From the NCBI GenBank assembly GCA_905235305.1, contig CAJOLC010000003.1, positions 1-49,004 on the forward strand: a stretch of 49,004 nt of DNA, written 5' to 3'. Both the position numbers and the translations under genes were made by a program. This document shows, in pieces, positions 1 to 49,004 of the stretch. Within the stretch, counting starts at the first letter, position 1. Every line of letters starts with the position of its first letter. This stretch comes from an uncultured Bacteroidaceae bacterium. Its GTDB lineage: Bacteria > Bacteroidota > Bacteroidia > Bacteroidales > Bacteroidaceae. The notes beneath the pieces were generated by a model, which saw only the letters and a list, made by a program, of their open reading frames with translations, made no database searches and was not told where the DNA came from.

Positions 1-1305
1 CTTGAAAGAGGCATCGAAGACAACAGTAGTTACATTCGTTCTATTACTACTGTTACTCCAACTGGGGACTTGGCTGCCGGTATTCAAGTCGTATGTCGTA
101 CCAGGTCTTGCATCGCTCTGCTTGTCGTAATAGAAGGTGAGCTTCTTGCCGTCCGTAGAGAGCACGGCGTAGGCTGAAGGCTCCAGAACCGGCTCCGAAA
201 CAGCAGTGAAGTAACCCGGGTTGCTTGTCCCACCGTCGGGGTGAGCATAAGTTGCATCAGTGTGCGAGTTATCAAATGCCGTGCCTTTGCCGCCCTTCAG
301 ACTTGTGCAACCGCCGAACATATTATTCGAAGAAGGTCCCCCTTTGTTCCAGTCCTTGTCGCAATAGATGGTCGTCAAGCCGGAGCAACCAGAGAACATA
401 TTAGACATGTCCTCCACCTTGGGGGTATTGAAGTTTCTTATGTCGAGGCTCTTCAATGAACGGCAATCTCTGAACATTCTATCCATGCTCGTCACATTGG
501 CCGTATTGAAGTTGCTCAGATCGAGGCTCTCCAAGTTGGAGCAGCCACTGAACATCAATATCACTTTCTCGACCTTTGACGTATTAAAGCTTTTCAGATT
601 AACGTTTATCAGGCTGGAGCAGTCATAGAACATAGATACCATATCTGTCACTTTCTCCGTGTTGAAGCTGCTCAAGTTAAGACTCTTCAGGCCGTCGCAG
701 GAACTGAACATACTGTGCATGTTCGTAACCTTCTCGGTATTGAAGCCGCTCAAGTCAAGACTCGTCAGGCTGGAGCAGTTTACGAACATGTAGCTCATGT
801 CCGTCACTTTGGCGGTATTGAAGCCGCTCACGTCGAGGCTCGTCAGGCCGTAGCAGTTCCTAAACATATCTTTCATGTTCGTAACATTGGCCGTATTGAA
901 ATGGCTCACATCAAGGCTCGTTGGACGAGAAATCTGCCGGAACATGCCTCTCATGTCCGTTACATTGTCGGTCTTAAGGTTCTCCAAACCATCTATTCTG
1001 CGGACCTCACTAAGTCCACAGAACCAGGCGGCTGTGCTGGTGGGTCGATAATTTGCAAACGAAGCATCGAACTCTATGGCCATAATGTTTGAGCGCAGTG
1101 AGTACCAAGGAGCATTGGAGGCTCCTTCATTTTCATCATATTCAAAAGGCACTATGCTCATGCCATTGCGACTGGCCTTCTGCTTGTCATAGTAGAAGGT
1201 CAGTGTATTGTTGCTGTAACTCAGCACGGCGTAGGCTTCCTGTGCCCTCATTGTCTGCAAGCCTGCCACCAGCAGGAGCAGAGTCATAAGAATTTTTTTC
1301 ATCAT
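1..1305 (-). CDS. BspA-like surface protein with 26-residue repeats (3' end off window)
   Basis: The reading frame is open from ATG at 1305 down to base 1 (435 codons) and runs off the left edge. It begins with a signal peptide (MMKKILMTLLLLVAGLQTMRA, split here as MMKKILMTLL plus LLVAGLQTMRA). A module AYAVLSYSNNTLTFYYDKQ follows. About eight 26-residue repeats occupy roughly residues 107-312, of the type NTxxVTxMxxMFxxCxxLxS then LDxSxF, typical of BspA/DUF285 surface proteins. The first module then recurs as AYAVLSTDGKKLTFYYDKQ, so the whole protein is probably several module-plus-repeat blocks. Known relatives are exported and often mediate adhesion; the ligand here cannot be read. The gene has its own promoter and a long leader. 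Confidence 0.88.
   Translation of the reverse strand, partial: MMKKILMTLLLLVAGLQTMRAQEAYAVLSYSNNTLTFYYDKQKASRNGMSIVPFEYDENEGASNAPWYSLRSNIMAIEFDASFANYRPTSTAAWFCGLSEVRRIDGLENLKTDNVTDMRGMFRQISRPTSLDVSHFNTANVTNMKDMFRNCYGLTSLDVSGFNTAKVTDMSYMFVNCSSLTSLDLSGFNTEKVTNMHSMFSSCDGLKSLNLSSFNTEKVTDMVSMFYDCSSLINVNLKSFNTSKVEKVILMFSGCSNLESLDLSNFNTANVTSMDRMFRDCRSLKSLDIRNFNTPKVEDMSNMFSGCSGLTTIYCDKDWNKGGPSSNNMFGGCTSLKGGKGTAFDNSHTDATYAHPDGGTSNPGYFTAVSEPVLEPSAYAVLSTDGKKLTFYYDKQSDARPGTTYDLNTGSQVPSWSNSSNRTNVTTVVFDASFK
368..981 (-). repeat. Array of about eight 78-bp coding repeats (BspA type)
   Basis: Within the surface-protein gene, 78-bp units encode 26-residue repeats with the fixed pattern NT..VT.M..MF..C..L.SLD.S.F. 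Units differ at the variable positions and some are degenerate, for example one reads VEKVILMF in place of VTxMxxMF. Copy number could change by recombination. Confidence 0.8.
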
Positions 1306-1342
1306 AACTGTATTAATTAAGGATTAAACATGATCCGCAGAA

Positions 1343-1396
1343 ACGCGCGAGCCCGCACACAAGGAACTTTGCTTCCTTGCATGCGGGCACGCGCGT
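1343..1396 (-). promoter_or_regulatory. Long hairpin in the leader of the BspA-like gene
   Basis: Three 7-bp helices stack into a 21-bp stem: ACGCGCG with CGCGCGT, GCCCGCA with TGCGGGC, CAAGGAA with TTCCTTG. One A/A mismatch and one 2x2 internal loop separate them, around a 6-nt loop at 1367-1372. It lies 38-91 nt upstream of the start codon inside the predicted transcript. No T-run follows on the minus strand, so a simple terminator is unlikely; an mRNA-stabilising or translational control structure is an inference. Confidence 0.6.
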
Positions 1397-1438
1397 ACAT
1401 TTATATATATATGTATATCTGTTTCTGTCTTTAGGAGA

Positions 1439-1478
<40 letters not shown>

Positions 1479-1569
1479 ATTTCCCTGACTTGTGCAAATA
1501 TCTGCCCAAGTCTTAGGATTATTTAACAAAGCAACCGACCTTTTCATCGTTATTACACACATCTCGCCA

Positions 1570-1600
1570 CAAAGTTACGAAAAAGATATGAAACACCAAA
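1570..1600 (-). promoter_or_regulatory. Promoter of the BspA-like gene
   Basis: On the minus strand TTTG (1597-1600) is followed after 19 bp by TAACTTTG (1570-1577), a full match to the Bacteroidetes consensus TTTG-N19-21-TAnnTTTG. The predicted leader is about 255 nt and contains both the TG tract and the hairpin. Confidence 0.7.
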
Positions 1601-1663
1601 CAAAAACGAAGAAATAAAAGCATGAAGGCATGAAAAAACGGAATTGGGCTTATGCCGCATAAC

Positions 1664-1711
1664 GAAATAACTGGCGCCGTTGCTGTGCCAGCAGGCGACG
1701 CCAGTTATTTC
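1664..1711 (-). terminator. Perfect 13-bp hairpin downstream of ackA
   Basis: GAAATAACTGGCG (1664-1676) pairs perfectly with 1699-1711. A nested TGCTG/CAGCA hairpin sits in the loop. It lies 36 bp after the ackA stop. The minus strand lacks a clean T-run after it, so termination (or 3'-end protection) is likely but not proven. Confidence 0.55.
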
Positions 1712-1747
1712 ATCATAAATATCAACAGGGTTGCTTCGACTCCCGCT

Positions 1748-2938
1748 TTAGCAGAGTGCTTGGGTGTCGAGGGCAATCATAAGTTCCTCGTCGGTGGGGA
1801 TGCAGCAGACGGTAACTTTGCTGTCGTCGGCACTTAGGATGGCTTCCGTGGCACGGCAGCTGCGGTTCTTCGTCTGATCCATCTTGACGCCCATATACTC
1901 CAGTCCGTCCGTTGCCCCTTCGCGTACTTCCCACTGGTTCTCGCCAGCTCCGCCCGTAAAGAGGATGATGTCGACGCCTCCCATTGCAGCTGCGTATGCT
2001 CCGATGTACTTCTTTATGCGGTAGGTGTACATCTCTTTGGCAAGACGAGCCTTGTCGTTGCCGGCGGCGATGCCTGCCAGTATGTCGCGGAAGTCGCTGC
2101 TCAGTTCGCTCACGCCTGCAAGGCCCGACTTCTTGTTCAGCAGGTTGGAGATGCCTTTCGTGTCGAGCTGTAGCTTGTCCATCAGGTAGGTGACGGCTCC
2201 GGCGTCAATGTCTCCCGAGCGTGTGCCCATGATGAGGCCTTCGAGAGGCGTGAGTCCCATCGACGTGTCGATGCACTTGCCGTCCTTCACGGCTGCGATG
2301 GAGGCGCCGTTGCCTATGTGGCAGGTGATGATGCGCTTGCCTTCAGGCTTGCATCCGAGGAACTCGCAGACGCGTTGGCTCACGTAGCGATGACTCGTGC
2401 CGTGGAAGCCGTAGCGACGAACGCCGTACTTAGCATAGAGCTCATACGGCAGGGCATACATGTAGGCATAGTCGGGCATGGTCTGATGGAAAGCAGTGTC
2501 GAAGACGCCGACCTGTGGGATGTCGGGCAGAAGAGCCTTGACCGCATTCACACCCTTGATGTTGGCAGGGTTGTGAAGGGGTGCGAGGTCGTTGCAGGCA
2601 GCGAAGGCCTCCATCACTTCAGGCGTAAGGCGGACGGACTTGTTGAACTTCTCTCCGCCATGCACCATACGATGCCCCACGGCACCCAGCTCGTCGAGGT
2701 GTTTCAGTACGGCGTATTCTCCGCTGGTCAATACCTCGAAGATGAACTGCACACCTTCGGTATGTTCCTTAATGGGACGCTCCATCTTGTGCTTCTCGCC
2801 GTTGAGCTTGACAGTTATAAACGAATCGGGCAAGCCGATCTTCTCAATGCCGCCACTGGTAATGACGGAGTGGTTGTCCATGTTGTAAAGGGCGTACTTG
2901 ATACTGCTGCTACCGCAGTTTAGGACTAATATCTTCAT
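1748..2938 (-). CDS. ackA: Acetate kinase
   Basis: The 396-residue cytoplasmic enzyme transfers phosphate from acetyl phosphate to ADP, giving acetate and ATP. It is the last step of acetate fermentation. Family marks include the N-terminal MKILVLNCGSSSIKYAL phosphate-binding segment, VGHRMVHGGEKF, FDTAFHQTMP, YGFHGTSHRYV, TCHIGNGASI, DTSMGLTPLEGLIMGTRSGD (20 residues, metal/nucleotide region) and FTGGAGEN near residue 325. Length is normal for the family. The gene follows pta with 21 bp between them, the usual Pta-AckA pair, and is followed by a strong hairpin. No internal damage is seen. Confidence 0.97.
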   Translation of the reverse strand: MKILVLNCGSSSIKYALYNMDNHSVITSGGIEKIGLPDSFITVKLNGEKHKMERPIKEHTEGVQFIFEVLTSGEYAVLKHLDELGAVGHRMVHGGEKFNKSVRLTPEVMEAFAACNDLAPLHNPANIKGVNAVKALLPDIPQVGVFDTAFHQTMPDYAYMYALPYELYAKYGVRRYGFHGTSHRYVSQRVCEFLGCKPEGKRIITCHIGNGASIAAVKDGKCIDTSMGLTPLEGLIMGTRSGDIDAGAVTYLMDKLQLDTKGISNLLNKKSGLAGVSELSSDFRDILAGIAAGNDKARLAKEMYTYRIKKYIGAYAAAMGGVDIILFTGGAGENQWEVREGATDGLEYMGVKMDQTKNRSCRATEAILSADDSKVTVCCIPTDEELMIALDTQALC

Positions 2939-2959
2939 GTTTGTTTAGTGAAGAGTTAA

Positions 2960-3967
2960 CTATTTCGCATCCATTGCTTGACACGCAGTGATTGCTATCA
3001 TCTTATATATATCATCTACGGAACAGCCGCGGCTGAGGTCGTTCACAGGGCGTGCGATGCCTTGCAGGATAGGACCGATGGCTTCGGCACCGGCAAGGCG
3101 CTGCACAAGCTTGTAGGCGATGTTGCCGACCTCAAGGCAAGGAACGACAAGGACATTGGCCTTGCCGGCGATATGACTGCCGGGAGCCTTCTTCGCGCCA
3201 ACACTTGGCACGAGAGCGGCGTCGGCCTGGAGCTCACCGTCTATGAGGAGACCCGGCTCCTTCTCTTGGGCAATCTTCGTAGCCTCTACCACCTTGTCCA
3301 CCACCTCATGGCTTGCGCTGCCCTTGGTGCTGAAGCTGAGCATGGCAACCCTTGGCTCTTCAAAGCCAGCAACACTGCGGGCTGTCTGAGCAGTGCAGAC
3401 GGCTATCTGTGCAAGCTGATTGGCATCGGGCATCGGCGTCACGGCAACGTCGCCCATGACCAACACACCTTCCTCGCCATATTGCTTGGCCGGCGTTATC
3501 ATCAGCATGGCTCCGCTGACGCAGCTTACGCCGGGAGCGCACTTGATGATTTGCAGAGCAGGACGAAGGGTATCGCCTGTCGTGGAGAGTGCTCCGGAGA
3601 TTTGACCGTCGGCATCACCATTCTTGATGATGAGACAGCCGTAGTAGAGAGGATCTTTCACCTTCTCGCGAGCCTGTTCCTCAGTGACACCTTTGTTTTT
3701 CCTGAGATTGTAGAAGAGCTGGACGTACTCCTCTGTCTGCGGATTGGTTGCAGGGTCGATGATGGTGGCTTTGTCGATGTTGTTCAAGCCGAGTTTTGCC
3801 GCAAGTGCAAATATCTCGTTTTGCGAACCAATCAGAATGATATCTGCCAGGTCGTCGGCCAAAGCCTTATCCGCAGCCGTTAAGGTTCGCTCCTCCAGAC
3901 TCTCGGGCAACACGATGCGTTGCTTGCAAGACTTGGCTCGAGCGATGATTTGTTCCATTAAATTCAT
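2960..3967 (-). CDS. pta: Phosphate acetyltransferase
   Basis: The 335-residue enzyme converts acetyl-CoA and phosphate to acetyl phosphate, the substrate of the downstream acetate kinase. It is the short form, containing only the catalytic PTA_PTB domain without the N-terminal DRTGG extension of the E. coli protein. Visible marks are IVLPESLEERTLTAAD, the central DGQISGALSTTGDTLRPAL segment, VAMLSFSTKGSA and the C-terminal GPILQGIARPVNDLSRGCS. It starts 42 bp after the cdaA stop on the same strand and no TAnnTTTG box is seen in the gap. It is therefore probably co-transcribed with folP-cdaA. Confidence 0.96.
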   Translation of the reverse strand: MNLMEQIIARAKSCKQRIVLPESLEERTLTAADKALADDLADIILIGSQNEIFALAAKLGLNNIDKATIIDPATNPQTEEYVQLFYNLRKNKGVTEEQAREKVKDPLYYGCLIIKNGDADGQISGALSTTGDTLRPALQIIKCAPGVSCVSGAMLMITPAKQYGEEGVLVMGDVAVTPMPDANQLAQIAVCTAQTARSVAGFEEPRVAMLSFSTKGSASHEVVDKVVEATKIAQEKEPGLLIDGELQADAALVPSVGAKKAPGSHIAGKANVLVVPCLEVGNIAYKLVQRLAGAEAIGPILQGIARPVNDLSRGCSVDDIYKMIAITACQAMDAK

Positions 3968-4009
3968 AGTAGCATTATTTTTGTTTCTGAGTAATCCGAT
4001 TCTGTGGGG

Positions 4010-4789
4010 TCAATACTTTCCCTTCATCAACAATGTCTCCAGTTCCTCTGTCGAGATATGAGAGCGGAGCATGTCATTATATGCAGCAGTTATGTTACCC
4101 GTCTCTTCGCTCACCACGATTGCCAGGGCATCCGTTTCCTTGCTGATACCTTTTGCGGCACGATGGCGAAGCCCGAACTCCTTGGGGATATCGAGGTCAT
4201 GGCTGATGGGCAGGATGCAAGAAGCTGCTGCTATTCTGCCTTTGGCGATAATCATGGCACCGTCGTGCAGGGGGCTGTTCTTGAAGAAGATATTCTCGAT
4301 GAGTCGTTGTGTTATCTTAGCATCAACCTCTTCACCAGTTCGCATGAACTCGCCAAGCGGGAGGTCGTTCTGAAGCACGATGAGGGCTCCGACGTGTTGC
4401 TTGCTCATATTCATGCAAGCCATCACGATGGGGAAGATTGTCTCTCGCTCATTGCGGAACTCTCCGACATTCTTGTGTTTGTCGAGCCGGAAGAAACGGA
4501 GGAAACGATGAGCACGGTTGCGGGCTCCTATGTTGTAGAAGAAGCGACGTATGTCCTCTTGGAAGAGAATGATGATGGCAAGGGCACCGACGCTCACAAG
4601 TTGGTCGAGGATGCCTCCCAAGAGCTTCATCTCCATCACCTTGCTGATGATAATCCAGAAGCTGATAAAGAGCAGAATGCCATAGAAGATATTGACGGAG
4701 CGAGATTGCTTCATCAGCTTGTAGCAATAGAAGAGCACTATCGCTACAAGGAAAATATCCACGAGGTCTTTGAAGCTTATTGTAGGCAA
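4010..4789 (-). CDS. cdaA: Diadenylate cyclase, CdaA type
   Basis: The 259-residue membrane-anchored enzyme makes the second messenger c-di-AMP from two ATP. The N-terminus has hydrophobic segments at about residues 8-25, 34-52 and 60-77 (for example NIFYGILLFISFWIIIS and GALAIIILF). The cytosolic DAC domain follows, with its two active-site motifs: DGA (176-178, in LHDGAMII) and RHR (208-210, in LRHRAAKG). The start is 2 bp after the folP stop, suggesting translational coupling. No cdaR homologue is adjacent. The organism's c-di-AMP targets cannot be deduced; a TrkA-type RCK protein lies elsewhere in the window, but any link is speculation. Confidence 0.93.
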   Translation of the reverse strand: MPTISFKDLVDIFLVAIVLFYCYKLMKQSRSVNIFYGILLFISFWIIISKVMEMKLLGGILDQLVSVGALAIIILFQEDIRRFFYNIGARNRAHRFLRFFRLDKHKNVGEFRNERETIFPIVMACMNMSKQHVGALIVLQNDLPLGEFMRTGEEVDAKITQRLIENIFFKNSPLHDGAMIIAKGRIAAASCILPISHDLDIPKEFGLRHRAAKGISKETDALAIVVSEETGNITAAYNDMLRSHISTEELETLLMKGKY

Positions 4790-4791
4790 GG

Positions 4792-5616
4792 TCAGTCTTT
4801 GAATTTAGAATTTATAATAATACACTCCATCGCTTCCCTGACTTCGTGAGCCCGAAGGATGTGAGCGCCCTTCTGCAGAGCCACGGTATGCAAGACGGTC
4901 GTTCCGTTCAGAGCTTCACCTGGTGTAGTTCCAAGCAACTTGTAGATCATACTCTTATGGCTGACGCCAACAAGCAAAGGCAGATTAAGTTCATGCAAGA
5001 CTTCGAGGTTTCGCATGATAATGTAGTTCTGTTCGAGTGTCTTGCCGAAGCCGAAACCTGGATCGAGGATGATGTCGCATACACCCAGTTCATGAAGTTC
5101 CTCTACTTTGCGCCCCATCTCTCGCAGAAACTCGGAAACCACCTCCTGTTCCCCTTCCGCCGAGATGCTTTTGTTATGTGTAAGCACATAAGGTACATGC
5201 AATTCTGCTACCGTATGGAACATATCTTTGTCGAACTCTCCGCCGCTGATGTCGTTTACTATCTGCACGCCGAACTCCTCGACACACATCCCCGCGACAT
5301 TCGCTCTGAAAGTATCCACGCTCAAAATAGCATCGGGCGCTTCCCTGCGCACAGCAGTCAGAGCCTCCCTAAGACGTCGCATCTCTTCTTTCTCATCTGG
5401 AGGCGTAAAGCCAGGACGCGTAGAACAAGCTCCCACATCCAGCATCGAAGCTCCCTCATCGAGCATCTCTCTGATGTGCAGGCGAATCGCGTCAGCGCCT
5501 TCATGATGCTGATAGAAAGAATCGGGCGTGGCATTCAAGATGCCCATCGTGACAGGCTCTTCCAGCGAAAACAATTCGCCGCCCAAGTTGATACTGTATG
5601 GTATGGTCCGGGACAT
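4792..5616 (-). CDS. folP: Dihydropteroate synthase
   Basis: The enzyme joins 6-hydroxymethyl-dihydropterin pyrophosphate to p-aminobenzoate in folate synthesis and is the sulfonamide target. Motifs are MGILNATPDSFY (pterin-site loop), DVGACSTRPGF (DVGxxSTRPG loop), VSVDTFRANVA written here as SVDTFRANVA, VNDISGG, DPGFGFGKT and GVSHKSM. Its length of about 274 residues is normal. I chose ATG at 5616 (MSRTIPYSI); an in-frame GTG at 5622 would add two residues. It heads the folP-cdaA-pta-ackA run and diverges from murF across a 100-bp gap holding a promoter for each direction. Confidence 0.94.
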   Translation of the reverse strand: MSRTIPYSINLGGELFSLEEPVTMGILNATPDSFYQHHEGADAIRLHIREMLDEGASMLDVGACSTRPGFTPPDEKEEMRRLREALTAVRREAPDAILSVDTFRANVAGMCVEEFGVQIVNDISGGEFDKDMFHTVAELHVPYVLTHNKSISAEGEQEVVSEFLREMGRKVEELHELGVCDIILDPGFGFGKTLEQNYIIMRNLEVLHELNLPLLVGVSHKSMIYKLLGTTPGEALNGTTVLHTVALQKGAHILRAHEVREAMECIIINSKFKD

Positions 5617-5635
5617 AATCACATAAAATTGCCCA

Positions 5636-5667
5636 CAAAATTACACATTATTCATATAAATGGCAAG
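5636..5667 (-). promoter_or_regulatory. Promoter for folP operon
   Basis: On the minus strand TAATTTTG (5636-5643) matches TAnnTTTG. A TTG lies 20 bp upstream (CAA at 5664-5666 on the plus strand). It gives a leader of about 13 nt. Confidence 0.55.
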
Positions 5668-5686
5668 AAATCCAGAAAAAAAGGTT

Positions 5687-5694
5687 TAACTTTG
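5687..5694 (+). promoter_or_regulatory. -7 box for murF
   Basis: TAACTTTG matches the Bacteroidetes -7 consensus and lies 22 bp before the murF ATG. I see no good -33 TTTG partner. Confidence 0.5.
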
Positions 5695-5716
5695 TGCCAG
5701 AAAACGAAACAAGACT

Positions 5717-7012
5717 ATGAATCCAGAAGCATTATATGCCCTATATCGTGAGCATCCATCCGTGACAACAGATAGCCGCAAGTGTCCTCAGGGGAGTATC
5801 TTCTTTGCACTGAAGGGAGATACGTTCGACGGAAACAACTATGCCACGCAGGCTCTCGAGAAGGGTTGTGCCTATGCTGTCGTTGATAATCCAAAGGTCC
5901 AAAAGGGGAACGACCGGCTCATCCTCGTCCCTGACGTGCTGAAGGCGTTGCAGCAACTGGCTGCCCACCATCGCAAGGCATGGGGCGGAACAGTGATACA
6001 GATTACGGGGACCAATGGCAAGACCACCACGAAGGAGCTCATCAGCGCCGTTCTTTCCGAGGAAAAGAATGTCCTCTTCACCGAAGGGAACCTCAACAAT
6101 CACATTGGCGTGCCGCTTACCCTGCTTCGCATCAAGCCGGAGCACGACATTGCCGTCATCGAGACTGGAGCCAATCATCCCGGGGAGATTGCAGACCTCT
6201 CTCGCATCGTAAAGGCAGACTACGGACTTATCACGAACGTGGGGCGCGCACATCTGGAAGGCTTCGGCAGTTTTGAAGGCGTAAAGCAAACGAAGGGCGA
6301 GCTCTATGACGACCTGCGGCGGCGCGCGGGGAGGATCTTCATCAATGCCTTCGACGACAATCTCCTGCAGATGGCCCGGGAGCGCGGCTTCGTCTTACGC
6401 GAAGATGCCTTGCCCTATGTCGAGGGCAGGGTGAGCAGGGTAACACCATTTATCGAAATCAGGTGGAGGCAGGAAGATGACCGGCCCTGGCATACCGTCA
6501 GGACAAACCTGATCGGCACATACAACATCGACAATCTGCGGGCTGCCGCCACGGTGGGACTTCATTTCGGCATCAGTCCGGAGCAAATCTGCCATGCCCT
6601 TTCTGCCTACAGACCCACAAACAGCCGCAGCGAATTAAGAGAGGCTGGAAGCAATCGCCTCATCATCGATGCATATAATGCCAACCCCTCGAGTATGAAG
6701 GCCGCCCTGACCAACTTCTCCTTTCTTGATGACAAGCATAAGATGGTGATACTCGGCGACATGCGGGAGCTTGGTTCAGAAAGCCTTGAAGAGCACAGGA
6801 AGATAGTTGAGCAACTTCAGGACATGAAGCTTGAGCGCATCTGGCTGGTCGGGGAAGAGTTCTCGCGAGCAGCAAAGGAGGGGGACATGCGGATATTCAA
6901 GGATGTGGAAGAAGTGAAGGAGAGCCTGAGGACTGAACCAATCGCCAATACAACCATACTCATCAAGGGCAGCAACAGCACAAGGCTCCATCAACTTCCC
7001 GACTTCATCTGA
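5717..7012 (+). CDS. murF: UDP-MurNAc-tripeptide--D-Ala-D-Ala ligase
   Basis: The 431-residue cytoplasmic ligase adds D-Ala-D-Ala to UDP-MurNAc-tripeptide, using ATP, in peptidoglycan precursor synthesis. The N-terminal UDP-binding domain contains TTDSRKCPQGSIFFALKG. The ATP loop GTNGKTTT is at about residues 98-105. The classic MurF signature ETGANHPGEI, NVGRAHLEGF and KGELYDDL (candidate carbamylated lysine) follow. IDAYNANPSSMKAAL and ILGDMRELG lie in the C-terminal domain. All key MurF positions look intact, unlike the MurF-like half of the fusion at 11787-14150. It overlaps the convergent ABC ATPase gene by 8 bp at the stops. Confidence 0.95.
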   Translation: MNPEALYALYREHPSVTTDSRKCPQGSIFFALKGDTFDGNNYATQALEKGCAYAVVDNPKVQKGNDRLILVPDVLKALQQLAAHHRKAWGGTVIQITGTNGKTTTKELISAVLSEEKNVLFTEGNLNNHIGVPLTLLRIKPEHDIAVIETGANHPGEIADLSRIVKADYGLITNVGRAHLEGFGSFEGVKQTKGELYDDLRRRAGRIFINAFDDNLLQMARERGFVLREDALPYVEGRVSRVTPFIEIRWRQEDDRPWHTVRTNLIGTYNIDNLRAAATVGLHFGISPEQICHALSAYRPTNSRSELREAGSNRLIIDAYNANPSSMKAALTNFSFLDDKHKMVILGDMRELGSESLEEHRKIVEQLQDMKLERIWLVGEEFSRAAKEGDMRIFKDVEEVKESLRTEPIANTTILIKGSNSTRLHQLPDFI

Positions 7013-7769
7013 TTTTTAGTGTCCGTTCCTTTTCGTCGTAACTGATGCCCTCCGCCTGCAGGTAATGGCCGAGCACGCCATTTTTCGTGAGCATGGCAGC
7101 GGTGCCTGCCGTGATTTCACCATCCTGGACCACCCATAGCCCGTCGCTCAGTTGGATTGCCATTTCCACATCATGCGTGCTCAGGAGGATTATCCTGTTC
7201 AGCTCGTGAGCCAGGCGACGCAACAGCCTGAGGATGCTGACCTTTGCATGAAAGTCGAGAAAGGCGGTGGGCTCGTCGAGCAAGATGACGGGCGTGCGCT
7301 GGGCAAGAGCCTTTGCAAGCAATGCCTTCTGTCGTTCGCCGTCGCTCAAGGTATCGACGGTTCTCTCGGCCAAGCTGCCGATTCCCACCATTTCGATGGC
7401 TTCGCGGGCGATGATCCTGTCTTCCCTCGCGGGTTTCCCAAAGAACCCGGTATAGGGTGCACGTCCCATCAGGGCAAGGTCTGCCACCTTCATGTAGGGC
7501 ACCTCCACTCTTTCCGTCAGAACTACGGAAACGGTCTTGCTACGCTCTGAAACAGAGAGGGAAGTCAAGTCGCGCCCGCCTATCATGACTTTCCCCGAGA
7601 GCGCGGGCTGAAAGCCAGCAAGGGTTCGCAAGATCGTGCTCTTGCCTGCTCCGTTTGAGCCAAGCATACAGACCATCTGCCCTGCCTCAAGGGTCTGGCT
7701 GATGTCGGACAAGACGATTTTATCGTCATATCCCACTGAGAGATGCTGCAAAACTAATTCATGACTCAT
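7005..7769 (-). CDS. ABC transporter ATPase, FecE/BtuD family
   Basis: The 254-residue ATPase powers the importer encoded upstream. It has Walker A GSNGAGKST, Q-loop region, signature LSDGERQKALLAKALAQ, Walker B VILLDEPTAFLDF and switch histidine in LLSTHDVEMA. Its closest look is to the FecE/FhuC/HmuV/BtuD group that imports iron chelates, heme or cobalamin. It is the last gene of the run substrate-binding protein, permease, GH20, ATPase, separated from the GH20 gene by 32 bp. Its stop region overlaps the end of convergent murF, so the two 3' ends share bases 7005-7012. Confidence 0.93.
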   Translation of the reverse strand: MSHELVLQHLSVGYDDKIVLSDISQTLEAGQMVCMLGSNGAGKSTILRTLAGFQPALSGKVMIGGRDLTSLSVSERSKTVSVVLTERVEVPYMKVADLALMGRAPYTGFFGKPAREDRIIAREAIEMVGIGSLAERTVDTLSDGERQKALLAKALAQRTPVILLDEPTAFLDFHAKVSILRLLRRLAHELNRIILLSTHDVEMAIQLSDGLWVVQDGEITAGTAAMLTKNGVLGHYLQAEGISYDEKERTLKIR

Positions 7770-7801
7770 GCTCTTTGTCTCAAGATTAAGGGCCGACGCT
7801 T

Positions 7802-9400
7802 TTACTCAAAGGTCAGACAATATTTGTATCCAAGACGGCGATATGTCTGCTCGAGCAAAGGAAGACGGGCGAGGAACTGCTCATAATTCTTTGCTTCTGG
7901 CTGTAACCACCCGACCTCGCTCATAGCTGCCAGGCGCGGGAGAAGCATGAACTCGACGTGGTCTGGGCTGAGAATGTATTCCGTCCAAAGATTACATTGT
8001 ACTCCCATGATGTACCGTGCCTCGTCTTCCGTCAAGTCTTCGGGAACAGGTTCCATGCTATAGACCTTGCTTAAAGGCAGATAACCTCCGATGCCTAATG
8101 GCTGCGCATCGCGGTTTCTCAGTTGATAGTAGTCGAAGTAGCAGTTACCCGTGGGCGTCATTACAACATAATGATGGAGCTTTGCTGCAGTTTTGCCGCC
8201 CTCATACCCACGCCAACTCATCACGGCAGCATTCTCGCTCAATCCGCCCTCCAATGTCTCGTCCCATCCTATTATCTGACGGCCCCGTAATGATAAGAAG
8301 TTTTCCATCTCCTTATTGATAAAGGATTGCAGTTGACTCTCGTCTTTCAGGCCAAGTTCTTTCATTTTTGCCTGACACTTCTGACATGTCTTCCATCGAA
8401 TACGCGGGCTCTCGTCGCCACCGATATGAATCAACTTGCCCGGGAAGACGTCACAGAGTTCGCTATAGACTGTCTTGAGGAACTCCAATGTCTTTGGATT
8501 ACCTGCGCAAAGCACATCGTCGGCAATACCCCATATCCCCCATACATTGTACGGACCTCCCGTGCAGCCAAGATAAGGATATACACTCATTGCTGCAATC
8601 ATGTGCCCAGGCATGTCTATCTCTGGGACGATGGTTATGTAACGTTCTGCTGCGTATGCTACCACTTCGCGCAGTTCCTCCTGGGTGTAATAGCCGGTCT
8701 CGGGCGTATCATCATAGATGGAATTGTCCGGATCGGAGAGTCCGATGTTCTTACCTATGATTGTACGCGGACGAACACTTGCTTTCTCGGCGAGTTCCGG
8801 CAAGGCTTTCACCTCGAAACGCCAGCCTTGATCGTCGGTCAGATGCCAGTGGAAGCGATTGATGCCGTGCAGAGAAAGGATGTCGATGTACTTCTTGACG
8901 AAAGAGATGGGAAAGAAGTGGCGTGCACAGTCGAGATGTGCGCCTCGGTAACTGAAGCGGGGTGTTCCGCTCACTTCTGCAAAGGGAAGACGAGCCTCGT
9001 CTGGTTCGTTCATGATGCTTTTGCGAAGAGTCTGGATGCCATAATAGACGCCGCTTTCGCTTGCGCCACGAATGGTGATGCCTTTCTTGCTGACGCTGAT
9101 GGAATAGGCATCAGGGCTGTCGCTCTTGAGGTCAAGAGAAAGGTTGACGGCTGCCTTCTTGTTATTGGGCGCATCAACTGTCAGCCCCAGGTATTCGGCG
9201 GCAAACTCGGCATTGCGTTTCATTTGAGGATTACCGGAAGGATAGCTCACGGTCATGCCTTTGGCGAGCGTCATGTACTGACCGCTCTTATCTATGCTGA
9301 TTTGCTGAGGCAACGGAATGACCTGGTAATTGACTTCGGCTGCGACACTCATGCTGAATGCTGACATGAGTACTGCTAAGATTTGCTTGTTCTTCTTCAT
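7802..9400 (-). CDS. GH20 beta-N-acetylhexosaminidase
   Basis: The 532-residue secreted enzyme removes terminal GlcNAc/GalNAc from glycans. It has a signal peptide (MKKNKQILAVLMSAFSMSVA then A), a GH20b-like N-terminal domain at about 25-150 and the catalytic barrel. Barrel motifs are YRGAHLDCARHFF, FHWHLTDDQGWRFE, EIDMPGHMIAA and HIGGDES with the catalytic Asp-Glu pair D329/E330 used in substrate-assisted catalysis. IGWDETLEGG and NLWTEYI complete the barrel. Length is normal and no T9SS-type tail is seen, so it is probably periplasmic. Its position between permease and ATPase of an ABC importer, with 3-bp spacing to the permease, is unusual and implies co-expression. Confidence 0.94.
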   Translation of the reverse strand: MKKNKQILAVLMSAFSMSVAAEVNYQVIPLPQQISIDKSGQYMTLAKGMTVSYPSGNPQMKRNAEFAAEYLGLTVDAPNNKKAAVNLSLDLKSDSPDAYSISVSKKGITIRGASESGVYYGIQTLRKSIMNEPDEARLPFAEVSGTPRFSYRGAHLDCARHFFPISFVKKYIDILSLHGINRFHWHLTDDQGWRFEVKALPELAEKASVRPRTIIGKNIGLSDPDNSIYDDTPETGYYTQEELREVVAYAAERYITIVPEIDMPGHMIAAMSVYPYLGCTGGPYNVWGIWGIADDVLCAGNPKTLEFLKTVYSELCDVFPGKLIHIGGDESPRIRWKTCQKCQAKMKELGLKDESQLQSFINKEMENFLSLRGRQIIGWDETLEGGLSENAAVMSWRGYEGGKTAAKLHHYVVMTPTGNCYFDYYQLRNRDAQPLGIGGYLPLSKVYSMEPVPEDLTEDEARYIMGVQCNLWTEYILSPDHVEFMLLPRLAAMSEVGWLQPEAKNYEQFLARLPLLEQTYRRLGYKYCLTFE

Positions 9401-9403
9401 GGT

Positions 9404-10426
9404 TTATAGTTTAGTTGTGTTTTGTTTCAATATGACATGTAGCACGACAGGTGCTCCGATGATGGGTGTAATGACGCTGATTGGGATGATGCTGCCGTCG
9501 CGGGGAAGTGTGCTCAGCAGGTTGCAGAGCAGAGAAAGGTTGGCACCTATAAGCATCGTGGCGGGCATCAGAGTGCTGTGGTACGACGTGCCGAGCGCAA
9601 GACGTGCAAGATGTGGCACAGCTAAACCGATGAATGATATGGGGCCGCAGAAGGCTGTCGTCGTAGAAGTGAGCAGTCCCGTGACGAGAAGCAGCATCTG
9701 ACGAACTCTGCCTATCCTGATGCCGAGGTTTTCTGCATAGCGGTCGCCAAGGAGAAGTGCATCGAGAGGTTTGATGAGGAGGAGGGCGAGGAGCAGTCCG
9801 GTGCAGGTCAATATGCAGAAGATGGGGAGGCGTTCTATGCCGACGGAAGCGAAGTTGCCCATACCCCACATCACGAAGTTGAAGACACCCTGCTCCGTGG
9901 CAGAGTAGTTGAGGAGCTGAATGATGCTTCCCGTCACATAACTTATAATGACGCCGGTGATGAGGAGCATTACTTGACTGCGCAAGAGCTTGCTCAGAAC
10001 CATCAGCAGAGCCATGATGGATAGAGCTCCTGCCATTGCAGCAATGATGATAAGGAACTGGCCGCCAAGGGTCAGTCCTGCAATGGAAGTGGTGCCTCCG
10101 AGCAGAAGCAGGACGATGGCAACGCCAAGATTTGCGCCGGAGTCAATGCCGAGGATTGAAGGGCCGGCCAGAGGATTGCGGAAGGCTGTCTGCAGAAGCA
10201 GGCCGCAAGTGCCCAACGCCATGCCCGTCAGCAAAGCTGTAAGCATCTGGGGGATGCGGCCCTGCAGGATAATGACACTCCAGGCGGGATGTCCCTCCAC
10301 CTCATTGCCGCACAGGATTCTCCAGACATCCGCCATGGGAATATCAAGCGAACCGCAGAACACGTTCAGTGTGGAGAGCAGAATCATCAAGACTGCCAAG
10401 CCTCTTAGTTTGTATTTAACTTTCAC
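9404..10426 (-). CDS. ABC importer permease, FecCD/BtuC family
   Basis: The 340-residue inner-membrane permease belongs to the FecCD family. Hydrophobic segments recur throughout, consistent with about ten helices. Family marks are RIPQMLTALLTGMALGTCGL (20 residues, the R-P-R like coupling region), QTAFRNPLAGPSILGIDSGA (20 residues), GRVRQMLL, GPISFIGLAVPHLARLALG and the C-terminal GAPVVLHVIL. It lies 3 bp after the binding-protein gene and 3 bp before GH20. The substrate (heme, ferric chelate or cobalamin) cannot be decided from sequence alone. Confidence 0.93.
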   Translation of the reverse strand: MKVKYKLRGLAVLMILLSTLNVFCGSLDIPMADVWRILCGNEVEGHPAWSVIILQGRIPQMLTALLTGMALGTCGLLLQTAFRNPLAGPSILGIDSGANLGVAIVLLLLGGTTSIAGLTLGGQFLIIIAAMAGALSIMALLMVLSKLLRSQVMLLITGVIISYVTGSIIQLLNYSATEQGVFNFVMWGMGNFASVGIERLPIFCILTCTGLLLALLLIKPLDALLLGDRYAENLGIRIGRVRQMLLLVTGLLTSTTTAFCGPISFIGLAVPHLARLALGTSYHSTLMPATMLIGANLSLLCNLLSTLPRDGSIIPISVITPIIGAPVVLHVILKQNTTKL

Positions 10427-10429
10427 CTT

Positions 10430-11533
10430 CTATTGTTTCAGCATTTCAAAGTAATGATGTTCCGCCTCGATTTCAAGTTCCGGATGCAGGATGCTGATGA
10501 GATCTTCCAGCAGGCGTTCCGGGTGAAAGGGGGTCTCTTCATAAATGAACTTCTTCGATGTGTCGCACCACCATATCTTCGCCCTGATGTTAGCCAGCAA
10601 GGGTGTATCAGCGTTCATCTGCTTCCTGTCGAGAGGTCCGTGGTGCTTTATCAGCCAAACGTCGGCATTGATACCTCTGTCGACCACCTTTTCCGTACTG
10701 AGCGGTATGCCTCCACTTCCTTCAAGGTCGGCGAAGAGATAGTTCGCGCCGGCATCTTCGTAGAGTCTCGTCGAGCCGCTTCCCGAACCGGGAAGGGTCC
10801 ATTGTCCGCTCCAAGGCATCTCGGGCAGGAGTCGGGGGCGCGTCTTTGTGCTTTCAGCAAGGTCGCGAAGTTGCTTGTAGCGATGTTCCACGCAGCAGAA
10901 GATGCTGTCGGCTTCCCTGCCACGACCGAAGAGACGACCGTAGAAGCGAATCCACTCGGCGCGTCCCAACGGCGAGTTTTCCATGTAGTCGGCACACCAG
11001 ATAATGGGGATGCCGAGACTCTCGATGCGTCCCAGGCCGCCGCTGTTCTCGAAGGGGCTGGGCAGCAGTGCGTCGGGATTCAGGTTGATGACCTGTTCCA
11101 GGCTGGGCTGGATGCTGTTGCCCAGGTTGGCGACACGTCCCTCGGCGATGTCTTTCTTGAGTTCGGGCTGGTTGATGAACTCGGCGTCGCAGATACCTCC
11201 CACTGCATCTCCTGCCCCCAGTTCACTGAGGAGGGCACAATGGACACTGCCGAACACGGCAGCGTTCTGCAGAGGAATGCGCACGGGCGTCATGTCTGTC
11301 CGGTGCGGTTCCTGCCCTGCTTCGTAGAGACAATAGCGGGCTAACGTCCCTGCCCCATTCCAGGGATTGCGCAGCGTCACTTCAATATGGTCGGGAAAGG
11401 AGACGACGGTCAGGTTCTTCGCATACGAGAACTGCAGCGAGTCGCCTGCTTCAGCCACACCGCCAGACTGCTGTCCCGAGCACCCGGGCAGCAGAAGAAG
11501 CAGAAAAACATATATGAGAAAGCGTGACTTCAT
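10430..11533 (-). CDS. Substrate-binding lipoprotein of FecB/BtuF type
   Basis: The 367-residue lipoprotein delivers ligand to the adjacent permease. I place the start at ATG 11533 (MKSRFLIYVFLLLLLPGCSG). Cys18 in LPGC is the lipobox, and an upstream in-frame start at 11569 lies beyond the promoter box at 11547-11554. The mature part has the two-lobe class III binding fold: VSFPDHIEVTLRNPW, ALLSELGAGDAVGGICD, LNPDALLPSP, GIPIIWCADYMENSPLGRAE (20) and a C-terminal lobe. It heads the four-gene run ending at 7005. With a leader of only a few bases there is no room for a cobalamin riboswitch. Confidence 0.9.
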   Translation of the reverse strand: MKSRFLIYVFLLLLLPGCSGQQSGGVAEAGDSLQFSYAKNLTVVSFPDHIEVTLRNPWNGAGTLARYCLYEAGQEPHRTDMTPVRIPLQNAAVFGSVHCALLSELGAGDAVGGICDAEFINQPELKKDIAEGRVANLGNSIQPSLEQVINLNPDALLPSPFENSGGLGRIESLGIPIIWCADYMENSPLGRAEWIRFYGRLFGRGREADSIFCCVEHRYKQLRDLAESTKTRPRLLPEMPWSGQWTLPGSGSGSTRLYEDAGANYLFADLEGSGGIPLSTEKVVDRGINADVWLIKHHGPLDRKQMNADTPLLANIRAKIWWCDTSKKFIYEETPFHPERLLEDLISILHPELEIEAEHHYFEMLKQ

Positions 11534-11546
11534 CTGTATCGTGTTG

Positions 11547-11554
11547 CAAAGATA
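11547..11554 (-). promoter_or_regulatory. -7 box for the ABC importer operon
   Basis: TATCTTTG on the minus strand matches TAnnTTTG and lies 13 bp before the ATG at 11533. It is the main reason for rejecting the longer start at 11569. Confidence 0.5.
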
Positions 11555-11675
11555 CGAATTAATCCACAATCATCGACTCAAAATCCCCGATTTCTTTTAT
11601 TGATGTCCGGTAAAAAACGACCTGAAGCCCCTTTTGTTTTATAATGTGACGTTTTTTTAATCCTACAGTCGCATT

Positions 11676-11744
11676 GTCAACAGGGACGCGTCGCTCTGAC
11701 CATAGGGACGCGTCGCTCTGACAACAGGGACGCGTCCCTCTGAC
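11676..11744. repeat. Three tandem 22-bp repeats with GGGACGCGTC core
   Basis: Three units with exact 22-bp period (11676-11697, 11698-11719, 11720-11741) share AGGGACGCGTC and CTCTGAC. The third contains the 12-bp palindrome GGGACGCGTCCC; in the first two one base breaks it (GGGACGCGTCGC). They sit between the murF-alr stop and the importer promoter in an otherwise empty 250-bp gap. Function unknown. Confidence 0.9.
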
Positions 11745-11786
11745 AAATTATTCCAGTCTCAGGATAAGGCGCAATGCAAGCAGTCT

Positions 11787-14150
11787 CTACTTGTCTTCAA
11801 AGAAGATGCGCTTCACGCGCGGAGCAATGCCGGTCAGAATCTCGTAAGGAATCGTGCCGCAACGGGAGGCAAGCTCTGCTGGCGGGAGTTCATCGCCAAA
11901 GATAGTGGCAAGATCTCCTTCCTCGCAAGGAATGTCTGTCACGTCTATCATGCATACATCCATACAGATATTGCCGACATAATCGGCCTTTCTCCCGTTA
12001 ACGATGCAATAGCCTTTCCTGTTCCCGAGCAGTCTGTTCAGTCCGTCGGCATAACCTATTGGCAGACTTGCAATGCGACTATCCCTCTCGAGCACCGTCT
12101 TTCTGCTGTAACCGACGCTCTCACCTGCCTTCACGTCGTGAATCTGGAGGATAGTCGTACGAAGGGTGCTCACGTTGTGTATGGTCTCGTCTGTGCGGCT
12201 GTTGATGCCGTAGAGCCCAAGTCCGAGCCTTACCATCTCGAGATGCCGGTCCGGGAAATGCTCAATACCCGCACTGTTGCACATGTGACGCAGTATGGGA
12301 TGTGGGAATGCCTCCTGCAACTTCCTGCTGCCCCTCAGGAAGAGTTCATACTGCCCGGCAGAGAAGTCGTCGAAATCATCGGAGTCACTCCCCACGAAAT
12401 GCGAGAAGACGGAACGCGGGATGAGTGCCGTCTGATGCTTGAGGCGGTCGATGAGTTTTGGCATGTCCTTCTCCGGATCGAAGCCAAGACGATGCATACC
12501 CGTATCGAGCTTTATGTGGACGGGAAAGTTCGTGATGCCCTCATGCTCTGCAGCATAGATAAGCGCATCAAGCAGACGGAAGCTGTAGATTTCAGGCTCG
12601 AGGTTGTACTGGAACAGAGTACTGAAGCTGCTCATCTCGGGATTCATCACCATGACACCTTGCGTGATGCCCTTCTCCCGCAGTGTAACCCCCTCGTCTG
12701 CCACGGCCACGGCAAGGTAGTCGACGTTATGATCCTGCAGAGTCTTCGCCACTTCGACCGCCCCGGCTCCATAGGCGTCAGCCTTCACCATGCATATCAT
12801 CTTCGTTTCCGGCTTCATAAAGGAGCGGTAGAAATTCAAGTTCTGCACGATGGCGCTGAGATTAACCTCGAGGATCGTCTCGTGAACTTTCTTCTCCAGT
12901 CTGTCCGTGATGCGTTCAAAGTGGAATTTGCGCGCACCCTTTATGAGGATAAGTTGATGCTCGAGACTGGAGAGGATGTCGTCCTGCAGCAGAGCTTCCG
13001 TGCCGGCAAAGAAGCGACAACGGATGGGCAGACCAGCGAAACAGTTCATGTGGGCAGATATAACGCCCCCGACTGCCAGCAGATTGTTGATGCCACGTTG
13101 CTCGAGGAGGTCGGCAAGCTGCGAATAAAGGGCATGAGGTTCTATGCCGCTCTGCAAGATGTCACTCAAGATAAGGGTACGCTGACGGCCTTCCTTCTCG
13201 GGTCTTCTATTCATGAAATCCAGGGCAATGTCCAGACTGCTGATGTCACTATTGTAGGAATCATTGATGAGGGTACAGTCGTTCTGGCCGTCTTTCACCT
13301 CAAGTCGCATCGCAACCGGCTCGAGAGCCCGCAGACGTTCTTCAATCGTATCGTCGTCGAGACCCATCTCGCGGCAGGCGGCACGGCAGAGCGCTTCGTT
13401 GTCCTCGTAAGCATTGCCCGTAGTTGGGCAGGGAACGAGGCGTCCTTTAAGCCTCGCCTTGCGAATGCAGTCCTTTATCACGGAGTCGCCAGCAGGGTAA
13501 ATGATGACCTTTGCATCTTTCATGAGATGAAGCTTCTCCATACACTTCTCCTCGAAGGTCAGGAAGTTCTCCTGATGGGCACCGCCCAGGCAGGTGAAGA
13601 TGCCTATTCGAGGCTTGATGATTCTCTCCAGAGCCATCATTTCATTTTTCTTCGAGATGGCTGCCTCGAAGATACCAATCTGGGTACTTTCGCTCAGTCC
13701 CCACACAGAAAGAGGCACGCCTGTTTGCGAGTTGTAACTGCGAGGACTGCGGGTTACGATGAAATCCGGTGCCAGAAGTTGATAGAGCCATTCTTTGACG
13801 ACGGTTTTACCATTGCTGCCCGTTATGCCAATCACGGGAATATCAAAGCGGGAGCGATGCCACGCGGCAAGAGATTGCAGGGCGAAGAGCGTGTCCTGGA
13901 CAACGAGAATATCAGCCTCGGGGAAGTCTCCCTCCAGTTCTTCGCTCACCACGAAAGCACGAACTCCGCGATGATAAAGGTCATTTATATAAAGATGTCC
14001 GTTCCCCACATCAGTCTTTATGGCAAAAAAGAGTGTAGATTCCGGATAACAAAGGCTGCGACTGTCAGTCAACAACCAGTCTATCTCATGACCTTTCAGG
14101 CCTTCCGTCTTGGCGCCAATGAAGGATGCTATTTCGAAGGTATTGTACAT
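11787..14150 (-). CDS. Bifunctional MurF-like domain / alanine racemase
   Basis: The 787-residue fusion has a MurF-like N-terminal half (about 1-415) and an alanine racemase (about 420-787), an arrangement known in Bacteroidetes. The racemase half is intact: pyridoxal lysine K456 in MVKADAYGAG, RLGLGLYG, VGYSRK with the second catalytic Tyr, and PIGYADGLNR. The MurF half keeps the ATP loop TGSNGKTVVKE. At the MurF signature it reads EAAISKKNEM where the stand-alone protein has ETGANHPGEI, and DSYNSDISSL replaces DAYNANPSSM. It may have altered or lost ligase activity while the separate murF at 5717 does the work; that is inference. The racemase supplies D-Ala for the same pathway. Confidence 0.94.
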   Translation of the reverse strand: MYNTFEIASFIGAKTEGLKGHEIDWLLTDSRSLCYPESTLFFAIKTDVGNGHLYINDLYHRGVRAFVVSEELEGDFPEADILVVQDTLFALQSLAAWHRSRFDIPVIGITGSNGKTVVKEWLYQLLAPDFIVTRSPRSYNSQTGVPLSVWGLSESTQIGIFEAAISKKNEMMALERIIKPRIGIFTCLGGAHQENFLTFEEKCMEKLHLMKDAKVIIYPAGDSVIKDCIRKARLKGRLVPCPTTGNAYEDNEALCRAACREMGLDDDTIEERLRALEPVAMRLEVKDGQNDCTLINDSYNSDISSLDIALDFMNRRPEKEGRQRTLILSDILQSGIEPHALYSQLADLLEQRGINNLLAVGGVISAHMNCFAGLPIRCRFFAGTEALLQDDILSSLEHQLILIKGARKFHFERITDRLEKKVHETILEVNLSAIVQNLNFYRSFMKPETKMICMVKADAYGAGAVEVAKTLQDHNVDYLAVAVADEGVTLREKGITQGVMVMNPEMSSFSTLFQYNLEPEIYSFRLLDALIYAAEHEGITNFPVHIKLDTGMHRLGFDPEKDMPKLIDRLKHQTALIPRSVFSHFVGSDSDDFDDFSAGQYELFLRGSRKLQEAFPHPILRHMCNSAGIEHFPDRHLEMVRLGLGLYGINSRTDETIHNVSTLRTTILQIHDVKAGESVGYSRKTVLERDSRIASLPIGYADGLNRLLGNRKGYCIVNGRKADYVGNICMDVCMIDVTDIPCEEGDLATIFGDELPPAELASRCGTIPYEILTGIAPRVKRIFFEDK

Positions 14151-14321
14151 TTCTTGAGTTTAAGGATAATTAGTTTAGTGTTCTAAGGTTAATGTATTCC
14201 AGAAGTTAAAGAAGCTCACTCGTCATATTCACTTAGATTACTGGATAGCAATAGTTTATACAATCGATTTGTCTGGTCACAGCACGCAACATTCCAAAGA
14301 ATTTCACCTCTCTTCATGCTT

Positions 14322-15212
14322 TCATTCACTCCTTCTTTCATCTCGGTTCTTGTGCATCTTAGCCCTGCGAATGGGCTCATATTCTTTCAGATATTGTTGC
14401 ATATCGCTGTCCATGGCAGCTTCCACCAGTCTGCGCCATATGTAATCCACGGCAAAAGAAGAGGGGTGAATCATGTCGTCGGCATAAAAACGATAGTCAC
14501 GAAGCTCGTCGAGCAGGATTTCGTAAGCAGGGAAATAGGTCACTTTCTCCGGATAGCGTTTGCAAGCCTCGTGGACAGAAAGGAGCAGAACAGACTTCGA
14601 AAGCTGACTTTCATGGAATCCATATTTCTTGTAACGATACGGGCTTACGGTAAAGACCACATGAGAAGTCGGTTGGGCAGCCGTGAGCAGTTCGACCATC
14701 TCACATATGATCTTCGTGCAGTCCACCACATCCAACTTCACTTCTTCAAAGAGAGCATCGGGCTGTTTATGGCAGTTCGTAACGGTCAGCCCATTTTCCT
14801 TCAAGCGATAGCACACGTTTGTTCCGAGGGTTATAAAGATGAAATCGGCTTTCCTCAACGCATCCCCCAGCTCGGAGAAGGTGTGACGGACCTTCACCCG
14901 TAATCGGTCCTCATCGGTATCGACCATAAGCGTGTTCGCCAGCCAGCAATGCCATTCGCCAGTTTCCGTGCAGAAAAGAGGCAGCTCGTCACTTCCCATC
15001 AGAGAATGCGTCACCTGAACAGCGATGCTTTCTGGATTGTAAGTCGCTCCAAAAGGATTACACAGGGCATCCACTCCATAGCTTAAAAACTTCTCGCCCA
15101 TGCCTTGAGCAAAGCAAGATCCAAGCAAAACGAAACTGTGGTCATGGCGCATAGGATTTGGCCAGTTAGGCACATCCACAACAGTTCTGAGGAGCATATC
15201 TTCGACCTTCAT
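14322..15212 (-). CDS. GSCFA domain protein
   Basis: The 296-residue protein carries the name-giving motif near its start (VLLGSCFAQGMGEKF) followed by NPFGATYNP. FITLGTNVCYR, VFTVSPYRYKKYGFHESQLS (20) and YFPAYEILLDELRDYRFYAD (20) follow further in, and DDMIHPSSFAVDYIW near the end. The GSCFA family resembles SGNH/GDSL-type hydrolases, with Ser in GSC and a DxxH pair (here DDMIHP) as plausible catalytic residues, but its biochemical role is not established. No signal peptide is visible. It lies upstream of murF-alr on the same strand with a 171-bp gap, and diverges from dxs. Confidence 0.88.
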   Translation of the reverse strand: MKVEDMLLRTVVDVPNWPNPMRHDHSFVLLGSCFAQGMGEKFLSYGVDALCNPFGATYNPESIAVQVTHSLMGSDELPLFCTETGEWHCWLANTLMVDTDEDRLRVKVRHTFSELGDALRKADFIFITLGTNVCYRLKENGLTVTNCHKQPDALFEEVKLDVVDCTKIICEMVELLTAAQPTSHVVFTVSPYRYKKYGFHESQLSKSVLLLSVHEACKRYPEKVTYFPAYEILLDELRDYRFYADDMIHPSSFAVDYIWRRLVEAAMDSDMQQYLKEYEPIRRAKMHKNRDERRSE

Positions 15213-15238
15213 TTTCTATTTTCACGGATTTTATCGCA

Positions 15239-15246
15239 CAAAATTA
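15239..15246 (-). promoter_or_regulatory. -7 box for the GSCFA gene
   Basis: TAATTTTG on the minus strand lies 26 bp before the GSCFA ATG. No convincing -33 partner is seen. Confidence 0.4.
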
Positions 15247-15268
15247 CATAAAACTCCGCAAAAAGCCG

Positions 15269-15276
15269 TATCTTTG
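15269..15276 (+). promoter_or_regulatory. -7 box for dxs operon
   Basis: TATCTTTG is a full match to TAnnTTTG and ends 22 bp before the GTG start of dxs. The divergent GSCFA box is 22 bp away, so the two promoters nearly touch. Confidence 0.55.
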
Positions 15277-15298
15277 TGCACAAAAATAATAGTAAACC

Positions 15299-17197
15299 GT
15301 GAAAAAAAAGCCCCAAGAGCTTCTTACAAACATAAAGTCCCCTTCCGACCTCAGAGCCATGCCTCTCGATTCGCTGCCTCAGGTATGCAGTGAACTCAGA
15401 CAGGAAATCATTCAGGAAATGGCCGACAACCCTGGACACTTCGCCAGCTCACTCGGCGTGGTGGAGCTGACTGTTGCGCTGCACTATGTCTTCGACACAC
15501 CTTACGACCGCCTGGTTTGGGACGTAGGTCACCAAGCTGCAGGACATAAGATTCTGACAGGCCGCCGTGAAACCTTCCCAACTTACAGGCATTTTCATGG
15601 ACTTCGACCTTTCCCCTCGCCAGACGAAAGCGAATACGACACCTTTGCTTGCGGCCATGCCTCTAACAGTATTTCCGCTGCCTTGGGTATGGCCGTTGCT
15701 GCCCATCAAATGGGAGACGACAAAAGAAAGGTCGTAGCCATCATCGGCGACGGAAGCATGAGCGGTGGCCTCGCATTCGAAGGCGTCAACAATGCAAGCA
15801 GCACTCCAAACAACTTGCTCATCATCTTGAATGACAATAACATGAGCATAGACAGAAGTGTGGGCGGAATGAAGCATTACCTGCATCAGTTGCACACATC
15901 CAGCCTCTACAACGATGTGCGCTTTCGCCTGCGGAATGGTCTTGTCCGGCTGGGCGTCCTGAATGAAAAAAGACGCCAGAAGATTCTTCGTTTCAACAAC
16001 TCCCTAAAAGCTCTGCTAAATAATCAGCAGAACATTTTCGAGGGCTTCAATATCCGTTACTTCGGTCCCATTAATGGGCACGATGTGATTGAGCTTGTGA
16101 ACACACTTCGACAGATAAAAGAAATGAAAGGGCCGAAACTTCTTCACCTTCATACCATCAAAGGAAAGGGGTTCAAAGCAGCCGAGAAGAATCCGACCAT
16201 CTTTCATGCTCCTGGCAAGTATGACCCGGAAACAGGCGAACGACTTAAGGATAATACGGAAGGCATGCCCCCAAGGTATCAAGACGTCTTCGGCGAGACG
16301 CTCCTCGAACTTGCGAAGCAGAACGAGAAGATTGTAGGCATCACCCCAGCAATGGCAACAGGCTGCAGCCTCAGCATCATGATGAAGGAGATACCCGAAC
16401 GGACATTCGACGTCGGCATTGCGGAGGGACACGCAGTTACATTCGCTGGCGGCCTTGCCAAAGAAGGCTTAATTCCCTTCTGCAACATATATTCCTCCTT
16501 CGCCCAACGCGCTTTCGACAACATTATCCACGACGTGGCTCTATGCAAACTTCCTGTCGTCTTCTGTTTCGACAGAGCAGGACTCGTCGGACAGGACGGC
16601 GCAACTCATCACGGTGCTTTCGACCTCGCTGCACTTCGTCCTATCCCCAATCTAACGATAAGCTCTCCCATGAACGAACATGAATTGCGCTGCTTAATGT
16701 ACACAGCACAGCTTCCTGGGAAAGGACCTTTCGTAATTCGCTACCCAAGAGGACGAGGCGTCCTGACCGATTGGCGGTGTCCCCTGAAGGAACTCCCTAT
16801 TGGGAAAGGTCGAAAGCTGTCAGAAGGAAAGGATGTTGCTGTGTTGAGTCTTGGCCCCATTGGAAATGTCGTGACAAAGGTTGTGGAGGAACTAAAAGAT
16901 GAGGGCATCTATGCCAGTCATTATGATATGCGCTTCCTCAAGCCTATCGATGAAGACATCTTACAGGAAGTTGGTATAGGCTTTCATCATATCATTACCG
17001 TCGAAGATGGCACCCGTCAAGGCGGATTGGGATCTGCAGTCATTGAATATATGTCCGACCACAACCTGCATCCACAAATCGTGCGTCTCGGTTTGCCAGA
17101 CCATTTCGTCGAACATGGTACTCCAGAAGAACTCTACCATCTCGTAGGACTTGATGCAGAAAATATAAAGTTAAAAATAAAAGATTTACTCCGTTGA
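15299..17197 (+). CDS. dxs: 1-deoxy-D-xylulose-5-phosphate synthase
   Basis: The 632-residue thiamin-diphosphate enzyme condenses pyruvate and glyceraldehyde-3-phosphate, the first step of the MEP isoprenoid pathway. Marks are [18 protein letters not shown], the ThDP motif [27 protein letters not shown], the second-domain [17 protein letters not shown] and a transketolase C-terminal domain with [10 protein letters not shown]. The start is GTG at 15299 (reads [10 protein letters not shown]); no in-frame ATG occurs nearer the promoter. Length is normal. It heads a plus-strand run with trkA, ABC-F, BASS and M13 genes. Confidence 0.96.
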
Positions 17198-17216
17198 ATC
17201 TTTAATTCCATAAATC

Positions 17217-18596
17217 ATGAAAATCGTCATAGCAGGAGCAGGAGCTGTTGGTTCGCATCTTGCAGCACTCCTTTCAAGAGAAGATCAGGACATCATCCTT
17301 ATCGACGAGAATCCAGAAAAGACAGCTCGCCTTCTTAGTTCCGGTGACCTTGACCTCATGACGCTCAACGTCTCCCCCACCTCAATCAGTGGACTTCGTG
17401 AAGGTGGTGTGCAGCAGTGTGACCTCTTTATAGCCGTCACACCAGAAGAGACACGAAACATCACTTGTTGCATGCTGGCACACACACTTGGAGCCCGCAA
17501 AACGATTGCACGAGTCGACACTGCCGAATACACGATGCCTCAGTATCGCAGCCTCTTCCAGCAAATGGGTGTGGACTCCATCATTTACCCAGAAGGACTT
17601 GCAGCAAGGGAAATCCTCGATGGGATTAAACGTTCTTGGGTTCGACAGTACTGGGAAGTGGCAGGAGGTGCTCTCGTTATGCTTGGCATCAAGCTTCGAG
17701 AAAAAGCTCGCATCACAGGCGTTGCCCTTCGTGACCTCTGCGACGCACAAACACCATACCGTATTGTAGCTATCAAACGAGGTGACGACACCATTATCCC
17801 AACAGGCAACGACGAGCTTCGAAACGGAGACATCGCCTACTTTATGACCACAAAGCGACACATCGGATATATCCGAGAAATTGTAGGCAAAGAAGACTAT
17901 GCCGATGTCCGAAACGTAATGATTATGGGCGGTGGACGAACCTCTGTTCATGTTGCTGAAGGTAAACCTGATTTTTATAACATCAAGATTATCGAGCAGA
18001 ATGAAGAACGCTGCCACCGTCTTAACGAAATCCTTGAAGACAGCGACATTCGTATCATTCAAGGTGATGGACGCGACACAACGCTTCTCCTCGACGAGGG
18101 CCTCTCGGACATGCATGCATTTTGTGCTCTGACGCCAGAGACAGAGACAAATATTTTAGCTTGTCTTGCAGCAAAAAGGATGGGAGTTCGAAAGACTGTT
18201 GCACTCGTTGACAATATGGACTACATCTCTATGGCCGAAAAACTTGACATAGGCACCATCATCAACAAGAAGATGATAGCAGCCGGTCGCATATATCAGA
18301 TGATGCTTGATACGGATGCTCACAATGTCAAATGCCTCACCATTGCAAGTGCAGATGTGGCAGAAATCGTCGTACAGGAAGGCAGTTTAGCCCAAACAAG
18401 GCCTGTCAGCGAATTGCGTTTGCCTTCAGGTGTTACGCTTGGAGGTTATGTCCGAGGTGAAAACCAGGGAGCACTTATTTATGGTAACACAACGCTGCAA
18501 CCAGGCGATCGTGTTGTTGTCTTCTGCAAGAGTGGTCTCATAAAACAGATGGACCACTATTTCTCAAAAAAAAGTCGCGGACTGCATTTGTTCTAA
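17217..18596 (+). CDS. trkA: TrkA-type potassium uptake regulator
   Basis: The 459-residue peripheral membrane protein gates the TrkH/KtrB potassium channel. It contains two RCK modules. NAD-binding starts are MKIVIAGAGAVGSHLAALLS at residue 1 and VMIMGGGRTSVHVA at about 232, each followed by a TrkA_C domain (about 145-225 and 375-455). Dxs-trkA adjacency with a 19-bp gap suggests one transcript. A trkH gene commonly follows trkA in this phylum, but here the next gene, 1 bp away, encodes an ABC-F protein, so the membrane partner must lie elsewhere. Confidence 0.93.
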   Translation: MKIVIAGAGAVGSHLAALLSREDQDIILIDENPEKTARLLSSGDLDLMTLNVSPTSISGLREGGVQQCDLFIAVTPEETRNITCCMLAHTLGARKTIARVDTAEYTMPQYRSLFQQMGVDSIIYPEGLAAREILDGIKRSWVRQYWEVAGGALVMLGIKLREKARITGVALRDLCDAQTPYRIVAIKRGDDTIIPTGNDELRNGDIAYFMTTKRHIGYIREIVGKEDYADVRNVMIMGGGRTSVHVAEGKPDFYNIKIIEQNEERCHRLNEILEDSDIRIIQGDGRDTTLLLDEGLSDMHAFCALTPETETNILACLAAKRMGVRKTVALVDNMDYISMAEKLDIGTIINKKMIAAGRIYQMMLDTDAHNVKCLTIASADVAEIVVQEGSLAQTRPVSELRLPSGVTLGGYVRGENQGALIYGNTTLQPGDRVVVFCKSGLIKQMDHYFSKKSRGLHLF

Positions 18597-18597
18597 T

Positions 18598-20490
18598 ATG
18601 GTCTCAATAGATAATCTAAGCGTAGAATTTAGCGCTAAGCCGCTCTTCAATGACATCAGTTATGTCATTAACGACCATGACCGCATAGCCCTCGTAGGCA
18701 AGAATGGCGCAGGAAAGAGCACGATGCTTAAAATTATCGCTGGCATTCAAGAGCCTACGAATGGGACGGTAAGTGCATCTCGCGACCTGACAATTGCATA
18801 CCTTCCACAGGTTATGACGCTTACAGACGAACGAACTGTCCGTGAGGAAGCAGAACGTGCTTTCGAGAACATCACTGAGATGAGCAGTGAATTAGAACGT
18901 CTCAATAATCAACTTTCAGAACGTACTGACTATGAGAGCGAAGCATATATGCAACTCGTGGAGCGCTTTACATACATCAACGAGCACTTTCAGATGATGG
19001 GAGGCTTGAATTATCAAGCAGAACTGGAGCGGACCTTAGGTGGTCTTGGCTTCAAAAGAGAAGACCTTGACCGCCCCACAAGCGAGTTCAGCGGAGGATG
19101 GAGGATGCGAATCGAACTGGCAAAGCTACTCCTCCAACACCCAGATGTTCTTCTCCTCGACGAGCCCACGAACCACCTCGACATAGAGAGCATCCAGTGG
19201 CTTGAGAACTTCCTTGCCACAAATGCAAATGCCGTTGTGCTCGTCAGCCACGACCGTGCATTTATTAATAATGTAACGAACCGCACCATCGAGATTAGTT
19301 GCGGCAAGATTTATGATTATAAAGTGAAGTATGACGAGTATGTCGCACTTCATGCCGAACGTCGGGAGCAACAGCTTCGTGCCCTTGAGAATCAACAGAA
19401 AGAGATTGCCGATGCAAAAGCATTCATCGAACGATTTCGTTATCAAGCCACAAAAGCCATACAGGTTCAACAGAAGATAAGGCAGCTCGAAAAGATTGTG
19501 CCCATTGAAGTGGATGAGGTGGACAGTTCGGCGCTGCGTCTCAAGTTCACATGCTCAATGCGAAGCGGCGACTTTCCCGTCATATGCAATGAAGTTGAGA
19601 AAAAATATGGAGAGCATTGCGTCTTCAAGAATGTCAACCTCACTATCAAAAGAGGCGAGAAGGTGGCTTTCGTAGGACGGAATGGCGAAGGCAAGACAAC
19701 GCTCGTGAAATGCATCATGGGTGAGATTCCTTTCGACGGGACTCTCAAGGTCGGCCATAACGTGCAGATTGGTTACTTTGCTCAGAACCAAGCGCAACTG
19801 CTTGATGGGGAATGTACGGTTTTCGACACTATCGACAGAGTTGCAAGAGGCGACATCCGTCTCAAGATACGTGACATTCTTGGTGCTTTCATGTTTGGTG
19901 GCGAAGCAAGTGACAAAAAGGTAAAGTTCCTTTCCGGTGGTGAACGGACCCGACTGGCAATGATAAAGCTACTGTTGGAGCCAGTAAATTGCCTCATCCT
20001 CGATGAGCCAACCAATCACCTCGATATGCGCTCGAAAGATGTACTGAAAGCTGCTATTCGCGACTTCGACGGCACAGTTATCGTGGTAAGTCACGACCGA
20101 GAGTTCCTTGATGGACTTGTAACGAAGGTATATGAATTTGCCGACGGAAAGGTGAGAGAGCATCTGGGAGGCATATATGACTTCCTAACCTCCCTCCAAC
20201 TTTCCCCTAAAGTAGAGGACACCGTAAAGTCTTCCCTCCCCATTGACGAGGGAAGGGACGGCGCTGTCTCGTATGCCGAGCAGAAAGCATTAGCACGTGA
20301 ACAGAAGCGAAAGGAGAAGGCTCTGCAAGAAGCAGAAGATAAGGTGACACAACTTGAAGCAGCCATTCGCATCCTTGAAGACCAGATGTCAACGCCCGAA
20401 GGCAGTCAGGACATCTCGCTCTACGAGAAACATGGCAGGCTAAAAGTTCAACTCAAGCAAGCAGAAGAGGAATGGGAAGCACTGATATAA
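18598..20490 (+). CDS. ABC-F family ATPase
   Basis: The 630-residue soluble twin-ATPase of the ABC-F family acts on ribosomes in characterised members. Domain 1 has Walker A GKNGAGKST, FSGGWRMRIELAKLL and LLLDEPTNHLDIESIQWLEN (20). Domain 2 has GRNGEGKTTLVKC, LSGGERTRLAMIKLL and LILDEPTNHLD. The interdomain linker (about 245-320) is rich in charge and ends in a basic stretch RYQATKAIQVQQKIRQLEK. A C-terminal coiled coil (about 555-630, with AREQKRKEKALQEAEDKV) resembles Uup/ABCF3-like members. No transmembrane segment occurs. Housekeeping versus antibiotic-protection function cannot be told from sequence. Confidence 0.92.
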   Translation: MVSIDNLSVEFSAKPLFNDISYVINDHDRIALVGKNGAGKSTMLKIIAGIQEPTNGTVSASRDLTIAYLPQVMTLTDERTVREEAERAFENITEMSSELERLNNQLSERTDYESEAYMQLVERFTYINEHFQMMGGLNYQAELERTLGGLGFKREDLDRPTSEFSGGWRMRIELAKLLLQHPDVLLLDEPTNHLDIESIQWLENFLATNANAVVLVSHDRAFINNVTNRTIEISCGKIYDYKVKYDEYVALHAERREQQLRALENQQKEIADAKAFIERFRYQATKAIQVQQKIRQLEKIVPIEVDEVDSSALRLKFTCSMRSGDFPVICNEVEKKYGEHCVFKNVNLTIKRGEKVAFVGRNGEGKTTLVKCIMGEIPFDGTLKVGHNVQIGYFAQNQAQLLDGECTVFDTIDRVARGDIRLKIRDILGAFMFGGEASDKKVKFLSGGERTRLAMIKLLLEPVNCLILDEPTNHLDMRSKDVLKAAIRDFDGTVIVVSHDREFLDGLVTKVYEFADGKVREHLGGIYDFLTSLQLSPKVEDTVKSSLPIDEGRDGAVSYAEQKALAREQKRKEKALQEAEDKVTQLEAAIRILEDQMSTPEGSQDISLYEKHGRLKVQLKQAEEEWEALI

Positions 20491-20549
20491 CAATCCCCAT
20501 GACTCCATCATAAAAGAAACATCAGCTGAGCAGTAAAGAGGAAAAGGAG

Positions 20550-21506
20550 ATGAGAGTACTATGTGATTTCATTGCCCGATGGATGGGGTTGATTGTGCTA
20601 TTGGTGGCAATAGTGTCTCTGTTTTTGCCGACTTCGTTCATTTGGATTGCCCCCAAAGCCATCAGTCCTTTGATTGGTGTGATAATGTTTGGCATGGGAC
20701 TTACGCTCTCACCTAACGACTTCAAGATTGTAATGAGCCGTCCTAAAGACATACTCATCGGCTGCCTGGCACAGTTCACCATCATGCCTTTACTCGCATG
20801 GGTACTGACGCTTGTCTTCTCGCTCCCGAAAGAGTTGGCATTAGGCGTGATACTCGTTGGCTGTTGCCCTGGAGGAACGGCTTCGAATGTCATCACTTAC
20901 CTTGCAAAAGGAGATCTGGCTCTTTCCGTAGGCATGACCGCCTGCTCCACCCTACTCGCTCCCATCATGACACCGTTTCTCGTGTGGTTGATGGCAGGCA
21001 CGATGGTTGAGACTGATACGCTGGGAATGCTACTGAGCATTGTCTATGTGGTGATTGCACCTATCATTGTAGGACTGCTGTGCCAACGTTTCTTGCCTGG
21101 GCTCACAAAAGCAGTCACTCCCTATCTGCCTGCGTTCTCATCCCTTACCATTGCGTTTGTGGTGGGCATTGTAGTATCGCATAATGCAGGTCGTTTGATG
21201 CTCGGCGGACTGACAGTCATCCTCGTCGTCATGCTCCACAACTTGCTTGGCCTCTTGCTTGGGTTCACGATAGGACGCATGTTACGCATGGAGAAGTCCA
21301 AATGTATTGCCATCTGTATCGAAGTCGGCATGCAAAACAGCGGCTTGGCTTCTTCCCTTGCAAACATGCATTTCGCAGCTTATCCGCTGGCAACCATTCC
21401 AGGAGCCATCTTCAGTGTCTGGCACAACATCAGCGGGGCATTGGCAGCAAAAGCTTTTCAAGCAAAAGACAAAGAAAGACAGGACTCAACAATATATAAC
21501 TTGTAA
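20550..21506 (+). CDS. Bile acid:sodium symporter (BASS) family transporter
   Basis: The 318-residue inner-membrane protein has about nine to ten hydrophobic segments, starting with MGLIVLLVAIVSLFLPTSF. The BASS motifs are GVIMFGMGLTLSPNDF and, in helix 4 region, LVGCCPGGTASNVITYLAKG (20) followed by DLALSVGMTACSTLLAPI. A second conserved segment is CIEVGMQNSGLASSLA. Members move bile acids, pantothenate, 2-keto acids or similar organic anions with sodium; the substrate here is undetermined. It lies 59 bp after the ABC-F gene and 12 bp before the M13 peptidase gene, in the same operon. Confidence 0.9.
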   Translation: MRVLCDFIARWMGLIVLLVAIVSLFLPTSFIWIAPKAISPLIGVIMFGMGLTLSPNDFKIVMSRPKDILIGCLAQFTIMPLLAWVLTLVFSLPKELALGVILVGCCPGGTASNVITYLAKGDLALSVGMTACSTLLAPIMTPFLVWLMAGTMVETDTLGMLLSIVYVVIAPIIVGLLCQRFLPGLTKAVTPYLPAFSSLTIAFVVGIVVSHNAGRLMLGGLTVILVVMLHNLLGLLLGFTIGRMLRMEKSKCIAICIEVGMQNSGLASSLANMHFAAYPLATIPGAIFSVWHNISGALAAKAFQAKDKERQDSTIYNL

Positions 21507-21518
21507 CCTTATATAATA

Positions 21519-23561
21519 ATGAAAAAGAACAAACTATTTATGGCAATTGCAGCAACAGCATTGCTGGGGGCTTGCACACCCGAAAGCAAGCAACTGGCGT
21601 CGGGTATTGACCTTGCCAATCTCGACTCAACTTATCTGCCAGGAACAGACTTCTACATGTACGCCACAGGCGGCTGGCAGAAGATTCATCCCTTGACGGC
21701 TGAGTATAGCCGCTTCGGCTCTTTCGACCAGCTTCAAGAGGACAACAACGAGCGTCTGCGCTCGCTTATTGACAGCGTGGCTGCTCAGCAAAATGAGAAG
21801 GGTTCCATAGAGCAGAAGATTGCGGACCTCTATAACTCAGCAATGGACAGCGTGAACCTGAACGAGCACTACTGGGGTGCATTGGAAGAGTTCCTGATGT
21901 GCGATGGCTATCAATGTGAACCTGAGATTACGGCGAATTGGCTTAAAGAGGTTTGGCCTCGCATGCAGAGACAAGGCGTTCCAGGTCTCTTCGGCATGTA
22001 TATCGGAGCCGACGAGAAAGACTCCAAGAACAACCTCGTCAGCATTTATCAAGGCGGACTCACGCTCGGACAGAAGGACTACTATGTGGATGACGACCCT
22101 CGGACTCTGGATATCCGCAAGGCCTTCCAGCAGTACATCGCCGACCTCTGCCAGCACCAAGGTTTCAGCGAAAAGGATGCACAGCGCATCAGCCAGGACG
22201 TATTGCGCATTGAGACACGCATCGCCAGGGCAAGCAAGAGCCGTACAGAACTCCGAGACCCTGAGGCAAACTATAACAAGCTCACCTACGATGAGCTCCT
22301 GACGCAGTTCCCGGGCATCGACTGGCAAGGTTTCTTCGCCAACTTCGGCATGGAAGGTGTGAAGGAGGTATGCCTGGGTCAGCCTGTTGCTATCCACGAG
22401 GTGGAGAATGTACTGAAGGAGGAAACGCCTGAAGCACTGCAGAACGTCTATCTCTTCCACGCCCTCAACATGGTAGCCTCCTATATCGACGACGAGAGCC
22501 GTGCCTTGAACTTTGGTTTCTACGGCAAGGTAATGAGTGGCAAGGAGGAGGACCGTCCGCGCTGGAAGCGTGCCGTTTCTGCCGTCGAGAGTGGCCTTGG
22601 AGAAGCTCTCGGGCAGCTTTACGTCGCACGTTACTTCCCACCAGAAGCAAAGGCTCGCATGGAGAAACTCGTCAAGAATCTGCAAGTTGCCTTAGGCGAA
22701 CGCATCGATGTACAGGATTGGATGAGCGACGAAACGAAGAAAGTGGCCCACGAGAAGCTTGATGCCTTCTATGTGAAGGTTGGCTACCCCGACAAATGGA
22801 AGGACTACAGCGAATTGGAAATCGGTGGCAGCTACCTACGCAACATGCTTGCCGTGGGCGAATGGGAAATTAAGGACATGGTCAAGACCAAGTTCAATAA
22901 GCCTGTTGACCGCGACGAGTGGTACATGACACCGCAGACGGTCAATGCCTACTACAATCCCACCACAAACGAGATATGCTTCCCTGCGGGCATCCTGCAA
23001 CCTCCCTTCTTCGACATGAAAGCCGACGATGCCTTCAACTACGGAGCCATAGGCGTGGTCATCGGGCATGAGATGACGCACGGATTCGACGACCAGGGCA
23101 GCAAGTACGACAAGACGGGCAACCTCGTGACATGGTGGAGCGAGGAAGACACGAAGCGCTTCGAGGAGCGCATCGGAGTGATGCGTGCCTTCCATGACAG
23201 CATCGAGGTGTTGCCGGGGCTCCACGCCAACGGCTCTCTCACTCTCGGCGAGAACATGGCCGACCATGGCGGACTGATGGTAGCCTTCCAGGCCTTCAAG
23301 AATGCCACAGCAGAAGCGCCCCTTGCCAACATTGACGGCTTCACGCCAGAGCAAAGGTTCTTCCTCGCATACGCCAATGTATGGGGGCAGAACATCCGCG
23401 AAGAAGAGATTCGGAAACGGGTGAAAAGCGACCCGCACCAGCTGGGCATGTGGCGCGTGAACGGACAGATGCCGCACATCGATGCATGGTACGATGCCTT
23501 TGGAATCACGGAGGCTGACCCGATGTTCGTCCCGAAAAGCGAACGCGTCACAATCTGGTAG
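21519..23561 (+). CDS. M13 family (neprilysin/PepO-like) zinc peptidase lipoprotein
   Basis: The 680-residue lipoprotein endopeptidase has signal MKKNKLFMAIAATALLGAC with lipobox Cys at residue 19. The large N-terminal peptidase_M13_N domain contains PGTDFYMYATGGW. The catalytic domain shows NAYYNP, HEMTH with zinc ligands H517 and H521 and catalytic E518, and ENMAD with third ligand E578 and the downstream Asp. The C-terminus ends VWGQNIREEEIRKRVKSDPH (20) with VPKSERVTIW, the usual family ending. It is probably periplasmic or surface anchored and degrades peptides. It is the last gene before a strong terminator. Confidence 0.95.
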   Translation: MKKNKLFMAIAATALLGACTPESKQLASGIDLANLDSTYLPGTDFYMYATGGWQKIHPLTAEYSRFGSFDQLQEDNNERLRSLIDSVAAQQNEKGSIEQKIADLYNSAMDSVNLNEHYWGALEEFLMCDGYQCEPEITANWLKEVWPRMQRQGVPGLFGMYIGADEKDSKNNLVSIYQGGLTLGQKDYYVDDDPRTLDIRKAFQQYIADLCQHQGFSEKDAQRISQDVLRIETRIARASKSRTELRDPEANYNKLTYDELLTQFPGIDWQGFFANFGMEGVKEVCLGQPVAIHEVENVLKEETPEALQNVYLFHALNMVASYIDDESRALNFGFYGKVMSGKEEDRPRWKRAVSAVESGLGEALGQLYVARYFPPEAKARMEKLVKNLQVALGERIDVQDWMSDETKKVAHEKLDAFYVKVGYPDKWKDYSELEIGGSYLRNMLAVGEWEIKDMVKTKFNKPVDRDEWYMTPQTVNAYYNPTTNEICFPAGILQPPFFDMKADDAFNYGAIGVVIGHEMTHGFDDQGSKYDKTGNLVTWWSEEDTKRFEERIGVMRAFHDSIEVLPGLHANGSLTLGENMADHGGLMVAFQAFKNATAEAPLANIDGFTPEQRFFLAYANVWGQNIREEEIRKRVKSDPHQLGMWRVNGQMPHIDAWYDAFGITEADPMFVPKSERVTIW

Positions 23562-23590
23562 CCGACGTTCTCATTAAGTCATAATTCATT

Positions 23591-23633
23591 AGGGACAGGG
23601 ATGTGCAGCAGCGCATCCCTGTCCCTTTTTATT
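23591..23633 (+). terminator. Rho-independent terminator of the dxs to M13 operon
   Basis: AGGGACAGGGATG (23591-23603) pairs perfectly with 23614-23626 and is followed by a TTTTTATT run. It lies 30 bp past the M13 stop. Confidence 0.85.
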
Positions 23634-24045
23634 AGTCCGGTAAAATCTCGGGGGACGCCGCAGAGGGGCTGAAGCCTCACAGCCCAGGGCATCGCAGTCC
23701 GCTTCTGCCTTCAGACAGGCATTTACCATATTTCGTTGCGCGACACATCACGCCGGCACACTCAACGCAGCAGGGAGGATTGATTGCAGGTTCATGATGC
23801 TGCAATTGCAGGTTCATGAATATTCAATTGCAGGTTCATGATGCTGCAACGAACCCATGCTGATGAAGTGACGAAGCAGGCGTAGTGCATCGCGCTACAT
23901 ACTGCGGCGGATGCCTCCGCTGACTGGCATGAAGAAGAGAACGCTTTAGCCAAAACATCAGCGGGCAACAATGCACTTTAGTAAAAAAGGCATGCCGATT
24001 CTGTAATTTCCCCTCATTCTTTTTCCTATATTATTAAATAATGTG
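23634..24045. other. Intergenic stretch with GC-rich leader and brick repeats
   Basis: No gene is seen in these 400 bases. The left part is GC-rich and includes CAGCAGGGAGGATTG, similar to the flank of the repeat at 43533. Three 22-bp bricks follow, then further unassigned sequence to the nadE promoter. Confidence 0.6.
23783..23855. repeat. Brick-repeat element, copy A
   Basis: Three 22-bp units (23786-23807, 23808-23829, 23830-23851) begin GCAGGTTCATGA. The middle one continues ATATTCAATT and the outer ones TGCTGCAA. The array ends TGCAACGAACCC, the reverse complement of GGGTTCGTTGCA that opens copy C at 38303. Confidence 0.85.
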
Positions 24046-24053
24046 TATCTTTG
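24046..24053 (+). promoter_or_regulatory. -7 box for nadE
   Basis: TATCTTTG fully matches TAnnTTTG, 52 bp before the nadE ATG. A TTTT rather than TTTG lies at the -33 distance. Confidence 0.5.
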
Positions 24054-24105
24054 CACCAGAGAATGTTAGGAAATCAGACCGTAAACAGTCAAAATACCAG
24101 CCAAT

Positions 24106-26028
24106 ATGAATCACGGATTTGTCAAGGTGGCTTCGGCCATTCCTGCGGTAAAGGTTGCCGACCCGCAGTATAATGTGGAGCAGATAGAGTCGCTTGTCAT
24201 CCAAGCCGAAGGCAAGGGCATCGAGATCATTTGCCTGCCGGAACTCGCGCTGACCGGTTATACCTGTGGCGATCTATTCGGGCAGCAGCTCCTGCTCGAC
24301 GAGGCAGAGATGGCGCTCATACACTTGATGAACACCACCCGAGGACTCAACATCATCAGCATCGTGGGCCTACCCGTACCGTATCGAGGCACCTTGCTCA
24401 ACTGCGCCGCCGTAGTGCAGAGAGGCAAGATACTTGGACTCGTGCCGAAGACATTCCTGCCGAACTACCGAGAGTTCTACGAGAAGCGATGGTTCCAAAG
24501 CGGAGCCGACCTGAACGGAGGTACCGTGCTCATCTGCGGGCAGCAAGTCGTGGTCGGCCAGGGCTTACTCTTCTCCACACCGTCCTGCACGTTCGGCGTG
24601 GAAATATGCGAGGATCTCTGGGCTCCCATACCACCAAGCTCCTCGCTCACATTGCAGGGAGCCGACATCATCTTCAACCTCAGTGCCGACAATGACCTTG
24701 TGGGCAAGTACACATACCTGCAGAATCTCCTTGCCCAGCAAAGCGCCCGATGCATTTGCGGGTACGTCTACAGCGCCTGCGGCTTCGGCGAGAGCACACA
24801 GGATGTGGTCTTTTCGGGCAAAGGACTTATCTACGAAAACGGCCTGCTCCTGGCTGAAGCGAAACGCCACCAACTGGAAGCACAGATGCTCGAGACGGAG
24901 ATTGACGTAGAGAGAATACGTGCCGAACGCAGGAGGAACACGACCTTCGCAGCTACAGCAGCCCGGGAACGACAGGCAAGCATCATCGACACCGAGCGCG
25001 TCCCCGCCCGTCCATTCTCACTGACACGCGTCATCGACCCGCATCCCTTTGTGCCCTCCGGAGCACGGCTCGACGAACGATGCCAAGAGATATTCGACAT
25101 CCAGACCGAAGGCTTGGCAAAGCGCATCACGCACACCGGCGCTGAGACCGTTGTCGTAGGCATCAGCGGAGGCCTCGACTCAACACTTGCCCTGCTCGTC
25201 TGCGTCGGAGCATTCGACAGGCTAAACAAGAACCGACGGGGAATAGTAGGCATAACCATGCCGGGATTCGGCACGACAGACCGCACATATACCAACGCCG
25301 TCAACCTCATGAAGCTACTCGGCATCACTATCCGCGAGATTAGCATCAAGGAAGCATGCATCCAGCACTTCAACGACATCGGCCATGACATCCAGAAGCG
25401 CGACACGACCTACGAGAACGGACAGGCCCGCGAACGCACACAAATCTTAATGGACGCAGCCAATCAGGTGAATGGATTCGTCGTCGGAACCGGCGACCTC
25501 AGCGAACTTGCACTCGGTTGGGCAACCTACAACGGCGATCACATGTCCATGTATGGCGTAAATGCATCCGTACCAAAGACATTGGTGAGGCATCTCGTCA
25601 GCTGGGTAGCCGAACGGACAAAGGACGAAAGCACCCGGCAAACGCTCCTCGACATCGTGGACACGCCCATCTCGCCCGAACTCATACCAGCAGACGAGCA
25701 AGGCAACATTACGCAGAAGACAGAAGACCTCGTAGGACCGTATGAACTTCACGACTTCTTCCTCTACTACCTCTTGCGTTGGGGATTCCGTCCGGCAAAG
25801 ATATACCTCTTGGCCCGACAAGCATTCGGACAGAAGTACAACGATACTACCATCCGCAAATGGCTCAAGACCTTCTGCCGTCGCTTCTTCTCGCAGCAGT
25901 TCAAGCGAAGCTGTATGCCCGACGGACCAAAGGTGGGCAGCTGCTCTCTCAGCCCTCGAGGCGACTGGAGAATGCCTTCCGATGCAAGCCCGGATGCATG
26001 GCTCAAAGAGTGCGACGAGCTGGGATGA
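24106..26028 (+). CDS. nadE: Glutamine-dependent NAD+ synthetase
   Basis: The 640-residue two-domain enzyme converts deamido-NAD to NAD using glutamine. The N-terminal nitrilase-type amidase has the triad E46 (CLPELALTGY), K115 (VPKTFLPNYREFYEKRWF) and C168 (GVEICEDLW). The C-terminal synthetase has the ATP-pyrophosphatase loop GISGGLDSTLAL (352-363), TGDLSELALGW and YGVNASVPKTLV. Length fits the long glutamine-using class. It is preceded by repeat copy A and its own promoter box. The gdhA gene follows 122 bp later. Confidence 0.96.
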   Translation: MNHGFVKVASAIPAVKVADPQYNVEQIESLVIQAEGKGIEIICLPELALTGYTCGDLFGQQLLLDEAEMALIHLMNTTRGLNIISIVGLPVPYRGTLLNCAAVVQRGKILGLVPKTFLPNYREFYEKRWFQSGADLNGGTVLICGQQVVVGQGLLFSTPSCTFGVEICEDLWAPIPPSSSLTLQGADIIFNLSADNDLVGKYTYLQNLLAQQSARCICGYVYSACGFGESTQDVVFSGKGLIYENGLLLAEAKRHQLEAQMLETEIDVERIRAERRRNTTFAATAARERQASIIDTERVPARPFSLTRVIDPHPFVPSGARLDERCQEIFDIQTEGLAKRITHTGAETVVVGISGGLDSTLALLVCVGAFDRLNKNRRGIVGITMPGFGTTDRTYTNAVNLMKLLGITIREISIKEACIQHFNDIGHDIQKRDTTYENGQARERTQILMDAANQVNGFVVGTGDLSELALGWATYNGDHMSMYGVNASVPKTLVRHLVSWVAERTKDESTRQTLLDIVDTPISPELIPADEQGNITQKTEDLVGPYELHDFFLYYLLRWGFRPAKIYLLARQAFGQKYNDTTIRKWLKTFCRRFFSQQFKRSCMPDGPKVGSCSLSPRGDWRMPSDASPDAWLKECDELG

Positions 26029-26150
26029 ATAAATACTACGGGCTAAGAGTCAGGAGTAGAAAGGCGCGACAATGCTGCCAGCTCTAAGCCATCGACTCTC
26101 AACTTAGCATATAAAACTACCAACTATAACCCTAAACCTGTCTATTTATC

Positions 26151-27515
26151 ATGAATGTTGAGAAGATTATGCAAGGCTTGGAGCAGAAGCATCCAGGCGA
26201 GCAAGAGTACCTGCAAGCTGTTCGCGAGGTTCTGGAAAGCATAAAGGACGTTTACAACCAGCACCCCGAATTCGAGAAAGCAAAGATTGTGGAGCGCATT
26301 GTCGAGCCTGAGCGCATCATCACCTTCCGTGTGCCTTGGGTTGACGACAAGGGCGAAGTGCAAGTCAACCTGGGCTATCGCGTGCAGTTCAACAGTGCGA
26401 TAGGTCCGTACAAAGGCGGCCTGCGTTTCCACAGCTCAGTCAACCTCAGCATCCTGAAGTTCCTTGGTTTCGAGCAGACATTCAAGAATGCCCTCACCAC
26501 CTTGCCCATGGGCGGTGGCAAAGGCGGCAGCGACTTCTCTCCCCGTGGCAAGAGTGATGCTGAAATCATGCGGTTCTGTCAGGCTTTCATGTCGGAACTC
26601 TTCAGGTACATAGGCCCCGATGTGGATGTCCCTGCTGGCGACATCGGCGTGGGAGGCCGCGAGATTGGTTACCTCTTTGGCATGTACAAGAAGCTCACGA
26701 CACAGTTCCATGCTGCCACCCTCACGGGCAAAGGCTTGGAATGGGGAGGAAGCATCCTCCGTCCGGAGGCCACAGGATTCGGCGCCCTATACTTCGTCAA
26801 CCAGATGATGCAGACGCATGGGCTCGACATCAAAGGCAAGACGGTTGCCCTCTCTGGCTTCGGAAACGTGGCTTGGGGCGCTGCCAAGAAGGCTACCGAG
26901 CTTGGGGCCAAGGTCATTACCATCAGTGGTCCCGATGGCTACATCTACGACCCGGCAGGTCTCGACGAGGAGAAGATTGACTACCTGCTTGAGCTTCGTG
27001 CCAGTGGCAACGACGTCTGCCAACCCTATGCAGAGCAATTCCCCGGCTCTGCTTTCTTCGAGGGCAAGAAGCCGTGGGAGCAGAAAGCCGACATCTACCT
27101 GCCCTGCGCCACTCAGAACGAGCTGAACGGCGAGGACGCGGACATGATTCTTGCCAACAAGCCGCTGTGTGTGGCAGAGGTCAGCAATATGGGATGTACG
27201 GCAGAAGCAGCCGAGAAGTTCATCGCTGCACGTCAGCTCTTTGCCCCTGGCAAGGCAGTGAATGCAGGAGGCGTGGCTACTTCAGGACTTGAGATGACGC
27301 AGAACTCAATGCGAATCTCTTGGACAGCCGAGGAGGTTGACAAGCGTCTGCATCAGATTATGTCGGGCATCCACGAGCAATGCGTCAAGTATGGTCGCGA
27401 GCCGAACGTCAACTGCCAGGGAGAACAGGGCGATTATGTCAACTACGTCAAAGGTGCCAACATCGCCGGCTTCATGAAGGTCGCAAAAGCCATGATGGCT
27501 CAGGGCATAGTTTAA
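26151..27515 (+). CDS. gdhA: NADP-type glutamate dehydrogenase
   Basis: The 454-residue hexameric-class enzyme interconverts 2-oxoglutarate plus ammonia and glutamate, a main ammonia-assimilation route in these bacteria. Marks are RVPWVDDKGEVQVNLGYRVQ (20), GPYKGGLRFH with the substrate lysine, LTTLPMGGGKGGSDF, VDVPAGDIGVGGREIGYLFG (20), TGKGLEWGGS and the Rossmann entry ALSGFGNVAWGAAKKATELG (20). The C-terminus has GGVATSGLEMTQNSMR. Length is normal. No clear TAnnTTTG box is seen in the 122-bp gap after nadE. Confidence 0.96.
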   Translation: MNVEKIMQGLEQKHPGEQEYLQAVREVLESIKDVYNQHPEFEKAKIVERIVEPERIITFRVPWVDDKGEVQVNLGYRVQFNSAIGPYKGGLRFHSSVNLSILKFLGFEQTFKNALTTLPMGGGKGGSDFSPRGKSDAEIMRFCQAFMSELFRYIGPDVDVPAGDIGVGGREIGYLFGMYKKLTTQFHAATLTGKGLEWGGSILRPEATGFGALYFVNQMMQTHGLDIKGKTVALSGFGNVAWGAAKKATELGAKVITISGPDGYIYDPAGLDEEKIDYLLELRASGNDVCQPYAEQFPGSAFFEGKKPWEQKADIYLPCATQNELNGEDADMILANKPLCVAEVSNMGCTAEAAEKFIAARQLFAPGKAVNAGGVATSGLEMTQNSMRISWTAEEVDKRLHQIMSGIHEQCVKYGREPNVNCQGEQGDYVNYVKGANIAGFMKVAKAMMAQGIV

Positions 27516-27520
27516 CCCAA

Positions 27521-27691
27521 GTCAGTCATCAAGGGCGCTTTCTCCATTCGCCCCCTGCCCCTTGCCCCTTGCTCCTCACTCCCATCACTATGGGTTGTTT
27601 GAACATACATGTATGTGCAATTGAATATTCATGAACCTGCAATTGAATATACATGTATGTTCAAACAACCCACCCTGCCATGTCCACCGAC
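27521..27691. repeat. Brick-repeat element, copy B (with inverted-repeat core)
   Basis: A left flank (AAGGGCGCTTTCTCC, then C-rich CCCCTTGCCCCTTGCTCC, then CATCACTATG) leads to a perfect 23-bp inverted repeat (27592-27614 and 27649-27671, ends GGGTTGTTTGAACAT). The repeat encloses a 34-bp core (27615-27648) of GAATATTCATGAACCT-type bricks. The right flank is CACCCTG..ATGTC. Copy D at 43533 has the same flanks in reverse orientation but the core in the same plus-strand orientation. Confidence 0.88.
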
Positions 27692-27878
27692 GCGGCAGGT
27701 TGGAGAAACGTAAAAACAAGGATGAAAGAGTGAGGAAACAGGCCTGATGACCTGTACGAATATAAGGGCGTACGCCAACGGAACAATAGATAAGGGCAGC
27801 ATCCTGACAGATGCTGCCCATACTTATAGCCTTATGAGATGACCCGTGGGATGGCTTCATCCCCCGACAAGGCATCGG
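27692..27878. other. Intergenic tail with a small hairpin
   Basis: No gene is seen. GGGCAGCAT (27794-27802) pairs with ATGCTGCCC (27811-27819). It lies about 60 bp beyond the beta-galactosidase stop and may end that transcript, but lacks a clear T-run. Confidence 0.4.
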
Positions 27879-30800
27879 TTACTTCACTACAATCTTGTGT
27901 CCGTTCCGTATATAGATACCTTGCGAAGGCTGCGACCACTTTCTTCCTAGGAGATCATATATTTGGTCTTGTTGATGCGTGGCATCAATCGGACTAAGGG
28001 AAGTCGGTTCATCCAGGTCCTCGAGGATGAACTCTGCGGGGTTCTCCTTGTTGGCATAGATGTAGCTGCCCACGTTGCTTGAGTCGAAGCCGATGTGGTA
28101 TCCGTCCTGCCACATACAGCGCAGGTAGGCGTTGCCTTCGGGAAGTCGCTCCACCTGGATGCACTCTTTCCTGTCGGTCGGTGCAGTCGTCTGGGAGATG
28201 ATGCGCCACGAAGCGGAAGCATCGCTGCAGAGGTAGTGCGTATCGGCCTTGAGGCGATAGTAGGCGGTGAAGCCGGAAACACGGGTAAAGCTGAAGATGT
28301 AGCCATTGTCGTTTTGGTCGTAGTCGCCGAAGCAGAAGTGTCCGTGGTCGCTATTTGTCTGGTAGTGGAGGTAAAGCCCCGACTGCTTCTCACGGATACG
28401 GTAGCGGTGAGTTTCGTTGATGGCAGGAATCTCCCACACGACAGACGGCACGATGGCTTCTGCCTCGATGCCAATTTCGGCGGCAGATGCATAGGGATTG
28501 TTGCTGACCACTGAGAGGGCAACGAACTTCATGTAGCGAGCTTCGGGCTTAGAGGGGATGCTGACCGTCTGCTTGTCAGAGGTGTCGCTGAACGAGCCGC
28601 TTGCGGCAGGCTGTCCCCACAGATTTGGATTGCTCGAGAAATAGACTTCGTAGCGGATGACACGGCCATTGGAACCGTCCCTGCGTCCTGTGTATGAGAA
28701 GGCAGTCACGCGGTAGGTCTTCTTCATATCCACAACCAATTCGTGCGGGCAGACTGGCGGTGTGCCGGAATAGCTTGTGTGCCAAATGGTCTCGAGGTTG
28801 CCGTCGATGGCATTCGAAGCCACCTCGCCGCCACCCTGCTGGCTGTCGTAGCTGTAGATGGACCACTCGCCTTTGTTCACAAAGAGACCGTATGTCCTCT
28901 CCACCGTAATGCTTGGAGCCAGCCCCTCGACAACAGCATAAGCACGAATCGTACCGCCTTGGGTCACGTCAATCGGACCGGTATAGGGCACGAAGTCGCC
29001 TCCGTCCAGGCTATAGTAAATGGTTGCATCCTCGGAACCTGTAGTGGTGAGGACAGCGAAGCCCCTGCCGTTGTCGCCAAGACGTACGGGCTGGCAGACA
29101 GGCATACCGATGCAACCGCGCTGGGTGAGCAGGGTGTCGGAGCTTTCCTCGAGAATCGGCAGGATCATGAAACAGAAAGGCGTCTGTGCAAGCCTGCGTT
29201 CGTACTTGTCAAGGACGTCGGGGCCGCAGCTGGCATTGCCAAGGGCACGGTTCCAGGCATCAAGTGAAACGATGGTATTGCGCTGGAAAGTTACCTCGTA
29301 GGGATGCTTCTTGCGGTCGTTCCTGTTGGTGTAGATTTCCTCAGGCCTCCAATGTCCGACGGTAGTAGCCATACCGTCAGGAGCAGCATAGAGCAGGCCT
29401 TTACCTTCTTTGGTAGTGATGGCAAGCCAACTTACGTCTTCCTTGTTGCCCGTCTCCTGCGGACGTATGTGGTTAGTCCACTGGTCTGTGACGGTGCTAT
29501 GCCATATGCCAAGGTGTGCAGCATAGTTGCGGTCGCGATAACTGTCGAAGGGGCCGCGTCCGAGCCAAGTGAGGTTCTCGGCCGAAGGAGACATCTCGAA
29601 ACGGTAACCGAGCTTCGGGATGATGGAGCCTTCCGTGCTTGGCGTAATCACAGTGCTGACGCTTACGGCTCCGTCGGGATAGATGCGGAACTGCTTGTTC
29701 ACGGTGAATGTCAGTGCAGAGGTGCTGGTCTTGTAGGTATCCGTTATGGCGAGCTGCACCCACTGGTCTGCCGTGTCCTTCTCAACCTCCCAGGTTCCGG
29801 TCTTCATCGTAAGCGTGCGGACGCCTAAGCTCTCCCAGCTGCCTTCCTTAACCTTGTCGTTCTCGGTCGGCACACGGAAGGTGTTGAGCTTGATGGGCTG
29901 GTTGATGAGTGTCGTTCCGTCGAGGATATAACGCGAAAGCGTACCGCTGGAGAAGGTGACGGAGAAGTTCGTTCCCTTGACAGTATAACTGGAGCCGGAG
30001 CCTGTCACTGAAATCGTGTCTGTTCCTTCGTACTTATATGGAAGCGGAGATGTGGCCTCCTGAATGACAGCCTCTGATGCTGCCACCTCATAGCCTGCTT
30101 CTGCCCAAGGCGTTTCCTCCTGCTGTGTCGTGGTGAAACGGATGGTGTAGCGATGTGAAGGTGAGAAGGTAATGCCGCCGTAAGGGATGGTGATAGTCGT
30201 GCTATCCCATGGGGCGATGTTGAGTTCGTCAAGCTGTCCGCTGGCAATGCCTATGCCGTCTTCGCTGATGACCCACTTCGTGTCGTAGCCTTTGAAACGG
30301 ACCTGCTGCAGTTTGTTCTTGGCGCGGAACCTGCCATTCTTTATATTAATAGGAATAATGTCGAGAGGCTGATACACGCCTTTCATGTTGAAACTCTTGG
30401 CGGTCGGCGTGCAATCGGGCAGAACGACACCGTTGCAGCAGAAAGAACCGTCATTAGGATTGTCACCAAAGTCACCGCCGTAAGCCCAATAGGACTGCGA
30501 CGGCTTTCCAGGAACAGGCATTCTCAGGCCCTGATCCTTCCAGTCCCAGACGAATTCGCCTACCATTGCAGGATAAGGCTCGTAGATGTCGCGGTAATAA
30601 TCTATCTGGTTGCCCATGGCGTTGCCCATGGCGTGAGTGTTCTCGCACTGGATGTGCGGACGCTGACCCGTCTTGCCCATGCGGCCTTTTGCTGTGGAAA
30701 GCATATTGGAATAACTTCCATACATCGTACTCGACACGTCGCTCCAGGTGCTGTTGCCTTCATAATGCGTGATACGGCTTGTGTCAAGCTTCTTGATGGC

Positions 30801-32282
30801 TTCCATTACACTTTGGAAGTTGTTGCCGCCGCCGCTCTCATTGCCCGCGCTCCAGCCGAAGATGCAAGCATGGTTGCGAAGCGTGAGGACTTGACGTTCG
30901 TTGCGTTCCACCATAGGCTTGCGGAAAGCCTCCACGCTCGACAGACCTGTGTTGCCGTGACATTCGACGTCTGCCTCTGCCAAGACATAGAGACCGTACT
31001 GGTCGCAAAGCTCGTAGAAGTACGGATTGTCGGGATAATGGCTTGTGCGGATGGCATTGACATTAAGCCTTTTCATGGTGAGGATGTCCTTGAGCGTCTC
31101 CTCGCGACTAACGGTTCTGCCGTTCTCTTGGCTGAAGTCGTGACGGTCAACGCCGTGGACCACCAGACGCTTTCCATTGATGAGCAAGGCTCCGTCGGTG
31201 CGTATGGTGACCGTGCGGAAACCTATCTTGCAGGCTCTCATGTCAACAAGTTCGCCTTCTGCCGTAAGGAGACGAAGGGTCAAGTCATAGAGCTTCGGGT
31301 TCTCGGCACTCCAACACTCTATGCCTGAAAACGAGACGCTTTGGGTGAAAGAGGCTGCGGATGTGAGTGTCTTGGTATATTCCCTGACGACTTTATCCTC
31401 GTCGCTGATGGTCATTTGCACTTTCATTCCACTTGTGTTTCCGCCTTCCAACGAGACTTGCAGGCGGCCTTGTCCGGATGTTCCTGCCGTGGAAAGGGAT
31501 GTCGTGTAGTAAAAGAAGTCAGCGATGCGCTGCTCTGGAGCCGACCAGAGGAACACGTCGCGCATGATGCCTGTCAGTCTCCAATAGTCCTGACACTCAA
31601 GGAAGGAGCCGCTCGTGAAGCGGAAGACTTGCACCGAGATGTTGTTCTCGCCCTCGCGAACCATGTCGGAGATGTCGAAATCGCTTGGCAAGTAGGAGTC
31701 TTCGGCATAGCCTGCGAACTGACCGTTCACCCATACATAGTAGCCGTGACCTGCTCCGTTGAAGCGGACGAAAGTCTTTCTGCCCAGCCAACCTTCTGGA
31801 AGTGTGAACGTGCGACGGTAGCAACCGACAGGATTCTTACGGTCGTTGTTGTAAGTCCAATTTGATGGACGGTCGGCCATTACGGAGTATGTGGACGAGT
31901 TGTATTTGAACGGATAGCTTGTATTGACGTAGAGTGGCTTGTCCCATGACTTGTTGTTTCGTGCTGCATACACCTGCCAGGGCATCGGAACCGTGATGTT
32001 GTCCCAGGAACTGGCATTGTAGTTGTCGGCATAGAAACCCGACGGAACTTTAGTCGGCAAGGCACTCCAACGGAACTTCCACGTGCCGTTCAGGTCGAGG
32101 AAGTAAGGTGAGAGGTTCATGTCAAGCGTGTGAGCAGAGTCGGCATCAGCAAAGGGAATGCTCAAGTCGTGGCTCTGCACGCGTTTAAGGCTGGTAACAC
32201 TCACGTCGTCCCACTCGGTCATCTCCTGCGAGGAAGCAGCAAGCGCGACGAAACTAAACAAAAGAAACAAGTTTTTCTTCAT
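27879..32282 (-). CDS. Multidomain GH2 beta-galactosidase with T9SS-like tail
   Basis: The 1467-residue secreted enzyme has a signal peptide (MKKNLFLLFSFVALAASSQ). A LacZ-type core follows: jelly roll (about 55-235), Ig-like domain, and TIM barrel (about 350-650) with acid/base E482 in AGNESGGGNN and nucleophile E547 in QCENTHAMGN. A Bgal_small_N sandwich spans about 765-1040. Accessory parts are a chitobiase-C/FN3-like piece with IYYSLDGG, an F5/8C discoidin domain (about 1140-1277, with ASNAIDGNLETIWHT) and a ricin-like trefoil (about 1287-1420). The C-terminal tail IYDLLGRKWS...GIYIRNGHKIVVK (about 1440-1467) resembles T9SS type A sorting signals. It probably removes beta-galactose from host or plant glycans at the cell surface. 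Confidence 0.94.
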   Translation of the reverse strand: MKKNLFLLFSFVALAASSQEMTEWDDVSVTSLKRVQSHDLSIPFADADSAHTLDMNLSPYFLDLNGTWKFRWSALPTKVPSGFYADNYNASSWDNITVPMPWQVYAARNNKSWDKPLYVNTSYPFKYNSSTYSVMADRPSNWTYNNDRKNPVGCYRRTFTLPEGWLGRKTFVRFNGAGHGYYVWVNGQFAGYAEDSYLPSDFDISDMVREGENNISVQVFRFTSGSFLECQDYWRLTGIMRDVFLWSAPEQRIADFFYYTTSLSTAGTSGQGRLQVSLEGGNTSGMKVQMTISDEDKVVREYTKTLTSAASFTQSVSFSGIECWSAENPKLYDLTLRLLTAEGELVDMRACKIGFRTVTIRTDGALLINGKRLVVHGVDRHDFSQENGRTVSREETLKDILTMKRLNVNAIRTSHYPDNPYFYELCDQYGLYVLAEADVECHGNTGLSSVEAFRKPMVERNERQVLTLRNHACIFGWSAGNESGGGNNFQSVMEAIKKLDTSRITHYEGNSTWSDVSSTMYGSYSNMLSTAKGRMGKTGQRPHIQCENTHAMGNAMGNQIDYYRDIYEPYPAMVGEFVWDWKDQGLRMPVPGKPSQSYWAYGGDFGDNPNDGSFCCNGVVLPDCTPTAKSFNMKGVYQPLDIIPINIKNGRFRAKNKLQQVRFKGYDTKWVISEDGIGIASGQLDELNIAPWDSTTITIPYGGITFSPSHRYTIRFTTTQQEETPWAEAGYEVAASEAVIQEATSPLPYKYEGTDTISVTGSGSSYTVKGTNFSVTFSSGTLSRYILDGTTLINQPIKLNTFRVPTENDKVKEGSWESLGVRTLTMKTGTWEVEKDTADQWVQLAITDTYKTSTSALTFTVNKQFRIYPDGAVSVSTVITPSTEGSIIPKLGYRFEMSPSAENLTWLGRGPFDSYRDRNYAAHLGIWHSTVTDQWTNHIRPQETGNKEDVSWLAITTKEGKGLLYAAPDGMATTVGHWRPEEIYTNRNDRKKHPYEVTFQRNTIVSLDAWNRALGNASCGPDVLDKYERRLAQTPFCFMILPILEESSDTLLTQRGCIGMPVCQPVRLGDNGRGFAVLTTTGSEDATIYYSLDGGDFVPYTGPIDVTQGGTIRAYAVVEGLAPSITVERTYGLFVNKGEWSIYSYDSQQGGGEVASNAIDGNLETIWHTSYSGTPPVCPHELVVDMKKTYRVTAFSYTGRRDGSNGRVIRYEVYFSSNPNLWGQPAASGSFSDTSDKQTVSIPSKPEARYMKFVALSVVSNNPYASAAEIGIEAEAIVPSVVWEIPAINETHRYRIREKQSGLYLHYQTNSDHGHFCFGDYDQNDNGYIFSFTRVSGFTAYYRLKADTHYLCSDASASWRIISQTTAPTDRKECIQVERLPEGNAYLRCMWQDGYHIGFDSSNVGSYIYANKENPAEFILEDLDEPTSLSPIDATHQQDQIYDLLGRKWSQPSQGIYIRNGHKIVVK

Positions 32283-32310
32283 TATTGCAAATTATTAGGA
32301 ATTTACGACG

Positions 32311-32318
32311 CAAAAGTA
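32311..32318 (-). promoter_or_regulatory. -7 box for the beta-galactosidase gene
   Basis: TACTTTTG on the minus strand matches TAnnTTTG and gives a leader of roughly 22 nt before the ATG at 32282. Confidence 0.5.
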
Positions 32319-32446
32319 AGAAAAATAATTGAAAACAGGAAACCTTTCCGAAAAAAAGTTAAAAAACACATGTAAAGTCGGCAAAGTCCACACGAGAAGT
32401 GCCAAATTTCTTTCATAAGTTCTCCCTGTCTCTAGATTAAGGTCTA

Positions 32447-32483
32447 AAACAAATAAGGTCTGCCGACATAAGCGACAGACCTC
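32447..32483 (-). terminator. Terminator of the tRNA-Ala transcript
   Basis: On the minus strand AGGTCTG (32482-32476) pairs with CAGACCT (32462-32456), followed by TATTTGTTTT. It lies about 20 bp past the 3' end of the tRNA. Confidence 0.65.
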
Positions 32484-32500
32484 AACGAAAGAATTCTTGT

Positions 32501-32573
<73 letters not shown>

Positions 32574-32661
32574 GTTTGTGAACTACTGGACAATGCTTGC
32601 TTCGAAAAACGATGCAAAATTACTCACTTTATGCTTAACTTGCAAATAAATGATGACTTTT

Positions 32662-32693
32662 TTTGCATTAAAAGCCAAAAAAGCGTATTTTTG
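32662..32693 (+). promoter_or_regulatory. Promoter of the M6-M6-sialidase operon
   Basis: TTTG (32662-32665), 20 bp, TATTTTTG (32686-32693): a complete Bacteroidetes promoter. It rules out any start upstream of about 32700 for the first M6 gene. Confidence 0.7.
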
Positions 32694-32718
32694 CACGCGG
32701 ATTATTGTAATGCAAGTT

Positions 32719-34704
32719 ATGAAACGACATATAATGAGTTTCCTCTTCGCCAGCCTGACCTTGTGGATCATGGCTGTGCCTGCTCTTAAGATACGCAGGA
32801 GCGTGACCCTTGACGACGGACGAACTGTGACGGTAACGGCATATGGCAATGAGGACTTTGACTACCTCCTTTCCGATGACGGCGAGGTGATTCTGAACTG
32901 GGACACAGTCTTCCACGCAACAGGTCTCACTCGCGAAGAGTACTTTGCCACCCTACCCCAACTGCCTCGATATGCCAGGAGAAAGGTGGGAAGTGTCGAA
33001 ACGGCACTAGTTCAGCCATACGGCGTCAAGAAAATTCCCGTCATCCTGGCTGCCTTCAAGGACAAGCAATTCACAGTTGAAAGGACAAAGGAGCGGGTGA
33101 ATGCATTCTACGATGACTTCTTCAACGGCACAAACATCTATACCGCTACCGGAACCTACGACGCAGGAAACAATCTTGGCAGCGTCAGGCAGTACTTCAT
33201 CGACCAAAGTCAAGGGCAGTTCCTTCCTGAATTTACCATCATCGGGCCTGTAGAGCTTGACAGCGCCTATGCTCACTACGGAATGGACTACAGTAGTGGA
33301 GCGAGGGACTCACTCTACACCACTTTCGTCAAGGAGTCTTTCACCAAGGCCCTGGCCATTCATGATGATTGGTCGGAGTTCGACAACAACAATGACAGGA
33401 AAATAGATATGTGCGTCATCATCTTTGCAGGAATGGGCCAGAACTACACGAATTCATATGGCGACAAAAATACCATCTGGCCTCAAGAACAGCCTTTAAG
33501 CTATACCTTTGACGGCAGAACACTTTCCGGATGTTCGTCAAGTTGCGAGATGCGACCACTAACAGCCGAGGATGGGCACATTACCTCATGGCAGGCTGAC
33601 GGCATTGGCGTGGTGGTTCATGAAATAAGTCATGCCATTGGCTTGCCCGACCTGTACGACAAGAAGAATGTATGCTTCGGCCTCGACTTCTGGAGCGTCA
33701 TGGATTATGGAATGTATACCAGGCAATCGAAAGTTCCCATCGGCTATACAGCGTACGAACGCGAGTTCATGGGATGGCAAAATACAGAAACCATCAGCTC
33801 TCCCAGCACGCTCCACATCTATCCCTTCGACCGAGGTGGAAAGGGATACAAAATCGTCAACGATGCCAATCCCAATGAGTATTACATCTTGGATAATCGC
33901 CAAGCACTCAGCTGGGACTGGGGCGTCTGCAGCAATCGTGGGCATGGAATGCTGGTCTATCATGTGGACTACAATTCTTCCATATGGAAAGCCAACAACG
34001 TTAATGGCAATCCGAATCATCAATACTTGACCATCATCCCAGCCAACAACAGCCTAATCGGCTCCAACAACGCTTCAACGTCAGAAGAATGGAGAACCAG
34101 CTTGCAAGGAAATCCCTATCCGGGTATCACTGGGAATCATGAACTGACCGACGAATCCGTACCTGCCAGCACCGTCTTCAAGGGCGAATTCATGGGCAAA
34201 CCGCTCTATGATATAGAAGAAACTGAAGACGGCATCATCACAGTTAAAGTGATGCCTCTCGGGACACTCGACGCTCCTACAAATCTGACCTTTGAGAACA
34301 CATTGCCCTGCAGCACGACAGCAACATGGGAACCTGTCCCTGAAGCAGAGCAATACAACCTGCAACTCTGGTGTGAAGACGAGTTGGTAATGGAACAAGA
34401 CAGCATCCCCGTCAACTCCTACAGGTTCGAGAATCTTCGGGCCGAAGTCAATTACACTTATGCCGTGCAGGCTATCAGCAACGCATATCGCAATAGTGAA
34501 TGGACGGAAAGCGAGTCCTTCAGAGCAGATCCGGATGCCATTTCCGAAATTACCGAAAGTGCAAAGCTGGTTCGCATATACGACGTAAGCGGACATTTTG
34601 TGGGCGAATGCTTTGCCGACCAACTTCGCAAATTCGCTTTCAGGCATGGAATCTTCATTATTCGACGTCCTGACGGGAAGACAGAAAAGCTGATTATTCA
34701 ATAA
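32719..34704 (+). CDS. Secreted M6 family metallopeptidase (1)
   Basis: The start at 32719 gives a 661-residue protein with signal MKRHIMSFLFASLTLWIMA; ATG 32710 is also possible, but longer starts precede the promoter. A propeptide-like region with DDGRTVTVTAYGNEDF comes first. The M6 (immune inhibitor A-like) zinc domain follows, with VHEISHAIGLPDLYD (zinc ligands H301 and H305) and WSVMDYGMY acting as the Met-turn. An FN3-like domain (about 520-605) has TATWEPVPEAEQYNLQLW. The C-terminus, IYDVSGHFVGEC... HGIFIIRRPDGKTEKLIIQ, is a T9SS-type tail. It is first of three overlapping or abutting genes for secreted proteins and likely degrades extracellular protein or mucin. Confidence 0.9.
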   Translation: MKRHIMSFLFASLTLWIMAVPALKIRRSVTLDDGRTVTVTAYGNEDFDYLLSDDGEVILNWDTVFHATGLTREEYFATLPQLPRYARRKVGSVETALVQPYGVKKIPVILAAFKDKQFTVERTKERVNAFYDDFFNGTNIYTATGTYDAGNNLGSVRQYFIDQSQGQFLPEFTIIGPVELDSAYAHYGMDYSSGARDSLYTTFVKESFTKALAIHDDWSEFDNNNDRKIDMCVIIFAGMGQNYTNSYGDKNTIWPQEQPLSYTFDGRTLSGCSSSCEMRPLTAEDGHITSWQADGIGVVVHEISHAIGLPDLYDKKNVCFGLDFWSVMDYGMYTRQSKVPIGYTAYEREFMGWQNTETISSPSTLHIYPFDRGGKGYKIVNDANPNEYYILDNRQALSWDWGVCSNRGHGMLVYHVDYNSSIWKANNVNGNPNHQYLTIIPANNSLIGSNNASTSEEWRTSLQGNPYPGITGNHELTDESVPASTVFKGEFMGKPLYDIEETEDGIITVKVMPLGTLDAPTNLTFENTLPCSTTATWEPVPEAEQYNLQLWCEDELVMEQDSIPVNSYRFENLRAEVNYTYAVQAISNAYRNSEWTESESFRADPDAISEITESAKLVRIYDVSGHFVGECFADQLRKFAFRHGIFIIRRPDGKTEKLIIQ

Positions 34705-34711
34705 TCCAGTA

Positions 34712-36340
34712 ATGATGCCGAAACACTTATTGCTCCTCATCATTGCCTTATATTCTATGGCATCGAATGCCGTTCCTGCCAAACGGGAAAGATGCACATT
34801 GACACTCGACGATGGCTCTGTCATCGAAGCAACCTGGATGGGCGACGAGACCTGTCATTTCTACCAAACCGACGATGGCAAATGCCTGCAATGCGACAGC
34901 AAAGGTATCTGCCATTTCGTGGATGCTAAGGAACTTCGCCAAAGATGGATGGCAAGAAGTCTGAAACGACAAGCTGCTCGAACGCGACGACTTGCCTCGA
35001 GACCAAGCCAAGCCCCTAAAGCCATATCTGGCAGAAAACGAGGACTGGTTATTCTGGTTCAGTTCCCAGATGTGACCTTTCACTACACCAACGCCACCTT
35101 CCAACGCTTCTTCAATGAAGAAGGCTATGCCGACGACATCAACGTTGGTTCTGTCCACGACTACTTCCTCGATGCCAGTTACGGCCAGTTCGACTTCTCG
35201 TTCGACATCGTAGGTCCCATCACGATGAAAGACTCTCTCTACCGTTACGGCGGCAACAACGAATATGGCGACGACATCCACCCTGCCGTCATGGTTGCTG
35301 AAGCTGTTCGAATGATTGACGAAGAGGTTGATTTCAACCAATATGACTGGGATGGCGATGGTGAGGTAGAGCAAATCTTCCTTATACATTCCGGATATGA
35401 TGAAGCGCAAAGCCGCAAAAAAACTGACATATGGTCGCATGCATGGACGCTCGCCGAAGCTCAGGAAGAGAACGATGGCGGCGGCCCTGTCACTGTCGAC
35501 GGGGTTCGCATAAACAACTATGCTACAAGCTCTGAACTGCGAGCCAGAGCAGGTACCCTCATAGCGGGCATTGGAACGGCATGTCATGAGTTCTCTCACC
35601 AGTTCGGGCTTCCGGACTTTTATGACATCGAAAATGTGAACTTCGGGATGAACAACTGGAGCATTATGGATTACGGAGAATACAACGGAGGAGGAGGTTG
35701 CCCTGCCGGCTTCACAAGCTATGAGCGGATGTTTTGCGGATGGCTCTCTCCGACAGAACTCCTCGAGCCTGCCCACATCAGCCACATGCCTGCTCTTACA
35801 TCTGCGCCCACATGCTATATATTAAGGAACACCGGCAAAGCTGACGAATACTACCTCTTCGAGAACCGCCAGAAAGAGGGTTGGGACACATACCTGGGAG
35901 GGCATGGAATGCTCATCCTGCATGTCGATTACGACGAAACAGCATGGGCAGAGAACAATGTCAACACCATTCGTTCGCACCAACGCATGACAATCATTCC
36001 GGCCGACAATATTCTCTATAGTTGGACACTAGCTGGCGACCCATGGCCTGGGACATCAGGGAAGACCGAGCTTTCCGACAAATCCACCCCTGCAGCATTA
36101 CTGTACAACCCAAATGCTGAAGGAGACAGCCTGATGCACCATTCTATCTTTGAGATAAGCGAATCGAGCGACGGACTGATAAGCTTCATCTTCGACGAGG
36201 ACCCGACTGGGATTACTCCTCCCCTCCTTGGAAGAGATGGGGAGAGGCTCTACAATCTTGCCGGATATCAAATCGTTAATCGCGAAGCATCAAATCGCAG
36301 AGGCATCATCATTAAAGGAGGGAAGAAGATTTTGAAATGA
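34712..36340 (+). CDS. Secreted M6 family metallopeptidase (2)
   Basis: The 542-residue paralogue of the preceding gene starts 7 bp after its stop. Signal peptide: PKHLLLLIIALYSMASNA. The same propeptide start (CTLTLDDGSVIEATWMGDE) is followed by the M6 domain with CHEFSHQFGLPDFYD (zinc ligands H292 and H296) and NWSIMDYGEYNGGG. The C-terminus LYNLAGYQIVN... GIIIKGGKKILK is a T9SS-like sorting tail. It lacks the FN3-like domain of its neighbour. The gene pair looks like an old tandem duplication. Its stop overlaps the start of the next gene by 4 bp (ATGA), implying coupled translation. Confidence 0.9.
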   Translation: MMPKHLLLLIIALYSMASNAVPAKRERCTLTLDDGSVIEATWMGDETCHFYQTDDGKCLQCDSKGICHFVDAKELRQRWMARSLKRQAARTRRLASRPSQAPKAISGRKRGLVILVQFPDVTFHYTNATFQRFFNEEGYADDINVGSVHDYFLDASYGQFDFSFDIVGPITMKDSLYRYGGNNEYGDDIHPAVMVAEAVRMIDEEVDFNQYDWDGDGEVEQIFLIHSGYDEAQSRKKTDIWSHAWTLAEAQEENDGGGPVTVDGVRINNYATSSELRARAGTLIAGIGTACHEFSHQFGLPDFYDIENVNFGMNNWSIMDYGEYNGGGGCPAGFTSYERMFCGWLSPTELLEPAHISHMPALTSAPTCYILRNTGKADEYYLFENRQKEGWDTYLGGHGMLILHVDYDETAWAENNVNTIRSHQRMTIIPADNILYSWTLAGDPWPGTSGKTELSDKSTPAALLYNPNAEGDSLMHHSIFEISESSDGLISFIFDEDPTGITPPLLGRDGERLYNLAGYQIVNREASNRRGIIIKGGKKILK

Positions 36341-38199
36341 TGAGAAGGATTCATACAATACTATTATTACTGCTTCAGGCCTCATATTCCTTGCTCGTTG
36401 CTGCCACCGTGGCACGGTATAGCGGCATGCGTATCTTTTGGGATTCACGTACTCCTGTCACAGTCTTCGATGGGGGCGGCTACGGAAGACTTATTGAACT
36501 GCAGGACGGACGGCTGATGGCTTGCTGTGAAAGTGGCGGCATCAAGATAACGACTTCTACCGACCAAGGCGCGACGTGGCTCTCTCCCACTCTTATCGCG
36601 CCAAATTCCAACAATGTACCCAACTGCGTGCCCGACCTCGTACAACTTTCCGACGGAACAATCCTTGTTGCTTACAATCCGCGACCCTCGAAGCCTTATA
36701 CCGCCGACCGCCGTTTTGGCATACGACTGCGACGCAGCACCAACGGAGGTCGCACATGGAGTCAGGAAATCTTTGTCTATGATGCTGACTACACATTTGA
36801 GAACGGCTGTTGGGAACCCTCCTTCCTCGAACTCCCGTCGGGCGAGCTTCAGTTATACTTTGCAGACGAAAGCCCCTACACGACTACTGGCGAGCAGCAG
36901 ATTTCCCTATGCCGAAGCTTCGACGGAGGACTGACATGGACGGAGCCGCAGCGCATATCTTACAGGAGCGGCTACCGCGACGGGATGCCTGTGCCTGTTC
37001 TCCTCAGCGACCAGAAGAACATTGTGGTGGCCATCGAGGACAACGGCTGGAGCGGAATCGGAGACTTCCTGCCGACGACGGTTCGTACGTCGCTGGCAAG
37101 CAACTGGAGGGCTGGAGCATACGTCAATGGCTCAAGCTCACAACGCAACCGCAGCATCGACTACAACTACTGCCCTATTGCCAAGGGCGGCGCCCCCTAT
37201 CTGCGCGTGCTTCCAAGCGGCGAAACCGTGCTCTCGCACCAATCCACATACGGCGACGGCGACAATATGAAGATGTATGTCTATATGGGCGACAAGCAGG
37301 CGAAGAACTTCAAGGCAATGTCCCGACCGTTCTATCAGGGTACGACGAAAGGCTGCTGGTGGAACTCGCTCGCAGTCATCGACACCGGGACAGTCGTTGC
37401 CGTTGGCGGGATGGACGGCAAGATCGTCATGACGAAGGGTTATCCGATGAACGCTTTTCAAGTCCCCTATGCCACGCCACGCATTGACGGACGCCTCACT
37501 GCTGCTGATACCTATTTCATGCCAGCCGCAAGGCAAGTGCCGATGGGCAGCGAGACGGGCACCTTCTCCTACACCGACTTTGCCTACGACAACACGAATC
37601 TCTACCTGACGACGCTTGTCTACCGGCGTTCCGCAAGCTCCGAAGAGCCCTACCCCGACGGCATCGTGTTCTATTTGGAGAGCAAGGGACGAAGCACGAA
37701 CCTACCTGCGAACACAGCCTATCGGTTCGAAATCCTTCCCGACGGCACACTGACTTCGAGCAAGGGCAACGGTTCAACATGGATGGAAACCAGCCTGCCT
37801 GACATCAGAACAGCAAGTATCGTCCAGGCGTCGAACTATCGTATCGAGATGGCAATACCCTGGGCATCCATCGGACTTCAGGAGGCACCCATCGGGCAGA
37901 AGCTTGGGGCAAGCCTCGAAGTCATTACGGGCGAAACCACAGGCAGGCTTGTGGAAAGCATCCCCGACGCCTTGCCCCTGCAACCAGCCACATGGATGCA
38001 GCTCAACTTTATTGTGCCCGACCCAACGGGTATCAGAGGAGTGGAAAGCGAAAGCTATTATCACACACCATCAGGCAGTGAGTCGACAAATCATATATGC
38101 TATGACCTGAGCGGCCGCAAAGTTGCAGAAGGGAAGACGCAGAACAGGAGATTCCCGCGAGGCATATATGTTGAAGGTGGTCGGAAGACGCTCCGATGA
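36337..38199 (+). CDS. Sialidase-fold (BNR repeat) protein with CBM9-like domain
   Basis: The 620-residue secreted protein has a signal (RRIHTILLLLLQASYSLLVA, 20). A six-bladed propeller (about 30-375) carries Asp-box repeats STDQGATW, STNGGRTW and SFDGGLTW, and RLIELQDGRLMACCESGG. A CBM9/DOMON-like sandwich (about 385-560) begins ATPRIDGRLTAADTYF and includes YRIEMAIPWASIGL. The tail CYDLSGRKVAEG... GIYVEGGRKTLR is T9SS-like. The fold covers GH33 sialidases, GH93 arabinanases and related enzymes. I do not see a textbook FRIP motif, so the substrate is open. Being last in the two-protease operon points to glycoprotein degradation. Confidence 0.8.
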   Translation: MMRRIHTILLLLLQASYSLLVAATVARYSGMRIFWDSRTPVTVFDGGGYGRLIELQDGRLMACCESGGIKITTSTDQGATWLSPTLIAPNSNNVPNCVPDLVQLSDGTILVAYNPRPSKPYTADRRFGIRLRRSTNGGRTWSQEIFVYDADYTFENGCWEPSFLELPSGELQLYFADESPYTTTGEQQISLCRSFDGGLTWTEPQRISYRSGYRDGMPVPVLLSDQKNIVVAIEDNGWSGIGDFLPTTVRTSLASNWRAGAYVNGSSSQRNRSIDYNYCPIAKGGAPYLRVLPSGETVLSHQSTYGDGDNMKMYVYMGDKQAKNFKAMSRPFYQGTTKGCWWNSLAVIDTGTVVAVGGMDGKIVMTKGYPMNAFQVPYATPRIDGRLTAADTYFMPAARQVPMGSETGTFSYTDFAYDNTNLYLTTLVYRRSASSEEPYPDGIVFYLESKGRSTNLPANTAYRFEILPDGTLTSSKGNGSTWMETSLPDIRTASIVQASNYRIEMAIPWASIGLQEAPIGQKLGASLEVITGETTGRLVESIPDALPLQPATWMQLNFIVPDPTGIRGVESESYYHTPSGSESTNHICYDLSGRKVAEGKTQNRRFPRGIYVEGGRKTLR

Positions 38200-38288
38200 G
38201 GCCCGACCATGCCTCCGCCATCCAAGCAACAGGTGTAGCTTCCCCAATCACGCGTACATTATTATATATTATAGAGTGCTATGTCACC

Positions 38289-38377
38289 CGACATAGCATA
38301 GTGGGTTCGTTGCAGGTTCATGAACATTCAATTGCAGGTTCATGAATATTCAATTGCAGGTTCATGATGCTGCAATC
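38289..38377. repeat. Brick-repeat element, copy C
   Basis: Flank CGACATAGCATAGTGGGTTC leads into three 22-bp units (38312-38333, 38334-38355, 38356-38377) each starting GCAGGTTCATGA. The first two continue ACATTCAATT and ATATTCAATT, the third TGCTGCAA. It lies between the convergent ends of the sialidase-fold gene and lolD. The flank matches CGACATAACAGGGAGGGTT of copy D. Confidence 0.85.
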
Positions 38378-38420
38378 AACGAAATATGCCGAAGGCGGTA
38401 ACGAACTGTGCCGAGGCTTC

Positions 38421-39074
38421 TCATCCAACTATCTTGCCGTCCTGCATACATATCTTGCGGTCGGCAAGGTCGGCGAGCTGTTCGTCGTGGGTAACGATGA
38501 CGAAGGTCTGCCCCATATGGTCGCGAAGGTCGAAGAAGAGGCGATGCAGCTCCTCCTTATTGTGGCTGTCGAGCGAACCACTCGGCTCATCGGCAAAGAC
38601 GACGTCGGGTTTCCTGGCAAGCGCTCTGGCGACTGCCACCCGTTGCTTCTCGCCTCCGGACAGCTCGCTTGGCTTGTGCGAGGCACGCTGAGACAGTCCC
38701 ATGAAGCTCAGCAACTCTTCTGCCCGAAGCCTGGCTTCCTTCCTGGAGGTGCCGCCAATAAGGGCGGGCATCATGACATTCTCGAGGGCAGTGAACTCGG
38801 GAAGGAGCTGATGGAACTGGAATACGAAGCCAAGGTGCTTGCCGCGGAATGCTGAACGACGGGCATCGCTGAGCTTCATGACGTCAACCCCGTCGATGAT
38901 GACGCTGCCGCTGTCGGGTTTGTCGAGCGTACCCATAATCTGCAGGAGCGTGGTCTTGCCTGCTCCGCTTGGTCCCACGATGCTTACGATCTCGCCTCGA
39001 GATATGTCCAAGTCTATGCCACTCAGTACTTCAAGACTGCCGAAGCTCTTCTTTATGTCTCGTATCTGTATCAT
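38421..39074 (-). CDS. lolD: LolD-like ABC transporter ATPase
   Basis: The 217-residue ATPase resembles LolD, which powers release of lipoproteins from the inner membrane, and the MacB/FtsE group. Walker [11 protein letters not shown]-loop [12 protein letters not shown], signature [16 protein letters not shown], Walker [14 protein letters not shown] and switch IVTHD are all intact. No LolC/E permease gene is adjacent. Its ATG overlaps the stop of the upstream antiporter-protease gene by 4 bp (ATGA), so the two are translationally coupled, which is an odd pairing. Confidence 0.87.
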
Positions 39075-42000
39075 TTAAGTACCTTTTTACCGTTTATGAT
39101 ATTGATGCCTTTCTGAGGTCGGGAAAGGCGCTGACCTGCAAGGTTAACTATCGTTGAGCTTTGCTTATAGATAGATTGGCTGCCTGCCATAGGCCTCCAG
39201 GCGCCCACTTCGTCCAGCCCATCGGGATGCTCCAGCAGGTAGTTCAGGCCTGCCTCAGCGTCTATCTCGCCATTGCCATAGTCATTGTTGGGATAAACGA
39301 GCGAAGGGTCATGGTGTCGGCAAGTGGCACGAAAGGCATCGATGACCCGCTCCCTGGTGAGATGAGGAATGGCTTCCATCCATTGGGCAATGATGCCTGC
39401 CACGATGGGACATGCCATGCTGGTGCCCCTTTGCGATGACCAAGCGTAATTGCGCCCCTCAAAGGTATAGCGAGCGACGTCATACGCCTTTACATTATCA
39501 TCAGGATTCATCTCGGTATAGAAGCTGTTGAAGCCTGCCACGATGTTTGAACCTGGCGCAAGCACGTCGGGCTTGACAAGGCCAGCAAGGGTCGGGCCGC
39601 GGCTGCTATAGGGTGCCACAGAACCCGATATGCCGTAATCATGGCTTACCCAGACGCCGTCACAATCATAGAATCCCTTTCTATAGGATGTTGCTCCCAC
39701 GCAAATGACATTGGGGTCCGTGGAAGGATAGAGAATGTTGTGTGTCTTCTCTGCATCCTGATAGTCGGGATAATACGCCAGGGTCTGCAGAGTTCCTATT
39801 TCCTGAAAGACTTCGACTTCGGATTCCTCTCCGGTTATACCTATTCCCATCTGTATGGAAATATACGGCCTCTTGCTTACCTTATTTATCACGACATCGG
39901 TGGCAAGCTGACTCTTATCATAACAACAGTCATAAGAGCCGAAGATGAGCTCGAATATATAGTCGCCTGCCGTGACAGTATCAACAAGGAGACTGTCCTC
40001 GGTGGCAAGGATATCCGAGAGAGGCACCTCGTAATTAAGGTAACTCTCCGTAGGGGACTTCATGAAGTCGAGGTGAATCCTGAAGTCGCCACGGCTGCGG
40101 AGCATCATATATGTGGTGTTGCCAGAAGGCGAGATGAGCGAGGCGACGTGCTCCTTTCCGGCAGGTTTATGCATATACGTGTAGTAATTGCTTTGATTGC
40201 CTGCGGCTGTACAGATGATGCGACCAGGGCGAACCAGGCTGTCGAGTACGGTGCTATAGAGTTGTGCCTCGCCATAAAGGTCCTCGTGAGAGCCTTCGCT
40301 GAAACTAATGACACAGGGCTTCTTCACCTCATCTGCATAACGGAAGATATATTCGAAGCCCATCAGGTCGATGGCAGCACCATACATGCTCCAAAGAGAA
40401 TCGGGCACCAGCTCCTTGTCATCGGATACGGCATTCGATACAAGACATATCTCCGCATCGGGAGCCATTCCGATATAGGGCGAATCATACCCGCTGCCGG
40501 CAGCCGTAGTAGCAGTATGCGTACCATGATATTGCAAGCGGCTGTCGGAGGAACATGCTTTCTGGAGAATCGTTTCCTCTGAGGTATAGGCTCTCCCTAT
40601 AGGAAGTTCCATGCCATAGACCTGTTCCTGCTCTGATGAGGGCATGGAGGCTTCGTCTATGTCGAGCATGTCCCAGAACGAACGGACGCGATAAGTGCTG
40701 AGGTCACGACTGTAGAACGAGGGATTGGTCAAGTCGAAACCGATGTCCATCACGCCTACGACGACGCCTTTACCCGTATATGAGGGGCGATAAGGGGTGG
40801 CAGACCGAAGGAGGTCAGAGCGTGTGATGATGGCGGATGTATCGGTCTGAGCACTGCAAACCCTGCCGCATTCGATGCGGCTCACTTCCTTCCGAAGCGA
40901 CAGAGCCGCAAGTTCTCGCTTGGGAATACTGGCTGCATAGATGTTTCCCCAATGATGATAGATGCGGCAGCCATGTTGCCGGAGGGCTTCTTCGCTGGAG
41001 GATTGAACAAGAGCCAGCATGCCTTCTCCCGACGCCTGCCTTTGGGAGTTGCTCTTTTGGCGAGTCTCGGCCTTTGGACTGTGGGCTTTGTATTCATTTA
41101 AGGCAGCATACCTCGCCATTGGCGACATCTTATCGAACCTCGGACGCTGTGCCTGTGCCAGGGATGGCAGGGTGAGGGCAAACAGCAATGGCAATGCCGA
41201 GCGTCGTGCCGTGAAGAGCCAGCGACGGAGGAAGCCGCCGATGGAGCGTGGCTGACGCTGTACTGCGGTGCCGTTAGGGGTAAAGACCGAGATGCTTTCC
41301 TGCGGTTCGCCCCATTGGTCGGGGAATAGGAGCATGACGCTCGTATGGCTGAAGTAGCGATGCACCAGCAAGGGAAGCTCCTCGAAGCTGCTCTGATAGG
41401 AGATGAAACCAGGCCGTGCCGTCACTGCGACGAGCATGCAGTTCAGGTCCATATCGTGCCTCAGGTTGAGGAATTGCATCCAGCGGTTCATCTCGAAATA
41501 ATGGGAGCGGACGTGACTGTGCTTCTGCTCCATGTATCCTTTAATATAAGGTAGCGTGTCCGCATGCACGTGATATTCCAGATGGCAATCCAATTCCTCG
41601 CCTATTCTGCAGATATGTTCCAGCCACTTATAGAATCCGACTTCGTATTCAGCCTTCTGGGGAACAGCGATGACGACGCGTCGGATGGTGCCGGGAGGCA
41701 CGATGCTGCGCACTGCCATCACTTCTCTGTGAGTGCCGCTCAGCACGTTGTCTATCACACTTCCAAGCGAGGATTTGGACATTCCGGTCGTCCTGTCGGT
41801 CAGGCAGACGATGAGTTCGCCGCAGTCATACTCGTTCATGGTGTGGAGGATGCCGCCGGCGATGTTGGTGCTCATGCGGTTCAGGGTCGCCATTGGCACG
41901 TCGGCAGAGGCGGCTATCATCTGTGCTTTCTCGAGCAAGCGCCTTCCCATGATGTGACTGTTATCGGAGGTTTGCTGATCATTGTCATCGGCAACGCAAA

Positions 42001-43342
42001 GTCCCATGAGGCTGTCGGGGATGAAAGGGTTGCGGATGAGGATGGCAAGCTGTGTCATGACGTCGACGTTATCCCCTTGGCTGTATGTGATAAGGCATTT
42101 GCCGTGGTAGGAGCCTCGGTTGTCTTCGAGCGATGTATCGCTTAATGCAAGTCCTTTTGCACCGCGGCTTGTGGCAAAACCGCTTATCAGGCAACTGAAG
42201 AGGATGAGCATCACGGTGCCGCCAAGCAGCTCGTTGTTCATGAGGTTCACGGTCGGGGCTGTTCCGATGGTTACTATCGCGAGGGCCCCGGCAGCATGGG
42301 CATTGGTCAGGCCGAACATGAGCCACATGCTGTTCCTGCCCTCGCCCATCGTCCAAGCCATGATGGCCGAGGCTGCCAGCTTGGAGAGCGTGCCTGTCAA
42401 GACCATTACGGTGACGAGCCAAAGCGCTTCGGGATGGCGGAACAGGATGCCGATGTCGATAATCATGCCTACGCCTATGAGGAAATAAGGAATGAACAGG
42501 GCATTGCCCACGAACTCCAGGCGCGACATCAGAGGACTGGTCTTGGGGATAAGACGATTGACGATCAAGCCCGCGAGGAATGCTCCGAGCAGTCCTTCAA
42601 GCCCGACCATCTTTGCCAGCGACGCACTGAGGAAGACGAGAGTCAAGATGAAGATGAACTGCATGACGCCGTCCTGATACCGACGCAGGAACCAGCGTCC
42701 CACTCTTGGGAACACCAGAATGGCAAAGGCAACATAGAGGCCGCACTTCAGACCAAAGAGGAGCCAGGTCATCAAGGACGTATCGGGATTCTGCCCACCC
42801 ACCACCAACGCCAGTATCAACAGGGCAGCCAGAAGGGCAATGGCTGTAGCAACGACACTCACAACCACGACCCTGTGCCTGTTCAGGCCGTAGCGTCCGA
42901 TGATGGGGTACGTCACGAGGGTATGACTGGCATAGATGCAAGCCATGAGAATGCTGGTGGAGAGGCCGAAGCCAAGCAGCCAGACACTCGTGGCAATGCC
43001 CAGGATGAAGGGAATCATGAAGGTGAGGAGGCCGAACCGGAAGCCTGCACGCCCGTACAACTCCACACTCCCCATCTCAAGCTCCAGGCCGGCCAGGAAC
43101 ATGATATAGTAAATGCCCACCTGTCCGAAGAGTTCGAACGAGCGGTCGTGCGCAAGAAGATTGAAGCCGTACTGCCCAACCAGAATGCCGGCAATGATGA
43201 GCCCTACGACGGGCGGCACCCTGAGCCGCCTGAACAATAGCGGTGCGAACAGGATGATAGCCAGCACCACCGAGAAGCTCCATGTGGGGTCGGTGATGAG
43301 TGCAGTAGGCTGAACAGCCTGAAGGACACAGAAAAGCATCAT
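39071..43342 (-). CDS. CPA2 cation/proton antiporter fused to S8 subtilisin-like protease
   Basis: One continuous frame of 1423 codons from ATG 43342; the longer start at 43375 lies inside the -7 box. Residues about 1-400 form a Na/H exchanger-type membrane domain ([43 protein letters not shown]). A cytosolic UspA-like region extends to about 700. Then [20 protein letters not shown] followed by PSLAQA forms a signal-peptide-like segment (about 707-731). The protease domain has a full S8 triad: D866 (VMDIGFD), H942 (HGTHTA) and S1308 (GTSMACP), with oxyanion Asn in AAGNQSN. The C-terminus NLAGQRLS... [12 protein letters not shown] is a T9SS-like tail. Signal peptidase could split it after A731. 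Confidence 0.88.
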
Positions 43343-43372
43343 TTTGTCGCTCGCTAAGTACAGAATTTTTGG

Positions 43373-43380
43373 CAAAGTTA
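43373..43380 (-). promoter_or_regulatory. -7 box for the antiporter-protease/lolD operon
   Basis: TAACTTTG on the minus strand, 31 bp before ATG 43342. A second similar box, TAATTTTG, lies at 43413-43420. Confidence 0.5.
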
Positions 43381-43532
43381 CGAAAAAAAATACAATTAGG
43401 AATGATGTCGTGCAAAATTATTTCACAGACGCTTCCGTTGCGTTCGGGAAATCGCTCCGCTGAATGCCGAGGCAGTCGCACTGCGGGGCATCACCGCATT
43501 TAGGCAGCTGAAGCACCACCTCCAGCAGCATT

Positions 43533-43716
43533 GGTCGACCGACATAACAGGGAGGGTTGTTTGAACATACATGTATGTGCAATTGAATATTCATGAACCT
43601 GCAATTGAATATACATGTATGTTCAAACAAGGCATAGTGATGGGGAGCAAGGAGCAGGGGGCGAGGGGCAAGGTGCAAGGTGCATGGAGCGAGTGGAGAA
43701 AGCGCCCTTGACGACC
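43533..43716. repeat. Brick-repeat element, copy D (core inverted relative to copy B)
   Basis: Left flank TCGACCGACATAACAGGGAG, then inverted repeats (43557-43576 and 43611-43630, 20 bp perfect, TTGTTTGAACAT ends) around a 34-bp core (43577-43610). The right flank is CATAGTGATGGGGAGCAAGG, a G-rich stretch, and GGAGAAAGCGCCCTTGACGA. Both flanks match copy B in reverse orientation, while the core has copy B's plus-strand orientation. No gene is seen from 43381 to 43867. Confidence 0.88.
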
Positions 43717-43764
43717 GATTCGGAATAAAGTTTTACCCGAGAAATGCAATTTTTCGACCTCTGA

Positions 43765-43796
43765 TTTCCTATTTCCAACTATTTATCGTACCTTTG
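43765..43796 (+). promoter_or_regulatory. Promoter of asd
   Basis: TTTC (43765-43768), 20 bp, TACCTTTG (43789-43796). The -7 box is perfect and the -33 box matches three of four bases. The leader is about 65 nt. Confidence 0.6.
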
Positions 43797-43867
43797 CAGC
43801 CGCAATACATTATTAATATTATTATAAAAGCCTCTCTCCCTTGACGGGAAGGCATAGAGAAGACCGT

Positions 43868-44878
43868 ATGAAAGTTGCTATAGTTGGCGCCAGTGGTGCC
43901 GTAGGGCAGGAGTTCCTGCGCGTGCTAAACGAGAGAAATTTCCCAGTGGACGAACTGCTGCTCTTCGGCAGTCAGCGTAGTGCAGGACGCAAGTACACGT
44001 TCCGAGGCAAGGAGATAGAAGTGAAGCTCCTGCAGCATAACGACGACTTCAAAGGCGTCGACATCGCCTTCACAAGCGCCGGAGGCGGCACAGCCAAGGA
44101 GTATGCCGACACCATCACCAAGCACGGAGCCGTGATGATAGACAACTCCAGCGCCTTCCGCATGGACGAGGACGTGCCCCTCGTAGTGCCTGAATGCAAC
44201 GCCGAGGATGCACTCAACCGCCCCCGAGGCATCATAGCCAACCCCAACTGCACCACCATCATGATGGTCGTGGCCCTGCAAGCATTGGAAAACCTATCAC
44301 ACATCAAGCGCGTACACGTCGCTTCATATCAGGCCGCAAGCGGTGCCGGAGCAGCTGCCATGGCAGAGCTCTACGAACAGTATCGCCAGGTGCTTGCCGG
44401 CGAGAAGCCTACTGTCGAGAAGTTCGCATATCAGCTGGCATTCAATGTCATCCCACAGATTGACGTCTTCTGCGACAATGGCTACACAAAGGAAGAGATG
44501 AAGATGTACAACGAAACAAAGAAGATCATGCACACCGACTGCGAAGTCAGTGCCATGTGCGTCCGCGTGCCCAGCCTCCGCTGCCACAGTGAAAGCGTCT
44601 GGGCAGAGACGGAGCGCCCCGTCAGCGTCGAGGAGTTCCAGCAGGCCGTCCGTAATGGACAGGGTCTCCAACTCGAGGACGAGCCTGCAAGCAAGAAGTA
44701 TCCCATGCCGCTCTTCCACGAGAACTGCGACGATGTCTTCGTGGGACGTGTACGCAAGGACCTCGCCAACCCCAACGGCATAACCTTCTGGCTCGTCAGC
44801 GACCAAATAAAGAAGGGCGCAGCGCTCAATGCTGTACAGATTGCCGAGTACCTCATCAAGGTGGGCAACATCAAATAA
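43868..44878 (+). CDS. asd: Aspartate-semialdehyde dehydrogenase
   Basis: The 336-residue enzyme reduces aspartyl phosphate to the semialdehyde, feeding lysine/diaminopimelate, threonine and methionine synthesis. Marks: [20 protein letters not shown] (20, NADP loop), [14 protein letters not shown], the catalytic cysteine in [25 protein letters not shown] and [15 protein letters not shown] with the substrate arginine/histidine. I chose ATG 43868 because it begins the canonical N-terminus; a TTG at 43841 would add nine residues that look unlike the family. Monocistronic: own promoter and a clear terminator. Confidence 0.96.
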
Positions 44879-44912
44879 AGCCACGAGAGTAAGCACTCTC
44901 CCCGAATTCCAT

Positions 44913-44958
44913 CCCCTTTACGCATTCCACGCAATGCCGTAAAGGGGTTTTTTCTTTT
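44913..44958 (+). terminator. Rho-independent terminator of asd
   Basis: CCCCTTTACG (44913-44922) pairs with CGTAAAGGGG (44938-44947), with GCATT/AATGC extending into the loop, followed by TTTTTTCTTTT. Confidence 0.9.
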
Positions 44959-45007
44959 CCTGTATAACATTATTTGACACATAACATGAAAATAATTGGA
45001 GATTTAC

Positions 45008-45038
45008 TTGACTTGTATTAAAATAATGTATAACTTTG
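45008..45038 (+). promoter_or_regulatory. Promoter of the giant secreted protein gene
   Basis: TTG (45008-45010), 20 bp, TAACTTTG (45031-45038), about 52 bp before the ATG. The leader is A-rich (AACTAAAAACAAAAACAAGT), as in highly expressed Bacteroidetes genes. Confidence 0.6.
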
Positions 45039-45090
45039 GGGCAGATTGTATTCATTTAACCATAATTATTAACTAAAAACAAAAACAAGT

Positions 45091-48000
45091 ATGAAGAAAC
45101 ATTTTCTATTTCTTACTGCGCTTGTGTTAGGCTTCGGACAGCTAATGGCCGAACAAGTCACGTTCAGTGTGGGTGACCTGAAGGCATCGCTGCCGTCAGA
45201 CAACACAAACATCACTCTTCCCTACACATGGAAGACTGCGCCTTACTACGTGACGACCACCATCACGGGTACGGGTACTTTAGGTGTAAGCACCGTAATT
45301 GGCCTCACTGCCAACAACACCCTGACAGTGGCCGTAGCAGGTGAAGGCACCATCGACAAAATCACCGTTACCACCACCCCGGCAACCCAGGCTGCCAATG
45401 CAACTGTTGACACCGGCACATACGCCAGCGGCATATGGACTCCGGCAGAGGGCGAAACGACAAACTCTGTCACCTTCACCCCGACAAACACCTTCCGCGT
45501 GACAACAATCACAGTGTACTACACGCCCGACGAGGATGCAACGCCCGACGTACCCGTGGTAGAGCACTACACAGGCAAGCTCGTGGCCAATGCCGCTAAC
45601 TACTATGGCGGCACAGAACCCTTCGTCAAGGACGTCCTGACAGGCGACATCTATGCCCTCAACAACAAGGGAAAGTACGAGAAGTGGGGCGTAACTATCG
45701 TTGACGACCTGGAAAGCACTACGACCTACGAAGGCAAGCTCGTCATCCTCAGCACCGAAAACAACGAGTACAAGTATCTCGACGGTGAATGGCAGAATGT
45801 AGGCTCCACACAACCTGTGGAAATCGCAGACAACACCTACCAGAACATGAACAACTGGACATGTCGCTTTGGCTTTGCCACCACCTACGACAATATCGAG
45901 AACGAAGGCAACAACAACTTCTTCAACCCCTACAAGGGTGAAAGCGGTTGGGAACCCTATCAGGTCAAGGTAGCAGGTCTCACCGCTGGCAAGACCTACA
46001 AAGTTTCCTTCAACTTTACCGCCGAAGACGGCTGGAAATCTTGGGATGATGGCCGCTGGGCTGCACTTCCCGTCTTTGTGACAAACAACTGGGACTTCCC
46101 CCAGAACGAATTCTATCCCACTGCTGCCGGCGGTGATGTGCTTGGAGTTGTTCATGTGTCCAAGGCTGCTCAGACCAACGCACCCTACTCGTTCTCCTTC
46201 ATAGCAGATGCCGAGGAAACCACCCTTGCAGTAAACTTCGGTGTAGTGGACGATGCTCCCAATTACCTCTTCCACTTCGACAACCTTATGATAGAGGAAC
46301 AGCCCATCGTAGAGGCATACGACAAGAGCGCCTTCGAGTTCGTTGCCGGCGACGACCACACCTACTCTCCTCTGGCTTACATCGAGAGCACTGGAGCAAT
46401 CAGGGAGAACCCCTTCACCCTGCCCTACATTGCAAATGACAACACCGAAGTGGATGTCAAGTTCAACCTGTACCAGAACAATGGTTGGGCAGCCATCTTC
46501 AGCGGACGTAACGGCGCTGATGCCAACACCGGTATCTCTCTCTACAAGAATGGCGACAGGGCTCAGTTCGGTTACTTCGTGGGTGGCTACAGAAACGACG
46601 ACCACGCACCGTTCCCCGGATTCAATGAGGACGTCACCGTAGCCGCCACATTGGGCAAGCTGAACGTGAACGGCACAGACTACGCAACAAACCAAACGAC
46701 ATTCAATGCCTCCACACGCGCCATCTCCATCTTCGCTAATCCTGAATGGGATAATCCCATCCGCGGACGCATCTACTCTGCTACCATCAAGGAAGATGGC
46801 ACTACCATCTACGACTTCAAGCCCGTATTGCGTAACGACGGTGTGTATGGCTACTACGACGAAGCTTCGAAGCTCTTCATACAGCCCATACAGAACTACA
46901 ACGGCTATGGCTACGGCATTAGCGAGGAAACAGCCTGCATCTATTTCCCCGACGAAGTCCGCATGGTATATGTAGGCTTCGACGAGAAGTTCGAACCCAC
47001 AATTCAGAACATCGAGACAACTCCTTCGTTCACTTGGACATCTTCCGATGAAAGCGTTGCCACCGTTGCTGCCGACGGTACCGTTACCGGCGTGGCAAGA
47101 GGCACTGCTACCATCACTGCTACCGATGCCAACAGCGGCTGGGTTGCAAGCTACGTACTGACAGTAGAGCCTGCCACAATTGCTGCCGACTACGTTGAGG
47201 AATGGAACGGCGAGAGCGACGCCATCGTAGGCTCTATCCGCTGGAGCGGCGACAGCTATAAGCCCGCCTACACCATGACTTTCGACTCCGGCATGGCTTA
47301 CGATGCCGCTCACTACAATGAGATTTATGGCACTCCCGGCAATGACGAGAACGGCAAGGCATGGTACGAGACCGACTTCCAGATGACCAATGCAAAGGGT
47401 GCTATCTGGAGCTACAACAACACCGTCCTGCCCAATGGCTGGCCCGGCAACATGGGCGAAGTCTATGTACGTCGCTACTTCAAGGCTGAAGGCGAACTGC
47501 CCGAACAGCTCTACATGCCCGCAGCTCACGACGATGCTCCCTGCGAATACTACATCAACGGCACGCTCGTATGGAGCCGCACTGGCTTCGAACCCGGTGT
47601 CGATGGCTGGTACGAGGGTGAAGTTGTGAAGCTCAATGCAGAACAGCGTGCTCTCATCAAGACCGACGGCAGCGTCAACGTCTTTGCTTACCACGTTCAC
47701 CAGAACTGGGGCGGTCGCTACGCCGACGGTGGTATCTACGGCAACAGCATGGCCGACAACTCTCCCAGCAAGAGCTTCGAGGGCAACGAAAACCGCAAGC
47801 GTCTTGCCAGTGCTCTGGCACAGGCTGAAGGCGTAGAAGGCATCGATGCCGATGTTCTTGCTTACGCACAGAACGCTAACGTATGTCTGCAGGATGCAGG
47901 TCGTGCCCTCGGTCTCATCCGTTGGGAGCTCCGCAAGGCTCTCTCTCCGCGTCATGACTATGACTTCGCTTCTGCTGAACCCGCCGACAATCTGGAGTGC

Positions 48001-49004
48001 TGGCTCTACAACGTAGGTGCAGGTCAGTTCCTCGCAGGTAGCAACGACTGGGGTACTCACGCTTCTCTCGACTACAACATCAGCGCATGGCCTATGCTTC
48101 TTCTTGCCAACACCAGCGGCGATAACCGCTACTCTATCCGCACCAACCTGCCCAACGGCCTGCGTGGTGCTAACGACGGCCTCGGTCACAACGGTTATGT
48201 TGACTGCGGTTTTGGCGGCGACTTCACAACTGGCGAAGGCTGGGCTTGGACATTCGAAGCTGTCGGCAACGGCAACTATCGCATCATCCAGAGCGGCACT
48301 GACCGCTACCTCGGCATGACAGAGGACGAACGTTATCAGGTGGACACCGACAAGGCTGGTGCCGAAAACCTCTACAACCAGTGGAAGCTCATCACTCGCG
48401 AACAGTTCGACGCACTTGCAGCAGAAGCTACTCCCGAGAATCCTGCTGATGTCAGCTACTACATCCACCAGAACACTTTCAGCCAGAACGACTTCGACGG
48501 CAACGACAAGGGCGCAGCCAATGGCGACCTCAACGACTCCAAGTGGGAGCGCAACGCTGGCAACATCTGGGAATGGAAGAACAACGCATCCAATGGCGAC
48601 TTTGTATATGAAATGTGGAATACTGCCGCTGCCGATGTAGGTAAGGTTTACCTCAAGCAGACCATCGAAGGCCTGCCCGCAGGTAAGTACATCGTGGAAT
48701 GCACAGGCTACTATCGCGATGGCAACTGGGAATCTGCTATTGCAGGCAACGTCAGCCAGCTGGCTTACATCTATGCAGGCAACGAGGAGAACAGCGCACT
48801 GCTGCCCAACATCATGGACGGTGCCAACAAGGGTGCAGGCTATGGCCGCGCTGACAACGAGCAGATTATTCCCGACGGCTGTGCAGATGCTCCACGCTTC
48901 TTCAAGCTCGGCACATACACCGTTCAGGCTCCCGTTGCTACCGTAGGTGAAAACGGCAAGCTCGAAATTGGTATCTACCGCAATGCAGAAGGTGCTAAGG
49001 AAAA
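45091..49004 (+). CDS. Giant secreted multidomain protein (3' end off window)
   Basis: The frame is open from ATG 45091 to the right edge (1304 codons). Signal peptide MKKHFLFLTALVLGFGQLMA. Visible parts: beta-sandwich N-terminus; a concanavalin/LamG-like region (about 430-603, with ISLYKNGDRAQFGYFVGG); a Big_2 Ig-like domain (about 633-693, TWTSSDESVATVAADGTVTG, 20); a galactose-binding-like domain (about 705-850, with EYYINGTLVW); a ricin-like trefoil (about 970-1100, CWLYNVGAGQFLAGS); and a further sandwich (about 1118-1304). No catalytic motif is recognised, so it may be a glycan-binding surface protein or carry its enzyme domain beyond the edge. GCT, GGT, CGT and AAC/GAC/TAC/ATC codons are common, suggesting high expression. 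Confidence 0.85.
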   Translation, partial: MKKHFLFLTALVLGFGQLMAEQVTFSVGDLKASLPSDNTNITLPYTWKTAPYYVTTTITGTGTLGVSTVIGLTANNTLTVAVAGEGTIDKITVTTTPATQAANATVDTGTYASGIWTPAEGETTNSVTFTPTNTFRVTTITVYYTPDEDATPDVPVVEHYTGKLVANAANYYGGTEPFVKDVLTGDIYALNNKGKYEKWGVTIVDDLESTTTYEGKLVILSTENNEYKYLDGEWQNVGSTQPVEIADNTYQNMNNWTCRFGFATTYDNIENEGNNNFFNPYKGESGWEPYQVKVAGLTAGKTYKVSFNFTAEDGWKSWDDGRWAALPVFVTNNWDFPQNEFYPTAAGGDVLGVVHVSKAAQTNAPYSFSFIADAEETTLAVNFGVVDDAPNYLFHFDNLMIEEQPIVEAYDKSAFEFVAGDDHTYSPLAYIESTGAIRENPFTLPYIANDNTEVDVKFNLYQNNGWAAIFSGRNGADANTGISLYKNGDRAQFGYFVGGYRNDDHAPFPGFNEDVTVAATLGKLNVNGTDYATNQTTFNASTRAISIFANPEWDNPIRGRIYSATIKEDGTTIYDFKPVLRNDGVYGYYDEASKLFIQPIQNYNGYGYGISEETACIYFPDEVRMVYVGFDEKFEPTIQNIETTPSFTWTSSDESVATVAADGTVTGVARGTATITATDANSGWVASYVLTVEPATIAADYVEEWNGESDAIVGSIRWSGDSYKPAYTMTFDSGMAYDAAHYNEIYGTPGNDENGKAWYETDFQMTNAKGAIWSYNNTVLPNGWPGNMGEVYVRRYFKAEGELPEQLYMPAAHDDAPCEYYINGTLVWSRTGFEPGVDGWYEGEVVKLNAEQRALIKTDGSVNVFAYHVHQNWGGRYADGGIYGNSMADNSPSKSFEGNENRKRLASALAQAEGVEGIDADVLAYAQNANVCLQDAGRALGLIRWELRKALSPRHDYDFASAEPADNLECWLYNVGAGQFLAGSNDWGTHASLDYNISAWPMLLLANTSGDNRYSIRTNLPNGLRGANDGLGHNGYVDCGFGGDFTTGEGWAWTFEAVGNGNYRIIQSGTDRYLGMTEDERYQVDTDKAGAENLYNQWKLITREQFDALAAEATPENPADVSYYIHQNTFSQNDFDGNDKGAANGDLNDSKWERNAGNIWEWKNNASNGDFVYEMWNTAAADVGKVYLKQTIEGLPAGKYIVECTGYYRDGNWESAIAGNVSQLAYIYAGNEENSALLPNIMDGANKGAGYGRADNEQIIPDGCADAPRFFKLGTYTVQAPVATVGENGKLEIGIYRNAEGAKE

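Follow-up and report, generated by a model that had tools for sequence, protein, structure and literature searches.

Palindromic three-unit repeats of an uncultured Bacteroidaceae bacterium lie with their core in both orientations and show inversion in place at one orthologous locus

Hairpin-associated small inversions are known from chloroplast DNA, where a segment between short inverted repeats occurs in both orientations with no dedicated enzyme known; those inversions are organellar and found at single loci. Template switching between short inverted repeats homogenizes the arms and inverts the spacer, with inverted spacers differing at 2-5 bases (PMC8604942), and the same process has been extended to hairpin maintenance (PMC8794818). 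BrickBuilt of Porphyromonas gingivalis (PMC4596501) is the nearest Bacteroidales comparison found. It is an intergenic, MITE-like element with inverted ends and an internal tandem short repeat, a direct repeat of 23 nt whose copy number ranges from 1 to 22.8, and 19 elements are reported from ATCC 33277. REPINs and REP sequences with RAYT (PMC3116915 and PMC8266576) are high-copy extragenic palindromes in which an inverted pair and its spacer form a hairpin with compensatory changes.

The window analysed here is a stretch of 49,004 nt that makes up contig C3 of a 2.48-Mb genome in 89 contigs (G000), and it carries copies of a repeat family. The unit of this family is a 22-bp imperfect palindrome, TTG-N6-CATG-N6-CAA, and three units form a core of 66 bp. 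The unit pattern gave 271 matches per strand in G000, and the reversed-pattern control gave 0. Reading of 117 loci yielded 115 arrays, 110 of them with exactly three units (66 bp); the other five (four with two units, one of these truncated by a contig end, and one with four units) were left out of the core, flank, orientation, end and gene-context counts. The 110 cores comprise 37 distinct sequences, the commonest present in 14, 13 and 13 copies. Ninety units lie within 2 mismatches of one unit; 57 are exact, and in the 33 others the TTG/CATG/CAA frame is free of mismatches. Two of the copies, L080 and L081, are alike in both flanks, with an identical core in the same orientation, and are probably a recent duplication.

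Unlike BrickBuilt, this family has palindromic units of 22 bp, a nearly constant number of units, about 115 copies and other ends; identity with BrickBuilt was rejected because the repeat is different, with no 23-nt direct repeat of variable number. Compared with REPINs, it has three units, inverted ends, a possible 5-bp duplication and no Y1 transposase that tracks it. Based on crude ORF calls, 34 of the 110 copies lie between tandem genes, 25 between convergent and 13 between divergent genes, 25 overlap an ORF call and 13 lie at edges. A role as transcription terminator was rejected because the copies are spread over tandem, convergent and divergent gene pairs. A known RNA family was also discarded, as the window matches only a tRNA, and so was viral, phage or plasmid cargo, with no match in viral contigs (two-unit pattern), plasmids or phages.

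A generic two-unit pattern was found in 31 of 139 genomes of the genus (G000 included); 392 genomes from elsewhere in the order had none. The named carriers, with at least 75 stretches, are MAGs labelled Bacteroidaceae, Prevotellaceae or Bacteroidales; among the matches listed, the source was rumen, omasum or cecum wherever the title states it. Among the open-licence papers listed for rumen or Prevotella MITEs, for Bacteroidetes palindromic repeats and for the unit motif, no title or abstract opening describes the element.

A preliminary description of the window had proposed that the core is inverted relative to the flanks between two copies, B and D. This was confirmed: the 66-bp core of B is identical to that of D base for base on the + strand, as is the 34-bp centre, and the flanks of D align with those of B only once reverse-complemented. 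Only 24 of the 34 positions of the centre agree with its reverse complement, which makes its orientation readable. The perfect inverted repeats described as 20-23 bp long are present and extend to at most 24 bp for B and 20 bp for D. The repetition is not due to chance: an 18-mer put forward in that description as a recombinase site, which corresponds to half of one unit and a little flank, has 8 matches in the window when as many as 3 mismatches are allowed, versus 0.02 expected. Flanks that carry a GCAAGG-type heptad tract were classed as type II and all others as type I. The features of the copies in the window are as follows.

23784..23849, + strand: core of copy A, three 22-bp units of other half-site types
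27511..27515, + strand: candidate left target duplication of B, TTTAA, containing the gdhA stop codon; 4/5 match with TATAA at 27761-27765
27516..27760, no strand assigned: copy B, entire element as delimited here, 245 bp, from the gdhA stop codon to a terminator-like hairpin; end motifs on both sides, 3 mismatches each
27516..27531, + strand: first inverted end of B, reading CCCAAGTCAGTCATCA where the consensus of the family is CCCGAAYMGGTCATYA; differs at 3 positions and is weak when taken alone
27591..27614, + strand: left perfect arm of B, 24 bp, pairing with 27649-27672
27599..27664, + strand: core of B, three 22-bp units (27599-27620, 27621-27642, 27643-27664)
27615..27648, + strand: 34-bp centre of B, its orientation relative to the flanks differing from D
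27649..27672, + strand: right perfect arm of B, 24 bp, pairing with 27591-27614
27745..27760, - strand: second inverted end of B; 3 mismatches to consensus
27761..27765, + strand: candidate right target duplication of B, TATAA; 4/5 match with TTTAA at 27511-27515
38310..38375, + strand: core of copy C, three 22-bp units
43557..43576, + strand: left perfect arm of D, 20 bp
43561..43626, + strand: core of D, three 22-bp units, same + strand sequence as B
43577..43610, + strand: 34-bp centre of D
43611..43630, + strand: right perfect arm of D, 20 bp
43709..43724, - strand: type II end of D, TCCGAATCGGTCGTCA; 2 mismatches

The end-motif search found no opposite end of D. Copies A and C had been described as agreeing with B in orientation; this is not supported, because neither has long perfect arms and both were scored as having type I flanks on both sides.

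Orientation could be read in the 28 of 110 copies that are asymmetric in flank type. Relative to the canonical core, the type II flank lies on the left in 14 and on the right in 14; a stricter rule gave 12:11 (n=23) and a looser one 17:16 (n=33). The core is thus randomly oriented across the family. The sequence shared by B and D, one of those in 13 copies, is found exactly in 8 asymmetric copies, 5 of them D-like and 3 B-like. Tabulation of core against flank orientation across genomic copies, a check suggested in the preliminary description, did reveal both orientations, and the view of D as the flipped copy had to be abandoned. To relate orientation to flank similarity, 106 of the 110 copies were compared in pairs, which share members and are not independent. 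The ratio of same to swapped orientation was 5:1 at flank-pair scores of at least 40, 14:1 at 35, 18:7 at 30, 41:25 at 25 and 64:56 at 20. The sole swapped pair at 35 or above is L050/L058, with identical cores. Since the pairs most alike in their flanks retain orientation, flips must be slow. Inversion of the core relative to the flanks is real but slow. In another flank-similar pair, L037/L114, the cores differ at 5 positions.

The inversion footprint first seen in two copies was further extended to an orthologous locus. A flank search matched 14 of the 139 genus genomes; two (G065 and G154) matched over about 40 bases only and were left out, and reading through the core covered the remaining 12. 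The frame is intact in eight of these, and the core is inverted in two of the eight: it lies one way in G138 and G076 and the other way in G123, G100 and G119. G123 and G138 agree at 54 of 66 positions directly and at 64 when one core is inverted; the corresponding values are 57 and 63 for G100/G138 and 60 and 64 for G076/G119. In all three pairs the middle unit matches at 22/22 positions when inverted, and the flanks are collinear (right flank 82, 81 and 73%, left flank 74, 73 and 67% in that order). Pairs of the same orientation gave direct and inverted values of 61 and 57 (G076-G138) and 63 and 57 (G123-G100). The cores of G000, G005 and G027 lean towards the orientation of G123, G100 and G119 with smaller margins; against G076, G005 and G027 gave 60 direct and 61 inverted, one position apart. 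Among non-syntenic cores compared between species, 0.5% of 2177 pairs and 0.8% of 264 pairs agreed at 63 or more of the 66 positions and also had an exact middle unit, whichever orientation was taken. Given inverted matches of 63-64/66, collinear flanks and the rarity of such agreement among non-syntenic pairs, the core at this locus has therefore turned over in place. A gdhA tree placed G119 near G076 and G138 with a weak support of 0.73, so that one inversion event and two are indistinguishable.

Employing a stricter pattern that kept 82 G000 arrays, we obtained 28 pairs syntenic on both sides, with an exact middle unit directly in two and inverted in two, one of the latter being G100/G138 again. 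The second of these inverted pairs, L152/L173 (RGIG2699/RUG606), is another candidate orthologous inversion; it gave 56/66 directly and 60/66 inverted, which is within chance. Among the 12 genomes read at the orthologous locus, eight have no frame deviation, whereas G012 has 4, G024 has 3, G035 has 2 and G126 has 1. Two-unit matches genome-wide numbered 4 in G012, 6 in G024, 41 in G035 and 7 in the intact G138. A link between frame decay and small family size is suggestive only: G012 and G024 fit it, but G035 and G138 do not.

We then compared the half-sites of the cores, numbered 1 to 6, with expectations from permutation within each genome. In other genomes, 68 of 73 three-unit windows were used (genomes with a single window were excluded, and a four-unit array counted as two overlapping windows). 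Half-sites 1 and 6 were equal in 31 windows versus 21.1 expected, and half-sites 2 and 5 in 42 versus 21.2. The two half-sites of one unit, on the other hand, were seldom equal: 0 versus 11.8 for 3 and 4, 1 versus 8.3 for 1 and 2, and 2 versus 7.0 for 5 and 6. In 16 more arrays of other dialects (some loci repeated), all three of these within-unit counts were 0. In G000, half-sites 1 and 6 were equal in 77 of 110 cores versus 39.9 expected, and half-sites 2 and 5 in 2 versus 0.7, which is not an enrichment; the likeness of the arms there concerns the outer half-sites only. Equality of 3 and 4 was 0 in G000 against 0.7 expected with the cores turned one way and 19.4 as they lie, and adds little. 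In none of the arrays read is the middle unit a perfect palindrome. The arms are thus kept alike, and the two half-sites of a unit are kept different, apart from a few exceptions in the first and third units. The half-site sets differ between genomes, forming species-specific dialects.

Long hairpins were obtained in 142 of 156 strand folds of the 78 distinct cores of other genomes and in 70 of 80 folds of the 40 distinct cores taken from G000. In the other genomes, natural cores folded at -35.6 kcal/mol versus -31.7 for half-shuffled cores, 3.9 better (12 shuffles); the same test in G000 gave a null result (z -0.2).

The 22-bp period extends beyond the core. In the first 110 bases of 179 type I flanks, autocorrelation (units of 1e-4) peaked at lags 22 (580) and 44 (455), all other lags between 15 and 49 staying within about 190 in magnitude, and the same two lags were again prominent in bases 31-176 alone. 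A stem or RNA formed by the flanks was rejected: in five stretches, tested on one group of 40 and one of 33 out of the 76 type I/I copies, left-right complementarity was no higher than in shuffled pairs (p 0.10 to 0.99).

An outward motif, T[GA]ATGACC[GT][AG]TTCGGG, was found with up to 3 mismatches on 50 of the 220 sides of the 110 copies, and at both ends in 13 copies; a looser search found it on 60 of 220 sides versus 10 of 206 control windows further out. Most copies are without a recognizable end. The distance from core to end is 60 bases in 14 cases, 82 in 12 (one 22-bp step apart) and other values in 24. The 5-bp sequences outside the ends showed an identity of 0.60 versus 0.51 when permuted (p 0.017, n=13) and match perfectly in L039 and L114; eight lengths were compared in all, and p was 0.026 for 8 bp. 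Downstream of gdhA, a terminator-like AAGGGCAGCATCC stretch shared by G123 and G000 lies 24 nt past the stop codon in G123 and 276 nt past it in G000; the short remainder aligns poorly. From the inverted ends, the weakly supported 5-bp target duplication and the 24 nt of G123 against 276 nt of G000, we therefore read the element as probably a MITE-like insertion. In the 29 best-matching relatives, the region after gdhA showed no exact unit over a span of up to 1.4 kb, less where the locus is shorter. By eye, the gdhA stop codon is followed by short repeats that resemble the 3' end of the gene in G076, G065, G138, G154, G016, G088, G008 and G100. A lone exact element end with no core (L283, G000:C2:445-460) lies beside a GCGTTGTAAATC...ACTTACAACGC hairpin and may be the end of another element; no parent transposon was recognized at this site, where the adjoining short frames gave no family above its cut-off.

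Our preferred explanation, held with moderate confidence, is that B and D belong to a set of about 115 intergenic MITE-like copies in which rare replication template switching within the quasipalindrome inverts the centre. Units 1 and 3 pair with each other and so fold the centre into a long quasipalindromic hairpin, the middle unit forming the tip. During replication, the polymerase would rarely switch template from one arm to the other, and such a switch would invert everything between the arms and make the arms more similar. Over many generations, the orientation of cores relative to flanks would be randomized, with close copies retaining theirs. Both parts of the signature, homogenized arms and an inverted spacer, were seen (in G000 the arm effect in the outer halves only), as for the short inverted repeats of PMC8604942 and PMC8794818. 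The yeast spacers published there are shorter, whereas here the middle is 22-34 bp, the element is multicopy and the comparison is made between species. Template switching would invert the core without a recombinase, consistent with the slow change; we infer it as the mechanism, and the element would have been spread by a transposase. The constancy of three units, the mismatch rule and the genome-wide dialects are not explained by template switching; core exchange and a recognizing protein are candidates for these.

Not all of the explanations weighed here exclude one another, because how the element spreads is a different question from how its core inverts. Gene conversion, by which cores would be copied between dispersed elements and symmetric arms would permit either orientation, is possible, if rather doubtful, as the source of the inversions. 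Such replacement fits the small number of distinct cores and the high copy number of the commonest beside far more diverged flanks, the half-site sets that vary between genomes, and flank-similar pairs with unlike cores; core exchange between copies also happens (L037/L114) and can imitate inversion. The orthologous inverted cores, however, combine 63-64/66 with an exact middle unit, an agreement reached by 0.5-0.8% of non-syntenic pairs. A phase switch, in which a recombinase turns the core over at its arms, would suit the exact footprint between perfect arms of 20-24 bp. We consider such dedicated inversion, which had been raised in the preliminary description, unlikely, because 14 of the 15 most similar pairs retain orientation and no recombinase domain was detected among the 24 window proteins scanned.

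Transposition as a single-stranded hairpin, as in REPINs, with orientation reset at every insertion, would account for high-copy intergenic palindromes with a long hairpin. The mismatched middle unit resembles the conserved stem mismatch that E. coli REP sequences need for their transposase (PMC8266576), and Y1_Tnp matches occur in the element-bearing G000, G013 and G027. It is nevertheless quite unlikely: PF01797 gave no match in the element-bearing G005, G012, G020, G024 and G035 and did match in the element-free G022 (these genomes being incomplete), and association with a RAYT was rejected because the Y1 transposase does not track the element. The Y1 match of G000 lies at C9:1845, with zero units in C9:1-4500 even at 2 substitutions, and the element has inverted ends and possibly a 5-bp duplication instead. 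A short-read MAG assembly artefact might arise from a nearly palindromic core identical in 13 copies, several copies lying within 300 bases of a contig end. This is very improbable: only about 80 bp are repeated, less than the length of common reads (the actual read length here may differ), and a like inversion recurs between separately listed genomes.

Beyond template switching, we tentatively propose that some protein may read the core, folded or phased, as a three-unit code. This would be in keeping with exactly three 22-bp units, a register shared with the 22-bp-periodic flanks and two different half-sites per unit, and with dialects that shift between species at the orthologous site while the frame stays constant. 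A trans-acting factor would keep dispersed cores alike, and the frame may decay without it (perhaps in G012 and G024). If true, the core would be a nucleoprotein site with evolving dialects. The strict three-unit design and half-site rules of this genus-restricted element ask for a recognizing protein. The family is also a multicopy natural record of bacterial core inversion, with more than 100 related quasipalindromes in one genome and orientation readable in a few dozen; some copies lie at orthologous sites in other species, and the rates of template switching and core exchange could be measured from it.

Other features of the window were recorded. A 1062-aa frame at 45280-48468 has zero Pfam matches at 0.001, and a single 1434-aa frame at 39071-43375 resembles a sodium/hydrogen exchanger as well as a subtilase by its matches, possibly a gene fusion or a frame problem. 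At 385-919, a 67-base repeat occurs six times at a spacing of 78 bases (one gap 156) and is probably a coding repeat. A GC-rich repeat at 11668-11744, GTCGC..GGGACGCGTC, occurs three times at 22-base spacing; it shares the 22-bp period with the family and differs in sequence.
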